Assembly (NCBI GenBank): GCA_022841545.1
Contig: JALHRF010000002.1
Span: forward strand, 1 to 64,000
Length of the DNA stretch: 64,000 nt
From: Bauldia sp.
GTDB lineage: Bacteria > Pseudomonadota > Alphaproteobacteria > Rhizobiales > Kaistiaceae
Reading direction: 5' to 3'
Position 1 is the first letter of the stretch. Each line of letters starts with the position of its first letter. Shown here piece by piece: positions 1 to 64,000 of this stretch. A model generated the notes under the pieces. That model did not search any database, was not told where the DNA came from, and saw only the letters and a list, made by a program, of their open reading frames with translations. The position numbers were made by a program, and so were the translations under genes.

Positions 1-778
1 CTGGGCGCTCGGCACCACCATACCGTTTGGGCTCAACGCCCGCCAGCAGAACGCCTGGCTCTACCGCGGCAACGGCAACAAGCTGCTCGGCGCCTTCTAC
101 GAGAAGCAGAACCTCCACGTCCTCCCCGCCGGCAATACCGGAGCGCAGATGGGCGGCTGGTTCCGGAACGAGATCAAGACCGTCGACGACCTCAAGGGCC
201 TCAAGATGCGGATCGGCGGCCTCGGCGGCCAGATCATGGCGAAGCTCGGCGTCGTGCCGCAGCAGGTCGCCCCGACCGACATCTACACCGCGCTCGAGAA
301 GGGGACGATCGACGCCACCGAATGGGTCGGTCCCCATGACGACCTCAAGCTCGGATTCTACAAGGTCGCGCAGTACTACTATTATCCCGGCTGGTGGGAC
401 GGCGGCCCGTCGCTCCACATGATGGTCAATCTCGGCAAGTGGAACGAGCTGCCGGAGTCGTACAAGGCGATCCTCGCCACGGCCTGCGAGGCGGCGAACA
501 CCGACCTCCTCGCCCGCTACGATTACGAGAATCCGTTCGCGCTCCGCGAACTGGTCAAGAACGGGGCGCAGCTCCGTCCGTTCAGCCAGGAGATTCTCGC
601 CGCCTGCTTCGACGCGGCGAATGCGACCTTCGCGGAGATCACCGCCGCCAACCCGACCTTCAAGGAAATCTACGACGACCAGATCGGCTTCCGGCGGGAG
701 GCGTATCTCTGGGCGCAGATCGCCGAATACAGCTTCGACACCTTCATGATGCTGCAGCAGCGCGCCGGCAAGCTCTGA
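1..778 (+). CDS. TRAP transporter substrate-binding protein (DctP/TakP family), 3' part
   Basis: This is the C-terminal ~258 residues of a periplasmic TRAP binding protein; the reading frame is open from base 2, so the start and signal peptide lie upstream of the window. The 149 start in the ORF track is internal. The segment 'KTVDDLKGLKMRIGG' is the typical DctP 'DLKGLKMR' element carrying the arginine that salt-bridges a carboxylate ligand. 'EWVGPHDD' and 'YYYYPGWWDGG' resemble the TakP/FcbT1 branch (2-oxoacids, mannitol/chloroaromatics); that assignment is from memory of the family. It is convergent with dctM, only 10 bases away. Its likely membrane partners dctQM are on the opposite strand rather than in the usual co-directional operon. 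The true ligand cannot be read from the sequence. Confidence 0.9.
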   Translation, partial: WALGTTIPFGLNARQQNAWLYRGNGNKLLGAFYEKQNLHVLPAGNTGAQMGGWFRNEIKTVDDLKGLKMRIGGLGGQIMAKLGVVPQQVAPTDIYTALEKGTIDATEWVGPHDDLKLGFYKVAQYYYYPGWWDGGPSLHMMVNLGKWNELPESYKAILATACEAANTDLLARYDYENPFALRELVKNGAQLRPFSQEILAACFDAANATFAEITAANPTFKEIYDDQIGFRREAYLWAQIAEYSFDTFMMLQQRAGKL

Positions 779-788
779 GCGGCGCGCT

Positions 789-2519
789 TCAGTCGAAGTT
801 CGGCGGCTGCGACAGGTCGGGCGGCGGCGGGCCGCCGCTGCTTGCGCCGGCCCCGCCCGGCCCGGCGCCGATTGGCGGCAGGGAGAGCCCGCCACCTTCA
901 CCGCCCATCGGCGGCAGCTCGATCCCCGTGCCGGGCGCCACGGCCGGCGGCTGGCGCTTGTAATGGGTCACCATCGCCGGCACGGCGATGATCAGCGCCA
1001 GCACCGCGAGCTGGATCAGGATGAAGGGGATGACGCCGCGGTAGATGTCGAGGGTGCGCACCGGCGGCATCGTGACGCCCGTCGCCCGGTCGAGCCATGA
1101 CGCGGAGGGTGCCACGGAGCGGAGGTAGAAGAGGGCGAAGCCGAAGGGCGGGGTGAGGAACGAGGTCTGGAGGTTGACGGCGAGGATCACACCGAACCAG
1201 ATCGGATCGATGCCGAGCCGGGCGGCGGCCGGGGCGAGCAGCGGCACCAGGATGAAGGCGATCTCGAAGAAATCGAGGAAACAGCCGAGGATGAAGACGA
1301 TCAGGCTGACCACGATCAGGAAACCGTATTCGCCGCCGGGGAGGGCGAGGAGCAGTTCCTCCATCCAGACATTGCCGTTGACGCCGTAGAAGGTCAGCGC
1401 AAAGACCCGGGCGCCGATGACGATGAACATGACGAAGGCCGAGAGCCGCGTTGTCGCATCGAGCGCCTGGAAGAGCTGGGCGAAGTCGAGCTTCCGCTTG
1501 GCGAAGGCGAGGAGCAGCGCGCCGACCGCGCCCATCGCGCCGCCCTCGGTCGGTGTGGCGACGCCGAGCATGATCGTGCCGAGCACGAGGAAGATCAGGG
1601 CGAGCGGCGGCATGAGCGCGAAGACAACCCGCTCCGTCAGCTCCGAGATAAAGCCTCCGCGCAGCCTGTGGTTCGCGTAGGTCAGGGCGAAGACGGCGCC
1701 GCCGGCGATCGTCGCCGACCAGACGATCGCGACCTCGGGGCGGAGCGCGGTGAAGACCACTGTGTTCAGCACGAGATACGCGCCGGTCCCGAGCGCGGCG
1801 AGGGCCAGGAGCGACAGGCCGCCGCCCTTGAATTTCCGCGCCTCGGGCGGCAGCGCCGGCGCCATGGCCGGGCGCAGCACCGTGACCACGAAGACATAAA
1901 GGCAGTAGACCGCGACCAGGACCAAGCCGGGGACGATCGCGCCGGCATACATGTCGCCGACCGGCTGGCCCAGCTGGTCGGCCATGACGATGAGCACCAG
2001 CGACGGCGGGATGATCTGGACCAGGGCGCCCGAGGCGGCGATCGTGCCCGTCGCGAGCCGCGCCGAGTAGCCGTAGCGGAGCATGATCGGCAGCGAGATC
2101 AGGCCCATGGCGATCACCGAGGCCGCGACGACGCCGGTGGTGGCGGCAAGGAGCGCGCCGACGACAATGACCGCGTAGGCAAGGCCGCCACGCACCGAGC
2201 CGAAGATCTGGCCGACCGTGTCGAGCAGGTCCTCCGCCATCCCGGAGCGCTCGAGGACGATGCCCATGAAGGTGAAGAAGGGCACCGCGAGCAGCGTCTC
2301 GTTGCTCATCACGCCGAGGACGCGGGCGGTGTTGGCCTGGAGCAGCGGCCAGTCGAGGGTGATCTGGTCGGGCGCGAGATGACCGAGTTCGATGCCGACG
2401 ACGAAGAAATAGAGGCCGCCGCCGGCCAGCGTGAAGGCGACCGGGTAGCCGACCAGAAGCAGCCCCATCACGACCACGAACATGATCGGCGCAATGTTGT
2501 GGGCGATGGCGTCGATCAC
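789..2519 (-). CDS. dctM: TRAP transporter large permease (DctM family)
   Basis: Twelve-helix large membrane subunit of a TRAP transporter, using an ion gradient to move the solute delivered by DctP. I place the start at the GTG of 2519 (V-IDAIAHNIAPIMFVVV): its GTGA overlaps the dctQ stop, a coupled start. The 810-aa frame in the ORF track extends upstream through the whole of dctQ in another frame and is not credible. The product is ~576 aa, longer than the ~430 aa of short DctM proteins and typical of the mannitol/chloroaromatic (FcbT3-like) branch. Motifs include 'FFTFMGIVLERSGMAEDL' and 'GGAMGAVGALLLAFAKRK'. The last ~50 residues are a Pro/Gly-rich low-complexity tail (PPMGGEGGGLSLPPIG), probably outside the membrane. 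Confidence 0.92.
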   Translation of the reverse strand: MIDAIAHNIAPIMFVVVMGLLLVGYPVAFTLAGGGLYFFVVGIELGHLAPDQITLDWPLLQANTARVLGVMSNETLLAVPFFTFMGIVLERSGMAEDLLDTVGQIFGSVRGGLAYAVIVVGALLAATTGVVAASVIAMGLISLPIMLRYGYSARLATGTIAASGALVQIIPPSLVLIVMADQLGQPVGDMYAGAIVPGLVLVAVYCLYVFVVTVLRPAMAPALPPEARKFKGGGLSLLALAALGTGAYLVLNTVVFTALRPEVAIVWSATIAGGAVFALTYANHRLRGGFISELTERVVFALMPPLALIFLVLGTIMLGVATPTEGGAMGAVGALLLAFAKRKLDFAQLFQALDATTRLSAFVMFIVIGARVFALTFYGVNGNVWMEELLLALPGGEYGFLIVVSLIVFILGCFLDFFEIAFILVPLLAPAAARLGIDPIWFGVILAVNLQTSFLTPPFGFALFYLRSVAPSASWLDRATGVTMPPVRTLDIYRGVIPFILIQLAVLALIIAVPAMVTHYKRQPPAVAPGTGIELPPMGGEGGGLSLPPIGAGPGGAGASSGGPPPPDLSQPPNFD

Positions 2520-3094
2520 GGACCTGGCTCGCGGTCCGGCATGATCGCGGCCGCGACGGTGGGCGCATCGGGGGAGGCCTCGCCCGCCCCCGGCACGCCG
2601 GCCAGCGCCAGCGCCTTCTTGATGATCTCCGACACCGCCTGCAGGCAGAGCAGGGCAAAGCCGAGGAAGACGAGCCCCTTGGCCGGCCAAAGCGGCAGGC
2701 CACCGGTCGCGCCCGAGATCTCGCCCGAACGATAGGACGACAGGAAGAACGGCCAGGACAGCCAGGCCATCAGCCCGACGAAGGGGGCGAGGAACAGGAT
2801 ATGGCCGGCGAGGTCGACGGCGTCGCGGGTGCGACGGCTCCAGCGCGAGGAGAGGACGTCGATGCGGACGTGCTCGTTCCGCGAGAGCGTGTAGGCGGCG
2901 GCGAGCATGAAGACCGCCCCGAACAGGTACCACTGCGCCTCGAGGAAGGCGTTCGAGGAGTAATCGAAGGCCTTGCGGACGATGGCGTTCGCGGCGCTGA
3001 GCACGACCGCCGCCAGCACCAGCCAGGCGGCCGCCTTGCCGATCCATGCCGTCAGCCGGTCGATCGCCCGGCTGAGCGACAAGAGCAACGCCAT
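2516..3094 (-). CDS. dctQ: TRAP transporter small permease (DctQ family)
   Basis: Four-helix small membrane subunit that pairs with DctM. The start at 3094 (MALLLSLSRAIDRL) is chosen because GGGGGAA lies just upstream; the ORF-track start at 3196 adds a non-homologous-looking leader. The protein is ~192 aa with hydrophobic segments near residues 20-40, 55-72, 100-120 and 140-165, and a conserved DctQ-type stretch 'RNEHVRIDVLSSRWS' after helix 2. The stop overlaps the dctM GTG start by 4 bases, so the two subunits are translated together. Upstream, 179 bases separate it from the divergent oxidoreductase gene; its promoter should be there. Confidence 0.9.
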   Translation of the reverse strand: MALLLSLSRAIDRLTAWIGKAAAWLVLAAVVLSAANAIVRKAFDYSSNAFLEAQWYLFGAVFMLAAAYTLSRNEHVRIDVLSSRWSRRTRDAVDLAGHILFLAPFVGLMAWLSWPFFLSSYRSGEISGATGGLPLWPAKGLVFLGFALLCLQAVSEIIKKALALAGVPGAGEASPDAPTVAAAIMPDREPGP

Positions 3095-3273
3095 GATTCC
3101 CCCGGGGACCCGTCTTTTTGCGGGCGGAGCCTGCGACGGATCGGTAAAGTTGGCAAGGCAGGAGCCGCGCTGGACCCAACCCGCCGCAGGCGACACTCCG
3201 AGTCGATCGGACGGCCAGCATTCGCTATAGAGGGGAGGTGGAACCGGCCCCTTGATGCCGGCGGAGTAGCGTC

Positions 3274-6200
3274 ATGCGTCACGAGGCCGTCACCCTCGGC
3301 GACAAGTACGATCTTTCCAAGAACCGCATTCTCCTTACGGGGACGCAGGCGGTGGTGCGGCTCGCACTGACGCAGCGCGCCCGCGACCGGCGGATGGGCA
3401 AGCGCACGGCGGGCTATGTCACCGGCTATCGCGGGTCGCCGCTCGGCGGCCTCGACCAGCAGTTCGAGCGGGCGGCGGACCTGCTCAAGCCGGCCGACAT
3501 CCTGTTCCAGCCGGCGGTCAACGAGGACCTCGCGGCGACCGCGCTGTGGGGCTCGCAGCAGGCGGAGATGCGCGGCGAGGGACGCACCGACGGCGTCTTC
3601 GGGATGTGGTACGGCAAGGGACCGGGCGCCGACCGGGCGGGCGATGCCCTGAAGCACGCCAACCTCGCCGGGACCGCGCCCTGGGGCGGCGTCGTGGCGT
3701 TGATGGGCGACGACCACACCTGCGAATCCTCCACCACGGCGCACCAGTCCGAGTATGCGTTCGTCGACGCGCAGATTCCGATCCTGTCCCCGGCCGGGGT
3801 CCAGGAGATCATCGATTACGGGCTGATGGGCTTCGCGCTGTCCCGCTTCGCGGGGCTCTGGGTCGGGCTCAAATGCGTCAAGGACACGGTCGAATCGACC
3901 GCCACCATCGACGGCTCGCTCGACCGCATGGCCAGCGTCATCCCCGGCGCGTTCCGCATGCCGCCCGGCGGCCTCAACATCCGTCCGGGCGACCACCCGA
4001 ATGCGCAGGAGGAACGGCTCCACGAATACAAAATCCCGGCCGCGCTCGCCTTCCTCCGCGTCAACGTTCCCGACCGGCTGGTGCTCGCCGGCGGCCGCAC
4101 GCCGCGCATCGGCATCATCACGGCGGGCAAGAGCTATCTCGACGTCCTCCAGGCTCTCGACGAACTGGGTATCGACGAGGGGATCGCCGCTGATTTCGGC
4201 ATCAAGCTCCTCAAGCTCGCCTGCACCTGGCCGATCGAGCCGGGAACCGTGCGCCACTTCGCCGAGCGGATCGAGAAGATCATCATCGTCGAGGAGAAGC
4301 GGGGGCTGATCGAGGGGCAGGTCAAGGAGATCCTCTACGGCACGCGGAACCAGCCGGCGATCGTTGGCAAGCGCGACGAGACCGGCAACTGGCTGCTCCC
4401 CTCCAAGGGCGCCCTCGACGCCAACCGCATCGCCATCGCCATCGGGGAGCGGGTGCTCGAGAAGACCTCGCATCGGGCGCTGGAGGCGCGGGTGACGGCG
4501 CTGAAGCAGGCCGAGGAAGTCCTCGCCGAGGGCACCGACATCGCCACCCGCGGCTACTATTTCTGCGCCGGCTGCCCCTATAACAGCGGTACCGTGGTGC
4601 CCGAAGGCTCCCGCGCCTATGCCGGCATCGGCTGCCACTACATGGTCCAGCGCATGGATCGGCAGACCGAGGGCTACACCCAGATGGGCGCCGAGGGCGC
4701 CAACTGGGTGGGGGAGGCGCCGTTCTCGACCCGCGGTCACGTCTTCCAGAACATCGGCGACGGCACCTACAACCATTCTGGCAGCCTCGCGATCCGGGCC
4801 GCGGCGATTTCCGGCGTCAACATCACCTACCGCATCTACTACAATGACGCGGTGGCGCTGACCGGCGGGCAGAAGGTCGACGGCGGCATGACCGTCGACC
4901 AGATCGCCCGCCAGGTGGCGGCCGAAGGGGCGAGCCGCGTGGTGGTCGTGGCCGAGGAGCCGGACCGCTATCCCAAGACCGCGATCTGGCCTCCGGGCAC
5001 CAAGATTCACTCGCGCGAAAAACTCGACGCGGTGCAGAAGGAACTGGCCGAGGTCGGCGGCCTGTCGGTGCTGATCTACGATCAGGTCTGTGCGGCGGAG
5101 AAGCGCCGGCGACGGAAGCGCGGCACCTTTCCGGACCCCGATGCGCGGATCGTGATCAACGAGCTGGTGTGCGAAGGCTGTGGCGATTGCGGCGTGCAGT
5201 CGAACTGCGTGGCGCTGGTGCCGGTCGAGACCGAGTTCGGACGGAAGCGCGCCGTCGACCAGTCTTCCTGCAACAAGGACACCTCCTGCATCAAGGGCTT
5301 CTGCCCGAGCTTCGTCACCGTGCATGGAGCGAAGCGCCACAAGCGCTCGTCCGAGACCGACTTCGTGCTGCCGGAGATCGCGCCGCCGGACCTGATGGAC
5401 GGCTTTGCGATGCTGATCACCGGGGTGGGCGGCACCGGCGTCGTGACCATCGGCGCGATCGTCGCCATGGCCGCGCATGTCGAGGGCAAGGGCGCCGGCG
5501 TGATCGACATGGCCGGGCTCGCCCAGAAGGGAGGCCCGGTAACGAGCCACGTTCGCATCGCGCCGACTCCGGGAAGCGTCAAGGCGATCCGGGTCGCAGC
5601 GGGCGGAGCCGATACCATCCTCGCCTGCGACATGGTGGTGGCGGGCACCGCGAAGTCGCTCGCCGCGATCCACCCCAACCGAACCCGCGTCTTCGTCAAT
5701 ACTCACGAGACCTATCCGGGCGAGTTCACCCGCGATCCTGACATGACGCTTCCCACCCGGCGTCTCCTCGCGGCCATCTCGGGACGGACGGGGGTTGAGG
5801 GGACGCGCGCCATCGAGGCGACCGAGATCGCAACGGCGCTCCTCGGCGACGCGATCGCCAGCAACATGTTCATGCTCGGCCTCGCCTGGCAGTCGGGGGC
5901 AATCCCACTCGCGTCGGCCTCGATCGAGCGGGCAATCGAGTTGAACGACGTGGATGTCGCGATGAACAAGGCGGCCTTCGCCTGGGGGCGCCGCGCCTCG
6001 ATCGAGCCGGACAGAGTCGCGCAGATCGCGGCCGGGCTTAGCGGAAGAACGCAGCCCGCCGTGCTGACTGTCGACGCGCTCGTCGAGCGGCGGGCCGGGT
6101 TCCTCGCCGCCTATCAGGACGAGGGTTATGCCCGGCGCTACAGCGCGGCGGTGCAGCGCATCCGGGAGGCGGAGTATCGCGCCGCCCAGGGGCGCGACAA

Positions 6201-6729
6201 CCTTTCCCAGGCGGTGGCTGTCAACCTGTTCAGGCTGATGGCGATCAAGGACGAGTACGAGGTGGCGCGGCTCTACACCGACGGCTCGTTCGAGAAGCAG
6301 CTCGGCCGCGAGTTCGCGTCCTGGGGCAAGATCGACTTCCACCTCGCGCCGCCGATCCTTGCCCGCGAGGACCGGGCGACGGGACGGCCGGCCAAGAAGA
6401 GATACGGGCCATGGATGATGCGCGGATTGCGTACGCTCGCGGCGATGCGACGGTTCCGCGGAACGGCGCTCGATCCGTTCCGCTACTCCGCCGACCGCAA
6501 GCTCGAGCGTCGGCTGCTCGCCGACTACGAGGAGACGCTGGCGCTGATCGGCGCCAGTCTCCGCCCCGACAACTACCTCGCCGCCGTGGCGCTCGCCGCC
6601 TATCCCGAGAAGATCCGCGGCTACGGGCCGCTCAAGGCGGAGAGTGCGGCGAAGGCCACGGCGCTCGCGACCGAGCGCGAGGGCGTTTTCCTTGCCGGGC
6701 CGCCGCGGCTGGCCCACGCGGCGGAGTAG
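3274..6729 (+). CDS. Indolepyruvate:ferredoxin oxidoreductase family protein, fused alpha-beta chain
   Basis: A 1151-aa single-chain TPP- and Fe-S-dependent 2-oxoacid oxidoreductase of the indolepyruvate/arylpyruvate class, in which the iorA and iorB parts are fused. It should decarboxylate an aryl- or branched 2-oxoacid to acyl-CoA with electrons passed to ferredoxin. Order: pyrimidine-binding N domain ('GYVTGYRGSPLGGLDQQ', ~45-60), TPP-binding region ('GDGTYNHSGSLAIRAA', ~500), a ferredoxin-like Cys cluster (CEGCGDC...C, then CNKDTSCIKGFC; ~633-682), the gamma domain ('GVGGTGVVTIGAIVAM', ~718), and a C-terminal helical region. All Cys ligands expected for the family appear present. The start ATG follows GGAG (GCGGAGTAGCGTC). 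Standalone; the substrate is not determined by context. Confidence 0.93.
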   Translation: MRHEAVTLGDKYDLSKNRILLTGTQAVVRLALTQRARDRRMGKRTAGYVTGYRGSPLGGLDQQFERAADLLKPADILFQPAVNEDLAATALWGSQQAEMRGEGRTDGVFGMWYGKGPGADRAGDALKHANLAGTAPWGGVVALMGDDHTCESSTTAHQSEYAFVDAQIPILSPAGVQEIIDYGLMGFALSRFAGLWVGLKCVKDTVESTATIDGSLDRMASVIPGAFRMPPGGLNIRPGDHPNAQEERLHEYKIPAALAFLRVNVPDRLVLAGGRTPRIGIITAGKSYLDVLQALDELGIDEGIAADFGIKLLKLACTWPIEPGTVRHFAERIEKIIIVEEKRGLIEGQVKEILYGTRNQPAIVGKRDETGNWLLPSKGALDANRIAIAIGERVLEKTSHRALEARVTALKQAEEVLAEGTDIATRGYYFCAGCPYNSGTVVPEGSRAYAGIGCHYMVQRMDRQTEGYTQMGAEGANWVGEAPFSTRGHVFQNIGDGTYNHSGSLAIRAAAISGVNITYRIYYNDAVALTGGQKVDGGMTVDQIARQVAAEGASRVVVVAEEPDRYPKTAIWPPGTKIHSREKLDAVQKELAEVGGLSVLIYDQVCAAEKRRRRKRGTFPDPDARIVINELVCEGCGDCGVQSNCVALVPVETEFGRKRAVDQSSCNKDTSCIKGFCPSFVTVHGAKRHKRSSETDFVLPEIAPPDLMDGFAMLITGVGGTGVVTIGAIVAMAAHVEGKGAGVIDMAGLAQKGGPVTSHVRIAPTPGSVKAIRVAAGGADTILACDMVVAGTAKSLAAIHPNRTRVFVNTHETYPGEFTRDPDMTLPTRRLLAAISGRTGVEGTRAIEATEIATALLGDAIASNMFMLGLAWQSGAIPLASASIERAIELNDVDVAMNKAAFAWGRRASIEPDRVAQIAAGLSGRTQPAVLTVDALVERRAGFLAAYQDEGYARRYSAAVQRIREAEYRAAQGRDNLSQAVAVNLFRLMAIKDEYEVARLYTDGSFEKQLGREFASWGKIDFHLAPPILAREDRATGRPAKKRYGPWMMRGLRTLAAMRRFRGTALDPFRYSADRKLERRLLADYEETLALIGASLRPDNYLAAVALAAYPEKIRGYGPLKAESAAKATALATEREGVFLAGPPRLAHAAE

Positions 6730-6764
6730 GGCATTGGCGCTGACTTTGCTTCCGACGCCGCTTG

Positions 6765-8357
6765 TCAGGTCCCGCCGAGCGAGAAGATCTCATCATAGGT
6801 GTCGCGGCGGTGGGTGTAGCTCCACGAGCCGTCGGCCTCGACGAGAATGCGGGCCGGCCGCGGGAACGAGTTGGCGTTTGCCGCGAAGAACGTCGGCGAA
6901 TAGGCCCCGGTCGCGGCGATCATCAGGATGTCGCCGCGCACCGGCTTCCGCTGCAGGCTGACCTTGAGCCGCGACAGCATGTCGGCGTTGAAGCAGAGAT
7001 TGCCGGCGACGAAGGTGTCGAACGGCTCCGGGTCGCGCCGGTTAGGCTCGGTGGCGACCGCCCATTTCATCGCCGGCAGGCCGACGATGGCTTCCGCGTA
7101 GAAGACGACGCCCATTTCCATGGCCAGCATCGGGTGAATGCCGGCGATCTGCTTGACGAAGGCCGTGCGGAGGAAGGTCATGCCGGCGTCGCCGACGATC
7201 GACCGGCCCGGCTCGACCACCAGAGTCGGCGTGCCGGCGCCAGCGAGCGCGTCGAGCGTCTTCATCGTCGCGCCGTTGACGGTGACTTCGCCGAGGAGGA
7301 TTGCCTCGAGCATCTTCTCCTTGGGGTACTTCGCCCAGAACAGCTCGCCCTGCCAGGTCTTGCCGGGCATGCCATCCGGCTCCATCCCCAAGGCGCCGAC
7401 GGCGTTGTCCCACAGCCAGATCTTGCTCGGGTCGCCGTTCTTTGCCGCGATGAAGCCGTCGCGGATACGGGTGACGAGCGTGTCCCATTCCGCCTCGGTG
7501 AGATAGGAGACCGGATAGCCGCCGCCGATATTGACGATCTCGAAGGCGTGGCCCTCCTCTTTGAGGAGCGCGCCGAGTTCCAGCATCTTGCCGAGCACGG
7601 CGAGATAGGCGTTGAGGTCGGTGATCTGGCTGCCGATATGGGTGTGGAAGCCGAGCACCCTGACCGGCATGTCCTTGAGCCGCGGCAGCAGCGCCGGGAT
7701 CTCGTCGATGTTGATGCCGAACTTGGTCCAGAGGCCGGCGGTGAAGATGGCGCTCGCGGTCACTGCGCCGAGGTCGTAGCCGGAGAGCCGGAGCAGAGCG
7801 CGCGGCGTTTTCTGCGCGGCGGCGGCGAGCGTCGCCACGCGTTCGAGTTCGGGGATGCTGTCGATCACGATCAGCATGTCATGCGCGATCGCGGCCTCGA
7901 TGACGCCGTCGTCCTTGGCATTGCCGTTGAGGTCGAGGAGGTGGCCGGGAATGCCCGCCTCGAGCGCCGCCTTCATTTCGTAGGGCGATGCGACGTCGAT
8001 CCCGGCGCCCTCCTCGCCGATCAGCTTGAAGATGGTGGGATGGGTGTCGGCTTTGCCGGCGAAGCGGACTTCGCCCTTGGGGTAGTGCGCCTTGAAGACG
8101 TCGAGGAAGCCGCGGAGGTTGGCGCGGAGTTGTTTGCCGGAGGAAACCTGGAGCGGCAGGTCGAAGGTGTCCGTCCACCACGAGAGCGGCCGGCCGGCGA
8201 GGACCAGTTCGTCGCCGGTGCCGTCGAGAAAGTCAGTGAAGTCGGCGGCGCCGCCGCCGGCCTCCTGGGCCATGGCGAGAACCGAAGGGTCGGCCACGGC
8301 GGCGACCGCCATGGTTACTGCTGAGGTCTTCAGAAAATCGCGTCGCGAAACAGACAT
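6765..8357 (-). CDS. Tat-exported fold-III PLP decarboxylase (diaminopimelate decarboxylase-like)
   Basis: A 530-aa protein with a clean Tat signal: 'SRRDFLK' at residues 4-10, a short hydrophobic stretch and a likely cut after 'LAMA' (~30). The rest is a full-length alanine racemase-barrel PLP decarboxylase of the DapDC/ODC type. Lys102 in 'FAGKADTHP' matches the PLP lysine of YAxKAN; 'HIGSQ', 'NIGGGYP' (phosphate loop), 'VEPGRSIVGDAG' and 'GAYSPTFFAANANSFPRP' follow in family order. The substrate motif of true LysA (CESGD) reads 'CFNAD' here: Cys and Asp stay, Glu becomes Phe. The fold and cofactor site look intact, but the substrate is probably not meso-diaminopimelate, and the enzyme should work in the periplasm. 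It lies downstream of a 5'-nucleotidase-type gene on the same strand, 148 bases apart. Confidence 0.85.
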   Translation of the reverse strand: MSVSRRDFLKTSAVTMAVAAVADPSVLAMAQEAGGGAADFTDFLDGTGDELVLAGRPLSWWTDTFDLPLQVSSGKQLRANLRGFLDVFKAHYPKGEVRFAGKADTHPTIFKLIGEEGAGIDVASPYEMKAALEAGIPGHLLDLNGNAKDDGVIEAAIAHDMLIVIDSIPELERVATLAAAAQKTPRALLRLSGYDLGAVTASAIFTAGLWTKFGINIDEIPALLPRLKDMPVRVLGFHTHIGSQITDLNAYLAVLGKMLELGALLKEEGHAFEIVNIGGGYPVSYLTEAEWDTLVTRIRDGFIAAKNGDPSKIWLWDNAVGALGMEPDGMPGKTWQGELFWAKYPKEKMLEAILLGEVTVNGATMKTLDALAGAGTPTLVVEPGRSIVGDAGMTFLRTAFVKQIAGIHPMLAMEMGVVFYAEAIVGLPAMKWAVATEPNRRDPEPFDTFVAGNLCFNADMLSRLKVSLQRKPVRGDILMIAATGAYSPTFFAANANSFPRPARILVEADGSWSYTHRRDTYDEIFSLGGT

Positions 8358-8430
8358 GGCGCACCCATCCCGAGGTTGAACGTCGCGGACTTTAGCGGAA
8401 GCCGGGTCCGCGCGGCGTGATCTCCATCAT

Positions 8431-8467
8431 ACCTCCCGGCTCCCGGCCCGCGCTCAGAGCGGGAGGT
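8431..8467. repeat. Inverted repeat between the 5'-nucleotidase-like and decarboxylase-like genes
   Basis: ACCTCCCG at 8431-8438 pairs with CGGGAGGT at 8460-8467, with a GC-rich interior that can form a second short stem. There is no T-run on the minus strand, so it may be a processing or stabilising hairpin rather than a strong terminator. It lies in the 148-base spacer between two co-directional genes. Confidence 0.4.
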
Positions 8468-8505
8468 GTCCCCGATCCGGCGTTGCAGCCCGCGACGGCC
8501 AGCTC

Positions 8506-10002
8506 CTATTCGATGACGATGCGGCCCTCGGGCGCGGGGGCGATGGTGCCTTTCGCGGCGATGTAGTCGATCACCTGCGAAGCCATCAGCGTCGCGTCGA
8601 CCGGGTCGATCAGCGGCTTGCCCGCCTTGAACACGGCATAGCCGTCGCCGCCGCCGGCCATGTAGTCGTTGGTGGCGAGCGTATAGATCCTGGCATCGTC
8701 GAGCGGCGCTCCGCCCACCGAGACCGAGACGACGCGCTGCCCGGGTGGGCGGCCGGGACTGATCGTCACCGCCAGGCCGGAGACCTGGGGGAAGCGACCG
8801 GCGCCGGTCTCGATCTGGCTGAAGCCGTTCTCGAGCGCCGCGCGGATATCGGCGCCGGTGATCTCGAACTTCACCGTCTTGTTGCCGAAGGGGAGCTCGG
8901 CGAAGATGTCGCCGCGGGTCAGCCTGGTCCCGGCCGGGTATTCCCGGTCGGCGCGGATGCCGCCGCCATTGGTGATGGCGACGTCTGCGCCGACCGCCTC
9001 GCGCATGGCGTCGGTGATCAGGTTGCCGATCGCCGCCTCCTCGCCGCGCACCGTGGCGCGCCGGCTGTCGAGCGGCGTTTCGGTCACGCCGATCTCGACC
9101 TTGAGTTCGGCGTCGAGCTTGTCGGTATAGCTCGCGACCAGCGCTGCGATCTCGGCATCGGGATCGACCGTGGCTGTGTCGACGATACGGAAGGCGGGCC
9201 ACCAGTCGACCGAGACCGCGCCGTCTTCCACTTCCCTGGTGAGCGTGATCTCGGTGACGACGGCGAAATTGCCTTGCGCCTCAGATTCGGTCAGCGCGAC
9301 CTTGCCGTTGAAGTAGGCGAGGAGGTGCTCGTCGTGGCCCGAGAGAATGAGGTCGGCGGCACCGGCCCGGACCAGGCCAAGATCGACGTCGATCGGCGTG
9401 TGCACAACGGCGACGACGAAATCGGCGCCCTCCTCGCGGAGCGCGGCGGCGCGGGCGATGCCGGTCTCGACCGACGGCGCGAAGCTCAAGTCTCCGGGGC
9501 TTGAGACGACCGGGGTATCCTCGGTGGTGAGCCCGTAGAAGCCGACCTTGACGCCATTCACGTCGACGATCCGGGTATCGACGGTGTTCTTCGGCGCCGT
9601 GCCGTCGGCTTCGAGGATGTTGCTCGACACGATCGGGAAGGTTGCCTCGGCGACGCGCTTGCGGAACACCTCCGGGCCGAAGTCGAATTCGTGGTTGCCC
9701 GGCACCATCGCGTCGACGCTCATCTGGTTCAGGATCTCGATGATGTGGACGCCCTTATCGATGCCCGAGAGCAGCGACGGCGAGATCGTGTCACCGGAAT
9801 GGATGAAGAAGGTTGGCCCACCCTTGGCCCGTTCGGCCTTGACCACCGCCGCGAGGCGGGCGAAGCCGCCGCGGCCGTCCTCCTCCTCCATGCGGTCGAT
9901 ATCGTTGGTCTGGACGAAGGTGAGGGTGACGGTCTCGGCCAGCGCCGGCCCGGCGAGGGCAAGCGCTGCGGTGAAGGTCAGGGCGCGAAGGGAACGGTGC
10001 AT
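8506..10002 (-). CDS. 5'-nucleotidase/UshA-family metallophosphatase
   Basis: A 498-aa exported hydrolase with a Sec signal peptide (cut near 'GPALA-ET', ~22), an N-terminal calcineurin-like metallophosphatase domain and a C-terminal 5'-nucleotidase substrate domain ('NLITDAMREAVGADVAITNGGGIRAD'). Metal motifs: 'SGDT' (~69-72) and 'GNHEFDFG' (102-109) are standard. The first motif reads 'TNDIDR' rather than NDxH, and the GHxH motif reads 'GHDEH', so two usual His ligands look replaced. Related proteins in this group show variants, so activity is still likely; the substrate (nucleotide, sugar nucleotide or cyclic phosphodiester) is unknown. A 'NDYMAGGGDGY' motif marks the substrate pocket. Confidence 0.88.
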   Translation of the reverse strand: MHRSLRALTFTAALALAGPALAETVTLTFVQTNDIDRMEEEDGRGGFARLAAVVKAERAKGGPTFFIHSGDTISPSLLSGIDKGVHIIEILNQMSVDAMVPGNHEFDFGPEVFRKRVAEATFPIVSSNILEADGTAPKNTVDTRIVDVNGVKVGFYGLTTEDTPVVSSPGDLSFAPSVETGIARAAALREEGADFVVAVVHTPIDVDLGLVRAGAADLILSGHDEHLLAYFNGKVALTESEAQGNFAVVTEITLTREVEDGAVSVDWWPAFRIVDTATVDPDAEIAALVASYTDKLDAELKVEIGVTETPLDSRRATVRGEEAAIGNLITDAMREAVGADVAITNGGGIRADREYPAGTRLTRGDIFAELPFGNKTVKFEITGADIRAALENGFSQIETGAGRFPQVSGLAVTISPGRPPGQRVVSVSVGGAPLDDARIYTLATNDYMAGGGDGYAVFKAGKPLIDPVDATLMASQVIDYIAAKGTIAPAPEGRIVIE

Positions 10003-10069
10003 TGGGCCTCTCCGTTCGGTCGTGGGGGACGGCGGATTGCACCACTAGCGGCGCATCGTGACAAGGCGG

Positions 10070-10987
10070 TTACGTTGCAGGGGCCCCATCCCCCCGCTGC
10101 CCCTCCGGCAGCACGACGTCGAGGAAGCGCGCTGCCGGACCGCTGAGCCGTGAGCCGCGACGCCAGACGACCCCGACCCGGACTGGTGGCAGGGTCTCGA
10201 CAGTCGGCCGCGCCTCGATGCGGTCGCCTTCGAGCGACCACGGCCGGTAGACGAGGTCGGGAAGCACGGCGACGCCGGCGCCGGTCGCAACCAGGCTTCG
10301 CACCGCCTCGACAGAACGGGTGCGGAAGGCGATCTCCGGCCGTAGCCCCCGCTCGCGCCAGAGGGCCTCGGCCGATTCCTGGATCTCGTCGACGGCGAGC
10401 ACGATCTGCGGCTCGTTCGCCACGTCGGCGAGGCTCACGGCTTCGCGGGCGGCGAGGGCGTGGCCGAGCGGCAGCCACAGGCGCTGCGACGACTGCTCGA
10501 TGATCCGCGTTTCGAGCGCCGCCGATTCCCGGAGTCGCGACAGCACCATTACCGCGACGTCGAGTTCGCCATTGATGAGGAGATGCTCGAGGTATTCGCC
10601 GATGTCCTCGAAGGCGGCGACGGTGACGCCGGGATAGGCGCGGCGGAAGCGGCCGAGCAGGTCGGCGAGGATATATCCCGCAACCAGGGACGAGGCGCCG
10701 AGGTGGAGCTCGCCGGTGAGCGCGTCCTCTTCGGCGCGGGTCTGGCGCGCATCGGCGACCGCCGAAAGGATGCGGCCGGCGTGGCGGAGGAAGAGCTGGC
10801 CGCGGTGGGTCAGCGCCACGCCGCGGCCGGAGCGTTCGAGGAGCGCTGCGCCGAGGTCGTCCTCGAGCGCCTTCACCGCCTCGGTGACGGCCGACTGCGA
10901 GATCGAGAGATGCCGCGCCGCCCCGGAGATCGACCCCGCCTCGGCGACGGCGACGAAGTAGCGGACATGGCGGAGGGAAAAGCTCAT
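10070..10987 (-). CDS. LysR-family transcriptional regulator
   Basis: A 305-aa LysR regulator: winged HTH at residues ~5-62 ('GSISGAARHLSISQSAVTEAVKALE') and a periplasmic-binding-like effector domain from ~90. The start at 10987 (MSFSLRHVRYF) gives the normal family length; the ORF-track start at 11257 would run into the divergent neighbour. The 109-base gap to the divergent aldo/keto reductase gene at 11097 suggests that it controls that gene, as is common for LysR pairs. The effector is unknown. Confidence 0.92.
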   Translation of the reverse strand: MSFSLRHVRYFVAVAEAGSISGAARHLSISQSAVTEAVKALEDDLGAALLERSGRGVALTHRGQLFLRHAGRILSAVADARQTRAEEDALTGELHLGASSLVAGYILADLLGRFRRAYPGVTVAAFEDIGEYLEHLLINGELDVAVMVLSRLRESAALETRIIEQSSQRLWLPLGHALAAREAVSLADVANEPQIVLAVDEIQESAEALWRERGLRPEIAFRTRSVEAVRSLVATGAGVAVLPDLVYRPWSLEGDRIEARPTVETLPPVRVGVVWRRGSRLSGPAARFLDVVLPEGQRGDGAPAT

Positions 10988-11096
10988 CGGCACGCGGGCG
11001 GTGGAGAAACGCGGCACCGACCCTAGGCTACGGGGGCGCGCTGCGCTATCGTCCCGCCGTTTCAATAAGGGCTTGGCTTGTTTCAAAGGGGGAACA

Positions 11097-12086
11097 ATGG
11101 ACCGTACAGTGCTGGCCGGAACCGACATCGAGGTCTCGCGCCTCTCGCTCGGCACCTGGGCCTTCGGCAGCGATCCGATGTGGGGGGCGCAGGACGACCA
11201 GGAGTCGGTCGCAGTGGTATCGGCGGCGCTCGACGCCGGCATCGACTTCATCGACACCGCCGCCGGCTATGCCGACGGCCGGTCGGAGGAGGTGCTGGGT
11301 CGGGCGCTCGAAGGCCGGCGCGACCGGGCCGTTGTCGCCACCAAAGTGTACGGCACGCTGGCCGGCGCGCCTCTGATCGAGGCTTGCGAGGCGAGCCTTG
11401 GGCGGCTCAGGACCGATTATGTCGACGCCTACTACCTGCACTGGCCCAACCACGACATCCCGATCACGGAGTCGCTGGAGGGGCTGGTCAGCCTGAAAGC
11501 GGCGGGAAAAATCCGGGCGGCGGGGATCTGCAATTTCGGACCCATCGATCTCGCCGACCTCAAGGCCGCGAAGGATGCCGGTGTGGTGGTTCTCCACCAG
11601 CTTCCTTACAGCCTGTTCTGGCGAGCGATCGAATACGACATCCTGCCCGCGACCCGCACCATGGGGCTCGACGTGGTGGCGTATTCGGTCCTCGCCCAAG
11701 GCCTCCTCACCGGCCGCTACGCCTCGTCGAACGAGGTGCCGCAGAGCCTACACGCGACCCGGTTCTACGGCGACGGACCGCATGGCGATCCCGGCGCGGA
11801 CACCGAGGTGTTCGCGGCCCTTCCCGGCCTTCGCGTCCTAGCCCACGAGGCGGGGGTCTCGCTCGCCGACCTGGCGATCCAGTGGGCGCTGGCGCAGCCT
11901 GGGGTCGCCGTGGTGCTCACCGGGGCCCGAACCCCGGCCGAGATCGAGGCCAACGCCAAGGCCCTTGACGTCAAGGTCGACCCGGCGGCGCTGGCCGCGG
12001 CGACGGCGCTGTCCGAACCGGTCAAAGCGAAGCTTGGCCCCAACCCGGACATGTGGATGGGGGGGAAACAATCGCGGTTCCGTTGA
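11097..12086 (+). CDS. Aldo/keto reductase
   Basis: A 329-aa NAD(P)H-dependent aldo/keto reductase. The start at 11097 follows AAAGGGGGAACA, a strong ribosome site; the longer ORF-track start at 11001 has none. Family signatures: 'GTWAFG' near the N-terminus, 'DTAAGYADGRSEEVLGRAL' carrying the catalytic Asp and Tyr, 'VATKVYG' with the Lys, and 'YLHWPNHD' with the His, so the catalytic tetrad is complete. It is divergent from a LysR gene that probably regulates it. The substrate cannot be told from sequence. Confidence 0.93.
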   Translation: MDRTVLAGTDIEVSRLSLGTWAFGSDPMWGAQDDQESVAVVSAALDAGIDFIDTAAGYADGRSEEVLGRALEGRRDRAVVATKVYGTLAGAPLIEACEASLGRLRTDYVDAYYLHWPNHDIPITESLEGLVSLKAAGKIRAAGICNFGPIDLADLKAAKDAGVVVLHQLPYSLFWRAIEYDILPATRTMGLDVVAYSVLAQGLLTGRYASSNEVPQSLHATRFYGDGPHGDPGADTEVFAALPGLRVLAHEAGVSLADLAIQWALAQPGVAVVLTGARTPAEIEANAKALDVKVDPAALAAATALSEPVKAKLGPNPDMWMGGKQSRFR

Positions 12087-12159
12087 GGCCGTCGGCCCCT
12101 TCAAGGCCCGCCCGGACGGACCGGATTCCTAAAGCTGGTGTCAAAGCTGCCGCCCCTTG

Positions 12160-12188
12160 TTGCTTTCCGTGGGCCGCGGGACTATATG
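12160..12188 (+). promoter_or_regulatory. Candidate promoter of the rimP-nusA-infB operon
   Basis: TTGCTT at 12160-12165, a 17-base spacer and TATATG at 12183-12188, about 100 bases before rimP. It is the best sigma-70-like match in the 203-base gap after the aldo/keto reductase gene. No experimental support. Confidence 0.45.
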
Positions 12189-12198
12189 TGCCCCATCA

Positions 12199-12243
12199 TC
12201 TCAAAACGATTGGTTCGTTCTGAGAGTGGGGCCCGCCGGCCCC
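12199..12243 (+). promoter_or_regulatory. Two hairpins in the rimP leader
   Basis: Just downstream of the candidate start site are two adjacent stems. The first is TCTCAAAACG...CGTTCTGAGA (12199-12225), ten pairs with one mismatch and a 7-base loop. The second is GGGGCC-CGCC-GGCCCC (12228-12243). They lie 46-90 bases before rimP. A structured 'rimP leader' RNA family has been described in bacteria; whether this belongs to it would need a covariance search. Attenuation or NusA autoregulation is a guess. Confidence 0.4.
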
Positions 12244-12289
12244 GCTCCAAGAGGCGCATACCGGACCGGTCGTGGAAGCAGGAACCGGC

Positions 12290-12880
12290 TTGACCGACAC
12301 GAGAGACGAGCCTCGCATCGTCACCGAACGTGGCACAGAGGCGCGCATTGCCAACATTGTCGAACCCGCCATCCGCGGGCTCGGCTACCGTCTGGTGCGC
12401 GTCAAGCTGTCGGCGATGAACGGCACGACGCTGCAGATCATGGCCGAGCGGCCGGACGGCGCGATGAACGTCGACGATTGCGAGGCGGTGTCCCGTGATC
12501 TCTCGCCGCTTCTCGATGTCGAGGACCCGATTGACCGTGAGTATCACCTCGAGGTGTCGTCGCCCGGCATCGACCGTCCGCTCGTGCGGCGCTCGGATTT
12601 CGAGACCTGGGGCGGACACCTCGCCAAGATCGAGCTCGAGCAGATGCTCGACGGGCGGAAGCGCTTCCGCGGCAAGCTCGCCGGAGTCGAGGGCGACTCC
12701 GTCCGGATCGCGCTCGAAAAGGCCGACGATGGCACTTTCGCCATGGTGCCGCTCGCCGCGATCGCCGAGGCGAAGCTCGTGCTGACCGACGACCTGCTCA
12801 AGGAATCGCTCCGCCGGCAGAAGCCGGTCGCGGGCGGCGACGAAACCGACGGCGGCGCGACACGCGCCGACGACCACTGA
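12290..12880 (+). CDS. rimP: Ribosome maturation factor RimP
   Basis: A 30S subunit maturation factor of ~196 aa. The start is uncertain: TTG at 12290 ([13 protein letters not shown]) has GGAA five bases upstream, while the ORF-track GTG at 12272 has no clear site, so I prefer TTG. Family features: '[18 protein letters not shown]' at the N-terminus, '[18 protein letters not shown]', and the '[14 protein letters not shown]' motif before the C-terminal Sm-like barrel. It leads the rimP-nusA-ylxR-infB-rbfA operon and is 17 bases from nusA. Confidence 0.95.
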
Positions 12881-12897
12881 ACGACGGGAGCAACTTA

Positions 12898-14532
12898 ATG
12901 GCCGTCAGTGCAAACCGACTGGAACTCCTGCAGATCGCCGACGCGGTCGCGCGCGAGAAGTCGATCGACCGGATGATCGTGGTCACCGCCATGGAGGACG
13001 CGATCCAGAAGGCTGCGCGCTCGCGCTACGGGCAGGAAACCGACGTCCGCGCCGAGATCAACCCCAAGACCGGCGAGATCAAGCTTCAGCGCCTCTTGAA
13101 GGTGGTCGACCAGATCGAGAACACCGCGACCGACATCCTGGTTGAGGATGCGCGGCGGAGGAACCCGGCCGCCCAGCCCGGCGACTACATCGCGGAGCCG
13201 CTGCCGCCGATGGATTTCGGCCGCATCGCCGCCCAGTCGGCCAAGCAGGTCATCGTCCAGAAGGTGCGCGAGGCCGAGCGCGACCGCCAGTACGAGGAGT
13301 TCAAGGATCGGATCGGCGAGATCGTCAACGGCCAGGTCAAGCGGGTCGAGTACGGCAACGTCATCGTCGACCTCGGCCGGGGCGAGGGCATCGTGCGCCG
13401 CGACGAGTTGATCCCGCGCGAGACCTTCCGTTACGGCGACCGCATCCGCGCCTTCATCTACGATGTGCGGCGCGAGCAGCGTGGCCCGCAGATTTTCCTC
13501 TCCCGCACGCACCCTCAGTTCATGACCAAGCTGTTCGCGCAGGAAGTGCCGGAGATCTATGACGGGATCATCGAGGTGCGCTCGGTCGCCCGCGACCCTG
13601 GCAGCCGCGCCAAGATCGCCGTGATCTCGCGCGATTCCTCGATCGACCCGGTCGGCGCCTGCGTCGGCATGCGTGGCAGCCGCGTCCAGGCGGTGGTTAA
13701 CGAGCTCCAGGGCGAGAAGATCGACATCATCCCGTGGTCGGGCGATGCCGCGACCTTCATCGTCAATGCGCTGCAGCCGGCCGAGGTCGCCAAGGTGGTG
13801 CTCGACGAGGATGCCGAGCGGATCGAGGTGGTGGTCCCCGACGACCAGCTCTCGCTCGCCATCGGCCGCCGCGGCCAGAACGTCCGCCTCGCCTCGCAGC
13901 TCACCGGCTGGGACATCGACATCCTCACCGAGCAGGAGGAATCCGAGCGGCGCCAGAAAGAGTTCCAGGTGCGCTCGCAGCTCTTCATCGAGGCGCTCGA
14001 CGTTGACGAGGTGGTCGGCCAGCTCCTCGCCTCCGAGGGCTTCGCCAGCGTCGAGGAGATCGCCTACATCGAGCTCGAGGACCTCGCCTCGATCGAGGGC
14101 TTCGACGACGATACCGCCACCGAACTCCAGAACCGCGCCCGCGACTATCTGGGGCGGATCGAGGCCGAACAGGACGAGGAGCGGAAGGCGCTCGGCGTCG
14201 AGGACGCGCTCAAGGAGATTCCCGGCGTCAACACCGCGGCCCTGGTCGCGCTGGGCAAGGCCGAGATCAGGACGATCGAGGATTTTGCCGGGCTCGTCCC
14301 CGATGATCTCATCGGCTATGTGGAACGGAAGGACGGCGAGTCGACCCGCACCCCGGGCGCGCTCGAGGGTTTCGACCTTTCCCGCGCCGACGCCGAAGCG
14401 ATGATCATGCAGGCCCGCATCAAGGCCGGGTGGATCACCCAGGAAGACCTCGACCGCGTTGCCGCCGAGGCGGCGGTCGCGGCGGACGCCGAAGCCGAGG
14501 GCGCATCGCCCTCGGCCCCGGCGACGGCATAA
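12898..14532 (+). CDS. nusA: Transcription termination/antitermination factor NusA
   Basis: A 544-aa NusA that binds RNA polymerase and nascent RNA. Order: NusA N-domain (~1-125), S1 domain ('VNGQVKRVEYGNVIVDLG', ~138-200), KH1 ('VGACVGMRGSRVQAV') and KH2 ('SLAIGRRGQNVRLASQLTGWDID'), then two helix-hairpin-helix-like C-terminal repeats ('EGFASVEEIAYI' and 'IRTIEDFAGL') as in long proteobacterial NusA, ending in an Ala/Glu-rich tail. The ATG follows GGGAGCAACTTA. It lies between rimP and ylxR as usual. Confidence 0.97.
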   Translation: MAVSANRLELLQIADAVAREKSIDRMIVVTAMEDAIQKAARSRYGQETDVRAEINPKTGEIKLQRLLKVVDQIENTATDILVEDARRRNPAAQPGDYIAEPLPPMDFGRIAAQSAKQVIVQKVREAERDRQYEEFKDRIGEIVNGQVKRVEYGNVIVDLGRGEGIVRRDELIPRETFRYGDRIRAFIYDVRREQRGPQIFLSRTHPQFMTKLFAQEVPEIYDGIIEVRSVARDPGSRAKIAVISRDSSIDPVGACVGMRGSRVQAVVNELQGEKIDIIPWSGDAATFIVNALQPAEVAKVVLDEDAERIEVVVPDDQLSLAIGRRGQNVRLASQLTGWDIDILTEQEESERRQKEFQVRSQLFIEALDVDEVVGQLLASEGFASVEEIAYIELEDLASIEGFDDDTATELQNRARDYLGRIEAEQDEERKALGVEDALKEIPGVNTAALVALGKAEIRTIEDFAGLVPDDLIGYVERKDGESTRTPGALEGFDLSRADAEAMIMQARIKAGWITQEDLDRVAAEAAVAADAEAEGASPSAPATA

Positions 14533-14544
14533 GGGCATGCCCGG

Positions 14545-15222
14545 ATGCCGCCCCGCAACGAGCCTGCGACGCGCACCTGCATCGTGACGCGCGACGCGCT
14601 CCCGGTGGAGCGGCTGATCCGATTCGTGGCGGCGCCGGACGGCGCCGTGGTGCCTGACCTTCGTCGGAAGCTGCCGGGCCGGGGGGTGTGGGTGACCGCC
14701 GACGCGGAACATGTGCGGACCGCCGAGCGGAAGCGGCTTTTCAGTCGCGGTCTTGGCGAAGAAGTCAAGGTCGAGCCCGGCCTTGCCGATCGCGTCGCGG
14801 GCCTCCTCCGCGAGGCGGCGCTGTCGGCCTTGTCGCTAGCCCGCAAGGCGGGAGCGCTGGTCACCGGCTTCGCCAAGGTCGAATCGGCGCTTGCGGAAGG
14901 CGGGGTGGCGGCGCTGATCCATGCTGCCGAGGCCGGCGGCGACGGGGTCGCCAAGCTGGAAGCGGCCGCCCGCCGGCGCTTCGGCGTGGCTGCCGGTGAC
15001 CTTCCGGTCATCAGAATCTTCGAGGGCGGGGAATTGGATTTGGCAATCGGCCGAACAAATGTGATACATGCAGCACTGCTCGCTGGGCCGGCGGGCGACA
15101 ATGCGCTTTCACGCGTCCGGGCCCTCGCCGACTACCTCGGCGGGGACAAGGGTGTTGGTGAAGCGCGTTCGTTTGAGGATGCTGCAGGTAGCGTGTCCGC
15201 TGGGATGCAAGGGAATTCATGA
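14545..15222 (+). CDS. YlxR-family RNA/nucleoid-binding protein with L7Ae-like domain
   Basis: A 225-aa protein combining an N-terminal YlxR (DUF448) domain ('[19 protein letters not shown]', 'LPGRGVWV', ~10-85) with a C-terminal L7Ae/YlxQ-like fold ('[22 protein letters not shown]', ~90-190). In alphaproteobacteria the two are commonly fused and lie between nusA and infB, as here. The stop overlaps the infB start (ATGA, 15219-15222), so translation is coupled. Exact function is uncertain: RNA binding, and nucleoid or transcription roles have been proposed for YlxR. Confidence 0.9.
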
Positions 15223-17795
15223 CCGAGACCACCGACAAGACGATCCACGTCCCGCAGCAGCGGAAACCCCTCGGGCTGAAGCCGCGCGGCGTCGAGCGCG
15301 ATACCGTGCGCCAGAGTTTCTCGCACGGCCGCACCAACACGGTGCAGGTCGAGCGAAAGAAGCGGCGCATCGTGATGCCGGGCGAGGCCAAGTCCGAGCC
15401 CCAGGCTGATGCGGCCCCGCCCCCGCGTCCTGCGCCGGAGCCGGTGACCATCACCCCGCGCGACACGATCGCGCCAGAGCCGCCGAAGCCGACCCCGCGC
15501 GCTGGGCTGGTGCTCCGCCAGCTCTCCGGGGACGAGATCGATGCCCGCGCCAGAGCGTTGGCTGACGCAAGGGTCCATGAGGCCGAGGAGCGCAGGCTCG
15601 CCGAGGAACAGGCGTTGAAGCGCAACGCCGAGGCCATCCGCGTCCAGCGCGAGCGCGAGGACGCCGAGCGGCGCAAGGGCGAGGAAGAGGCCCGGCGCAA
15701 GACCGAGGAGGCGCTCCGCTCCCGCGCCGAGGACACTGCGCGGCGGCGTCTTGGCGAAGAGAAGAAGCCCGAGCCGGAGGTCGCTCCCCGGGCGCTCCTC
15801 AAGACGGTCAAGGAGGGCGAGGCCGAGGACGAGGATCGCGGCGGTCTCCGCGGCAAGGTGAAGACCGCGCGTCCCGCCGAGCCGAAGCCGGTCAAGCGGG
15901 GTGAGGAACGCCGTCGCGGCAAGCTGACCCTGGTCAATGCGCTCGACGATTCCGAGCGCGCCCGTTCGCTCGCCTCGATCCGCCGCCGCCGCGAGCGCGA
16001 CCGCGCCCGCGCCCATGAGGGGCCGCGCGAAAAGATCATCCGCGAGGTCGTGATCCCCGAGACGATCACCATCCAGGAACTCGCCAACCGCATGGCCGAG
16101 CGCGCCGTGGACGTGATCAAGCTGATGATGAAGCAGGGGCAGCTGGTCAAGGCGGCCGACGTCATCGACGCCGACACCGCCCAGATCATCGCCGAGGAGA
16201 TGGGCCACAGCGTCCGCCGCGTCGCCGAGTCCGACGTCGAGACCGGCCTGTTCACGTCGTCCGACGCGGTCGAGGACCTGGTGCCGCGGGCCCCCGTGGT
16301 CACCATCATGGGCCACGTCGATCACGGCAAGACGTCGCTCCTCGACGCGATCCGCGAGGCCAATGTCGTCTCCGGCGAGGCGGGCGGCATCACCCAGCAT
16401 ATCGGCGCCTACCAGGTCGACAAGAACGGCCAGCAGATCACGTTCATCGACACGCCGGGCCACGCCGCGTTCACCGCGATGCGCGCCCGCGGCGCCAAGG
16501 TCACCGACATCGTCATCCTGGTGGTGGCGGCGGACGACGGCGTGATGCCGCAGACCATCGAGGCGATCAACCACGCCAAGGCGGCGAAGGTGCCGATCAT
16601 CGTCGCCATCAACAAGATCGACAAGCCGGACGCCGATCCGCAGCGGGTGCGGACGGAACTCCTCCAGCACGAGGTATTCGTCGAATCGATGGGCGGCGAG
16701 GTGCTCGACGTCGAGGTCTCGGCGCTGAAGCACACCAACCTCGACAGGCTGCTCGAGACCATTCTCCTCCAGTCCGAGGTGCTCGAGCTCCGCGCCAATC
16801 CGAACCGTCCCGCCGAGGGCACCGTGATCGAGGCCAAGCTCGACCGCGGCCGCGGCCCGGTTGCCACCGTGCTGGTCCAGGCCGGCACCGTCAAGATCGG
16901 CGACATCCTGGTGGCCGGGTCGGAATGGGGCAAGGTTCGCGCGCTGCTCGACGATCACGGCGAAACGGTCAAGGATGCCGGCCCGTCGATGCCCGTCGAG
17001 GTGCTCGGTTTCCAGGGGGCGCCGGAAGCGGGCGACCGCTTCGCGGTGGTCGATTCGGAATCGCGCGCCCGCGAGGTCACCGACTACCGCGCACGCCAGA
17101 AGCGCGACAAGGCGCAGGCCCGTCTGACCGGGGCCCGCGGTTCGCTGGCCGAGATGATGAACCAGCTCCAGACCGTCGGGCAGAAGATCTTCCCGCTGGT
17201 GGTCAAGGGCGATGTCCAGGGCTCGGTCGAGGCGATCAGCCAGGCGCTCGCCGCGCTCGGCACCGACGAGGTCGCGGCCCGCATCATCCACTCCGGCGTG
17301 GGTGGCGTTACCGAATCCGACGTAACGCTCGCCGCCTCCTCGGGGGCTGCGATCATCGGCTTCAACGTCCGCGCCAACGCCCAGGCCCGCGCCGACGCCG
17401 AGCAGGAAGGCGTCGAGATCCGCTACTACAACATCATCTACAATCTCGTGGATGACGTGAAGGCGGCGATGTCCGGCCTGCTCTCGCCGGAGCGGCGCGA
17501 GACCATGCTCGGCAATGCCTCGATCCTCGAGATCTTCGACATCTCGAAGGTGGGCAAGATCGCCGGCTGCCGGGTCACCGACGGCGTCGTCCAGCGCGGC
17601 GCCAATGTCCGCCTGATCCGCGACAACGTCGTCATCCACGAGGGCAAGCTGTCGACGCTGAAACGCTTCAAGGACGAGGTCCGGGAGGTTCCGGCCGGCC
17701 AGGAATGCGGTATGGCCTTCGAGAAGTACCAAGACATGCGCGCCGGCGACGTGATCGAGTGCTACCGCGTCGAGGAGATCGCACGGTCGTTGTAG
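15219..17795 (+). CDS. infB: Translation initiation factor IF-2
   Basis: An 858-aa GTPase that places initiator tRNA on the 30S subunit. The N-terminal third is Arg/Glu/Ala-rich and charged (~95-270), as in alphaproteobacterial IF-2. Then come the IF2_N helix bundle ('[21 protein letters not shown]', ~285), the G domain with G1 'GHVDHGKTS' (~364), G3 'DTPGHAAF' and G4 'NKID', followed by domains II-IV ending in '[16 protein letters not shown]'. It overlaps ylxR by 4 bases and is followed 55 bases later by rbfA. Confidence 0.98.
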
Positions 17796-17850
17796 GCCGC
17801 GCGAGTATCGGGCTGGCTGGCGGGTCGTCAGCCGGCCGGCAGGAAACCCC

Positions 17851-18261
17851 ATGGCGAGACCAGCAGCCGCCAAGCCACCATCCCAGCGCCAGCTCCGCGT
17901 TGGCGAACTGGTGCGTCATGCGCTGTCGGAAGTCCTCCAGCGCGGCGAGGTCCATGATCCGGCGCTCGAGGGGACTGTCGTGACAGTTCCCGAGGTGCGG
18001 ATGGCCCCGGACCTCCGGCTCGCGACTGCCTATGTCATGCCGCTGGGTGGCAAGGGCATCGACGCGGTTCTCGCGGCCCTCGAGCGCAACAAGAAATACC
18101 TCCGCGGAGAGGTCGCGCACCGCGTCAACCTCCGCTATGCGCCGGACCTCCGTTTCCGGCTCGACACGTCCTTCGAAGAAGGGGAGCGGGTCGATGCTCT
18201 CCTGCGTTCACCTGCGGTCCGGCGCGATGTCGAGGCCGGCGACAAGGACGACAACGCTTAG
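17851..18261 (+). CDS. rbfA: 30S ribosome-binding factor RbfA
   Basis: A 136-aa KH-fold factor that matures the 16S 5' end. Signatures: '[21 protein letters not shown]', '[23 protein letters not shown]' and '[25 protein letters not shown]'. It normally precedes truB-rpsO-pnp. Here the operon ends at rbfA and the next gene is convergent; truB lies 19.6 kb away on the other strand. Confidence 0.96.
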
Positions 18262-18295
18262 CAGCGTGCGTGGGCTGACGGCCCGGTCGTGCCGC

Positions 18296-18535
18296 CTATT
18301 TGAACACCGAGATGAACGCGCGGAACGGCGCGGTGACGGCCTTCTTGGCCTGGTCCGCCGTGTAGGTGGCCGGCCACTCGCTCCGCGGACAGAATGTCTT
18401 GATGTCGAACTCGTTGGCCGCGGACTTCGCCTCGACGCACTTCGACTTGTCCTGCAGGGCGAGCGCCGGCAGCGGCGCGGCGGCCCCGACGGCGAGAAGA
18501 ATCGTGGTCGAGATGGCGATGGATCGAATGGTCAT
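18296..18535 (-). CDS. Small exported protein of unknown function
   Basis: A 79-aa protein; the start at 18535 follows GGAGG (CGCGGAGGCTGCC), which favours it over the longer frame in the ORF track. Residues 1-26 form a Sec signal peptide (cut near 'LPALA-LQ'). The mature part is ~53 residues with two cysteines ('KCVEAKS', 'KTFCPRSEW') that could form one disulfide in the periplasm. I recognise no family. It is convergent with rbfA and divergent from the hut operon, and it sits at a proposed inversion breakpoint. Confidence 0.7.
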   Translation of the reverse strand: MTIRSIAISTTILLAVGAAAPLPALALQDKSKCVEAKSAANEFDIKTFCPRSEWPATYTADQAKKAVTAPFRAFISVFK

Positions 18536-18616
18536 GGCAGCCTCCGCGGGTTCATGTGACCAACCCAACGGCCTGCGCCGACCGATTGTTCCTTCGCGGC
18601 GGCGTGGGCGACTTAA

Positions 18617-18637
18617 TGTATAGCATTGTATATACCG
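18617..18637 (+). promoter_or_regulatory. HutC-type operator before the hut operon
   Basis: ATGTATA at 18617-18623 and TTGTATATACC at 18627-18637. The second is a close match to the TGTATATACA core bound by HutC in Pseudomonas and related bacteria, and the first looks like a half-site. They lie 47-67 bases before the first gene of the operon that encodes HutC, in an AT-rich patch that could also hold the -10 element. This supports urocanate-relieved autoregulation. Confidence 0.7.
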
Positions 18638-18683
18638 ATTTCCGGCCTTAGACTTCGACCGTCCTGGCAAGGGGAGCGGTGGG

Positions 18684-19877
18684 ATGGCGGGAGAGGTCGA
18701 GACGCGCGTCGGGGACTATGTCGACGCCCATGCCGACGCGATGGTCGGCTTCCTGCAGACGGTCGTGCAGTCGAAGTCGCTGTGGGGCGAGGTGCCGGCG
18801 CTCGAACAATGCGGCGCCCTGCTCGCGGCGAAGATGCGCGACGCGGGCGTCCGGGTCGAACGGCCGGATTCCGGCACGCCCGGGGCGCCCAACGTCCTCG
18901 GCCGGGTCGGCGATGCGTCGACCGGGCGGCGGTTCCTGCTCTGCGGCCACTATGACGTCTACCCGCCGTCGAAGGCGTGGAGCTTCGACCCGTGGAGCGC
19001 TCCGATCCGCGACGGCAGGGTCTACGGCCCCGGCTCGACCGACATGAAGGGCGGCACCACGGCGATGGTGGTGGCGGCCACGGTACTCGCCGCGCTCGGC
19101 GAGCCGAAGGGCGGCGAGGTGGTGGTGCTCGGCGTGCCGAACCATTTCGAGGGCGGCGAGGGGACGCGGCGCGCGTTCGACCAGGGGCTCAAGGCCGAGG
19201 CCGGCATCATCTGCGAGCCGACCGACCTCGACATCTGCGCCGCGCAGCGCGGCATCCTCTACATGGACATCACCATCAAGGGCGTCGGCGCCCACACCAC
19301 CCACGAGACCGTCGGCGTCAACGCGATCGAGCCGGTCATCCCGATCATCCAGGCGCTCAAGTCGCCGGCCTTCGCCAGGCCGAACCACAACGAGTTCGGC
19401 GCGGAGAAGATCGTCAACATCGCGCTGGTCAAGGGCGGGCTCCGGCGCTGCCTGATACCCGAGGAGTGCGTGCTCACCGTCGACGTCCGCTTCGCGCCGT
19501 CGACCAATGCGGCGGCGGTCCTCGACGAGGTGCGCGGCCTCCTTGCCGATATCGCCGCGGGCCAGAAATTCTCGCTGTCGGTCGAGCCGCAGGAGAGCTG
19601 CGTCAAGAACCCGCGGAGCCCGATGAACTGGGTCACCGGGCCGATCCGGGACTGCGTCGCCGCCGAACACGCCGCCTTCCGCGGTGCGCCGCCCGCGGTC
19701 TCCTGCCACCCGGCCTGGCCGGATACGCCGGTGCTGATCGAGCGCGGCGTGCCCTCGGTCACCTACGGGCCCGGGTCCAAGTACTGCTACTGGGACGAGG
19801 AGTTCGTGCCGATCGACGAATACCTCACCGCGATCAAGGTCTACGCCTCGACCGCGGCCCGGTGGTTCGGGGGATGA
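18684..19877 (+). CDS. M20-family metallopeptidase (ArgE/DapE/dipeptidase type)
   Basis: A 397-aa zinc amidohydrolase. The metal motifs 'GHYDVYPP' (~88-95) and 'GSTDMKGG' (~117) are clear; the Glu region reads 'HFEGGEGTRRAF' and the dimerisation domain starts at 'RGILYMDITIKGVGAHTTH'. It is the first gene of an operon with hutU, hutC and hutH (4 bases before hutU) behind a HutC-type operator. A role in histidine supply or degradation is therefore likely, for instance a dipeptidase freeing histidine from His-containing dipeptides, or a hydrolase of a later intermediate; this is inference. M20 specificity cannot be read from motifs. No hutI or hutG is in the window. Confidence 0.85.
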   Translation: MAGEVETRVGDYVDAHADAMVGFLQTVVQSKSLWGEVPALEQCGALLAAKMRDAGVRVERPDSGTPGAPNVLGRVGDASTGRRFLLCGHYDVYPPSKAWSFDPWSAPIRDGRVYGPGSTDMKGGTTAMVVAATVLAALGEPKGGEVVVLGVPNHFEGGEGTRRAFDQGLKAEAGIICEPTDLDICAAQRGILYMDITIKGVGAHTTHETVGVNAIEPVIPIIQALKSPAFARPNHNEFGAEKIVNIALVKGGLRRCLIPEECVLTVDVRFAPSTNAAAVLDEVRGLLADIAAGQKFSLSVEPQESCVKNPRSPMNWVTGPIRDCVAAEHAAFRGAPPAVSCHPAWPDTPVLIERGVPSVTYGPGSKYCYWDEEFVPIDEYLTAIKVYASTAARWFGG

Positions 19878-19881
19878 GGGA

Positions 19882-21531
19882 ATGACCCTCGCCAACATCC
19901 CCGTCGAACCCGCCCGCGGCGATGTGCTCCGCTGCAAGGGATGGCGGCAGGAGGGCATCCTGCGGATGCTCGAGAACACCGTCGCCAACGGCGAGAAGCC
20001 GGCGGAGCTGATCGTCTATGGCGGCTCGGGGCGGGCGGCGCGGAACTGGGAGAGCTTCCACGCCATCGTCGCGGCGCTGAAGGCGCTCGGCGACGACGAG
20101 ACGCTGGTGATCCAGTCCGGCAAGCCGGTGGCGGTGTTCCGTACCCACGCCATGGCGCCCAAGGTGCTCACCGCCAACACCAACCTCGTCGGCAAGTGGG
20201 CGACCTGGCCGGTCTACCGGGCGCTCGAGGCCAAAGGCCTGATCATGTACGGCCAGTACACCGCCGGCACCTGGGCCTATATCGGCACGCAAGGCATCCT
20301 CCAGGGCACCTACGAGACCTTCGCCGCGGCGGGGAAGCGCTTTCCCTCGGGCAACCTTCGCGGGCGGATCGTGCTCACCGCCGGGCTCGGCGGCATGGGC
20401 GGCGCGCAGCCGCTTGCGGTCAAGATGGCCGGCGGCGTCTGCATCGCCGTCGAGGTCGATCCGGCGCGGGCGGAGCGGCGCGTCGGCATGGGCTACTGTG
20501 ACGTCATCGTTCACGACGCGACCGAGGCTATGCGGCTCGCCCGCGACGCGGCCGGCAAGGGCGAGACCCTGGGGATCGCGCTGATCGGCAACGCGGCGGA
20601 CATGTTCCCGGCGCTCCGCCGCATGGGCCTTGCCCCGGCGGTGGTCACCGACCAGACCTCGGCGCATGACCCGCTCAACGGCTACGTGCCGGCCGGCATG
20701 AGCCTGGCCGAGGCGGTGGAGCTTCGCGCCCGCGATCCCGACCGCTATGTCCGGGAGGCGAATGCCAGCATCGTCCGCCACGTCGCCGCCATGCTCGGCT
20801 TCCAGGACGATGGCGCCATCGTCTTCGAGTACGGCAACAACATCCGCGGCCAGGCCGAGGAGTCCGGCGAGGTGCGCGCCTTCGAGATCGAAGGCTTCGT
20901 GCCGATGTTCATCCGGCCGAGCTTCGCCATCGGTCGGGGGCCGTTCCGATGGGTGTGCCTCTCCGGCGACCCGGAGGACCTCGCCGTAACCGACGCAGCG
21001 GCGTTGGCCGAACTCCCTGACGATCTGCTGAAGACATGGATGGCGATGGCGAAGGAGCGCGTACCGATCCAGGGCCTGCCGGCGCGCTCGTGCTGGCTCG
21101 GCCTCGGCGAGCGCGACCGCATGGGCCTCGTCTTCAATCGCCTCGTCCGCGAGGGCAGGCTCAGGGGGCCGGTCGCCATGTCGCGCGACCACCTCGACAC
21201 CGGCTCGGTGGCGCAGCCGACTCGCGAGACCGAGAGGATGAAGGACGGCAGCGACCCGATCGCCGACTGGCCCCTCCTCAACGCCCTCCTCAATGCCGTC
21301 AACGGCGCCGACCTCGTCTCGATTCACCAGGGCGGCGGCAGTGGCATGGGCGGCTCGATCTCGGCCGGGATGACGGTGATCGCCGACGGCAGCGACAGTG
21401 CGGAGGAGCGCATCGCCCGCTGCCTCTTCACCGACCCGGCGATCGGCGTCGTTCGCCACGCCGACGCCGGCTATGGCGAGGCGAAGGACGCGGCCTCGCG
21501 GTCAGGCATCGTCTCGCCGATGGGCGGGTGA
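19882..21531 (+). CDS. hutU: Urocanate hydratase
   Basis: A 549-aa HutU that hydrates urocanate to imidazolonepropionate using tightly bound NAD+ as an electrophile. Seen: 'LIVYGGSGRAARNW' near the N-terminus, the NAD+ loop 'TAGLGGMGGAQPLAVKMAGG', the conserved Cys404 in 'PARSCWLGLG' (equivalent to Cys410 of P. putida), and 'SRDHLDTGSVAQPTRETERM'. Full length. One base separates its stop from the hutC ATG. Confidence 0.97.
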   Translation: MTLANIPVEPARGDVLRCKGWRQEGILRMLENTVANGEKPAELIVYGGSGRAARNWESFHAIVAALKALGDDETLVIQSGKPVAVFRTHAMAPKVLTANTNLVGKWATWPVYRALEAKGLIMYGQYTAGTWAYIGTQGILQGTYETFAAAGKRFPSGNLRGRIVLTAGLGGMGGAQPLAVKMAGGVCIAVEVDPARAERRVGMGYCDVIVHDATEAMRLARDAAGKGETLGIALIGNAADMFPALRRMGLAPAVVTDQTSAHDPLNGYVPAGMSLAEAVELRARDPDRYVREANASIVRHVAAMLGFQDDGAIVFEYGNNIRGQAEESGEVRAFEIEGFVPMFIRPSFAIGRGPFRWVCLSGDPEDLAVTDAAALAELPDDLLKTWMAMAKERVPIQGLPARSCWLGLGERDRMGLVFNRLVREGRLRGPVAMSRDHLDTGSVAQPTRETERMKDGSDPIADWPLLNALLNAVNGADLVSIHQGGGSGMGGSISAGMTVIADGSDSAEERIARCLFTDPAIGVVRHADAGYGEAKDAASRSGIVSPMGG

Positions 21532-21532
21532 G

Positions 21533-22357
21533 ATGGGAGACGACAGCCTTCGCTCCGACACGCCGGAGCCGCTTTACCTGCAGGTAAAGCGGCTGGTGAT
21601 GGAGGGCATCCGGAACGGTGAATACGCCGGCGCGCGGCTGCCGTCCGAAACACATCTGGTCGAGCGGCTGAATGTCTCGCGGATGACCGTGCACCGCGCG
21701 CTCCGGGAACTGAAGGCCGAGGGCGTCATCGTCCGGGTGCCCGGCCGCGGGACCTTCGTGTCGGAGGAGAAGCCGCGGACGACGCTGCTTGAGACACAGG
21801 ACATCGCCGAGGAGATCCGCGCGCGCGGCTCCGCATGGTCGTGCCGGGTCGAGGCGCTCGCGGACGTCGCCGCCGATCGGGAGACGGCAGTGGCTCTGGA
21901 GCTGAAGCCCGGCGACCCGGTTTACCACTCGGCCATCGTCCACGAGGAGAACGGCGGGCCGGTGCAGTTCGAGGAGCGTTGGGTCAACCCCGCGGCGGCA
22001 CCCGGCTACCTTGATCAGGACTTCACCCGGCGGACGCCCTACGCGTTCCTCATGGCCTCGGCGCCCCTCACCGAGGTCGAGCACGTGCTCCACGCCATCT
22101 TGCCGGACCCGCGCATGCAGGCGTTCCTCGATATCGCCCCGAACGAGCCGTGCCTCCTGCTCGCCCGACGCACCTGGTCGGGCAACCTCGCCGCGACGCG
22201 AAGCGTCTTCGTCTTTCCCGGCAACCGCTACAGCCTCGGCGGACGGTATCAGGTGATGGCGACTGGAGATCGCCCGGCCCTCGGGTCGATGGCAACCGGG
22301 CAGGTTTTTGGAGCGCGTGGCGGCGGCGCCAGACGCGTGGCGAAGGCGCGGCGATGA
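21533..22357 (+). CDS. hutC: Histidine-utilisation repressor, GntR/HutC family
   Basis: A 274-aa regulator: GntR winged HTH (~10-78; 'EPLYLQVKRLV...LPSETHLVERLNVSRMTVHRALRELKAEG') and a UTRA effector domain ('DPVYHSAIVHEENGGPVQFEERWVNP', ~120-240) that in HutC senses urocanate. The start at 21533 lies immediately after the hutU stop and gives the normal HutC length; the ORF-track start at 21398 is inside hutU. The stop overlaps the hutH start by 4 bases. A 28-bp perfect palindrome lies within its codons ~12-21. Confidence 0.95.
   Translation: MGDDSLRSDTPEPLYLQVKRLVMEGIRNGEYAGARLPSETHLVERLNVSRMTVHRALRELKAEGVIVRVPGRGTFVSEEKPRTTLLETQDIAEEIRARGSAWSCRVEALADVAADRETAVALELKPGDPVYHSAIVHEENGGPVQFEERWVNPAAAPGYLDQDFTRRTPYAFLMASAPLTEVEHVLHAILPDPRMQAFLDIAPNEPCLLLARRTWSGNLAATRSVFVFPGNRYSLGGRYQVMATGDRPALGSMATGQVFGARGGGARRVAKARR
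21567..21594. repeat. 28-bp perfect palindrome inside hutC
   Basis: AGCCGCTTTACCTG followed directly by its exact reverse complement, centred at 21580/21581. It encodes E-P-L-Y-L-Q-V-K-R-L, so the same peptide can be read on both strands; the ORF track shows PLYLQVKRL in the antisense frame too. It could be an operator within the gene or a cruciform/RNA hairpin about 35 bases into the hutC message. Confidence 0.9.
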
Positions 22358-23889
22358 GCGATACGGCCGTCATGGGCATCGTGCCGGGGGAGGTGGGCCT
22401 TGCCCAGCTCCGGCGCATCGCACGCGAGGGGGTATCCGTCAGCCTCGATGATACGGCATGGGCGCGAATCGATGCCTGCCATGCTCGCCTTGATGAAGCC
22501 GTTGCGGCCGGCGGGATGATCTACGGGGTCAATACCGGCTTCGGCAAGCTCGCCAGCACGCGGATCGGGAATGCGGACCTTGCGACACTCCAGCGGAACC
22601 TGATCCTGTCGCACTGCACCGGCTCAGGCCCGGACCTCGACGCGGAGGTGGTGCGGCTGGTGCTGGCGCTGAAGGTGATCGGCCTCGCGCGCGGCTACTC
22701 GGGCGTGCGGCGCGAAATCGTGACGATGCTCGCGGCGCTGCTCCGCCGCGGCATTCTCCCATGCGTCCCGGCGAAAGGCTCGGTCGGCGCTTCGGGCGAC
22801 CTCACACCGCTCGCGCATCTCTCGGCCATCCTGATCGGCGTCGGCGAGGCGACCCGAGGGGGCCGGCGGATGCCGGCTGAGGAGGCGCTCGTCGGGGCTG
22901 GCCTCGCGCCGGTCGCGCTCGCGCCGAAGGAGGGACTGGCGCTGATCAACGGCACGCAGGTGTCGACGGCCTTGGCGCTGTCGGGGCTGTTTGCGGCCGA
23001 AGACGTGTTCGCCGCTGCCATCGTCGCCGGCGCGATGTCCTTAGAGGCGGCGCGCGGCAGCAGCGTCCCGTTCGACGCGCGTATCCATGACGTGCGCGGC
23101 CACCGCGGGCAGATCGATGTCGCCGCGACGTTCCGCGGCCTTTTCGCGGGAAGCGGCATCATGGCCGGGCACGGCAACCGGCACCGGGTGCAGGACCCGT
23201 ACTCGCTCCGCTGCCAGCCGCAGGTGATGGGCGCCCTCCTCGATGCGATGCACTTTGTCGCGAACACGCTAACAATCGAGGCGAACGCCGTCTCCGACAA
23301 TCCGCTGATCTTCGCCGACGACGTGCTGTCCGGCGGCAATTTCCATGCCGAGCCGGTGGCGATCGGCGCTGACCTCCTCGCCATCGCGCTGTCCGAGGTC
23401 GGGGCCATTTCCGAGCGGCGGATCGCCTTCCTCGTCGATGCGAGCCTCTCCGGCCTGCCGTCCTTCCTGGTCGAATCGAGCGGGCTCAACTCGGGCTTCA
23501 TGGTGGCGCAGATCTCGGCCGCGGCCCTCGCCTCGGAGAACAAGACGCTGGCGCACCCGGCAAGCGTCGATTCGATTCCGACCGCCGCCAACCAGGAAGA
23601 CCATGTCTCGATGGCGACCTTTGCCGCGCGGCGGCTGGGCGAGATTGCCGACAACGTTCGCGGCGTGGTCGCGATCGAGCTGATCGCCGCGGCGCAGGGG
23701 CTCGAATTCCGCCGGCCGCTCCGCTCCTCTCCGCCCCTCGAGGAGGCGCATGCGTTGATCCGGTCCCGGGTCGCGCACTACGACGAGGACCGCCGCTTCG
23801 CCGAGGACATCGCCGCGGTCAAGGCAATGATCGCCGAGGGCGCCTTCATGCGTTTCGCGGGGTCGATCCTGCCGAGCCGTGTCGGCTGA
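22354..23889 (+). CDS. hutH: Histidine ammonia-lyase
   Basis: A 511-aa HutH that deaminates L-histidine to urocanate. The self-forming MIO cofactor motif Ala146-Ser147-Gly148 is present in 'GSVGASGDLTPLAHL'. Other active-site elements are 'YGVNTGFGKLAS', 'QDPYSLRCQPQVMG' and 'QEDHVSMATFAARR'. The ATG overlaps the hutC stop (ATGA). It is the last gene of the M20-hutU-hutC-hutH unit; the ORF-track start at 22150 is inside hutC. Confidence 0.97.
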   Translation: MSDTAVMGIVPGEVGLAQLRRIAREGVSVSLDDTAWARIDACHARLDEAVAAGGMIYGVNTGFGKLASTRIGNADLATLQRNLILSHCTGSGPDLDAEVVRLVLALKVIGLARGYSGVRREIVTMLAALLRRGILPCVPAKGSVGASGDLTPLAHLSAILIGVGEATRGGRRMPAEEALVGAGLAPVALAPKEGLALINGTQVSTALALSGLFAAEDVFAAAIVAGAMSLEAARGSSVPFDARIHDVRGHRGQIDVAATFRGLFAGSGIMAGHGNRHRVQDPYSLRCQPQVMGALLDAMHFVANTLTIEANAVSDNPLIFADDVLSGGNFHAEPVAIGADLLAIALSEVGAISERRIAFLVDASLSGLPSFLVESSGLNSGFMVAQISAAALASENKTLAHPASVDSIPTAANQEDHVSMATFAARRLGEIADNVRGVVAIELIAAAQGLEFRRPLRSSPPLEEAHALIRSRVAHYDEDRRFAEDIAAVKAMIAEGAFMRFAGSILPSRVG

Positions 23890-23986
23890 GCGCCCTCCGC
23901 GACGATCCACCATTGCGCTACGTCAAGGAAGTGTCACACCGCTTCGCCACAGTGGGGTCCGGAAGCTTCCGCCTTGGATCGCCCTC

Positions 23987-25507
23987 ATGCCCGTCCCGAC
24001 ATCGCTGGCCGACAAGGCGCAGGCTGCGCTCGACGAAGTGCTGTCGCTCCGCGCGGCGGTGGCGAGCGAGGGCCGCGCGGCCTGTACGCCCTGGCGCGCG
24101 CGCATCGAGCGCGCCGGCTTCGTTTCGAGCGCGCTCAACCTCGCCCAGTACCTCGCGCTGCGCCGCCGCGACCTGCGGCCGCTGCAGCGCCGGCTGATGC
24201 CGCTCGGGGTCTCCTCGCTCGGGCGCCTCGAAGGGCGTGTTCTCGCTTCGCTCGATGCGGTGGTGGCGGCGCTCGCCGCCCTCGCCGGGACGGGGCCGGC
24301 AACTCTTCCGCCGCCGTCCGAACGCCAGTTCTTCCGCGGCGAGGCGCGGCTCCAGGCCAATGCCACCGAGGCGTTTGGGCCGCCGACACCTGGTCGGTCG
24401 GGCCGCATCATGGTGACTCTGCCGAGCGAGGCCGCAGATGACCCCGGCTTCATCGCCGATCTTGTCGCCCGCGGTACCGAAATCGTCCGCATCAACTGCG
24501 CCCATGACGGGCCGAAGCAGTGGGCGAGGATGGTCGACCACGCCCGCGCCGCGCGCACCGCGACGGGCATCGCGCCAAGGGTAATGATGGACATCGCCGG
24601 GCCGAAGGTCAGGATCGGGCGGGTGGTGACACCGTCGGACCGCAACCGCGTCTTCGCCGGCGACACCATCCTCCTTGCCCGCGAGATTCAGCCGCCGCTC
24701 GCCCAGACGCCATTCCAGATGACCTGTACGACGCCGGAGGTGCTCGACCGGCTGGCGCCAGGTGCGGCGGTCTCGATCGACGACGGCGTGCTCCATGGCG
24801 TCGTAGTCGAGGCCGCACCCGGCGGGTTCCTGGTGCGGATCGCCCGCGGCAAGCTCGGCGGGGTCAAGCTCCGCGCCGAGAAGGGTCTCAACTTCCCCAA
24901 CATCGATCTCGGCCTCGATCCCTTGACCGACAAGGATCGCAAGGACCTCGACTTCATCGTCGGCCATGCCGACCTGATCGGCTATTCGTTCGTGCAGACC
25001 GCAGCGCATGTCGCGGCGCTTCAGGCGGAGCTCGCCCGGCGGACCGCCGACTGGCGGAAGCTGCCGCTGGTCGGCAAGATCGAAACGCCGCTCGCCGTCC
25101 GCAATCTGCCGGAGATCATCGTTGCGGCGGCGGGGCGGCAGCCCTTCGCGGTGATGATCGCGCGCGGCGACCTCGCGGTCGAGATGGGCTTCGAACGCGT
25201 GGCGGAACTGCAGGAGGAGATCATGTGGGTCTGCGAGGCGGCGCATGTCCCGGTAATATGGGCGACCCAGGTGCTCGAGGACCTGGTCAAGGAAGGCCTG
25301 CCTTCGCGTGGCGAGATGACCGACGCGGCGATGGCGGCACGGGCCGAATGCGTCATGCTCAACAAGGGGCCGAATGTCGGCGGCGCGGTCGAGGTGCTCG
25401 ACCGGCTCCTTCGCCGGATGGCCGGGCATCAGGTCAAGAAGACGCCGACGCTCCGCGCGCTCCACGCCTGGGAACGGCCGGATCCCGTCCTCGCCACGTC
25501 GGCGTGA
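23987..25507 (+). CDS. Atypical pyruvate kinase: N-terminal extension, no C-terminal domain
   Basis: A 506-aa protein whose residues ~135-500 match pyruvate kinase A and B domains: 'GTEIVRINCAHD', 'MMDIAGPKVRIG', the catalytic Lys in 'LVGKIETPLAVRNLPEII' (~363), the Mg2+ site 'MIARGDLAVEMG' (~391) and 'WATQVLEDLVKEGLPSRGEMTDAAM'. It ends shortly after 'CVMLNKGPNVGGAVEVLDRLL', so the C domain that carries the allosteric site of classic enzymes is absent. A ~130-residue helical, Arg/Leu/Ala-rich N-terminal extension replaces it. Start MPVPTSLADKAQ chosen at 23987; the ribosome site is weak. Likely phosphoenolpyruvate/ATP chemistry without the usual effector control. Confidence 0.85.
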   Translation: MPVPTSLADKAQAALDEVLSLRAAVASEGRAACTPWRARIERAGFVSSALNLAQYLALRRRDLRPLQRRLMPLGVSSLGRLEGRVLASLDAVVAALAALAGTGPATLPPPSERQFFRGEARLQANATEAFGPPTPGRSGRIMVTLPSEAADDPGFIADLVARGTEIVRINCAHDGPKQWARMVDHARAARTATGIAPRVMMDIAGPKVRIGRVVTPSDRNRVFAGDTILLAREIQPPLAQTPFQMTCTTPEVLDRLAPGAAVSIDDGVLHGVVVEAAPGGFLVRIARGKLGGVKLRAEKGLNFPNIDLGLDPLTDKDRKDLDFIVGHADLIGYSFVQTAAHVAALQAELARRTADWRKLPLVGKIETPLAVRNLPEIIVAAAGRQPFAVMIARGDLAVEMGFERVAELQEEIMWVCEAAHVPVIWATQVLEDLVKEGLPSRGEMTDAAMAARAECVMLNKGPNVGGAVEVLDRLLRRMAGHQVKKTPTLRALHAWERPDPVLATSA

Positions 25508-25562
25508 GTCCGGAGAACGACCAAGGCGGGAACGGACGGCCCAGCGGCGCGTTGTTGCCGCC

Positions 25563-26624
25563 ATGACAAACCCAACGCTTTCACGACTCCTCCTCCTCCC
25601 TCTTTCCGCGCTGCTTCTCCTGCCGCCACAGGTGCAAGGGCAGGAGGCTGCCCCGCCGGCCGAGCCGCCCGCCGCCACGAGCCCGGCCGAAGCGGCGCCG
25701 GAACCGCCGCCGGTCGTGCTCACGCCCGAGGCGGTGAACGCCGCGGTGTTCGACGGCAACCCGCTCCCGGAGAAGGCGCCGAGCCCGATCGTGCTGAAGC
25801 TGCAGGTGCTCCTCGACCGCGCCGGTTTCTCGCCGGGCGTGATCGACGGCGTCATGGGCGACAATGTCCGGAAGGCGATCGTCGCGACCGAGTTCGTGAC
25901 CGGCCTGCCGCAGGATGGGATACTCGACGCCGAGGTCTGGGCAGCGCTTCAGCCGCTCGCCGAGGCGCCCGTTCTGGTCGGCTACCAGATCACCGCCGAG
26001 GATCTTGCCGAGCCGTTCATCCCCGATCTGCCGTCGGACTACGGCGCACTCGCAAAGCTGCCGCGGAGCGCCTGGCGCACGCCGAGCGAAATGTTCGCAG
26101 AGCGCTTCCATATGGACGAGAGCCTGCTCATCGAGCTCAACCAGGGCCTGGACTTCGGGTCGCCCGGCACGGTGATCGCCGTAACGGCGGTCGGTGCGCC
26201 GCGGTCGGGAACGCCGGTGACCCACATCATCGCCGACAAGACCCGGGCGCAGGTTCTCGGCTACGGCGCCGACAACCAACTCGTGGTTTCCTATCCCGCG
26301 ACCATCGGCAGTGCCGCGATGCCCTCGCCGTTCGGCATCCACATGGTCAATGCCATTGCACACGACGCCGCCTACTACTACCGGCCGGAGGTGAATTTCC
26401 AGCAGGGCGACAACACCGGGCGCCTCACCATTCCGCCGGGGCCGAACAACCCGGTCGGGACCACCTGGATCGACCTTACCGAGCCGACCTACGGCATTCA
26501 CGGCACGCCGGAGCCGTCCCGGATCGACAAGACTTCGTCGCACGGCTGCGTCCGGTTGACCAACTGGGATGTCGAGGAGCTTGCCGGACTGATCGAGAAG
26601 GGGGTTCCGGTCGAATTCCGCTGA
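25563..26624 (+). CDS. Exported L,D-transpeptidase (YkuD) with peptidoglycan-binding domain
   Basis: A 353-aa envelope enzyme: signal peptide (1-26, 'LLLLPPQVQG'), Pro/Ala-rich linker (27-60), a PG_binding_1-like domain ('LKLQVLLDRAGFSPGVIDGVMGDN', ~75-130), a LysM-like stretch ('EMFAERFHMDESLLIELN'), then the YkuD catalytic domain with 'IHGTPEPSRIDKTSSHGCVRLTNWDVEEL'; Cys329 in SHGCVR is the nucleophile. It should crosslink peptidoglycan stems (3-3) or anchor a protein in the periplasm. The start at 25563 gives the signal peptide; the ORF-track start is inside the upstream gene. Confidence 0.93.
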   Translation: MTNPTLSRLLLLPLSALLLLPPQVQGQEAAPPAEPPAATSPAEAAPEPPPVVLTPEAVNAAVFDGNPLPEKAPSPIVLKLQVLLDRAGFSPGVIDGVMGDNVRKAIVATEFVTGLPQDGILDAEVWAALQPLAEAPVLVGYQITAEDLAEPFIPDLPSDYGALAKLPRSAWRTPSEMFAERFHMDESLLIELNQGLDFGSPGTVIAVTAVGAPRSGTPVTHIIADKTRAQVLGYGADNQLVVSYPATIGSAAMPSPFGIHMVNAIAHDAAYYYRPEVNFQQGDNTGRLTIPPGPNNPVGTTWIDLTEPTYGIHGTPEPSRIDKTSSHGCVRLTNWDVEELAGLIEKGVPVEFR

Positions 26625-26703
26625 CCGGGCGTTTCGCGCTCCTGCCTCTTACCCCCACGCGTCTTCGCAGCTAAAGTCGGCCGCACGGAACAAGGGGGAA
26701 CTC

Positions 26704-27636
26704 ATGCATAGAACAGCACTCGCGGCGGCTCTCGCCGCACTTGCCTCAGTCGCGCTGCCGCTCATCCCGGCCCACGCCGCTGGCGAGAAGGTGGCGCTGC
26801 TCACGCCGTATCTCGCTGCGGTGGCCACCGCCGAGATGGTCGATTCCTTCAAGGCCGAGGCCGAGAAGATGCAGTGGACCGTCGATGTGGTGGACACCGC
26901 CGGCGACATGGCCGCGCTCGCCAGCCGGGTCGAGGATGCGGTGACGGCCAAGGCGAACGCGATCATCCTCTTCTCCGTCGACCCGGCCCAGATCCAGGCG
27001 CAGGTCGATGCGGCCAAGGCCGACGGAATCCCGGTCGTCACCATCGACGGCGCGAAGAACGCGTCGACCGTGCTTAACGTCACCTCGGACAATTACGTGC
27101 TCGGCAAGACCATGACCGAGTTCCTGTTCTCGGCGATCGGCGAGGACGGCAAGATCGTGCGCTTCTTCCACTCCGCCCATCCCGGCGTCCGGCAGCGCGA
27201 GATCGCGCTCGACGATGCGCTCAAGGCCAATCCCGGCATCACCGAAGTCGGCAACCATTACGTCCAGGTGCCCGGCCAGATCGAGGACAGCCGCGCGGCG
27301 ATGGACGCGATCCTCCTCGCCAATCCCGGCGACGGTGCGATCACCGGGGTCTGGGCGGCGTGGGACGAACCGGGCATCGGCGCCAAGCTCTCGCTCGATG
27401 CGGCCAACCGCGGCGGCATCGTCATCGCCGGCATCGACGGCAACCCGCAGGCGGTCGAGCTGATCAAGGGCTGCTCGCAGTATATCGGCACCGTCCGCCA
27501 GGGCTTTGGCGAGATGTCGAAGATCGCAGCAAGTGAGCTCAACAAGGTGCTTGCCGGGGGAGCCGCGTCCGAGCCGGAGATGTACGCTCCGGTGGAGCTC
27601 ATCACGCGCGACAGCCTCGGGGTGGATTGTCCCTAG
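26704..27636 (+). CDS. Sugar ABC transporter substrate-binding protein (RbsB-like)
   Basis: A 310-aa periplasmic binding protein with a Sec signal (1-25, 'IPAHA-AG') and a type I periplasmic-binding fold ('ANAIILFSVDPAQIQAQVDAAKADGIPVVTIDG', 'GVWAAWDEPGIGAKLSLDAANRGGIVIAGIDGN'). The ATG follows AGGGGGAACTC. It precedes an RbsC-type permease by 141 bases and a carbohydrate kinase after that, so a monosaccharide or polyol is the likely ligand. No RbsA ATPase is present. Confidence 0.92.
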   Translation: MHRTALAAALAALASVALPLIPAHAAGEKVALLTPYLAAVATAEMVDSFKAEAEKMQWTVDVVDTAGDMAALASRVEDAVTAKANAIILFSVDPAQIQAQVDAAKADGIPVVTIDGAKNASTVLNVTSDNYVLGKTMTEFLFSAIGEDGKIVRFFHSAHPGVRQREIALDDALKANPGITEVGNHYVQVPGQIEDSRAAMDAILLANPGDGAITGVWAAWDEPGIGAKLSLDAANRGGIVIAGIDGNPQAVELIKGCSQYIGTVRQGFGEMSKIAASELNKVLAGGAASEPEMYAPVELITRDSLGVDCP

Positions 27637-27692
27637 GTTGGATGATGCGCAATTGCCGTTGAGGGGGATGGCGATCCTCATCCCAACCGCTC

Positions 27693-27712
27693 ATTCCCGC
27701 GCGAGCGGGAAT
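27693..27712. repeat. Short intergenic palindrome (REP-like)
   Basis: ATTCCCGC-GCGA-GCGGGAAT, an 8-bp perfect stem with a GCGA loop, lying between the sugar-binding protein and permease genes. This type of 'ATTCCCGC...GCGGGAATCCAG' element recurs in intergenic DNA of many proteobacteria. Only one copy was noticed in this window. Confidence 0.55.
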
Positions 27713-27777
27713 CCAGGTTCTCCCCGGGACGAGCGGATGCGGGGGAGTCTGCGCCTGCACTCGATCGCGCCGGGTCC

Positions 27778-28713
27778 ATGACCGCGTCCTTCCTCCACCG
27801 CTACGGCACGCTGCTCGCCTTCGTCGTGCTGGTGCTCGGCTTCTCGATCGCCGCGCCGCAGGCCTTCGCCACGAGCGCCAATGCGCTCAATCTCCTTCAG
27901 CAGATCACGACTCTCTCGATCGTCGCCGTGGCGGCGACGTTCGTCATGGTGATTGGCGAGTTCGACCTCTCGGTCGGCTTCGTCGCCTCGCTTGCGGCGG
28001 TGATCGCCTTTGTCATGCTGGGCGAGGGCTGGCCGATCGTCGCGGCGGTCGCGGCGGGCCTCGCCACCGGCCTCGCGGCGGGGCTGGCGAGCGGCCTGCT
28101 CGTCGCCCGCTACGGTGTCCCCTCCTTCGTCGCGACGCTGGCCATCGGCACCATCGTCTCGGGTCTGGCCTATTGGATCTCCGGCGGCTCGAGCCTCTTC
28201 TCCGACATCCCTGCGGCCTACACCGCGCTCGGCCGCGGCGACATCCTCGGCGTGCCGGTGCTGACGCTGTGGATGGCGGCGGTGCTGATCGCATCGCAGG
28301 TGGTGCTGACCCGCACTCGCTATGGCCGCCGCCTCCATGCCATCGGCGACAATGCCCGAGCCGCCCACCTCGCCGGTTTGCCGATTGGACGCGACCGCAT
28401 CGTCACATTCGCTGTCGCGGGGGCGCTCGCGGCGCTCGCCGGGCTGCTGCTGGCCGCCCGGCTCGGCAGCGTCCAGCACACCATGGGCGAGGCCCTGCTC
28501 CTCCCCGCCTATGCCGCCGTCTTCGTCGGGACCACCGCGTCGCGGAGCGGCACGGCGAATATCGGCGGCACCTTCCTCGGCGTCGCCATCACCGGCGTCA
28601 TCGTCAACGGGCTCACCATCGTCGGCGCCGAGCCCTTCGTGCAGAAGATCGTCACCGGCGCGATCATCATCGCCGCCGTGCTCGTCCGCCGCTTCGGCAT
28701 GGTCCGCTCGTGA
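27778..28713 (+). CDS. Sugar ABC transporter permease (RbsC/BPD_transp_2 family)
   Basis: A 311-aa membrane protein with about nine hydrophobic segments and the RbsC-family signatures 'GEFDLSVGFVASLAAVIAF', 'RYGVPSFVATLAIGTIVSGLAYWISGG' and 'RTRYGRRLHAIGDNARAAHLAGL'. It should form the channel for the sugar brought by the upstream binding protein. Its stop overlaps the kinase start by one base (TGATG). The cognate double-domain ATPase is missing from the cluster and the window. Confidence 0.93.
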   Translation: MTASFLHRYGTLLAFVVLVLGFSIAAPQAFATSANALNLLQQITTLSIVAVAATFVMVIGEFDLSVGFVASLAAVIAFVMLGEGWPIVAAVAAGLATGLAAGLASGLLVARYGVPSFVATLAIGTIVSGLAYWISGGSSLFSDIPAAYTALGRGDILGVPVLTLWMAAVLIASQVVLTRTRYGRRLHAIGDNARAAHLAGLPIGRDRIVTFAVAGALAALAGLLLAARLGSVQHTMGEALLLPAYAAVFVGTTASRSGTANIGGTFLGVAITGVIVNGLTIVGAEPFVQKIVTGAIIIAAVLVRRFGMVRS

Positions 28714-30146
28714 TGCGGCACGTCCTCGTCCTCGATGTCGGCACCTCGGCGCTGAAGGCGGTGCTGTTCGACGCTGCCGGGAATGCGGTCGCCGGTGGCG
28801 ACGCGGGCTATGGCGCGCCGTCCAGACCGCATCGGCAGCATGTCCATGCCTGGTGGGCGGCGGCGCGGCGGGCGATCACCGAGATCAGGCCCCACCGGGT
28901 CGACGCCATCGTCCTGACCGGCACGATGGAGAATCTCATCGCGGTCGATCGCGAGGGCCGACCCGTCCACGACGCGATCCTTTACTCGGACCCGTGCGGC
29001 GCCGCGGCGCTCCGGTCCCTCGGTCCGGCGCTCGCGGCGCACGACGCCGGCGCGATCCTTGGCAACCCGCCTGAGCCGCTGATGACTGCCTTCAAGCTCC
29101 GCTGGCTGATGGAGCATGAGCCCGACACGGCGGCCCGGGCGCGCTGGTTCCTGCCCGGTGCCAAGGACGCGCTGGCGTTGCACCTGACCGGCCGCGCCGT
29201 TACCGACCCGGTCACCGCCACCACGACCGGCCTCATGGATCTCCGCCGCCGACAATGGAGCGAATCTCTTCTCGCCGTCCTCGGCATCCCGGCGGGAAAA
29301 CTGCCGGAGATCCTTCCCGCTGGCGCTCTCATCGGCACGGTCGCGATGGCGGCTGCAGCCGATCTTGGCCTCGACGTCTCGACGCCGATCCCCGTGATCA
29401 ACGGCTGCGGCGACGCGGGCGCCACCACGGTCGGATCGTGGTGCCGCGGCGACGGAGATGTGAGCATTTACCTCGGCACGTCGGGCTGGGTGGCGCGGGT
29501 CGTGCCCGATCACGACCTTTCGCCGAGCCCGTCCGTCTATCGCCTGGCCCACCCATCCGACGGCCTGATCATTGAAGTCACCCCGATCCTCTCGGCCGGC
29601 GCCGCGGGCAACTGGGTACGCGAGATGCTCGCGATGCCGGCCGCGGCGCGCGATGCGCTGCTGGCTGAAGCCGACGCAGTGCCGCCTGACCTCGTCTTCC
29701 TCCCCTACCTTTCCGGCGAGCGCTTCCCGTTCCTCGACACGCATGTGCGCGCGGCATTTGTCGGTCTCGACGCCACCCACGGGCGGCGCGATCTCTACTA
29801 TGCGGTGCTGGAAGGGGTTGGCTTCGCGATCCTGGCCAATCTCGCCGTGATCGATCCCGGGAAGGATGCGAAGATATGCCTCGCCGGCGGCGGGGCGACG
29901 AGCGCCGTCTGGCCGCAGATGCTGGCCGATCTCTTCGGGCGGCGGCTGTCGATCCCCCGCGATCCCGGGGACGCGACCGCCATGGGCGCCTTCCTCATCG
30001 CGGCGGAAGCGCTCGGCCTTGACGGAGCCATTGCCTCGGACGCCCAAATTGTTTCCCCACGCCCCGACCGCCGTGGCCGCGCGGTGCGGATGGCCGGAGC
30101 CTTCGAGCAGGCGACAGCGGCTGCCCGGCGCATCGCAAGGGGCTGA
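28713..30146 (+). CDS. FGGY-family carbohydrate kinase
   Basis: A 477-aa sugar or polyol kinase. N-terminal phosphate motif 'VLDVGTSALKAVLFDAAG' (~5-22), 'INGCGDAGATTVGSW' and 'IYLGTSGWVARV' in the middle, and the C-terminal FGGY-type 'ICLAGGGATSAVWPQMLADLFGRRLSIP' with the ATP-binding Gly run. It is coupled to the permease by TGATG, so it probably phosphorylates the imported sugar (xylulose- or ribulose-type kinases are closest by eye). The ORF-track start at 28173 is inside the permease gene. Confidence 0.92.
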   Translation: MRHVLVLDVGTSALKAVLFDAAGNAVAGGDAGYGAPSRPHRQHVHAWWAAARRAITEIRPHRVDAIVLTGTMENLIAVDREGRPVHDAILYSDPCGAAALRSLGPALAAHDAGAILGNPPEPLMTAFKLRWLMEHEPDTAARARWFLPGAKDALALHLTGRAVTDPVTATTTGLMDLRRRQWSESLLAVLGIPAGKLPEILPAGALIGTVAMAAAADLGLDVSTPIPVINGCGDAGATTVGSWCRGDGDVSIYLGTSGWVARVVPDHDLSPSPSVYRLAHPSDGLIIEVTPILSAGAAGNWVREMLAMPAAARDALLAEADAVPPDLVFLPYLSGERFPFLDTHVRAAFVGLDATHGRRDLYYAVLEGVGFAILANLAVIDPGKDAKICLAGGGATSAVWPQMLADLFGRRLSIPRDPGDATAMGAFLIAAEALGLDGAIASDAQIVSPRPDRRGRAVRMAGAFEQATAAARRIARG

Positions 30147-30268
30147 CCTCTTTCCGGATTGTTCACGCTGGCAGGAAGCCCCTTCTCCGACGGGTTGCGT
30201 TTTCCCCTTCAATTGCAGAGTCTGACAGGGTCCGCCGCCGCGACGGGTCCCGCTTCAGAGGATTGGAG

Positions 30269-32179
30269 ATGAACGGTCTCTGGATAGGACTCCTCGCAAA
30301 CCTCGGCATCATATCGATATCGATATCGATATGGGCCTATGCGCGCGACTGGATCGCAAGCCGTCAGGAGCCCGTTCGAACCGGCATCACGGTTCTCCTC
30401 AGCGGCGCGACGACGATCGCCCTGATGGTGACGCCATTCCAGATCCAGCCCGGAATCTACTTCGACCTTCGCTCGGTCGCCATCGTCATGGCCGGCTTCG
30501 TCGCCGGCCCGTTGCCCGGCATTGCAACCGGCGTAGTGGCCGCGGTCTTTCGGATTCTCATCGGAGGCGTCGGTGCCCCCTCGGCGATCATCGGCGTCGC
30601 AGTAGCGACCGTGATCGGGCTCGCGGGACACTCCTTTCTCGCGGGCGCCGCGCCGCGGAAGCGGGATGTATTCATCCTGGCAGTGGCGACGGCTGCCGGC
30701 TCGCTGAGCGGTTTCTTTTTCCTGCCGGGCGGGTTGTGGCGCGAGGTCCTGCCGGTCGTCGTCGGGCCGGCGCTCGTCGTCGTTTTCGTCGCCTTCGTCG
30801 TCGCGGGACTGGCTATCGTGGAGGATCTCCGCCGGCGCGAGACCGCTCGCGCCAACACCGTGTTCCGGGGGATCATCGATGCGCTGCCCGAGCCGCTCAA
30901 CGCAAAGGATCGCGATGGCCGCTTCATCGCGGCCAATCCTGCCACCGCGGAACTGATGCGGGCCGGGGCTCCGGCCGCTCTCCTCGGACGGACCGATCAC
31001 GACTTCTACCCCTCGGACATCGCCGACGCCTTCCGCAGGGACGAGGAGAAGATTCTTGCGACGGGTGTTCCTTTGGTGATCGAGCAGCGTGTGGCGCGGA
31101 GGGACGGATTCTCCGGCTGGCTGTCGACGCTCAAGGCGCCGCTTCGCGATGCCTCGGGCGGGATCATCGGCCTGCTCACCCACAACCGCGACATCACCGG
31201 CCGGAAGCGGCTGGAGGACGAAAAGGCGATCACCGAGCAGAGGCTCAGCGACGCACTCGCCAGCATGGCCGACGGCCTGGTCATGTTCGATGCCGAGGAC
31301 CGGCTAGTGCTCTGTAACGAGCGCTACCGTGAGATCTTCGCCAGGACCGCCCATCTCCGCGTCCCGGGCACGCCGTTCCGTGACATCCTTCGTGCTTCGA
31401 TCGCGGTCCGGGAACAGGCCGGCGTCGCTCCCGAAGCAATGGAGGCGTGGATCGAGCAGACCTGCGCGTCGCTCCATGCTCCCGGCGAGGCACTGATCGA
31501 ACTCGGCGACGGCCGGTGGCTTCAGACCCGGGTCCGTCCCACCGCCGACGGCGGCTCGCTGAGCGTCCTCACCGACGTCACCGCCGCGCGGCTCGCCGAG
31601 CAGAAGCTGTCAGAGCTCAACCGGCAGCTCGAAACCCTCGCGCGGGTGGACGGGCTCACCGGACTGATGAACCGTCGCGCCTTCGACGAGACCCTCGAGG
31701 CCGAGTTCCGGCAAAGCGTCAGGAACGGGACGCCGCTCAGCCTGCTGCTCATCGACGTCGACCGTTTCAAGGCGTTTAACGACGCCTATGGACACCCCGC
31801 GGGCGATGCCTGCCTCAAGGCAGTCGCCGATGTCCTCGCACAGAGCATCCGCCGTCCCTTGGATCGGTGCGCGCGCCACGGCGGCGAGGAGTTCGCGCTG
31901 ATCCTGCCCGAAACGCCGATCGATGGGGCGTTGAGGGTCGCTGAGGTCATCCGGGATGGACTTATGGCTGTGGGAATACCACATGTCGACAGCGACACCG
32001 GAAACCTGACGGTCAGCGTCGGCGCCGCGACCTTTGCCGGTGGCAACTCCGGGACCGCCATAAAGGACCTGATCGGTTCTGCCGATGCCGCCCTATATGA
32101 GGCCAAGGCGGCCGGTCGGAACCGCGTGTCCGCAGGTCGGTCCATTCCCCTGAACGCGCTGTCTCGTCGCGGCATCTGA
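30269..32179 (+). CDS. Membrane diguanylate cyclase: 5TMR_LYT-PAS-PAS-GGDEF
   Basis: A 636-aa sensor enzyme making cyclic di-GMP. Residues ~1-190 are hydrophobic and match the LytS-type five-helix receptor ('IYFDLRSVAIVMAGFVAGPLPGIATG', 'AVFRILIGGVGAPSAIIG'). Two PAS domains follow (~205-320 and ~335-450, the second PAS_7-like 'DALASMADGLVMFDAEDRLVLCNE'), then GGDEF (~470-630) with the active 'GGEEF' at ~538 and the inhibitory RxxD site 'RPLD' five residues before 'HGGEEF'. The ATG at 30269 is preferred to the TTG six bases upstream. Tandem paralogue of the next gene. Confidence 0.93.
   Translation: MNGLWIGLLANLGIISISISIWAYARDWIASRQEPVRTGITVLLSGATTIALMVTPFQIQPGIYFDLRSVAIVMAGFVAGPLPGIATGVVAAVFRILIGGVGAPSAIIGVAVATVIGLAGHSFLAGAAPRKRDVFILAVATAAGSLSGFFFLPGGLWREVLPVVVGPALVVVFVAFVVAGLAIVEDLRRRETARANTVFRGIIDALPEPLNAKDRDGRFIAANPATAELMRAGAPAALLGRTDHDFYPSDIADAFRRDEEKILATGVPLVIEQRVARRDGFSGWLSTLKAPLRDASGGIIGLLTHNRDITGRKRLEDEKAITEQRLSDALASMADGLVMFDAEDRLVLCNERYREIFARTAHLRVPGTPFRDILRASIAVREQAGVAPEAMEAWIEQTCASLHAPGEALIELGDGRWLQTRVRPTADGGSLSVLTDVTAARLAEQKLSELNRQLETLARVDGLTGLMNRRAFDETLEAEFRQSVRNGTPLSLLLIDVDRFKAFNDAYGHPAGDACLKAVADVLAQSIRRPLDRCARHGGEEFALILPETPIDGALRVAEVIRDGLMAVGIPHVDSDTGNLTVSVGAATFAGGNSGTAIKDLIGSADAALYEAKAAGRNRVSAGRSIPLNALSRRGI
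30310..30333. repeat. 24-bp ATCGAT-repeat palindrome in the first membrane helix codons
   Basis: Three tandem copies of the hexamer unit in CATATCGATATC followed by its reverse complement form a perfect 24-bp palindrome. It encodes the Ile-Ser alternation 'ISISISI' in transmembrane helix 1 of the diguanylate cyclase. Gain or loss of a unit would keep the frame but change helix length by two residues. Confidence 0.85.
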
Positions 32180-32193
32180 CCACTCTTTCGACG

Positions 32194-32223
32194 TCCGGTT
32201 GCACCGCCGGTCGAGCAACCGGA
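32194..32223 (+). terminator. Hairpin after the first diguanylate cyclase gene
   Basis: TCCGGTTGC (32194-32202) pairs perfectly with GCAACCGGA (32215-32223) around a 12-base loop, 15 bases after the stop. No T-run follows, so it may act as a weak or Rho-assisted end, or as a spacer between the paralogous genes. Confidence 0.4.
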
Positions 32224-32359
32224 TGCGCCCGTGCCGGATACGGATTCGCCGGAGAATTTGATGCGGGGGACGGCCTAATGGTCGAGAGAAAGCTGAAATG
32301 TTGTCATGACGAGCCCTGTTGGTATTACGATGGTCAGCGGCAAGCCCTCTGGAGGAGAG

Positions 32360-34084
32360 ATGGCGAAGTCGAGTGGCCTTCCCTCGCTCGTCAATGAACT
32401 GGTCTCCTTTCCGCACGGCGGGGAGGTGCTTCGCGCGGTCATGGAGAACGCGCCGATCGGCATGTCGCTGGTCGATGGGGAAAACCGGGTCGTATACGCG
32501 AACCAGGCCTACGCGGACATGTTCCGGCGCACACGCAGCGAGGCGATCGGCCTGACGGCGCAGTCCCTGGTCACCCCGGAGACCGTCGACCGGGCGTTCG
32601 AAATGAACGGCGCCGTCTTCCGTGGTGAGAGCGACGGATACCGGGATGAGCGCCTCTACGTGCGGGCGGACGGGACGCGCTTCTGGGGCCAGATTTCAGC
32701 GTCGATCGTACGGGACCGCAACCGTGCTCCGCTCTACATCATCATCCAGATCGTCGACATCGACCTGCAGAAGCGGGCGTCGGAAGTGATCGCCGAGGCG
32801 GAAAGCCGCTGGAACTTCGCGCTTGAAAGCGCGCGCCAGGGCGTCTGGGATCACGATCTTCGCGCCGGCAGGTCGTTCTACTCGAGGATGTGGCGGGTGA
32901 TGCGGGGCATGGAGCCCGATGCGCCGGTGGACGATACCCAGGCCATCTGGCTGGCGCGCGTCCACCCGGACGACCGCGCCTTTGCCCGCGAGCAGGAGCG
33001 GCGGCTGAATGGCGGTGAGGTCGACTATCACGAGTTCGAGTATCGCGAGCGTCATCGCGACGGCCACTGGATCTGGATCCTCAGCCGCGGCCGGCCGGTC
33101 GAATGGCGGCCGGACGGCTCGGTCGCCCGAGTGATCGGCACCGACACCGACGTCACCCGCATCAAGGCGACCGAAACCAGGCTTGGGCTCGCCCTCGACA
33201 ACATGGCCGACGGGCTGGTGCTGTACGACTATGATGAGCGGCTCGTATTCTGCAACGAGCAGTTCCGGCGCATGTTTCCCGGGACCCCGGACGTTCGGAT
33301 CCCCGGCGCGCGGCTCATCGACATCATCAAAGCGTCGATCGAGGCCGGCGAGCCCGCCGGAATCACGGAGGCCAATGCCCAGGCCTATATCGACAAGGTC
33401 CGCTCGGGGCTCAGAAGCGGCGGCGAGTGGGATTTCGAGATGTCCGACGGCCGTTGGATGCATGCCCGCGCGCGCATCATCCCGGACGGGGGCTATCTCA
33501 ACGTCGTCTCCGACATCACCGAGCGCAAACGGGCCGAACTGGCGCTGTCGGACTTGAACCGCCGGCTCGAGCAACTGGCCCGGATGGACGGGCTGACCGG
33601 GCTCACCAACCGCCGCGCCTTCGATCTTGCGCTCGAAGCGGAGTTCCGCCGCAGCGTCCGGAATGGAACGCCGCTCAGCCTGCTGCTCATCGACGTCGAT
33701 CACTTCAAGGCCTTCAACGACACCTACGGCCATCCGGAGGGCGACGATTGTCTCAAGGGCGTGGCGAAGGTCTTGCGGGCCGCGCTGAACCGCCCCGGCG
33801 ATCTCGCGGCGCGCTATGGCGGCGAGGAGTTTGCGGTGATCCTCCCCGATACCGACGCCGCCGGCGCGATACGGATCGCGGAGTCGATCCGTACGGCGGT
33901 TCACGGCCTGACAGTTCCACCCGAAGGCGGCCGCGCCGCCATCGTCACCGCAAGCATCGGGATCTCATGCTTCTGCGGCGGCGGCGCACAGGGCTCGGTC
34001 GAAAGCCTCGTGCAGGAGGCCGATACCGCCCTCTATGCCGCCAAGGCGGCCGGCCGGGACCGCGCGGTCATGGCGCCGGTCTAG
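32360..34084 (+). CDS. Diguanylate cyclase with three PAS domains (PAS-PAS-PAS-GGDEF)
   Basis: A soluble ~574-aa cyclic di-GMP synthase. PAS1 ('VMENAPIGMSLVDGENRVVYANQAYADMF', ~30-145), PAS_3-like PAS2 ('ALESARQGVWDHDLRAG', ~155-270), PAS_7-like PAS3 ('DNMADGLVLYDYDERLVFCNE', ~285-395) and GGDEF (~420-570) with 'YGGEEF' at ~487 and I-site 'RPGD' before it. The last two domains closely match the upstream gene ('RRSVRNGTPLSLLLIDVDHFKAFND'). Start: ATG at 32360 has GGAGGAG just before it; ATGs at 32306 and 32330 are in frame without a clear site. Confidence 0.92.
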   Translation: MAKSSGLPSLVNELVSFPHGGEVLRAVMENAPIGMSLVDGENRVVYANQAYADMFRRTRSEAIGLTAQSLVTPETVDRAFEMNGAVFRGESDGYRDERLYVRADGTRFWGQISASIVRDRNRAPLYIIIQIVDIDLQKRASEVIAEAESRWNFALESARQGVWDHDLRAGRSFYSRMWRVMRGMEPDAPVDDTQAIWLARVHPDDRAFAREQERRLNGGEVDYHEFEYRERHRDGHWIWILSRGRPVEWRPDGSVARVIGTDTDVTRIKATETRLGLALDNMADGLVLYDYDERLVFCNEQFRRMFPGTPDVRIPGARLIDIIKASIEAGEPAGITEANAQAYIDKVRSGLRSGGEWDFEMSDGRWMHARARIIPDGGYLNVVSDITERKRAELALSDLNRRLEQLARMDGLTGLTNRRAFDLALEAEFRRSVRNGTPLSLLLIDVDHFKAFNDTYGHPEGDDCLKGVAKVLRAALNRPGDLAARYGGEEFAVILPDTDAAGAIRIAESIRTAVHGLTVPPEGGRAAIVTASIGISCFCGGGAQGSVESLVQEADTALYAAKAAGRDRAVMAPV

Positions 34085-34089
34085 CGAAG

Positions 34090-34120
34090 TCGGCCGACGG
34101 AGTGCCGCCGGCCGATCTTC
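34090..34120 (+). terminator. Terminator-like hairpin between diguanylate cyclase and pnp
   Basis: TCGGCCG (34090-34096) pairs with CGGCCGA (34109-34115), with an inner CGG/CCG pairing and the pyrimidine run TCTTCTC after it. It lies 5 bases after the stop of the + gene and 18 bases before the convergent pnp stop, so it can end transcription of the cyclase. Confidence 0.6.
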
Positions 34121-34133
34121 TCGGCGACGGGCT

Positions 34134-36278
34134 CTAGCCCGCCGCTTCGGCGGGCTGCTGATCGCTCTGCTTGATCTCCTCGCCGGTCGCCTGGTCGACG
34201 ATCTTCATCGAGAGCCGGACCTTGCCCCGTTCGTCGAAGCCGAGGAGCTTGACCCAGACCTTGTCGCCTTCCTTGACCACGTCGGTGGTCTTGTTGACGC
34301 GACCCGCTCCGAGCTGGGAGATGTGGACGAGGCCGTCCTTGGCGCCGAAGAAGTTGACGAAGGCGCCGAAGTCGACGGTCTTCACCACCGTACCCTGGTA
34401 GATCGTCCCCACCTCGGGCTCGGATGCGATCGACTTGATCCAGTTGATCGCCGCCGTGATCGCCTTGCCGTCGGCCGAAGCGACCTTGACCGTGCCATCG
34501 TCGTTGATGTCGATCTTGGCCCCGGTCTTCTCCACGATCTCGCGGATCACCTTGCCGCCCGAGCCGATCACTTCGCGGATCTTGTCGGTCGGGATCTGGA
34601 TCACCTCGATGCGTGGCGCATGCTCGCCGAGCTGGGCGCGGGCCTGCGGCAGGGCCTTGGCCATCTCGCCGAGGATGTGCAGACGGCCGTCCTTGGCCTG
34701 GCCGAGGGCGATCCGCATGATCTCCTCGGTGATGCCCTGGATCTTGATGTCCATTTGCAGCGAGGTGACGCCGTCTTCCGTGCCGGCGACCTTGAAGTCC
34801 ATGTCGCCGAGATGGTCCTCGTCGCCGAGGATGTCGGAGAGCACCGCGAAGCGTCCATCTTCCTCCTTGATCAGGCCCATGGCGATGCCCGCCACCGGCT
34901 GCTTGAGGGGGACACCCGCGTCCATCAGCGACAGCGATGTGCCGCAGACGGTCGCCATCGAGGACGAGCCGTTCGACTCGGTGATCTCGGAGACGACACG
35001 AAGCGTGTAGGGGAAGTCGTGGTGCGCCGGGAGCACGGGCCGGATAGCGCGCCAGGCCAGCTTGCCATGGCCGATCTCGCGCCGGCCGGGAGAGCCCATG
35101 CGACCCGTCTCGCCCACCGAATAAGGCGGGAAGTTGTAGTGGAGCATGAAGGTTTCCTTGTAGGTCCCCTCCAAGGCATCGATGAACTGCTCGTCGTCGC
35201 CGGTGCCAAGCGTCGCGACGCAGAGCGCCTGGGTCTCGCCGCGCGTGAACAGCGCCGAGCCGTGCGTACGGGGCAGAATGCCGACCTCGGCCAGGATCGG
35301 GCGCACGGTCTTCACGTCGCGGCCGTCGATGCGGATGCCGCGGTCGAGTATCTCGCCGCGCACGATGCCCTTCTCGACCTTCTTGAACATCTCGCCGACG
35401 AGCTGCGGGGTGGGCGCATCGGTGGCGCCGGCGACCGCCAGTTCGGCAAGGGCCTTCGCTTTGACCGCGTCGATCGCGTTGTGGCGCTCGGTCTTGCCGG
35501 CAAGCGTGTAGGCGACGCGGAGGTCGTGCTCGACGATCTCGCGGACCCGGCCGTACAGCGCCGAATGGTCCGCGATCTTCAGGTCGCGGGGCTCCTTGGC
35601 TGAGCGCTCGGCGAGCTTGATGATCGCCTCGATCACTGGCTGGAAGCCCTTGTGGCCGAACATCACGGCGCCGAGCATATCGTCTTCCGACAACTCCTTG
35701 GCCTCGGACTCGACCATCAGCACCGCGTCGCCGGTGCCGGCGACGACGAGGTCGAGCTTCGACTCCGGCATCTCGTCGAGCTGCGGGTTGAGGACGAAGG
35801 CGCCGTTGATCAGGCCGACGCGGGCGCCGCCGATCGGGCCCATGAACGGCACGCCGGAGATGGTGAGCGCCGCGGACGCCGCGACCATCGCCACGATGTC
35901 CGGATCGTTCTCGAGGTCATGGCTGAGGACGGTGGTGACGACCTGGGTCTCGCAGCGGAAGCCGTCGGCGAAGAGCGGGCGGATCGGACGGTCGATGAGG
36001 CGCGAGGTCAGCGTCTCCTTCTCGCTCGGCCGGCCTTCGCGCTTGAAGAAGCCGCCGGGGATCTTGCCCGCGGCAAAGGTCTTCTCCTGGTAGTTCACCG
36101 TGAGGGGGAAGAAGTCGATGCCCGGCTTCTCGGTGCGGGCGGCGACGACGGTGGCAAGCACCGAGGTCTCGCCATAGGTCGCGAGCACGGCGCCATCGGC
36201 CTGGCGCGCGATGCGGCCGGTTTCCAGAACGAGCGGACGGCCCGCCCAGTCGATTTCGACGCGTTGGACGTCAAACAT
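34134..36278 (-). CDS. pnp: Polyribonucleotide nucleotidyltransferase (PNPase)
   Basis: A 714-aa 3'-5' phosphorolytic exoribonuclease. Two RNase PH domains ('[10 protein letters not shown]'-type '[15 protein letters not shown]' near the start; '[18 protein letters not shown]' and '[15 protein letters not shown]'-like '[16 protein letters not shown]' in the second), then KH ('[21 protein letters not shown]', ~560) and S1 ('[33 protein letters not shown]', ~625-690). The ATG follows AAGGAATGAACC. It is downstream of rpsO by 172 bases, the standard rpsO-pnp pair. Confidence 0.98.
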
Positions 36279-36450
36279 GGTTCATTCCTTTTCATACGTC
36301 GGACGGACGCGAAGGCGAGCCATGGGCAAGACGGCGAGAAGCTTCCTCGGTGTCAGGAGAAAGCGTCCAGCGATCCTGCCATGGCCGTTTTTCTGTCCGT
36401 CGATGGTCAACGCGGCGGCCCCATGCCACCGCGCCAGTCAGGCCCGGCGG

Positions 36451-36720
36451 CTAGCGCCGCAGTCCGAGCCGCTCGATCAGGGCGCGGTAGCGCGCCGAAT
36501 CGATCTTGTTGAGGTAGTCGAGCAGGCTGCGCCGCAAGCTCACGAGCTTGAGAAGACCGCGCCGGGAATGGTTGTCCTTGACGTGGCTCTTGAAGTGCTC
36601 GGTGAGGTTGGCGATGCGTTCCGAGAGGATCGCGACCTGAACCTCGGGCGAACCGGTGTCACCCGGCGCGGTCGCGTACTCCGCGATAACAGCCTGCTTG
36701 CGTTCGGCGGAAATCGACAT
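36451..36720 (-). CDS. rpsO: 30S ribosomal protein S15
   Basis: An 89-aa S15, exactly the usual length: '[16 protein letters not shown]', '[22 protein letters not shown]', '[21 protein letters not shown]'. The start at 36720 follows AGAAAGGATACCCG; the ORF-track start at 36801 is upstream of it. It lies between truB and pnp on the minus strand. The 258-base gap upstream probably holds its own promoter. Confidence 0.98.
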
Positions 36721-36978
36721 CGGGTATCCTTTCTGTTTGCAGAGTCGACAGGGATCGTTCCCTGCCGGTGGAACGGCCGGTGCCGGGATGTCGTCCAGCA
36801 CGGTCGGATCGGATTCCTTCGGGGGGCAGCGCGAAGCCGGCCAGCGAAGGCGCGCGGAATATGACGGAAACGCTCCGAAATATCCACGAAAATTACCGAT
36901 ACGCCTATGTAGTTGAGAAAACAGGTTTTTCCAGTCCCGACCGAGGGAATGCCGCGAAATCGCCTTGCCTCGGGGACG

Positions 36979-37902
36979 CTATTGGCTCTTGAACACCCGC
37001 TTCGGGTGGAACTCGCCGCGTTCGATCGCGCCGATGGCGAGGGTCCGCCCGCCATAGGTGGCGTGCACCGGGTCGGCCTCGACCGGGATGCCGGCGCCGC
37101 GAAGGAGGACCGACTGGCCGCGGATCACGCGTGGCAGGTCGGTACGCTGGATGACGACCTCGGGCAGAGCGGTGAGCGCCATGCCGATCGGCATCAGCAG
37201 GCGGTCGAGGCCCGAGGCGGGCCCTTCCTCGCGCGCGGTGATCAGCGCGGTGAGCGGGATCATGTTGGTATCGTCGAACGGGCCGACCGCGAGACGGCGC
37301 AGCGCCGAGACATGGCCGCAGGTGCCGAGCCGGTGGGCGAGGTCGCGGGCGAGCGAGCGCACATAGGTGCCCTTGCCGCATTCGGCCTCGAGCACCGCAT
37401 GGTCGGCGTCCGGCATTTCGAGAACCGCCAGCCGCCGGATCGAGACCGGGCGCTCGGCAAGTTCCACCTTCTCGCCCTCGCGGGCGAGGTCATAGGCGCG
37501 CTCCCCGCCGATCTTGATGGCCGAGAAGGCGGGCGGCCGCTGCATGATCTCGCCGGTGAAGGCCGGCAACTCCGCCTCGATCGCCTCGCGCGTCGGCCGG
37601 ATGTCCGAGGTCGCGATCACGGTGCCGTCGGCGTCGTCGGAATCGGTGTCCGCGCCCCAGGTGATGGTGAAGCGGTACTGCTTGGCGCCGTCCTGGACGA
37701 AGGGCACGGTCTTGGTCGCCTCGCCGAGCGCGATGGGCAGGACGCCGGAGGCAAGCGGGTCTAGGGTGCCGGCGTGGCCGACCTTCTGCGCGTCGAACAG
37801 CCTCTTCACCGAGGCGACGCAGGCGGTCGAGGTCTGGCCCACGGCCTTGTCGATGCAGAGCCAGCCGGAGACGTCTCGGCCCTTCGGTTTGCGTCTGGAC
37901 AT
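36979..37902 (-). CDS. truB: tRNA pseudouridine(55) synthase TruB
   Basis: A ~307-aa enzyme that makes pseudouridine 55 in the tRNA T loop. The catalytic Asp lies in 'GHAGTLDPLASGVLPIALGEATK'; 'GKGTYVRSLARDLAHRLGTCGHVSALRR' is also diagnostic. The start at 37902 (MSRRKPKGRDVSGWLCIDK) is the conserved one; the ORF-track frame runs 57 bases further upstream. In most alphaproteobacteria truB follows rbfA; here it starts a minus-strand truB-rpsO-pnp block. Confidence 0.96.
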   Translation of the reverse strand: MSRRKPKGRDVSGWLCIDKAVGQTSTACVASVKRLFDAQKVGHAGTLDPLASGVLPIALGEATKTVPFVQDGAKQYRFTITWGADTDSDDADGTVIATSDIRPTREAIEAELPAFTGEIMQRPPAFSAIKIGGERAYDLAREGEKVELAERPVSIRRLAVLEMPDADHAVLEAECGKGTYVRSLARDLAHRLGTCGHVSALRRLAVGPFDDTNMIPLTALITAREEGPASGLDRLLMPIGMALTALPEVVIQRTDLPRVIRGQSVLLRGAGIPVEADPVHATYGGRTLAIGAIERGEFHPKRVFKSQ

Positions 37903-37989
37903 GCGGTTCCTTTGCGCGGGGTTCGCGCGCGGTTTAGGCCGCGCCGCGCAAATGAGCAACAGGCACCGCGGGTCGATCGCCGCTGCAGG

Positions 37990-38724
37990 TCAGCGCGAAG
38001 CGGCGTTCCGGGCGGCGTGCGCGAGGTCGACGAGCGCGCGCCGCAGATCGCCCGGCGTCGCAATCGGCTCCGGGAAGGTGAGGCGGCCCCGGAGCGGGCC
38101 GGCGCGGAGGTCGAGGCCGTGCGCGTCGGCGCCGGTCGCGGTCCAGTCACCGTCGGGCAGGCCGAGAAGCGCCGTCGCATAGAGGCGGAGCGCGTCGCGG
38201 TGGTCCTCGTTCATGTGGGCGACGGCGCCTTCCTCGGCGGCGACAAGCGCATCGCGCCCGGCGACGTCCGCGAGGATATCGGCGGGCGTGAGCGCCACGA
38301 TACGGCCGAAGCCGGCAACGAGGTGCCCGCCATCGACCGCAAGACGGTAGAAGCCGAAATCGGCGAATCCGGCATAGCCCGCCGCCTCGGCGTGGCGGGC
38401 AAGGAAACGCCGGCGAAGCGTCGGGTCGTCGTCGTGCATGAGCGTGCCGGTGAGCGTCAGTCGCGCGCCGGCAAGCGGATCGCCGCCTTCGCCACCCGGC
38501 GCGACGAGGAGCAGCGAGGCGCGCGGGTTGCGCTTGAGGTTGCGCGTGTGGAGCGCGAGGTCGGAGAGGAGGAGCGCGGGCTCGCCGGCCGCGCTGGTCG
38601 CCACGGTGACGAAGGAGACGAAGGGGCCGCCGTCATCGCCGAGCGTGCCGAGGCTTGCGGTCGCGGCAGCACGCAGGACATGCCTGGCGCTTGCGACGGG
38701 ATCAAAGGGTGGCGCGTCGCTCAC
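37990..38724 (-). CDS. HugZ-like pyridoxamine-phosphate-oxidase-fold flavoprotein
   Basis: A ~244-aa protein with an N-terminal FMN-binding split barrel ('ATASLGTLGDDGGPFVSFVTVATSAAGEPALLLSDLALHTRNLKRNPRASLL') and a C-terminal DUF2470-like domain with the 'HMNEDHRDALRLY' motif found in HugZ/HutZ haem-degrading proteins. GTG start at 38724: its GTGA overlaps the stop of the hydroxyproline epimerase gene, so the two are co-translated. Haem breakdown is known for some family members; others are uncharacterised. Being in an amino-acid catabolism operon is unexpected. Confidence 0.85.
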   Translation of the reverse strand: MSDAPPFDPVASARHVLRAAATASLGTLGDDGGPFVSFVTVATSAAGEPALLLSDLALHTRNLKRNPRASLLLVAPGGEGGDPLAGARLTLTGTLMHDDDPTLRRRFLARHAEAAGYAGFADFGFYRLAVDGGHLVAGFGRIVALTPADILADVAGRDALVAAEEGAVAHMNEDHRDALRLYATALLGLPDGDWTATGADAHGLDLRAGPLRGRLTFPEPIATPGDLRRALVDLAHAARNAASR

Positions 38725-39722
38725 AGCACGCTGAACCCCTTCACGAAGGGATCGCGGTCGTCGAGATAGATGGTGTTGTGGCCGGTGATCCAGGCCTGCC
38801 CGGCCACCGACGGCACGATCGCATCGAGATCGCCCACCTTCGCCGCGGCTTCGACCCGGCCGCGGAACAGGCTGCCGATGATCGACTCGTGAACGAAGGA
38901 ATCGCCGACCCTCAGCTCGCCGCGTGCGGCAAGCTGGGCCATGCGGCTCGAGGTGCCGGTGCCGCAGGGCGAGCGGTCGATCGCCTTCTCGCCGTAGAAG
39001 ACAGCGTTTCGGGCATCGGCTTCGGGATGGCGCGCCTTGCCGGCCCAAAGCACGTGCCGAAGCCCGGTGATGGTTGGGTTCTCGGGATGAACGAAGTCGT
39101 ATTTCTCGTTGACCAGGCGGCGGACCACGGGTGACAGGCGCTGGATGTCGAGCGCGCTCAAATCGTCGAGACCGGCGTAGGATGCCTGGGGCTCGATGAT
39201 GGCGTAGAAGTTGCCGCCATAGGCGACGTCGAAGACGATGCGGCCGAGTTCGGGAACATTGATGTCGAGTTCGCTCCGGTAGAGGAAGGAGGGGATGTTC
39301 CTGAGCTTGACCTCGACGACATTGCCAAGACTGTCGCGGGAATACTCGGCCTCGATCACGCCGGCGGGGGCCTCGAAGACGAGCTTCCCCTCCTCTCTCG
39401 GCGTCACCAGACCTTCCTCGATCAGGACGGTGACGGTGCCGATCGCGCCATGCCCGCACATCGGCAGGCAGCCGCTGGTCTCGATGAACAGCAGCGAACA
39501 GTCGGTGTCCGCACGGAGCGGCTCGTAGAGGATGGTGCCGGACATGAGGTCATGCCCGCGCGGCTCGAACATCAGGCCGGTGCGAATCCAGTCGTAGCGG
39601 GCGAGGAAATCCTGCCGCTTCTCGCTCATGGAGGCGCCGTCGAGCGGTGGGCCGCCCCCGGCAACGACTCGAACCGGATTGCCGCAGGTGTGGGCGTCGA
39701 TGCAGAAGAAGGTCTTGCGCAT
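38721..39722 (-). CDS. 4-hydroxyproline 2-epimerase (proline racemase family)
   Basis: A 333-aa cofactor-independent epimerase. Both catalytic cysteines are present: Cys89 in 'LPMCGHGAIG' and Cys253 in 'DRSPCGTGTSS', which separates it from the Thr-containing dehydratases of the family. 'MRKTFFCIDAHTCGNPVRVV' opens the protein. It should turn trans-4-hydroxy-L-proline into cis-4-hydroxy-D-proline for the oxidase encoded just upstream. The start is at 39722, 44 bases after the oxidase stop; the ORF track joins it to an out-of-frame upstream stretch. Confidence 0.93.
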   Translation of the reverse strand: MRKTFFCIDAHTCGNPVRVVAGGGPPLDGASMSEKRQDFLARYDWIRTGLMFEPRGHDLMSGTILYEPLRADTDCSLLFIETSGCLPMCGHGAIGTVTVLIEEGLVTPREEGKLVFEAPAGVIEAEYSRDSLGNVVEVKLRNIPSFLYRSELDINVPELGRIVFDVAYGGNFYAIIEPQASYAGLDDLSALDIQRLSPVVRRLVNEKYDFVHPENPTITGLRHVLWAGKARHPEADARNAVFYGEKAIDRSPCGTGTSSRMAQLAARGELRVGDSFVHESIIGSLFRGRVEAAAKVGDLDAIVPSVAGQAWITGHNTIYLDDRDPFVKGFSVL

Positions 39723-39766
39723 AGGGGCTGGACTCGGAGCGGGCGGACTATATGCGCGGATTGGGT

Positions 39767-40999
39767 CTACTGGAAGCGCTCGATCCCGAACGGCTTGAGT
39801 CCGGGGTCGGGCCGCCCGGCGATCAACGCGGCGACGTGGCGCGCGGTTGCGGCCGAGAGCGTCAGGCCGAGATGACCATGGCCGAAGGCGAAGACAATGC
39901 GCGGATCGCGCGGGTCGCGGCCGATGACCGGCATGGAATCCGGCGTTGACGGCCGGCAGCCCATCCATTCGACGCCCCCCTCCTCGGGAAGGTCCGGTAC
40001 ATAGCGGCGCATCACCTTGCGCATCGCCGCGGCGCGCTTGTAATTGGGCGGCGCTTCGGGCGAGCCCATCTCGACCGCGCCGCCAACGCGGAGCCCGACG
40101 GCGAGCGGGGAGGCGATGAAGCCGTGGTCGGAGAAGAACACCGGCATCGGCAGGTCGATGGGGCTCTTCGGATAAGTCGTGTTGTAGCCGCGCTCGGTCT
40201 CGAGACAGATCTTGAGGCCAAGCCCCCGGACCAGGGTCCGCGACCACACGCCGCCGGCGATCACGACGCGGTCGAAGGGCAGGTCGCCACCCTCGCCCGT
40301 CATCACCGATATCTCGCGGCTCTGGGGGTGGAGTGCGATCACCTCCTGCTTGAGGAAGGCATCCGCGTCGCCGATCCGGCGGCGGAGCGCCTCCAGAATG
40401 GCGAGCGGGCTGCTGACAGTCCAGGATTCGGGGGCGAAGAAGGCCTTGGAGAACTCGCCGGTGAGCGCCGGAACCAGCTTCCGCGCCTCGTCCGCGGTGA
40501 GTTCCTGCATGGGTACGCCGTGGCGAACGCGCTCGTCCCACTCTTCCCTTGCCGCGCGATACCCTGATTCCGACGCAGTGATATAGAGCGCGCCAGTCTT
40601 GCGCATATGACCCGACATGCCGCTCCGCCGGGCGAGCTCCTGGTGGTCGGCAAGCGCCGTGCTCATCAGCCACGAGAGCGCCGCCGCGGCGGCTTCGACC
40701 CGCTCCGGTCGCGCCGAGGCGACGAAACGCAGGAGCCACGGCGTCAGCGCCGGAAGATCGCGGAGCCGCACGGCCAGGGGGCCGAGCGGATCGAGCAGCC
40801 AGCCGGGCGCCTTGGTGATGATGCCGGGCCGCGCGAGCGGCGAGACTTCGGCAAGGGCGATGAGCCCGGCATTGCCCGTCGAGGCCGGCCGTGCCTCTGG
40901 CGCGCGCTCGAAGACGCTCACCTTATGACCCTCTGCGATCAGCCAGGAGGCGGTGGCGCAGCCGACGATGCCGCCACCGACGACGGCTACTGTCGCCAT
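39767..40999 (-). CDS. FAD-dependent D-amino-acid oxidase/dehydrogenase, probably D-hydroxyproline
   Basis: A 410-aa DAO-family flavoprotein. N-terminal dinucleotide motif 'VAVVGGGIVGCATASWLIAEGHKVSVFE' and the C-terminal FAD-contact region 'FGHGHLGLTLSAATARHVAALI'; 'WMGCRPSTPDSMPVIGR' is the family's conserved loop. It precedes the hydroxyproline epimerase, so cis-4-hydroxy-D-proline is the likely substrate, giving a pyrroline carboxylate. The later enzymes (deaminase, dehydrogenase) are not in this window. It heads the unit with its promoter in the 335-base gap upstream. Confidence 0.9.
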   Translation of the reverse strand: MATVAVVGGGIVGCATASWLIAEGHKVSVFERAPEARPASTGNAGLIALAEVSPLARPGIITKAPGWLLDPLGPLAVRLRDLPALTPWLLRFVASARPERVEAAAAALSWLMSTALADHQELARRSGMSGHMRKTGALYITASESGYRAAREEWDERVRHGVPMQELTADEARKLVPALTGEFSKAFFAPESWTVSSPLAILEALRRRIGDADAFLKQEVIALHPQSREISVMTGEGGDLPFDRVVIAGGVWSRTLVRGLGLKICLETERGYNTTYPKSPIDLPMPVFFSDHGFIASPLAVGLRVGGAVEMGSPEAPPNYKRAAAMRKVMRRYVPDLPEEGGVEWMGCRPSTPDSMPVIGRDPRDPRIVFAFGHGHLGLTLSAATARHVAALIAGRPDPGLKPFGIERFQ

Positions 41000-41334
41000 G
41001 CGATCGGCCTCGCCGGCATGAAATGCGCTGGCACGGCTGCCCCCAAGAGGATCGTCCGCCGATCGGTCATCTTTTCGATATCTACTTGGTTTCCGCGCTG
41101 CCGGGTGGCGACTCGCCCCGGCAGCCTAAAATAGACCACAAGCGCGCGCCACTTGTCGAACCGCGCGGGCGCGGCGTTTTCTCAGGACCGGACCGAGGAA
41201 CCAGGCCCATTACGACAAGTTAATCCGCCATGTGGCCAAGTTCATAGTGTTTTCGTTGATTCTTCCGTAGTGTTGGTGCGATAGAACCCCACCGGAACGC
41301 GAAGATCCGGGCGAGTGGAGAGCTGAGATCAATC
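41000..41334. other. Intergenic region between divergent oxidase and secretion genes
   Basis: 335 bases with no credible gene. It must hold the divergent promoters of the amino-acid oxidase and of the type I secretion operon. One terminator-like element is visible on the + strand, CCGCG-CGGG-CGCGG followed by CGTTTT (41161-41180), although no + gene precedes it. The last 100 bases are more AT-rich than the surroundings and probably hold the secretion promoter. Confidence 0.5.
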
Positions 41335-43137
41335 ATGTTCGGGAGGGGGAAAAGGCCGGATAACTCCGGGCGGTCTGAACTCGCGTCAGCAATCCACGAT
41401 TGCCGGCGAGCGCTTGGCGGCATCATCGTCTTCAGCGGTGTGATGAACATCCTGACCCTCACCGGGCCGCTGTTCATGCTGCAAATCTATGACCGCGTGG
41501 TCCCGAGTCAGAGCATTTCGACGCTCCTCGGCCTGGCGGCGATCACCGCATTCCTTTACTTGGCGCTTGGCTTCCTCGACAACATGCGGGCACGCATCCT
41601 CATCCGCGTTGCAGCCTATGTCGACGAAGTCGTGCACCCCAAGGTCTACCGCGCCGTCGTCACCCTGCCGCTCCGAAACGCGCTTCCCGGCGACGGCCTG
41701 CAGCCGCTTCGCGACCTCGACCAGATCCGTTCGTTCATCGCCGGCGGCGGCCCGGCGGCATTCGCCGACCTGCCCTTCCTGCCGCTCCAGGTCATCATCT
41801 GCTTCCTGATCGATCCGCTGATCGGCTATGCCGTCATTGTCGGCGCGGTCATCATCTTCTTCCTGACGCTGCTCACGGATGTGACGGTACGGAAGGCGAC
41901 CGAGGACGCCTCCGCCAAGAGCAGCGAACGCTTCGCAATGATCGAGGCCGGCCGCCGCAATGCCGAGGTGCTGCGCGCCCTTGGCATGGGCAGCCGAATG
42001 GCGGAGCGTTGGGGCCACGTCAATCGCTCCTATGAGGCGAGCCATCAGACGGTAATGGAGCGTTCGGGCACCTATTCGGGCATCAGCAAGGTGTTCCGAA
42101 TGATGTTCCAGTCGTTCCTTCTGGGCCTCGGCGCGTATCTGGTCATCGTCAACCAGGCATCGTTCGGCGTCATCATTGCCGCCTCCATCCTCGGCGCCCG
42201 CGCCCTCCAGCCGATCGAAATGCTGGTCGCCAACTGGAAGGGCTTCGTCGCGAGCCGCCAGGCCTGGCACCGCCTCAACCGGTTGCTCGCCCAGTTCCCC
42301 GATACCGAAGATCCGATGCCGCTGCCGGCGCCGAAGACCACGCTCAAGGTCGAGAACCTGGCGGTGGTGCCGCCGGCATCGAACCGCCCCTCGGTCGTCG
42401 ACGTCAGCTTCGCCCTCAAGGGTGGCAACGCGCTCGGCATCATCGGCCCGAGCGGCGCCGGCAAGTCGTCTCTGGTCCGGGTCATCATCGGCGCCTGGGC
42501 GCCGGCCCGCGGCCGCATCCGCCTGGACGGCGCCGCGCTGGAGCAGTGGCATCCGGATACGCTCGGCAAGCATATCGGCTATCTGCCGCAGGACGTGGAA
42601 CTGTTCGCCGGTAGCGTAGCCGAGAACATCGCGCGCTTCGATCCCGAGGCGAAGTCGGAGAAGATCGTCGAGGCGGCGCAGGCGGCCGGGGTCCACGACC
42701 TCATCCTCCACCTCCCCGACGGCTATTCGACCCAGATCGGAGAGAGCGGATCGTCGCTCTCCGCCGGCCAGCGCCAGCGCGTCGCGCTCGCCCGTGCGCT
42801 CTACGGCGACCCCTTCCTGGTGGTCCTCGACGAGCCCAACTCCAACCTCGATGCCGAGGGCGACGCCGCCTTGACCCAGGCCATCCTGTCGGTGCGACGG
42901 CGGGGCGGCATCGCCATCGTCGTCGCCCACCGGCCGAGCGCGCTCGAAGGCGTCGACATGGCGCTCGCCATGGTCAATGGCGGCATGGCCGCCTTTGGCG
43001 AGAAGGAAGAGGTGCTCAGGAAGGTGCTCCGGCCGAACGTCGTACCGGCGATCAAGCCCGGCCCGCAGGTCGTCCAGGGGGGCGCCCAGGCGCAGAACCA
43101 GCCGCAAAAAGGACGTGAAGAGGCAGCAGCGTCATGA
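41335..43137 (+). CDS. Type I secretion ABC transporter, permease/ATPase (PrtD-like)
   Basis: A 600-aa inner-membrane exporter: six-helix membrane domain (~20-310; 'GIIVFSGVMNILTLTGPLFMLQIYDRVVPS' is typical of the PrtD/LapB-like T1SS family) and an ATPase domain with Walker A 'GPSGAGKSS' (371-379), signature 'LSAGQRQRVALARAL', Walker B 'FLVVLDEPNSNLD' and H-loop 'VVAHRPSAL'. No C39 peptidase domain. It is coupled to the following HlyD gene by ATGA. The outer-membrane TolC partner and the secreted substrate are not nearby. Confidence 0.95.
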   Translation: MFGRGKRPDNSGRSELASAIHDCRRALGGIIVFSGVMNILTLTGPLFMLQIYDRVVPSQSISTLLGLAAITAFLYLALGFLDNMRARILIRVAAYVDEVVHPKVYRAVVTLPLRNALPGDGLQPLRDLDQIRSFIAGGGPAAFADLPFLPLQVIICFLIDPLIGYAVIVGAVIIFFLTLLTDVTVRKATEDASAKSSERFAMIEAGRRNAEVLRALGMGSRMAERWGHVNRSYEASHQTVMERSGTYSGISKVFRMMFQSFLLGLGAYLVIVNQASFGVIIAASILGARALQPIEMLVANWKGFVASRQAWHRLNRLLAQFPDTEDPMPLPAPKTTLKVENLAVVPPASNRPSVVDVSFALKGGNALGIIGPSGAGKSSLVRVIIGAWAPARGRIRLDGAALEQWHPDTLGKHIGYLPQDVELFAGSVAENIARFDPEAKSEKIVEAAQAAGVHDLILHLPDGYSTQIGESGSSLSAGQRQRVALARALYGDPFLVVLDEPNSNLDAEGDAALTQAILSVRRRGGIAIVVAHRPSALEGVDMALAMVNGGMAAFGEKEEVLRKVLRPNVVPAIKPGPQVVQGGAQAQNQPQKGREEAAAS

Positions 43138-44486
43138 CCGACATGAAGGCACTTCCTGTTCCTCCCGCGGCCCCGCCCCCCGCAGTCAATCACCGGGTGC
43201 ATATCAGCTCCGGCATTCGGCGGCATGTGGTGATCGGGCTGCTCTCGGTCGCAGTGCTGGTCTTCGGGATCGGCGGCCTTGCGGCCATGATTGATTTTGC
43301 CGGCGCAGTAGTCGGACACGGAACGCTGGTGGTCGGCGGCAACGTCAAGAAAGTGCAGCACCAGAGTGGCGGTACGGTCGCCGAGATCCTTGTGAAGGAA
43401 GGGGACAGGGTGGAGGCCGGCCAGGTGCTGATCCGGCTCGACCCGACCATGGCCGCGGCCAACCGCGGCATCGTCACCAAGGGACTCTACGAGTCGCTTG
43501 CGCAGAAGGCCCGACTGGAGGCCGAGCGGTCGGATGCGACCGAGCTGGTGTTCCCCAAGGAGTTGCTGGCGATCTCCGACCGGCCCGAGGTCGCCGAGGT
43601 GATCCGCATCGAGACCAATGCCTTCGATGCCGGCGTCCAGGCCCGCGCCGGCCTGAAGAATCAGCTCCGCAAGAAGATCAATGAGCTGGAGCAGCAACTC
43701 GTCGGGCTGGATGCCCAGGAAGACGCCATCCGGCGGCAGATCGTGCTGTCGAGGGAGGAGGTCGAGGGACTGCGGACGCTTCGCGGCCAGGATCTTGTGT
43801 CGACCCAGAGGATCACCGAGGCCGAGATGCGCATGGCGCAACTCGACGGGCAACTTGGGCAGATCATCGCGACCATTGCCCAGACCGGCGCCGAGATCGC
43901 CGGGGCGGAACTGCAGATCATCCAGGTCGACCAGGACGTGCGGAGCGAGGCGTCGAAGCAGCTCTCCGAGACGATTTCCCGCGTCAACGAGATGACCGAG
44001 CGGAAGATCGCGGCTGACGACCAGTACCTGAAGCAGACCATACTCGCGCCGATATCCGGTACCGTCTACCAGCTATCGCAGCATACGATCGGCGGCGTGA
44101 TCAACCCGGGCGAGGAGATCATGCTGATCGTGCCCGAAGACGACAAGCTCGTGGTCGAGGCGCAGATCAGCCCGGCTCAGATCGACCGCGTTCATGCCGA
44201 CCAGGAGGCGGTGCTCCGCTTCACCTCCTTCGGCTCGCGCGACACGCCGGAATATATCGGCGCCGTGGACACCGTCTCGCCCGATCTCATCACCGACGAT
44301 CGGACCGGTATGTCCTACTACAAGGCCCGCATTGAGATGCCGAAGCAGGCGATCGAAGAGCAGGGCGACAAGTTCGTCCCCGGCATGCCGGTCGAGGTGT
44401 TCATCGTCACCGGCGACCGCACGGTGCTTTCTTACCTGACGAAGCCGCTCACCGACCAGATCATGCACACGTTCCGGGAGCGCTAG
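43134..44486 (+). CDS. Type I secretion membrane-fusion protein (HlyD/PrtE-like)
   Basis: A 450-aa periplasmic adaptor. One transmembrane helix (~35-60), lipoyl/barrel-sandwich halves ('VVGHGTLVVGGNVKKVQHQSGGTVAEILVKEGDRVEAGQVLIRLDP' and 'ILAPISGTVYQL...GGVINPGEEIMLIVPE'), a long coiled coil (~150-290) and the C-terminal beta domain. It bridges the ABC exporter to an outer-membrane channel. It overlaps the upstream gene by 4 bases, and a strong terminator follows 34 bases after the stop. Confidence 0.95.
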   Translation: MTDMKALPVPPAAPPPAVNHRVHISSGIRRHVVIGLLSVAVLVFGIGGLAAMIDFAGAVVGHGTLVVGGNVKKVQHQSGGTVAEILVKEGDRVEAGQVLIRLDPTMAAANRGIVTKGLYESLAQKARLEAERSDATELVFPKELLAISDRPEVAEVIRIETNAFDAGVQARAGLKNQLRKKINELEQQLVGLDAQEDAIRRQIVLSREEVEGLRTLRGQDLVSTQRITEAEMRMAQLDGQLGQIIATIAQTGAEIAGAELQIIQVDQDVRSEASKQLSETISRVNEMTERKIAADDQYLKQTILAPISGTVYQLSQHTIGGVINPGEEIMLIVPEDDKLVVEAQISPAQIDRVHADQEAVLRFTSFGSRDTPEYIGAVDTVSPDLITDDRTGMSYYKARIEMPKQAIEEQGDKFVPGMPVEVFIVTGDRTVLSYLTKPLTDQIMHTFRER

Positions 44487-44519
44487 GCGCTTCTTCCACG
44501 AAAGGTCCGGTTCCGACGC

Positions 44520-44550
44520 GCGGCCCCCTTCCGGGCCGCGATTCTTCTTT
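44520..44550 (+). terminator. Intrinsic terminator of the type I secretion operon
   Basis: CGCGGCCC (44520-44527) pairs with GGGCCGCG (44534-44541) around CCTTCC, followed by the T-rich ATTCTTCTTT. It lies 34 bases after the HlyD stop. Confidence 0.8.
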
Positions 44551-44675
44551 CCAGGAGGCTGTCGTGGCCCGCCTGAACCCACCCCGCACAGCGCATTCAG
44601 CCCCCGTTAAGCTCGCGTAAACTACGGTCGCAATCGTTCCGCCCGGAGCGGTCTGGTGATGTCTCGGCGCCCTTT

Positions 44676-44691
44676 TGTGACCGCGATCACA
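44676..44691. promoter_or_regulatory. Perfect CRP-type site TGTGA-N6-TCACA
   Basis: TGTGACCGCGATCACA matches both half-sites of the classic CRP/cAMP operator without mismatch. It lies 113 bases before the small 77-aa gene and 126 bases after the secretion terminator, so the small gene is its most likely target. The regulator could be any CRP/FNR-family protein. Confidence 0.6.
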
Positions 44692-44804
44692 GACAAGGAT
44701 GCGCGGGGACGGTAACAGCAACCCGTAACGGGGGTGCTGAGATCACGGATGCGGCGTCGCTGGTGTCGGCGCGCTGTTGGTGTTGTCAGTTGAGGAGACA
44801 AGCG

Positions 44805-45038
44805 ATGACGAACATCCTTGCCGGCGGCGTTGCCCTCGAGACCGGTTTCGCCTGCCAGATCGCCGAAGCCGAGCGTCAGGTGCGCTCCTTTCTGGTGACC
44901 GCGACGCGGTACCTGGCATCGGGCAAGGATTCCGTCGCGCTCAGCGGCCTCGAGTCGGTGGAGAAGAATGCGCTGTGCATGTCGGCCGACGAGTTCGACC
45001 GGACGCTGCTCAAGGTTTGGAAGAATCCCGGAAAGTGA
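44805..45038 (+). CDS. Small protein of unknown function (77 aa)
   Basis: The start at 44805 (MTNILAGGVALETGFACQIAEAER) is set by a good ribosome site, GAGGAGACAAGCG; the ORF-track start at 44763 lacks one. The protein is helical, mixed-charge and without a signal peptide or membrane segment; cysteines at ~16 and ~57. The tail 'ALCMSADEFDRTLLKVWKNPGK' suggests a compact helical domain. I recognise no family. It has its own promoter region with a CRP-type site and a strong terminator 30 bases downstream, so it looks like a real, regulated monocistronic gene. Confidence 0.7.
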   Translation: MTNILAGGVALETGFACQIAEAERQVRSFLVTATRYLASGKDSVALSGLESVEKNALCMSADEFDRTLLKVWKNPGK

Positions 45039-45067
45039 GGTCCGGCCCATTCGAGGCCGGATTCGAC

Positions 45068-45097
45068 GAAGGGGCCGGCGTACGCGCCGGCCCCTTC
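45068..45097. terminator. Bidirectional hairpin between convergent genes
   Basis: A perfect 13-bp stem, GAAGGGGCCGGCG and its reverse complement, with the 4-base loop TACG. It sits between the stops of the 77-aa gene (+) and the sugar permease (-). There is no long T-run, but the stem is very strong. Confidence 0.75.
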
Positions 45098-45104
45098 CGC
45101 ATTC

Positions 45105-46067
45105 TCAGCCCTTCACCGCGCCTGCGGTGAGCCCGGCGACGATGTGGCGCTGGGCGAGCACGAACATCACGATTGCCGGCAGGATGGTGAGCGTGATGAA
45201 GGCGAGCACGAGCTGCCAATAGGTCATGAACTCGCCCTGGTATTCCATCAACCCCATCGGCCACGGGTACTTCCGCGTGGTGTTGAGCACGACGAGCGGG
45301 AGCAGGAAGTTGTTCCAGCTGGTGACGAAGGCGACGATCGCGACCGTCGCCAGGATCGGTCGCGACAGCGGCAGCACGATCGAGAAGAAGATTCGGTTGT
45401 AGCCGCAGCCGTCCATCAGTGCCGATTCGAACAGCTCATACGGGAGCTGGCGAAAGGCGTTCCGCAGCAGCAGGAGGCTGATTGCGAGGCCGAAGGCAAC
45501 CTGCGGCAGGACGACGCCCCAGTGCGTGTCGAGGAGGCCGAGGTCCCTGACCTTGATGAACAGCGGGAGGATGGCGGTCGCGAAGGGGAAGGTGAGGCCG
45601 AGGATGAGGTAGTTGAACAGGAAGCGGTCGCCGAAGAACTTGAGGTGGGCGAAGGCGAACGCGGCCGGTGCGGCGACGGCGAGTGTGAGGAAGACGGTGA
45701 GAAGGCCGATCACCAGCGAGTTGCCGAGGAACTGCCAATACTTGTGGCGGCCGAGCGCGGCGAGGTTGGCGCCCCATTCCGACATGTCGCTCCACGCTGC
45801 TGACGATTGCAGCTCGGTCGGCACCAGGATGTCCCAGTAATTCTGCCAGACCCAAACCTGGGGCAGGCCGAAGGCGTTGACGCGCAGTTCGCCGAGGCTC
45901 TTGAAGCCGCCGAGCGCGGTGGCCAAGAGCGGCACCAGCACCAGCGCTGCCACCAGGCAGAGCGCCAAGAGGCGGTAGAGCGAGGAAATCGGGTTGCCTC
46001 GAACCGGAGTGCCCGTATCGGCAAGCGTTCCCGTGGGTGGTACGAGCGTTGTGGCTGCGTCAGTCAT
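45105..46067 (-). CDS. Carbohydrate ABC transporter permease (MalG/UgpE type)
   Basis: A 320-aa membrane subunit with six helices and the EAA loop 'YELFESALMDGCGYNRIFFSIVLPLSRP' (~210-237) that contacts the ATPase. The C-terminus 'HIVAGLTAGAVKG' is typical for MalG-type proteins. It overlaps the upstream MalF-type gene by 8 bases. Together with the binding protein at 47049 it forms a sugar importer without its own ATPase gene. A UgpC-type ATPase at 55866 could serve it in trans. Confidence 0.94.
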   Translation of the reverse strand: MTDAATTLVPPTGTLADTGTPVRGNPISSLYRLLALCLVAALVLVPLLATALGGFKSLGELRVNAFGLPQVWVWQNYWDILVPTELQSSAAWSDMSEWGANLAALGRHKYWQFLGNSLVIGLLTVFLTLAVAAPAAFAFAHLKFFGDRFLFNYLILGLTFPFATAILPLFIKVRDLGLLDTHWGVVLPQVAFGLAISLLLLRNAFRQLPYELFESALMDGCGYNRIFFSIVLPLSRPILATVAIVAFVTSWNNFLLPLVVLNTTRKYPWPMGLMEYQGEFMTYWQLVLAFITLTILPAIVMFVLAQRHIVAGLTAGAVKG

Positions 46068-46965
46068 TGCGCATGAATATCCGCTTGTAGCCGAAGGCGA
46101 CGACGACGCAGAGGATGAAGATGACGATGCCGACCGCCGAGCCGAACCCGACCCGCATGCGGGTGATGCCGAAGATGTAGAGGTAGGACACCAGCGTGTG
46201 GGTGGTGTTCAGCGGCCCCCCGTCGAAGGTCATGGCGCGCACCACGTCGAAAACCTGGAGCGAGCCGATGAGCGAGAAGAAGACCGACAGCCGGATCATG
46301 GGCGCCAGACCGGGCAGCGTGACGAAGCGGAAGCGCTGCCAGGCGTTGGCTCCGTCAATCGACGCAGCCTCGTAGAGGTGGCGATCGATGCTCTGCATGC
46401 CGGCGATGTAGAGCATCATGTGGAAGCCGAAATACTTCCAGACGATGACGATGAGCACGCCGGCGAATGCGTAGTCCTTGCTGGCGAGCAGGAAGATCGG
46501 GTCGCCGCCGAGCGCCACGGACGCCTGCGAGACGAGGCCGTAGTCGCCGTCGAACATGTAGCGCCAGATCAGGCCGGCGGCGACGTCGGCAAGGATGAAG
46601 GGCAGGAAGAAGATCATCCGGAAGGTGACGGCGCCGAAACGCCGGTCGGCGAGAAGAACGGCCATCCCCAACGCCAGCGGCAGCTGGATGATGAGCGAGA
46701 CGACGACGATCAGCGCGGTGTTGATCAGCGCCCGGTGGAACACCGCGTTGCCGAACAGCTGGACGAAATTGTCGGAGCCGACGAAGTTGGTCGGCGTCCT
46801 AAGGCCGTTCCAGTTGAAGAATGCGTACCAGCCGGCCTCGCCGATCGGCAGGATGATGAAGACAGTGAATAGGACCAGCGCCGGCGGCAGGAAGATGAGG
46901 GCGGTGGTCAGTCCGCCGCGCGTATAGCCTGCTCTCCTGCGGGCAAAGGTTTCCGCCAGAGCCAT
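46060..46965 (-). CDS. Carbohydrate ABC transporter permease (MalF/UgpA type)
   Basis: A 301-aa membrane subunit with six helices; EAA loop 'HLYEAASIDGANAWQRFRFVTLPGLAPM' (~190-217). N-terminal 'RGGLTTALIFLPPALVLFTVFIILPIGEAGWYAFFNWNG' is typical. It is the partner of the following MalG-type permease (8-base overlap) and lies 83 bases after the binding-protein gene, with a strong hairpin in between. Confidence 0.94.
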   Translation of the reverse strand: MALAETFARRRAGYTRGGLTTALIFLPPALVLFTVFIILPIGEAGWYAFFNWNGLRTPTNFVGSDNFVQLFGNAVFHRALINTALIVVVSLIIQLPLALGMAVLLADRRFGAVTFRMIFFLPFILADVAAGLIWRYMFDGDYGLVSQASVALGGDPIFLLASKDYAFAGVLIVIVWKYFGFHMMLYIAGMQSIDRHLYEAASIDGANAWQRFRFVTLPGLAPMIRLSVFFSLIGSLQVFDVVRAMTFDGGPLNTTHTLVSYLYIFGITRMRVGFGSAVGIVIFILCVVVAFGYKRIFMRND

Positions 46966-47004
46966 CTCGCCTCTGAACTCCCGGTCGCCGCGGTCAAGTC
47001 ATGG

Positions 47005-47034
47005 GAGTCTCCGGGCCGCGAGGCCCGGAGACTC
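47005..47034 (-). repeat. Hairpin between binding-protein and permease genes
   Basis: A perfect 13-bp stem, GAGTCTCCGGGCC with its complement around GCGA. It is placed as in many ABC operons, where such a stem keeps the binding-protein mRNA more abundant than the permease part. No T-run follows on the minus strand. Confidence 0.7.
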
Positions 47035-47048
47035 GCTTGCGGCTACTG

Positions 47049-48299
47049 TCAGCGCTGGTCCCAGGCTTCCTGGATCGCGGCGGCGCCCTCTTCGGGCGTC
47101 ATCTCGCCAGCGGCGATGGCCACGGACACGTCGTTGACCACGCGGCCGACCGACGGCCCGAGATCCTGATCGAAGAACAGCTGGTGCCAGGTCGAGCCGG
47201 CCACGTTCCGTGAGACCGCGGCGATGATCGGGTTGGTGATGGCGGCGTCGGTGCCCTTCACCGCCGGCACGTAGAAGCTCTGCTCCGCAGCGACCATCTG
47301 CTGGTCGGGCGAGGTGAAGAACTTCATGAAGTCAAGGGCCTCGGGCGGCGCCCCCTCGGTGATCAGGAAGCCGCCGATGCCACCAAGCGTATCGGTGGCG
47401 TTGCCCTTGCCGCCGGGAAGCGTCGGGAAGTTGACGAAGCCGATCTGGTCGAGAGGAAGCCCTTCGCCGCTGGCCGAGTTTTCCTTCTGGGTGCCGAGCA
47501 GCCAGTTGCCCATCAGGTCGATGGCGCCTTTGCCGTCGCCGAACATGCCGCCCGATGCCGGGAACAGCGTGCCGAGCCAGCCCTCCTGGAAGGGCTCGAG
47601 GTCGGCGAGCTCCTTGAGCTTCACCCCGGCCTCGATGAAGACCGGGTTCTCGAACCCGCCGTCCTCGCCCGCCTCGGCCTTCTTGAGGACGTCGGCGCCG
47701 CCGAGCCGCATCACGAGATAGGACCAGTAGAAGTGCATCGGCCACTTCTCGCCGGCGCCCATGATGATCGGCGTGATGCCTGCCTCCTTGAGTTTCTTCA
47801 CCGCGGCGAGGAAGCCCTCCCAGGTCTCCATCGACTTGGGGTCGACGCCGCCCTGCTCCATCAGCGCCTTGTTGTAGAAGAGCGCCACCTGGCTGAAATC
47901 GTAGGGGATGCCGACCAGCTTGCCGTCGATCGAATAGGCGTCGAGCGCGGCCGGGAAGATGTTCTTCTCGAGGTCGGCGCGGGCCGCCGTGAGGTCCATG
48001 AGGTATCCCGCCTCGTCCTGGGCGCGCATCACGCCGCCGCCCCAACTGTAGATGATGTCCGGCTTGTCCTCGGACTGGAGCAGCGTCGGCAGCTTCGCCT
48101 TGTAGGCCTCATTCTCGAGGTACTCGACGGTGACTTTTACGCCCGGATGGGTGGCGTTGTAGTTCTCGGCGATCTTTTCCCATAGCGGCTGGTTGGTCTG
48201 ATTGACCTGCAGCATGCGGACGGTCACGTCCTCTGCCGCTGCCGCCCCAGTGCCGAGGGCAAGGGCCGTGACGGCCCCAAGAAGTGCATTCCGGTTCAT
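47049..48299 (-). CDS. Carbohydrate ABC transporter substrate-binding protein
   Basis: A 416-aa type II periplasmic binding protein. Sec signal ('LALGTGAAAA-ED', ~22), then 'VTVRMLQVNQTNQPLWEKIAENYNATHPGVKVTVEYLENEAYKAKLPTLLQSEDKPDIIYSWGGG', the classic MalE/UgpB start. The ATG follows GGGAGGAGATCGCC. First gene of a minus-strand importer operon that diverges from a ROK regulator across 215 bases; TTGACA on the minus strand (48389-48384) is a candidate -35. The sugar is not known. Confidence 0.94.
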   Translation of the reverse strand: MNRNALLGAVTALALGTGAAAAEDVTVRMLQVNQTNQPLWEKIAENYNATHPGVKVTVEYLENEAYKAKLPTLLQSEDKPDIIYSWGGGVMRAQDEAGYLMDLTAARADLEKNIFPAALDAYSIDGKLVGIPYDFSQVALFYNKALMEQGGVDPKSMETWEGFLAAVKKLKEAGITPIIMGAGEKWPMHFYWSYLVMRLGGADVLKKAEAGEDGGFENPVFIEAGVKLKELADLEPFQEGWLGTLFPASGGMFGDGKGAIDLMGNWLLGTQKENSASGEGLPLDQIGFVNFPTLPGGKGNATDTLGGIGGFLITEGAPPEALDFMKFFTSPDQQMVAAEQSFYVPAVKGTDAAITNPIIAAVSRNVAGSTWHQLFFDQDLGPSVGRVVNDVSVAIAAGEMTPEEGAAAIQEAWDQR

Positions 48300-48451
48300 G
48301 GCGATCTCCTCCCGTTGCCAAGCGCCAAGCGTGTTGTTGTTATTCCGTGACGCGGATTAAATGTGTCGCCAACCGGCGGCTGCTGTCAAGACGAATGGCC
48401 GGAAGCGTTGGAAAACAGTGACTACACGAGACGAGGGCGACACGGAACGCT

Positions 48452-48465
48452 GGCAATAAATTGCC
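48452..48465. promoter_or_regulatory. Palindrome in the binding-protein/ROK intergenic region
   Basis: GGCAAT-AA-ATTGCC, a perfect 6-bp inverted repeat with a 2-base centre, 50 bases before the ROK start. It is a candidate operator for the ROK regulator acting on itself and on the divergent importer. Confidence 0.4.
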
Positions 48466-48514
48466 GATCCGGATAAAAGGATTGGCTCGCTAGACCACCA
48501 ACTCCCGCCACGAA

Positions 48515-49663
48515 ATGAAAACCGCCGATCCCGAACTGATGCGCGCGATCAATCGCTTCCATGTCATGGACGCGATCCGTCGATTCGGGCCGATTTCGCG
48601 CGTCGAGATCGCCGACCGCACCGACCTCAGCCCGACGACGGTCTCGGCGATCACGGCGCTTCTCCTTGATGACGGGCTGATCGTACCGAGGTCGATCGGG
48701 GCGGTCAGGGATTCGGCGCGCGGCCGGCCGCGGGTGATGCTCGAACTCAATCCGGGCGCCGCCTTCGTCGCCGGCGTCAAGCTCGCCCCCGATCAGATCA
48801 CGGTTGCGACCACGAACTTCCGCGCCGACGTGATGCATATGCTCGCCCTGCCGGTGCGGATCGATCGGCAACCGGCCAATGTCATCGCTGACCTCGTCGA
48901 GGACGGGGTGCGGCGTTCAGTGTCGGACGCCGGACTGACGATGGGCCAGATCAGCGGCGTCTGCGTCGGCCTGCCCGGGATTGTCGAGAAGGCCTCCGGC
49001 GTCTGTCGCCAGAGTCCGATCTTCGGCGAGCGCGACGTCCGTTTTGGCGCCGAGTTGACCAAACGTCTCGGCGTCGCGGTCGCGGTCGACAGCGACGTCA
49101 ACCTCGTGACGCTTGCCGAGCACTGGTTCGGTCACGGTCGCGGTCTGGACGATTTCCTCGTCGTATCGATCGAGCACAGCCTTGGTCTCGGCATCATGCA
49201 CAATGGCGAACTGTTTCGTGGCGCCAACGGGCTCAGTCCCGATCTCGGCGACCTTCTCGTCCGGCACCCCGGGCCGGAGGGCCACAACGCGCCCGACCGG
49301 CTGTCGGCGATCGTCGCCGCCGCGTCGAAGCGAAACGGTGGCGGGGAAGACGCGGGCTACGGCGACGCCGAAGCCTACAGGACCATCGGTGACGCTGTCG
49401 GCATCGCGATCGCCAATCTCATCACGCTGTTCGCGCCGCCCAAGGTAATTCTCGCCGGGGCGGCGCTTGCTACGGGCGACAGGTTGCTTGGCCCGCTTCG
49501 TCTCGCGGTCGCGAACTTCACACCCGCGAGCCTGGCCGATGTCGCGGAACTCGTCGTCCACGACTGGGGCGACGATATCTGGGCCCGGGGGGCCGCGGCC
49601 ATGACGCTCCGTGACCTTTACGGTGCGCCATGGAACACAACCGGCCCGGCGCGGCGCCGGTAG
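48515..49663 (+). CDS. ROK-family transcriptional regulator with degenerate zinc motif
   Basis: A 382-aa NagC/XylR-type regulator: N-terminal winged HTH ('VMDAIRRFGPISRVEIADRTDLSPTTVSAITALLLDDGLI', ~17-58) and a ROK sugar-kinase-like domain ('GVCVGLPGIVEKASGVC'). In ROK proteins the segment after 'GANG' normally reads AGExGH and leads to CxCGxxGC, which binds zinc. Here it reads 'GANGLSPDLGDLLVRHPG', with neither the Glu/His pair nor the cysteines. It probably senses a sugar in a changed way. Divergent from the importer; upstream of the MocA and ThuA genes. Confidence 0.9.
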   Translation: MKTADPELMRAINRFHVMDAIRRFGPISRVEIADRTDLSPTTVSAITALLLDDGLIVPRSIGAVRDSARGRPRVMLELNPGAAFVAGVKLAPDQITVATTNFRADVMHMLALPVRIDRQPANVIADLVEDGVRRSVSDAGLTMGQISGVCVGLPGIVEKASGVCRQSPIFGERDVRFGAELTKRLGVAVAVDSDVNLVTLAEHWFGHGRGLDDFLVVSIEHSLGLGIMHNGELFRGANGLSPDLGDLLVRHPGPEGHNAPDRLSAIVAAASKRNGGGEDAGYGDAEAYRTIGDAVGIAIANLITLFAPPKVILAGAALATGDRLLGPLRLAVANFTPASLADVAELVVHDWGDDIWARGAAAMTLRDLYGAPWNTTGPARRR

Positions 49664-49686
49664 AACAGAATCATGGGAGGGACATC

Positions 49687-50784
49687 ATGGACAGGGTCGG
49701 CATCGGCATCATAGGCTGCGGCAATATCAGCGCCGCCTATCTCAAGGCGGCGCGAGCTTTCCCGATCCTCGACGTCAAGGCGGTCGCCGACCTCAATCCT
49801 GCCGCGGCCGAGGCGCGCGGCGCCGAGTTCGGCATCCCGGCGACGACGGTCGACGGGCTCCTCGCCGACCCGGGAATCGAGATCGTGGTCAATCTCACCG
49901 TGCCCCTCGCCCATGTCGAGGTGGGGCTCATGGCGATCGCCGCCGGCAAGCATATTCACTCCGAGAAGCCGCTCGCGATCGACACCGCAGAGGCTCGCCC
50001 CCTCCTTGATGCGGCCAGGGCGAAGGGTCTTCGCGTCGGCTGCGCGCCGGACACTTTCCTCGGTGGCGCCCACCAGACCTGCCGGAAGCTGATCGACGAC
50101 GGCGCGATCGGCCAACCTCTTGCCGGCACCGCTTTCTTCATGTGCCCAGGTCACGAGCGCTGGCACCCGAGCCCCGGCTTCTTCTATCTTCGCGGCGGTG
50201 GCCCGGTGCTCGACATGGCGCCCTACTACGTCACCGACCTCGTGAACCTGCTCGGTCCGGTTGCGCGGGTCGCCGCCATCGCCGCCCGCGCGCGCGCGGT
50301 GCGGACCATCACGAGCCAGCCGCTTGCCGGCCAGCAGATCCCGGTCGAGGTCGCGACCCATGCCGCGGCGACACTCGAGTTCGTCTCCGGGCCGGTGGTG
50401 ACGATGGTGATGAGCTTCGACGTGCCCCGTCACCGCCATCGTCCGATCGAGCTCTATGGCAGCGAGGGCGCCATGGCCGTGCCCGATCCCAACTGGTTCG
50501 GCGGGCAGATCGAGATCGGCACGGCGGCGGGCGACTGGCGCGCCGTCATCACCGAGCACGCCTATGCCAACGGCAATTTCCGCATCATCGGGGTCGCCGA
50601 CATGGCGCACGCGATCCGCAAGAACCGGCCGCACCGGGCCAGCGGCGAACTTGCCTACCATGTGCTCGAAGTGATGGAGGCGGTGCAGCATTCCTCCGAC
50701 GAGGGGCGGCATGTCCGGATCGAGAGCCGCCCTGAGCGTCCGGCGATGCTTCCAGGCGACCTCATGCCAGGCGATCTCGATTGA
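49687..50784 (+). CDS. Gfo/Idh/MocA-family oxidoreductase
   Basis: A 365-aa NAD(P)-dependent sugar or inositol dehydrogenase. Rossmann start 'VGIGIIGCGNISAAYLKAA' and the catalytic-loop motif 'HIHSEKPLAI' with the EKP lysine. The start at 49687 follows GGGAGGGACATC; the ORF-track ATG at 49630 is inside the ROK gene. It follows ROK and precedes ThuA, a pairing common in disaccharide or 3-keto-sugar pathways. Substrate unknown. Confidence 0.92.
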   Translation: MDRVGIGIIGCGNISAAYLKAARAFPILDVKAVADLNPAAAEARGAEFGIPATTVDGLLADPGIEIVVNLTVPLAHVEVGLMAIAAGKHIHSEKPLAIDTAEARPLLDAARAKGLRVGCAPDTFLGGAHQTCRKLIDDGAIGQPLAGTAFFMCPGHERWHPSPGFFYLRGGGPVLDMAPYYVTDLVNLLGPVARVAAIAARARAVRTITSQPLAGQQIPVEVATHAAATLEFVSGPVVTMVMSFDVPRHRHRPIELYGSEGAMAVPDPNWFGGQIEIGTAAGDWRAVITEHAYANGNFRIIGVADMAHAIRKNRPHRASGELAYHVLEVMEAVQHSSDEGRHVRIESRPERPAMLPGDLMPGDLD

Positions 50785-50822
50785 ACCGCACCAGATAGCA
50801 GGAACCGGGAAGGAAAAGGCAA

Positions 50823-51464
50823 ATGCGCGAAGCACTGATCGTCTGGGGCGGCTGGAACGGCCACGAGCCGGAGCAGGGCGCCCAGGTCGTCAAGGGGATG
50901 CTCGAGGCGGAGGGGTTCAAGGTCTATGTCGAGAACACGACCGAGGCCTTTGCCGATCCGGCCATCGCCGAGATGAGCTTGGTGGTGCCGATCTACACCA
51001 TGTCCAAGATCGAGAAAGAGGAACTCGCCAATCTAGAGCGCGCGGTGCGCGGCGGCGTCGGCCTCGGCGGCTATCACGGCGGCATGTGCGACGCCTTCCG
51101 CGACGCGGTCGACTACCAGTTCATGTGCGGGGGGCAGTGGGTCGCGCACCCCGGGAACATCATCGACTACCGGGTCAACATTACCCGGCCCGACGATCCG
51201 GTGATGGCGGGGATCGCCGATTTTCCCTACCGCTCCGAGCAGTATTACATGCACGTCGACCCCTCGAACGAGGTGCTGGCGACGACCACTTTCTCGGGCG
51301 AGCATGCCCCGTGGATCGAGGGCGTGGTGATGCCGGTGGTGTGGAAGCGGAAGCACGGCGCGGGTCGCGTCTTCTACTCGTCCCTCGGACATGTCGCGAA
51401 GGAGTTCGAGGTGCCGGAGATGCGCACCATCCTAAAGCGCGGCCTGCTCTGGGCCGCGCGGTAG
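50823..51464 (+). CDS. ThuA-domain protein (trehalose-utilisation type)
   Basis: A 213-aa single-domain ThuA protein with a class I glutamine-amidotransferase-like fold: '[30 protein letters not shown]', '[32 protein letters not shown]' and '[15 protein letters not shown]' are typical. Its exact reaction is unknown; in rhizobia thuA and thuB (a MocA-type dehydrogenase) work on trehalose-like disaccharides through 3-keto sugars. The gene order ROK-MocA-ThuA fits that use. The ribosome site is GGGAAGGAAAAGGCAA. Confidence 0.9.
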
Positions 51465-51486
51465 CGGAAGCGGCTCGTCTCGCGGT

Positions 51487-51954
51487 TCAGTAGAGCCGCA
51501 GTGCCTCGGGCGGCTGACCCTCGCGGAGCCGGGCGAGCGCCCGGTTCTGGATGCAGTCGGGCGCCATTTCCATGATCTCGACGCGGTTGCCGTCGGGATC
51601 CTCGATCCACATGCCGCGATTGCCGTCGACGCCGCGGCCCTCCTTCCGCGGCCGCGACAGGGCGATCCCGGCCGTTGCGAGCGCCGCCTCGGTGGCATCG
51701 ATATCCCGGACCGCGAGGCTCAGGTGATTGACGCCGGTGACCTCAGGGCCTGGGACCGGCTGGCCGGTGCCGCCGGGGAAGAGTTCGAGCAGCGTATCGT
51801 CGGTGATGCGGAGATAAACGATCCATGGTTTGCCCTCCTTGTTGAGCAGCCGGAGGATTTCCGGAAAGCCGAGCTTCTCATAGAAGGCGAGCGAACGATC
51901 GAGGTCGTTGACCTTGATCGCGACATGGCCGAGGCCGTCGAAGATCTTCGTCAA
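51487..51954 (-). CDS. VOC-family (glyoxalase-like) protein
   Basis: A 155-aa vicinal-oxygen-chelate protein: 'GLGHVAIKVNDLDRSLAFYEKLGF' and 'GVNHLSLAVRDIDATEAAL' are the two paired modules, and metal-ligand-like His/Glu occur at H10 and 'VEIMEM'. It starts with TTG at 51954, supported by CTGGAG 8 bases upstream. It is the last gene of the second ABC operon, 106 bases after the binding-protein gene. Function unknown: isomerase, lyase or dioxygenase folds are all possible. Confidence 0.85.
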   Translation of the reverse strand: MTKIFDGLGHVAIKVNDLDRSLAFYEKLGFPEILRLLNKEGKPWIVYLRITDDTLLELFPGGTGQPVPGPEVTGVNHLSLAVRDIDATEAALATAGIALSRPRKEGRGVDGNRGMWIEDPDGNRVEIMEMAPDCIQNRALARLREGQPPEALRLY

Positions 51955-52060
51955 GGATGTCTCCAGAGGCCTGCAGGGGCCGGTTCAGCGGTTCGGGAGA
52001 AGGCGCCCCGCCGCGGCGCGCGGCCGGGCGGGGCGAGTTGGTCGCACGGGAAGCGAGGCT

Positions 52061-53308
52061 TTAGCCGAACACGGCGTCGTATTCGTCCTTCAGCATTTCG
52101 ATGACCTCGTCGGAGGTCATGTCGGGATCGCTCTGGTAGGTGAACATCGTGTTCCAGACCGAGTCGATCCAGTCACGGTCGCCGATATAGAAGGGGTTCT
52201 GGACGCTGTAGTCGGGCTTGGCGAGCGATTCGAGTACGACCTTGTTGCACTCGTCGAGCTTGTCGGTCGGCACGTCGATCCTGACCGGGCTCGATCCCTT
52301 GAAGAAGGCGAACTCGGCGTTGATCTTCGGATCGACGGCGATCGCCGCGAACTCCTCCTCGGCCGCGAGCGTGGCGTCGTCGACGCCGCCGAGGATGCCG
52401 AAGGAATCGACCGTCACCGACAGGGCCTTGGTGCCGGGGATGTTCATGCAGCCGAAATCGACCCCGGCCTCCTTGCTGTTGGCGCGCCAGACGCCCTTCA
52501 TCCAGTCGCCGTGGATCTGCATCAGCGCCGTGCCGTTGATCACGGTGTTGGTGGTGTCGTTCCACGCGCGGTTGACCCAGCCCTCGTCCGTCTGACGGAA
52601 GATGCGGCCGAGGGTCTCGATCGCTTCCTTGACCGCGGGCTCGTCGAACACGGTCTTGTCCGGCGTGCCGGCATAGAACCGGGTGTAGATTTCCGGCCCG
52701 GCGATGGCGGCGAGCAGAGGATGGAATGTGTAGCCGGCCTGGAAGGTGTTGCCGCCGATGGCGATGAACGTGTAGCCGGCGTCGTTGACCTTCTGCTGGT
52801 CGGCCCACATGTCCTCGAGCGACGTCCACTTGGTCGGATCGACGCCCGACTTCTCGGCCACTTCCTTGCTGTAATAGACCATCCCGTCGATATGGACCGC
52901 GATCGGAATCTTGAGCACTTCGCCGTCGATGGTGATGGCGTCGAGCACGGTCTTCGGGAACGCCTGGGTGGCGCCGATCCTGTCGAACAGCGGACCGAGC
53001 GGCTGGCCCTGGCCGCGCTTCATCAGGTCGCGGAAGATGTCGGCTTCCGCGGCGATGAAGGCGTTGGGCGGCGTTCCAGCGATGATGAGGCTGACCAGCG
53101 GGCTCTCGCCGGCGGTTTCATGCGGGGTCGATGCGGCGACCACCGTGTGGCCCCGGGCCTTGAACTCGTCGACAATGGTGTTGAGCGCCGCCATCTCGCT
53201 GTCGTTCGACCACGAATGCCAGAGCGTCAGTTCGACCGCCTGCGCCGTGACGGGAAGCGTCCCGAACGCGAGGGCCAGCCCGATACCTGCCAGTTTATTG
53301 CGCATCAT
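52061..53308 (-). CDS. Carbohydrate ABC transporter substrate-binding protein (UgpB-like)
   Basis: A 415-aa periplasmic protein with a signal peptide (cut near 'VTAQA-VE', ~24) and 'ELTLWHSWSNDSEMAALNTIVDEFKARGHTVV', the usual extracellular_solute_1 start; 'MQIHGDWMKGVWRAN' is the conserved ligand-loop region. The ATG follows GGGAGGA. It lies downstream of the two permeases, after 111 bases with a small GCCCGC-TT-GCGGGC stem. Confidence 0.94.
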   Translation of the reverse strand: MMRNKLAGIGLALAFGTLPVTAQAVELTLWHSWSNDSEMAALNTIVDEFKARGHTVVAASTPHETAGESPLVSLIIAGTPPNAFIAAEADIFRDLMKRGQGQPLGPLFDRIGATQAFPKTVLDAITIDGEVLKIPIAVHIDGMVYYSKEVAEKSGVDPTKWTSLEDMWADQQKVNDAGYTFIAIGGNTFQAGYTFHPLLAAIAGPEIYTRFYAGTPDKTVFDEPAVKEAIETLGRIFRQTDEGWVNRAWNDTTNTVINGTALMQIHGDWMKGVWRANSKEAGVDFGCMNIPGTKALSVTVDSFGILGGVDDATLAAEEEFAAIAVDPKINAEFAFFKGSSPVRIDVPTDKLDECNKVVLESLAKPDYSVQNPFYIGDRDWIDSVWNTMFTYQSDPDMTSDEVIEMLKDEYDAVFG

Positions 53309-53419
53309 TCATTCCTCCCTTGGGTTTCCTGCTTGTCATGCTCAATGTCGCCGCCCGCTTGCGGGCAACGAAGAGTCTGCCGGTCCGATGGAACGCTGGG
53401 TCGCTGGATGCGGCATCGC

Positions 53420-54343
53420 TCACCCCTTGATCGCGCCGGCGGTGATGCCCTGGACGAAGAAGCGTCCGAGCGCGAAATAGACGACCAGCGGCGGGATCGC
53501 GGTGAGAAGCGCCGCCGCCATGTTGACGTTATGGATCACCTCGCCGCGCGAGGTGATGACGGAATTGGCGAGGATCACGGTCATCGGCTTGGCGCTGATG
53601 CCGCCGAAGGTGAGGCCGATCAGGTAGTCGTTCCACACCGTGGTGATCATCAGGATCAGCACCACCACCATGATGTTCCCAGACATCGGCAGGATGATCT
53701 CGACGAAGATGCGCCAGAAGCTGCCCGAGTCCATGACTGCGGCATTGATCAGTTCGCGCGGCACGTCCTTGTAGAAGTTGCGGAAGATCAGCGTGAGGAG
53801 CGGCATCGCCAGCACCGCATGGACCAGCGCGATCGCCCAGATCGTGCCGTAGATGCCGAGGTTGGCGACGACCATGATCAGCGGGATCATGATGATCTGG
53901 AACGGCACGAAGGCGCAGATGAAGAGGACGAAGAGGAAGGTCCCCGCCCAGCGCACATTCCACAGCGCGAGCGCATAGCCGGTCACCGCCGAGACGCCGA
54001 TCGCGAAGATCAGGCTCGGGAACAGGATCTGGAGCGAATTGAAGAAGCCCGACTTGATGCCGTTGCAATCGAGCCCGGTGCACATCGCGTTCCAGGCCTT
54101 CCACCACGGCTCGATGGTCCACGACACCGGCAGTGCGAAGATCCGGCCGAGCGTGACTTCGCCGATCGGCTTGAACGAGGTGACGATGACCACATAGAGC
54201 GGGATGGCGACGAACAACGCGCACATCGTCAGGAAGACGAGAATCGCGATCGACGAGCCGCGGATCCGCTTCCGGCGGCGCGGATAGAGGATCGCCTCCG
54301 ACGGGAGGGTGGGGACGGCGCTGCCGGCGACGTCGCTGGTCAT
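53420..54343 (-). CDS. Carbohydrate ABC transporter permease (MalG/UgpE type)
   Basis: A ~307-aa six-helix subunit; EAA loop 'VPRELINAAVMDSGSFWRIFVEIILPMSGN'. Start at 54343 (MTSDVAGSAVPTLPSEAILYP), whose ATGA overlaps the upstream permease stop by 4 bases; the 620-aa frame in the ORF track reads through that gene in the wrong frame. A loop with two Cys ('AMCTGLDCNGIKSGF') lies after helix 1, which is unusual but seen in some family members. Confidence 0.93.
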   Translation of the reverse strand: MTSDVAGSAVPTLPSEAILYPRRRKRIRGSSIAILVFLTMCALFVAIPLYVVIVTSFKPIGEVTLGRIFALPVSWTIEPWWKAWNAMCTGLDCNGIKSGFFNSLQILFPSLIFAIGVSAVTGYALALWNVRWAGTFLFVLFICAFVPFQIIMIPLIMVVANLGIYGTIWAIALVHAVLAMPLLTLIFRNFYKDVPRELINAAVMDSGSFWRIFVEIILPMSGNIMVVVLILMITTVWNDYLIGLTFGGISAKPMTVILANSVITSRGEVIHNVNMAAALLTAIPPLVVYFALGRFFVQGITAGAIKG

Positions 54344-55236
54344 TGCGCGGCCGCCGCGCGCCGACGCATCTGCCAGGAGGTGAGCAGCACCAGCGGCAGG
54401 AAGATCGCAAGCGTCATCAGGAGCATGATCACCGCCGCTGCGGAGGCGAATCCGATATTGCTGCGGACGGCGTAGGCGTTGATGGCGAAATAGGCCGGCG
54501 TCCAGGTCGACTGTCCGGGACCGCCGTTGGTCATGGCGACGATGATGTCGAAAGCCTTCACCACGCCCAGCGACAGGAGAATGCCGCAGGTGAGAAAGGT
54601 GAATTTCATCATCGGTACGATGATCTCGAGATAGAGGCGCCAGAACGACACGCCGTCGAGCCGCGCCGCGCTCCAGATCTCGGTGTTGATCGACTTCAGC
54701 CCGGCAAGCATCAGGGCCATGTAGAAGCCGAGCCCGTGCCAGATCGAGGCGAGGATGATGGCGTACATCGCGGTGTCGGGCTGGGCGAGCCAGTTGAACG
54801 CAGCGCCCTCGAAGCCGAGCCCCTGCAGGAAGCCCTGGACGCCGAGCGTCGGGTTCATGATCCACCGCCAGACCAGGCCGGTGACGATCAGCGAGATCGC
54901 CAGCGGATAGAGGAACACCGTGCGGAAGAACCCCTCGCCGTGCTTCTCGCGCTCGACCATCGCCGCGAGGATGAAGCCGAAGACGATGGCGAGCGCGCTG
55001 CCGATGGCGAGGATGACGACGTTCTGGAGCGAGGTCATCCACGCGTCGCTGCCGAACAGCCGCTCGTACTGTCGGCCGAAGCCGGCCCAGTCGATCTGGT
55101 AGTCGGGGAAGCGCCGGCTGTTGGTGAACGACATGTAGATCGTCCACAGGATGGCGCCGAAGAAGCAGACGAAAGTGATGACCAGCGCCGGCGTCAGCGC
55201 GATCTGCGGCGAGGTGCGGCTCCAGCGGACGGCCAT
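54340..55236 (-). CDS. Carbohydrate ABC transporter permease (MalF/UgpA type)
   Basis: A 298-aa six-helix subunit; 'TPALVITFVCFFGAILWTIYMSFTNSRRFPDYQIDWAGFGRQYERLF' at the N-terminus and EAA-like 'INTEIWSAARLDGVSFWRLYLEIIVPMMKF'. The ATG follows GGGAGGGACGCGAG. First gene of the permease-permease-binding protein-VOC operon, behind a promoter/operator region (55301-55361) that is duplicated in front of the ATPase gene. Confidence 0.94.
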   Translation of the reverse strand: MAVRWSRTSPQIALTPALVITFVCFFGAILWTIYMSFTNSRRFPDYQIDWAGFGRQYERLFGSDAWMTSLQNVVILAIGSALAIVFGFILAAMVEREKHGEGFFRTVFLYPLAISLIVTGLVWRWIMNPTLGVQGFLQGLGFEGAAFNWLAQPDTAMYAIILASIWHGLGFYMALMLAGLKSINTEIWSAARLDGVSFWRLYLEIIVPMMKFTFLTCGILLSLGVVKAFDIIVAMTNGGPGQSTWTPAYFAINAYAVRSNIGFASAAAVIMLLMTLAIFLPLVLLTSWQMRRRAAAAQ

Positions 55237-55300
55237 CTCGCGTCCCTCCCGAGGACGGTTGCCGGCGGGCCTCTTCGGGCATTCCGTTCCGGCTTCAGCG

Positions 55301-55361
55301 GTTCAAATATGAACTATGCTGTACTGCTTTTGAACTATACGGCGAGGCCGCCGGAAGTCAA
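55301..55361 (-). promoter_or_regulatory. Promoter/operator of the permease operon (copy A)
   Basis: On the minus strand: -35 TTGACT (55361-55356), 16-base spacer, -10 TATAGT (55339-55334), then the inverted repeat GTTCA-N4-TGAAC (55314-55301), which would sit about 13-26 bases after the start of transcription. The 67-base block aligns without gaps to 57023-57089 (45 of 67 bases identical by my count), with identity concentrated in these elements. Confidence 0.65.
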
Positions 55362-55385
55362 CCGGCCGCCGCCGCCGCATGCCGG

Positions 55386-55847
55386 TCAGTTGCGCGCGTC
55401 GAATTCAAGCAGCTCGACGAGGATGCCGAGCTGCGGCTCGGTATCGACATAGGCGTAGCGCCCTCCTGTAAATTCGCCCTTCTGGAGGAGCGGATGGCCG
55501 CCTTTCTCGAAGGTGGCGATCTTCTGCTTCATGCCGCCGACCCTGAAGGCGATGTGGTGGCAGCCGGGTCCGTTCCGGTCGAGGAAGTCGCGCCAGCAGC
55601 TCGGGTGCTCGTCGGGCTCGATCAGCTCGATCGTGGTGTTGCCCATCTCGAAGAAGGCGAGCTTGCAGCGCGCGTCCGACGGCGCGCCGAGATACTCGGT
55701 CTCCGCCTCAGCGCGCGCTCCCGACATTTTGGTCTCGGGCAGCGGCATGCCGAGCAGATTGGCGAGCCAGGCCTTGGTCGTGTCCATGTCCGCCGTGACG
55801 AAGCAGATCTGAAAGACGGACTTCTCGTCGACATATGGGTCGTTCAT
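55386..55847 (-). CDS. VOC-family (glyoxalase-like) protein
   Basis: A 153-aa single VOC protein: 'FQICFVTADMDTTKAWLANLLGMPLPE' and 'PGCHHIAFRVGGMKQKIATFEKGGHPLLQKGEFTGGRYAYVDTEPQLGILVELLEF'. His in 'CHHIAF' and Glu in 'VELLE' suit metal binding. It follows the ATPase gene by 18 bases, so it belongs to that transcript. A second VOC gene ends the permease operon, so each transcription unit of this system carries one. Function unknown. Confidence 0.87.
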   Translation of the reverse strand: MNDPYVDEKSVFQICFVTADMDTTKAWLANLLGMPLPETKMSGARAEAETEYLGAPSDARCKLAFFEMGNTTIELIEPDEHPSCWRDFLDRNGPGCHHIAFRVGGMKQKIATFEKGGHPLLQKGEFTGGRYAYVDTEPQLGILVELLEFDARN

Positions 55848-55865
55848 GCGGGGCCTCTATCGGGG

Positions 55866-56972
55866 TCAGAGCCGCCGGCCGGAGCCGGCATCGAAGACGT
55901 TGACCTTGTCGAGTTGCAGCTTGACCGCCGCCGTCGGGCTCCGCCGGTAGCGGTCGGCGGCGCCCGGCTCGACCCGGGCGGCGATGGTCTTGCCGGCGAG
56001 ATCGAGAAAGGCGATCGCCTCAGCGCCGGATTTCTCGACGAACTGGATCGGGAGTTCGAGCGGCATTACCGGGCCCATCGGGCCCTCCTCGTCGGCGGGC
56101 GCGAAATGCTCGGAGCGGAAGCCGATCTTGACCGGCTGGCGATCGGCGGGCGGGTCCCGCCATTTGTAGGCGGCAAGGTCGAAACGGATCTCCGTTCCAG
56201 GCAGTTCGGCGCCGACCGCGCCGTTGTCCCTGCGAATGACGGCGTCGACCATGTTCATGGTCGGCGCGCCCACGAAATCGGCGACGAAGACGTTCTCCGG
56301 CAGGTCATAGATCTCGTCCGGCGAGCCGAGTTGCTGGATCACGCCCTTGTCCATCACCGCGATCTTGGTCGCCATCGTCATCGCTTCGATCTGGTCGTGG
56401 GTGACGTAGACGATGGTGCTCTTGAGCTGGGTATGGAGCTTCTTGATCTCGAGTCGCATCTCGGTTCGGAGCTTCGCGTCGAGGTTGGATAGCGGCTCGT
56501 CGAACAGGAACAGCCCGACCTGCTTCACCAGCGCGCGGCCGATGGCGACGCGCTGGCGCTGCCCGCCGGAGAGTTGGGCCGGCTTCCGGTCGAGGAGGTG
56601 CTCGATCTGGAGAAGCTTGGCCGCCCAGGCGATGCGGCTCTCGATCTCGGCTGCCGAAAGCCGCCGCGCCGACAGGCCGAACTTCAGATTTCCCCGCACC
56701 GTCTTGGTCGGGTAGAGCGCGTAGGACTGGAAGACCATGGCGAGGCCGCGGTCCTTGGGGTCGAGGTCGGAGACGTCCCTGCCGTCGATCAGGATAGCGC
56801 CGTCGTTGATTTCGAGCAGGCCGGCGAGAAGGTTGAGGAGCGTGGTCTTGCCGCATCCCGAGGGGCCGAGCAGAACCAGGAACTCACCGTCCTCGACCTT
56901 GAGATTGAGACGCTCGAGAATGGTGAGCGCGCCGTAACGCTTGACGATGTCGCGGAACTCGACGGTCGACAT
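55866..56972 (-). CDS. ugpC: Carbohydrate ABC transporter ATP-binding protein (UgpC/MsmK type)
   Basis: A 368-aa ATPase with a C-terminal TOBE regulatory domain. Walker A 'GPSGCGKTT' (36-44), Q-loop 'MVFQSYALYPTKTV', signature 'LSGGQRQRVAIGRALV', Walker B 'LFLFDEPLSNLDAK', H-loop 'YVTHDQIEAM'. It powers MalFG-type permeases, and enzymes of this class often serve several importers. It is the only such ATPase in the window, while two permease sets lack one. Separate transcription unit from its permeases, with a matching promoter (57083-57023). Confidence 0.95.
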   Translation of the reverse strand: MSTVEFRDIVKRYGALTILERLNLKVEDGEFLVLLGPSGCGKTTLLNLLAGLLEINDGAILIDGRDVSDLDPKDRGLAMVFQSYALYPTKTVRGNLKFGLSARRLSAAEIESRIAWAAKLLQIEHLLDRKPAQLSGGQRQRVAIGRALVKQVGLFLFDEPLSNLDAKLRTEMRLEIKKLHTQLKSTIVYVTHDQIEAMTMATKIAVMDKGVIQQLGSPDEIYDLPENVFVADFVGAPTMNMVDAVIRRDNGAVGAELPGTEIRFDLAAYKWRDPPADRQPVKIGFRSEHFAPADEEGPMGPVMPLELPIQFVEKSGAEAIAFLDLAGKTIAARVEPGAADRYRRSPTAAVKLQLDKVNVFDAGSGRRL

Positions 56973-57022
56973 GCCCTCATTTCCCTCCTTCGCGGCGCCC
57001 AGCTGAACCCGGGTCTTGACTT

Positions 57023-57083
57023 GTTCAATTCTGAACTGTTTATATTAACGTTAAAACTACACGGCGACGATGACGGAAGTCAA
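57023..57083 (-). promoter_or_regulatory. Promoter/operator of the ATPase-VOC unit (copy B), facing lacI
   Basis: Minus strand: -35 TTGACT (57083-57078), 16-base spacer, -10 TGTAGT (57061-57056), then GTTCA-N4-TGAAC (57036-57023). Inside lies TTAACGTTAA (57045-57054), a LacI-like palindrome. On the + strand TTGACT (57016-57021) and TTTATA (57039-57044) could serve the divergent lacI. Both directions would be blocked by a protein on these palindromes. Confidence 0.6.
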
Positions 57084-57101
57084 TCGACCCCGCGGGGGAG
57101 A

Positions 57102-58160
57102 ATGGCAAGGCAGCCGACACGACTCAAGGACATTGCTGCGGTCACCGGGGTCACAGCCAATACGGTGTCGCTGGCGCTTCGCGGCAGCTCCCGGATTCCG
57201 CAGGAAACGCGGGACCGGATCGTCGCGGCCGCGCGGAAGCTGAACTACCTGCCCAACCAGGTGGCGCAGTCGCTGGTCAGCCGCGAGACCAAGACCGTCG
57301 GGCTCATTCTTACCTCGATCGTCAACCCGATCCTCACCCAGGCGGCGCGCGCCATCGAGCGCGAGCTGGCGGTGCGCGGCTACAGCCTGATGCTTGCGGC
57401 AAGCGAAAACGACATCGCCAAGGAGACCGACGCGCTCAACGTGTTCCGCTCGCGACAGGTCGACGGGATGCTGATCTACGCGGCGAGCCACGGCGCGCTC
57501 GACCATATCCGGCCGCTCCGCCGCGCCGGCTATCCGATCGTGCTGCTGGTCGACGATCCGACCCGGCGCCTCGACATGGTCAGCGTCGACGACCGCCGCG
57601 GCGCCGAGATCGCCACCGACCACCTGGTCGGGCTCGGCCATCGCCGCATTGCCTTCCTTGATGCCGGCAGCCAGCTCGGCAACCTCGAGAAGCTCGAGGG
57701 CTACAGAAAGGGCCTCGACAAGGGCGGCATAGCTTTCGACCCGCGGCTGCTCGTCGACCCGGGAGGGCACAGCGCGGCCCGGGCGCACGCGGCCGTGGCC
57801 GCGTTCCTGGCGCGGCGGGAGCGGACCACAGCGTTGCTCGCCTCGAATGACCTCCTCGCCTTCGGCGCGCTCCGGGCGTGTCGCGACCTCGGCGTTTCCG
57901 TCCCGCGTGACCTCGCCTTGGTCGGCTTCGACGATATCGAGGCGAGCGACTATGCGCCGGTGCCGCTGACCACGGTCCACTACGGCGCGGATGAACTGAG
58001 CAAGGCCGCCGTCGACCGCCTGCTTGAGTTGATCAATACGCCCGGCCGGCTGCCGCGCCCGAAGCAAACGTTCATTGAGCCGACACTGGTGGTACGCGAG
58101 TCGTGCGGAAGCCGTGATGGCGGTCGGGCCCAGCGCGGCGGGCGCGGAGCGACACGATGA
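57102..58160 (+). CDS. LacI-family transcriptional regulator
   Basis: A 352-aa repressor: LacI HTH ('LKDIAAVTGVTANTVSLALRGSSRIPQETRDRIVAAARKLNYLPNQVA', 8-56) and a sugar-sensing domain ('TKTVGLILTSIVNPILTQAARAIERELAVRGYSLML', 'LASNDLLAFGALRACRDLGVSVPRDLALVGFDDIEASDYAPVPLTTV'). Start at 57102 after GGGGGAGA; the ORF-track start is inside ugpC antisense. It is divergent from the ATPase gene and the natural candidate regulator of both ABC units. Its stop overlaps the GFA start by 4 bases. Confidence 0.95.
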   Translation: MARQPTRLKDIAAVTGVTANTVSLALRGSSRIPQETRDRIVAAARKLNYLPNQVAQSLVSRETKTVGLILTSIVNPILTQAARAIERELAVRGYSLMLAASENDIAKETDALNVFRSRQVDGMLIYAASHGALDHIRPLRRAGYPIVLLVDDPTRRLDMVSVDDRRGAEIATDHLVGLGHRRIAFLDAGSQLGNLEKLEGYRKGLDKGGIAFDPRLLVDPGGHSAARAHAAVAAFLARRERTTALLASNDLLAFGALRACRDLGVSVPRDLALVGFDDIEASDYAPVPLTTVHYGADELSKAAVDRLLELINTPGRLPRPKQTFIEPTLVVRESCGSRDGGRAQRGGRGATR

Positions 58161-58579
58161 GCGAGTATCCGGTTCTGAGGCAAGGTCCGCCGCGCGCTGC
58201 GGATGGTATGCGCATCCGCTACGGCGGCTGCATCTGCGGCGCGGTGCGGTTCGAAGTGCGCGGCGAGCCGACGGTGGTCGGGGTCTGCCATTGCCTCGAA
58301 TGCCGGAAGGCGACCGGCGGCGTGGCGATGCCTTATGCCGACTGGCCGGCGGAAGCCTTCACATCGACCGGCGAGACGCGCGCCTTCGTCGGGCGGAGCT
58401 TCTGCCCCACCTGCGGCTCCCGGCTCTTTCACCTGTCGCCGGGCAAGGTGAAGATCATGCTCGGCGCCTTCGACGATGCGCCGGGCGATCTCCGGCCGGC
58501 GCAGGAGGGCTGGATCATCCGTCGCGAGCACTGGCTCGCGCCGATCGGAGGCGCCAGCCAGCACGAGCGCGACCCCTAG
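58157..58579 (+). CDS. GFA-family zinc protein (CENP-V/glutathione-dependent formaldehyde-activating fold)
   Basis: A 140-aa protein with the seven-cysteine GFA pattern: Cys25-x-Cys27, Cys44-x-Cys46-x2-Cys49 and Cys83-x2-Cys86, which bind zinc. 'GGCICGAVRFEV' and 'FCPTCGSRLF' are diagnostic. Most members have no proven function, and formaldehyde activation is not general. Co-translated with lacI (ATGA overlap). Its TAG stop shares the bases CTAG with the TAG stop of the convergent GH172 gene. Confidence 0.9.
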   Translation: MSEYPVLRQGPPRAADGMRIRYGGCICGAVRFEVRGEPTVVGVCHCLECRKATGGVAMPYADWPAEAFTSTGETRAFVGRSFCPTCGSRLFHLSPGKVKIMLGAFDDAPGDLRPAQEGWIIRREHWLAPIGGASQHERDP

Positions 58580-59664
58580 ACGATCAGCAGGAAATCGCGC
58601 GGCGGAAGCGGCTGCAACTTCGGCGCCGGCAGCGTCTGGTACCAGTAGGCGACGGAGGCGACATCGTCCTGCATCGGCAGGTAGCGGCCGTTGTAGCCCC
58701 AGCCGAGCGCCTGGACGGTGACCTTGAGGTCGCGTTCGAAGCGGATAGGGTCCATGACATGGAACCGGTACATGCCCATCCGGAACTGCGTGCGGTAGTC
58801 CGAGGTCGGCCGGATCACCTGGTGAAAGCCCGCATAGGGCGTGGTGTAGGTGGCGAGGCCCTGGTCGTGCTTCGGCGAGGGGTCGAAGTTGTACGAGCCG
58901 CAGAAATAATCCTCGAGGCCGGTGGTGGCGATGGTCGGGAATTCGCCGTCGCCGTCGAGGAAGAACTTGACCTCGCCCTCGCCCCACCAGCCGTTGTTGT
59001 TCTGGCCCCACGCCAGGTACATGCCGACGAACTGCCCCTGTCCGGCGACCCCGTCGATCACGGTGTAGTCGGCCTTGTAGGGGATCGGGTTCTGGCGCCG
59101 GAAATGGGCGTGGAAATAGGCCGTGTCGTCGGGCACCTCGGTCAAGGTGTAGGTGACCTGGTAGTAGAGCGTCATCTCCTCGTCGGCGATGTTCTCCATC
59201 GTAATCCGCGCCCGCTTGCGGAAGGGCATTTCCCAGTACGAGTTGAACGCGCTGCCCGGATTGACGCAGATCGGCAGGGCCGAGACCTGGGCGAACTCGC
59301 CCCAGCCGGATGCGAAGAAGTCGCCGACCGGCGCCTCGACCGACGGGATCGGACTGTCGTCCCAGTAGATGCGGAGGATGCCGAAGCGCCAGGTGCCGGT
59401 GGGCGTCATCCAGATGTGCTGGATCGCGCCGGGCCCCTCGATGTCGGCGATCGTCGCGGTCTCGCCGGGCGCGATCCTGATCGAGGGCGATATCTTCCAG
59501 CCGCGGCCGAGGTCGCGCGCCGCGTGGGCGCCGGTACCTTCGGTCGCCATTGCTGCTCGGCCCTTTTCCCCGGTCAGGTTTTCCGGGCAGATCGAGCGGG
59601 TCTTCGCCGTCGACAGGCGCGACAGGTTGCCGAGATGCATCCCGAGACCGTTGAAGCCCGACAT
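58576..59664 (-). CDS. DUF2961 / glycoside hydrolase family 172 protein
   Basis: A ~362-aa protein matching DUF2961 ('TATIADIEGPGAIQHIWMT', 'ILRIYWDDSPIPSVEAPVGDFFASGWG', 'NSYWEMPFRKRARITMEN', 'GEGEVKFFLDGDGEFPTIATTGLEDYFCGSYNF'). Known GH172 enzymes act on difructose anhydrides or alpha-arabinofuranosides. No signal peptide, so it probably acts on imported sugar. Start: ATG at 59664 (MSGFNGLGMHLGN) with AGGAAA upstream; the ORF-track start overlaps the kinase gene more deeply. Fits as the catabolic enzyme for the second ABC system. Confidence 0.9.
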   Translation of the reverse strand: MSGFNGLGMHLGNLSRLSTAKTRSICPENLTGEKGRAAMATEGTGAHAARDLGRGWKISPSIRIAPGETATIADIEGPGAIQHIWMTPTGTWRFGILRIYWDDSPIPSVEAPVGDFFASGWGEFAQVSALPICVNPGSAFNSYWEMPFRKRARITMENIADEEMTLYYQVTYTLTEVPDDTAYFHAHFRRQNPIPYKADYTVIDGVAGQGQFVGMYLAWGQNNNGWWGEGEVKFFLDGDGEFPTIATTGLEDYFCGSYNFDPSPKHDQGLATYTTPYAGFHQVIRPTSDYRTQFRMGMYRFHVMDPIRFERDLKVTVQALGWGYNGRYLPMQDDVASVAYWYQTLPAPKLQPLPPRDFLLIV

Positions 59665-59725
59665 GGCGATGTTTCCTTGAAGTCCTGGCAGAGGAGCGTG
59701 AGCGAGCGGCCCGGAGAGGATTGCG

Positions 59726-60262
59726 CTAACGTCGCGCTCCGGCAATCCCGTCGAGCGCCGACGCGATCACCGCATCGACCGGCGGGTTGATCGAGACCCG
59801 GACGATGCCGGGTTCGTCGGCACCGGGCGGTTCGAGCGTCGTGAACTGGCTTGCGAGCAGGCTCGGCGGCATGAAGTGGCCCCGCCGGTCCTTGAGCCGC
59901 GCGGCAATCGTTTCCCTGGATCCGTCCAGGAAAACGAACAGCACCGGGCGGCCGGCGCGTTCGCGCAGCCGGTCCCGATACGTGCGCCGGAGCGCCGAGC
60001 AGGTCACGATCACCCCGTTCGTCGCGTCGCGCATCGCTCCGGCGATCGCATCGAGCCACGGCCAGCGATCGTCGTCGGTCAGCGGCGTCCCCGACGACAT
60101 CTTGTCGATATTGGCTTTCGGATGGAACTGGTCGCCTTCGAGGAGCGGCATACCGAGGCCCGCCGCCAGTCCCTCGCCGATCGAGGTCTTGCCGCTGCCG
60201 GATACCCCCATCACCACGATGGCGGGCGGCAGGTTGTCGGTGGGGGCGGCAGGGTTCGACAT
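59726..60262 (-). CDS. Gluconokinase
   Basis: A 178-aa GntK-type kinase making 6-phosphogluconate. P-loop 'GVSGSGKTS' (19-27), 'EGDQFHPKANIDKMSSGTPLTDDDRWPWL', 'TCSALRRTYRDRLRE' and 'RRGHFMPPSLLASQFTTLEPP' are all diagnostic. It lies 61 bases before the GH172 gene on the same strand, so the two are probably co-transcribed, linking sugar release to the Entner-Doudoroff or pentose-phosphate route. Confidence 0.94.
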   Translation of the reverse strand: MSNPAAPTDNLPPAIVVMGVSGSGKTSIGEGLAAGLGMPLLEGDQFHPKANIDKMSSGTPLTDDDRWPWLDAIAGAMRDATNGVIVTCSALRRTYRDRLRERAGRPVLFVFLDGSRETIAARLKDRRGHFMPPSLLASQFTTLEPPGADEPGIVRVSINPPVDAVIASALDGIAGARR

Positions 60263-60325
60263 GGCGTCAAGCCCGTAGAGTGAAGTCGGTGCGAGGGCAA
60301 GCCCTTGTCGCCGTGCCGACGCCCG

Positions 60326-61024
60326 CTACCACTTCTCGCCGAACGGCCGGGCCTCGACCTCGAACGACCAGGTCGAACGCGGCTGCTGCGTCAGCCACCA
60401 CGCGGTCTCGGCGACGCCGTCGGGGCTGATGAAGAAGTCGTCCGGCTTGTCGGGCATCGCCTTCCGCGTCCGTTCGAGATCGACGACGCCGTCGAGGATG
60501 ATCAGCGAGACATGGATGCCGAGCGGCCAGAGGTGGCGGGCCATCGCCTCGGCGAGGCTCTTCTGGGCCGCCTTGGCCGGGGCGAAGGCGGTGGTGCGGG
60601 GCATGCCGCGCCGCGACGCGGTGGCGCCGATGACGACGATGCTGCCGGCCCCCTTGGCCTTCATCGCCGGGATCACTTCCTGCGCGACCAGGAACAGGCC
60701 GAGCGCATTCACCCGCCACGTCGCCTCGAAGGCCTGCGGCGTAAGGTCGTCGATCGTGCCCCAGCTTCCGGAACCGGCATTGAAGGCGACGACATCCACC
60801 TCGCCAAGATCGGCGCGGATCGCAGCGAAGGCAGCCTTGACCGAGGCTTCGTCGGCGACGTCGCAGGCATAGGCATTCGCGTCGCCGAGTTCCGCCGCGA
60901 GGCTTTCGCTGGTGTCGCCGCTCCGGGCGAGGAGAGCGACGGCATAGCCTTCCTTGGCGAAACGCCGCGCCAGCGCCGCCCCGTTGCCCGGCCCAACACC
61001 GACGACCGCGCAGATCGGTCTCAT
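60326..61024 (-). CDS. Short-chain dehydrogenase-like protein lacking the catalytic Tyr
   Basis: A 232-aa SDR-fold protein. The nucleotide motif is irregular, 'VVGVGPGNGAALARRFA', and the active-site YxxxK reads Phe147-Ala-Pro-Ala-Lys151; Ser137 may be the usual Ser. These are the hallmarks of the SDR_c10-like subgroup, known to carry Phe for Tyr. It may not be a normal dehydrogenase. It lies 63 bases upstream of the gluconokinase gene on the same strand and is probably in that operon. Confidence 0.9.
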   Translation of the reverse strand: MRPICAVVGVGPGNGAALARRFAKEGYAVALLARSGDTSESLAAELGDANAYACDVADEASVKAAFAAIRADLGEVDVVAFNAGSGSWGTIDDLTPQAFEATWRVNALGLFLVAQEVIPAMKAKGAGSIVVIGATASRRGMPRTTAFAPAKAAQKSLAEAMARHLWPLGIHVSLIILDGVVDLERTRKAMPDKPDDFFISPDGVAETAWWLTQQPRSTWSFEVEARPFGEKW

Positions 61025-61092
61025 GCTGATGCTCCCCGTATCGCCTGGCCCCGGGCGCGCCGTTTGGTGGGCGACCGGTCGGCGTGCTCCGC

Positions 61093-63606
61093 CTAGAACC
61101 GGTCGAGCAGGCGTTCGAGATAATCCCGCTCCAGCACCGAACGTCCGGGATCGCCGAGCCGCTTCCGGATCGCCTCGAGAATCTCGCGGGCGCGCTGGAT
61201 GTCGATCTCGTCCGGCACCTTGACCGTCGTGCCGAGGTCGGGGCCGATGGTGCGCTGCGGGCGGCCGAGCGGGTCCTCATTGGGCATCTGCTGGCCGCCG
61301 GGATTCCCGTTCATGCCGGGCCCCTGGTTGGCGAATTGCTGTGCCATCCCCTGCGCCCCCTCGCGCAGTGCCTGGAGCGCATCGCCCTGGTTGCCGACGG
61401 CCTGTCCCGGCTGGCCCTCGCCGAGCGCACCGGTAGCCCGGCCCATGGCCTCGCCCGCCTCGCCGAGCTGACCGTTGGGCTCCATGCCCATGCCTTCCAT
61501 CTGCTCCATCAGCTCCTGCAGCGCCTGTTCGAGGCCCTGCTGCTGTTCTCCCAGCCGGCGAAGTGCCTCCGCCATTTCCTCGGGCGTCATCGGCTCGCCG
61601 TCCTCGCCCATGCCGCGCTGCGCGCGGTGGGTCTCGTCCATCAGCTCCTGCTGGCGGCGGATCATGTCGGCGAGCTCGTTCATGCTCTGCATCATCTCGT
61701 CGCCCCCTTGCTGGTCGCCGGGCATCGGACGTCCGGCCTGGAGGTTTTCGAGCATGTTCTGGAGTTCGGAGAGAAGCTGCCGGGCGGCGTCCTTCGCGCC
61801 GTTCCTCGAAAGGTTCTCGATCTGGTCGAGCATCCGTTCCAGGTCCTGCGAGCGGAGCATCTGGGTGTCGGGGCTCTGCGGCAGGTTCGCCATGTTGGGG
61901 TTGCGCCGCGCCTCCTCGGCAAGCGCCTGCAGGAATTCCTGCATCGCCTGCCGAAGCTCGTCGGTGAGCCGGGCGATCTCCTCGTCCGACGCGCCGTTCT
62001 CAAGCGCCTCGCGAAGCGCCTCTTGCGCGTCGCGGAGGGCCTGGGCGGCGAGGGACAGGTCGCCGTCCTCGATGCCGAGCGCCACCGACCAGAGATAATC
62101 GACCATCTCGCGGAGGTCGTCGTCGTTCCGCGCGTTCTGGAGGCGGTGATAGGCGCTCCGAAGCGCCAGGTAGTTGCCGATTTCGTCGTAACTGTCCTCG
62201 GGCGCCAGCGTGAGTGCATCCAGCGCGTCGCCGACCGTCGGCGCCGCGTTGGCGTCCATGGCCAGCTTTGCCCGCTGCTCGACCACGGCCTTGGCGAGGG
62301 GGTTGGTGAACCGCCGCGCGGGAAGCGTCAGCTCCATCGGCTCGCTGCGCCCCTCCTGCTCGGCTTCGTCACGGGCGACCAGCGTCATCTTCACTTTCGC
62401 GCCGGCCCAGGGGTGCGAGGTGAGGTCGCGGATCGTCTCCGATGCGCCGTCACGGGTGCGCAGCTGCGGCAGGGACAAGGGGACCTGAGGCGCTTCGAAC
62501 AGCGGTCGCGCTTCTACGCCGCTTGCGGCATCGTCTAGCGGGGCGATCTCCGCGCTCCCTGCGACCACGCCATAGTCGTCCTTGAGCGAATAGGTGAGGG
62601 CGAGAGCGCCGCTCCTGGCCGGGGCTGGCGGCTTGAGAAAAGCGATCTCCGGCGCGAGGTCGGGCTCGACGGCGAAGCGCCACGACATGACTTCGCGCTC
62701 GCCCTTGCGCACCACGACGTCAACCCCCGTGCTGAGTTCGACAAGCCGCTCGACCGGCTGCCCTTCGCCGGCCGTGGTGGCGGCGTCAGCCTCGGCCACG
62801 GCGATCCCGGCGGGCGCTTCGACGCCTTCATCGACGCTCACCACCTCGAGGTCGTTGGAGCCGCCGGTCCTGACGGTGACCACGCTACCCACCGGCACCG
62901 AATACTCGGAGCCCGAAGGCTTGGCGGCATCGCCGGTGAGGAAGATCGGGGGGCGCGAGGTATAGGCGGGCGGCGTCACCCAGGCATCGATCCGGGCGAC
63001 GGTCGCCGCCACCGGCTCGCCGCCGCGGAAGGCTTCGCTGAGCTTGTCGAGCCGCTCCGGCCCAGCATAGACGAAGCCGACGACAAACAGGAGGATCGCG
63101 AGGAACCGGACCGCCCACGGGTCGCGCCGCGCAAGGCCGGGCGATGGTAATCCGGCCTTGAGGCTGTCCAGCGCGGCAAGCAGCCGTTCACGGTGCGCAA
63201 GCCATAGCGCCTGGGCGGCGGGGTCGTGGGCGCCGACCGCGATCGTGTCGTCGAAGGCGGTGGCGGGCCGGTGAAGGGTTCCGGTCGCCTGCTCGACGCG
63301 GAGCAGCGCCGCTGCGCGCGCCGGGGCGCGGAGACGGAAGGCGCGCACCGCGAGCCAAACCGCGGCGACGGCGAATCCGACGAGGACGACGATGCGAACG
63401 GGGTCGGAAACGACCCGCCACAGGCCGAACCATGAGAGGACAGCGAACAGCCCGGCCAGCACCAGAACCGGCGCGATCACCGGCCAAACCGACTCCCACA
63501 GGATGACGAGCCGGGCGCGCATGATGGCGCGCTCGATTCGGCGCCTGGTTTCAGCCTCGAGGCCGCGGGAAACGCCGTGCACGCCACTCTCCTCGGCCCT
63601 GGCCAT
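61093..63606 (-). CDS. TIGR02302/DUF4175-family protein with low-complexity C-terminus
   Basis: A ~837-aa protein of a family largely limited to alphaproteobacteria. Membrane segments near residues 35-80 and ~160-180, a beta-rich middle region (~190-460), then a long Gln/Met/Glu/Gly-rich, coiled-coil-prone region (~520-800; 'MGMEPNGQLGEAGEAMGR') predicted outside the membrane. It ends with 'REILEAIRKRLGDPGRSVLERDYLERLLDRF'. Function unknown; family members often lie near lysA. Start at 63606 (MARAEESGVHG) preferred; a GTG 48 bases upstream is in frame. Confidence 0.9.
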   Translation of the reverse strand: MARAEESGVHGVSRGLEAETRRRIERAIMRARLVILWESVWPVIAPVLVLAGLFAVLSWFGLWRVVSDPVRIVVLVGFAVAAVWLAVRAFRLRAPARAAALLRVEQATGTLHRPATAFDDTIAVGAHDPAAQALWLAHRERLLAALDSLKAGLPSPGLARRDPWAVRFLAILLFVVGFVYAGPERLDKLSEAFRGGEPVAATVARIDAWVTPPAYTSRPPIFLTGDAAKPSGSEYSVPVGSVVTVRTGGSNDLEVVSVDEGVEAPAGIAVAEADAATTAGEGQPVERLVELSTGVDVVVRKGEREVMSWRFAVEPDLAPEIAFLKPPAPARSGALALTYSLKDDYGVVAGSAEIAPLDDAASGVEARPLFEAPQVPLSLPQLRTRDGASETIRDLTSHPWAGAKVKMTLVARDEAEQEGRSEPMELTLPARRFTNPLAKAVVEQRAKLAMDANAAPTVGDALDALTLAPEDSYDEIGNYLALRSAYHRLQNARNDDDLREMVDYLWSVALGIEDGDLSLAAQALRDAQEALREALENGASDEEIARLTDELRQAMQEFLQALAEEARRNPNMANLPQSPDTQMLRSQDLERMLDQIENLSRNGAKDAARQLLSELQNMLENLQAGRPMPGDQQGGDEMMQSMNELADMIRRQQELMDETHRAQRGMGEDGEPMTPEEMAEALRRLGEQQQGLEQALQELMEQMEGMGMEPNGQLGEAGEAMGRATGALGEGQPGQAVGNQGDALQALREGAQGMAQQFANQGPGMNGNPGGQQMPNEDPLGRPQRTIGPDLGTTVKVPDEIDIQRAREILEAIRKRLGDPGRSVLERDYLERLLDRF

Positions 63607-63811
63607 TCGCCAACCGCCTTTCGCCGCTCTTGTCCCCCATCGAAACTCTAGCACAGAGTTAGGGGAAATCGAGGCGGCGCCAAGGGTTGGCCGTCATTTA
63701 TCCGCGAGGCCCGGGCTGTGGCGCTTGGGTTCGGCCGCGAAGTCGTTTCGGCCTGTTGACCGCGCTTGCCGTCGCCGCGACCATCGGCATCGACCCTCGA
63801 TGGAGAATCCT

Positions 63812-64000
63812 ATGCGTCGCATGGTCTTTTTGGCCGCTGCCCCTCTGGCGGCCCTCTTCGCGCTTCCATCCCAAGCGGTCGACCGCAACGTCTCCTTCAT
63901 CAACGAGACCGGCCGGGACATCGCTTTCGTCGGCTTCAATCCACCCGGCGACGAAGACTGGAACGACAACGAGACTGGCGATCTGCTCGAAAGCGGCGAC
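63812..64000 (+). CDS. Exported protein of unknown function, cut by the window end
   Basis: The frame opens at ATG 63812 after TGGAGAATCCT and runs off the end; 63 codons are visible. Residues 1-22 are a signal peptide ('MRRMVFLAAAPLAALFALPSQA'), followed by 'VDRNVSFINETGRDIAFVGFNPPGDEDWNDNETGDLLESGD'. It is absent from the ORF track because it is open at the edge. The start of the mature part resembles small periplasmic beta proteins with a conserved N-terminal strand. No function can be given. Divergent from the TIGR02302 gene across 205 bases. Confidence 0.75.
   Translation, partial: MRRMVFLAAAPLAALFALPSQAVDRNVSFINETGRDIAFVGFNPPGDEDWNDNETGDLLESGD

Follow-up and report, generated by a model that had tools for sequence, protein, structure and literature searches.

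The window analysed here is a stretch of 64,000 nucleotides from Bauldia sp. (contig JALHRF010000002.1). The gene under study is read from the reverse strand and lies between a nucleotidase gene upstream and a convergent oxidoreductase gene downstream (Table 1).

Table 1. Positions in the window of the decarboxylase gene, its features and its two neighbours (residues are numbered from the start of the decarboxylase; Tm, T. maritima DAP decarboxylase; L006, locus of the orthologue)
Feature	Position	Strand	Basis or remark
Tat-signal fold-III PLP decarboxylase-like protein	6765..8357	-	ATG start, ORF of 530 aa; orthologue in L006, 90%; dN/dS 0.14
Predicted Tat signal peptide, residues 1-30, AXA site A28-M29-A30	8268..8357	-	PF10518 and TIGR01409 above cut-off; both Arg and AXA kept in orthologue
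Twin-arginine motif SRRDFLK, residues 4-10	8328..8348	-	Sequence; identical in L006
PLP-binding barrel, Orn_Arg_deC_N (PF02784), residues 87-289	7491..8099	-	4.1e-33
K102, Schiff-base lysine	8052..8054	-	Invariant column across LysA, Y4yA and window proteins
Long GGG-EPGR stretch, residues 289-376, with YP...L..IL partly common to Y4yA	7230..7493	-	Spacing 104
EPGR, residues 382-385 (pyridine-nitrogen Glu; Arg)	7203..7214	-	E382 = Tm E246, R385 = Tm R249
Specificity segment, residues 412-434	7056..7124	-	A421 or E422 where LysA has Arg (Tm R285)
C455-F456-N457-A458-D459, replacing CESGD	6981..6995	-	C455 = Tm C314, F456 = Tm E315
Y486, PLP phosphate tyrosine of GAY	6900..6902	-	Alignment column
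UshA-like 5'-nucleotidase with Sec-like signal, upstream neighbour	8506..10002	-	Also in Bauldia genomes without the decarboxylase
Indolepyruvate ferredoxin oxidoreductase family, convergent downstream neighbour	3274..6729	+	Also in Bauldia genomes without the decarboxylase

The gene and its neighbourhood

An orthologue that is 90% identical and flanked by the same neighbours occurs in a Bauldia sp. MAG (L006, 5421-7013). Of the 209 substitutions that separate the two copies, 141 are at third codon positions. The dN/dS of the decarboxylase gene is 0.137, below the values of the upstream nucleotidase (0.263) and the downstream oxidoreductase (0.215); the gene is under strong purifying selection. 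Because of this orthologue in the same setting, the excess at third codon positions and the low dN/dS, we do not consider the gene to be a product of chance. An antisense ORF of 520 aa (6762-8324, forward strand) spans nearly the whole gene, and we rejected it as a second gene because it is a shadow frame produced by the high GC of the coding sequence. The composition of the decarboxylase gene (GC 66%, GC3 90%) resembles that of its neighbours and gives no support for a foreign origin.

The gap of 148 bases between the decarboxylase and the nucleotidase contains no terminator-like or sigma-70-like match, and the two genes may be co-transcribed as an operon. Because both neighbours occur in genomes that do not carry the decarboxylase, no conserved pathway partner was found among them. 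In another Bauldia genome, G015, other genes lie between the nucleotidase and the oxidoreductase, among them one for an RTX-repeat protein and one for a D-amino-acid-oxidase-like protein, and in G581 the only occupant of the interval is a small ORF that looks secreted. The cargo of this site appears to vary between genomes. The oxidase of G015 (DAO family; locus L018, G015:C7:163000-181000, 13192-14412, reverse strand) carries RRAFVTTGALALAGG near its start, with an RR motif that appears Tat-like by eye, and the Pfam Tat model gives no match. A different exported-looking amino-acid enzyme is thus found in the spot that the decarboxylase occupies in the window. The RTX calcium-binding repeat protein of the same variable interval lies at 9650-10456 (reverse strand) of L018. 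In the Bauldia MAG, a cytochrome c with a SoxA/TsdA-type domain is encoded close to the orthologue (L006, 1830-2708, forward strand).

The decarboxylase is rare among the searched genomes. It is present in two of the five genomes of the genus and in none of 23 other genomes of the family. No further member turned up among the 199 and 398 genomes searched at the level of the order, the 385 at class level or the 399 at phylum level; these samples overlap, and the large searches score only the top few candidates per genome. An exact-peptide scan of one genome per species across 85,462 species, which sees close relatives only, returned the Bauldia sp. MAG as the sole relative. When the C-terminal half was searched against 399 Pseudomonadota genomes, the matches beyond the gene itself were weak (29-38%, E 1e-9 to 1e-12) and of the size typical for LysA C-termini. 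All phage and plasmid matches were below 60% identity and were LysA-like or Y4yA, and the viral contigs searched by protein and HIGSQ DNA patterns and by tblastn encoded no relative.

The Tat signal

The protein begins with MSVSRRDFLKTSAVTMAVAAVADPSVLAMAQEA. This N-terminus scores 26.1 bits with PF10518 TAT_signal (cut-off 22.7) and 21.2 bits with TIGR01409 (NCBIfam cut-off 16.7), and the orthologue also exceeds both cut-offs (22.8 and 21.1 bits, respectively). The Tat targeting signal proposed by the sequence-only reading is therefore supported in both orthologues. Alignments to solved relatives start no earlier than residue 40, which makes residues 1 to approximately 40 an extra N-terminal piece. 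Of the differences between the two orthologues in codons 1-35, 10 are synonymous and 6 nonsynonymous, a pattern that translated sequence would be expected to give; SRRDFLK and an AXA site are retained in both. A twin-arginine signal above the model cut-off and a TatC encoded in the genome, as a Tat substrate would need, are both present.

In view of the narrow distribution, it could be argued that the Tat motif is unused and the enzyme cytoplasmic, or that the protein is no longer catalytic. However, the signal is conserved in the orthologue despite synonymous turnover in those very codons, all of the catalytic residues are kept and purifying selection is strong; we therefore regard this explanation as very unlikely.

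PvdN and PtaA of pseudomonads are PLP-bound enzymes that Tat exports folded with their cofactor (PMC6206403), and the earlier description of the present case as a little-described activity can accordingly be upheld for fold III but not for Tat-exported PLP enzymes in general. On the strength of the signal and this precedent, we infer that the window protein would likewise be exported with its PLP cofactor. The two pseudomonad enzymes differ from it in belonging to another fold family (aminotransferase-type, the fold of PvdN) and in their target, which is the glutamate side chain of pyoverdine.

Fold and active site

The protein was initially described as a full fold-III PLP decarboxylase with Lys102 and EPGR intact, and the match to Orn_Arg_deC_N and the aligned residues bear this out. 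It combines a barrel and a C-terminal sheet domain with the active-site set of fold-III decarboxylases: the invariant columns K102, G278-280, E382-R385, C455 and Y486 are kept and D459 is also intact, and the alignment confirms both CFNAD (residues 455-459) and Y486. The C-terminal part (approximately 378-525) aligns with solved DAP decarboxylases (2p3e). The Pfam model of the C-terminal domain, PF00278, gives no match on the window protein, which indicates that this domain is divergent. AlphaFold run on the two-sequence alignment of the window protein and its orthologue gave a pLDDT of 34.

A decarboxylase and a racemase had both been suggested. An enzyme of the alanine-racemase type, acting as a racemase or epimerase in the periplasm, would share the fold superfamily, and Ala_racemase_N scores 23.6 bits, which is under its cut-off of 24.1. 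However, an Arg faces the pyridine nitrogen in alanine racemase, whereas decarboxylases have a Glu in this position and a Cys as the proton donor, and the window protein has Glu382, within EPGR, together with Cys455. This catalytic set favours a decarboxylase over a racemase, and we consider the racemase highly improbable. The suggestion that polyamine precursors are the substrate is also less supported because there is no ODC-type Asp after the Cys.

Relation to LysA and the DAP pocket

The best NCBIfam model for the window protein is lysA. The likeness to LysA (TIGR01048) includes the two-domain fold III, the Lys, HIGSQ, GGG, EPGR, Cys, Asp and Tyr signatures, and the top solved-structure matches. 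However, the window protein scores 202.6 bits with TIGR01048, 95 bits below the cut-off of 297.9, and differs in its CFNAD, its lack of the IRP Arg, its long insert, its Tat signal and its position outside the LysA clades. The housekeeping LysA is encoded on the same contig just past the window (C2:64199-65476), has CETGD and scores 465.9 bits, and the genome carries two other fold-III decarboxylases with CDS.D motifs. On the tests made, including a phylogeny that did not place it inside a LysA clade, the window protein is not the housekeeping LysA, as the sequence-only reading had anticipated. A LysA-like protein from another alphaproteobacterium (L007, 777-2255, reverse strand) scores 314 bits, above the LysA cut-off, with CDSID in place of CESGD, and its gene adjoins a hydantoinase-like gene; this observation suggests that the LysA model also gathers other decarboxylases.

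In the T. maritima DAP decarboxylase, Arg249 and Arg285 bind the distal carboxylate and Glu315 reads the distal amine (PMC8277567). Of these, E315 maps to F456, R249 is retained as R385, and R285 aligns to A421, or to E422 in another alignment; D318 corresponds to D459, and E246 and C314 are given in Table 1. The loss of the CESGD Glu, which had been read from the sequence, is thus borne out, and one Arg of the distal-carboxylate site is lost as well, in the window protein and in its orthologue. Replacement of Glu315 by Phe reduces the DAP activity of the T. maritima enzyme from 675 to 36 mU/mg in vitro (approximately 5% left), and D-phenylalanine and D-norleucine become substrates at approximately 4 mU/mg (PMC8277567). 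In light of these effects, F456 is a naturally occurring counterpart of a specificity switch that was introduced by engineering. Because other pocket residues have also changed, the substrate cannot be read from F456. We consider it unlikely, although conceivable, that the protein represents a new subfamily of periplasmic fold-III decarboxylases acting on hydrophobic or aromatic D-amino acids through a natural Glu-to-Phe switch.

These comparisons also bear on whether the protein is an additional, exported DAP decarboxylase whose periplasmic substrate is meso-DAP of the cell wall. The solved structures that match best are DAP decarboxylases (2p3e, 3.7e-33), lysA is the best model, R385 is kept, and the E315F mutants retain weak DAP activity (PMC8277567). 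However, a score so far under the LysA cut-off and the loss of a Glu and an Arg of the DAP site in both orthologues make this explanation quite improbable.

The D-ornithine/D-lysine decarboxylase DokD is also a fold-III enzyme with a related barrel (73-82 bits in PDB searches). However, the window protein scores 108 with the NCBIfam model of DokD, far under the cut-off of 700, and the DokD substrates, as we take from the name of the enzyme, bear a distal amine.

Phylogenetic position

In a maximum likelihood tree of 32 rows, the window protein sits on a long branch (1.6 changes per column) outside the three LysA clades, which exclude it with support of at least 100/99. It lies beside Y4yA with support of 91/96, or 85/70 when the insert columns are removed. 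AU tests did not reject alternative sister positions with Gram-positive LysA (p 0.21), the isolated LysA-like L007 (0.24), E. coli-type LysA (0.09), alphaproteobacterial LysA (0.054) or ODC (0.053). We consider a separate deep branch to be firm and kinship with Y4yA to be moderately supported by the sequences compared.

The window protein has 104 aa from GGG to EPGR and the Y4yA relatives have 74-96, against 36-61 for the remaining decarboxylases in the comparison. This length and the YP...L..IL pattern agree with Y4yA kinship, as does the lack, in most cases, of an acid directly after the catalytic Cys, whereas the retained HIGSQ speaks against it, the GSQ being NGY or SGY in Y4yA. Furthermore, the identity to Y4yA is approximately 23-27%, the Y4yA copies compared have no N-terminal extension, and their genes adjoin SbnA-, cysteine-synthase- and ornithine-cyclodeaminase-like genes. 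The role of y4yA of S. fredii NGR234 is not known (PMC3973906).

From this kinship, the protein could be a Y4yA-type enzyme that gained export in this lineage and whose substrate is an unusual amino acid in a secondary-metabolite pathway. The sister position, the long insert, the residue after the Cys and the kind of genes that accompany Y4yA favour this explanation. However, no such genes flank the window gene, GSQ is kept, the branches are long, and sister positions with LysA or ODC stand at AU p 0.05-0.24; we regard it as unlikely.

Proposed function

We consider it fairly likely that the window protein is a Tat-exported fold-III PLP alpha-decarboxylase that acts in the periplasm on an amino acid other than DAP, or on a conjugate of one, and yields an amine. 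This reading is based on the two Tat models, the TatC gene, the intact catalytic set, F456, A421/E422, the separate LysA, the tree and the dN/dS of 0.14. Given the export tag and the rebuilt substrate pocket, the enzyme probably works outside the cytoplasm on an amino acid other than DAP.

According to this proposal, the protein would fold around PLP in the cytoplasm, and Tat would carry the folded enzyme with its cofactor to the periplasm. There, K102 would hold the PLP and E382 would keep the ring nitrogen protonated; the substrate would lose its alpha-carboxylate, and C455 from the partner subunit would return a proton. This scheme of a PLP Lys, a pyridine-nitrogen Glu and a Cys proton donor is standard for the decarboxylase family. 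The product would be an amine derived from a non-DAP amino acid or an amino-acid conjugate in the periplasm. Dimerisation and a hydrophobic or uncharged substrate side chain next to F456 are putative elements of the same scheme.

The fold is known and so is the kind of export, and it is their combination and the lineage that are new. Few enzymes are known for PLP chemistry in the periplasm, and no fold-III decarboxylase was found among them in the open-access literature searched. If confirmed, this case would mean that another PLP fold is moved through Tat, and it would offer a natural experiment in retuning of the DAP pocket, directly comparable with the E315 mutants of T. maritima.
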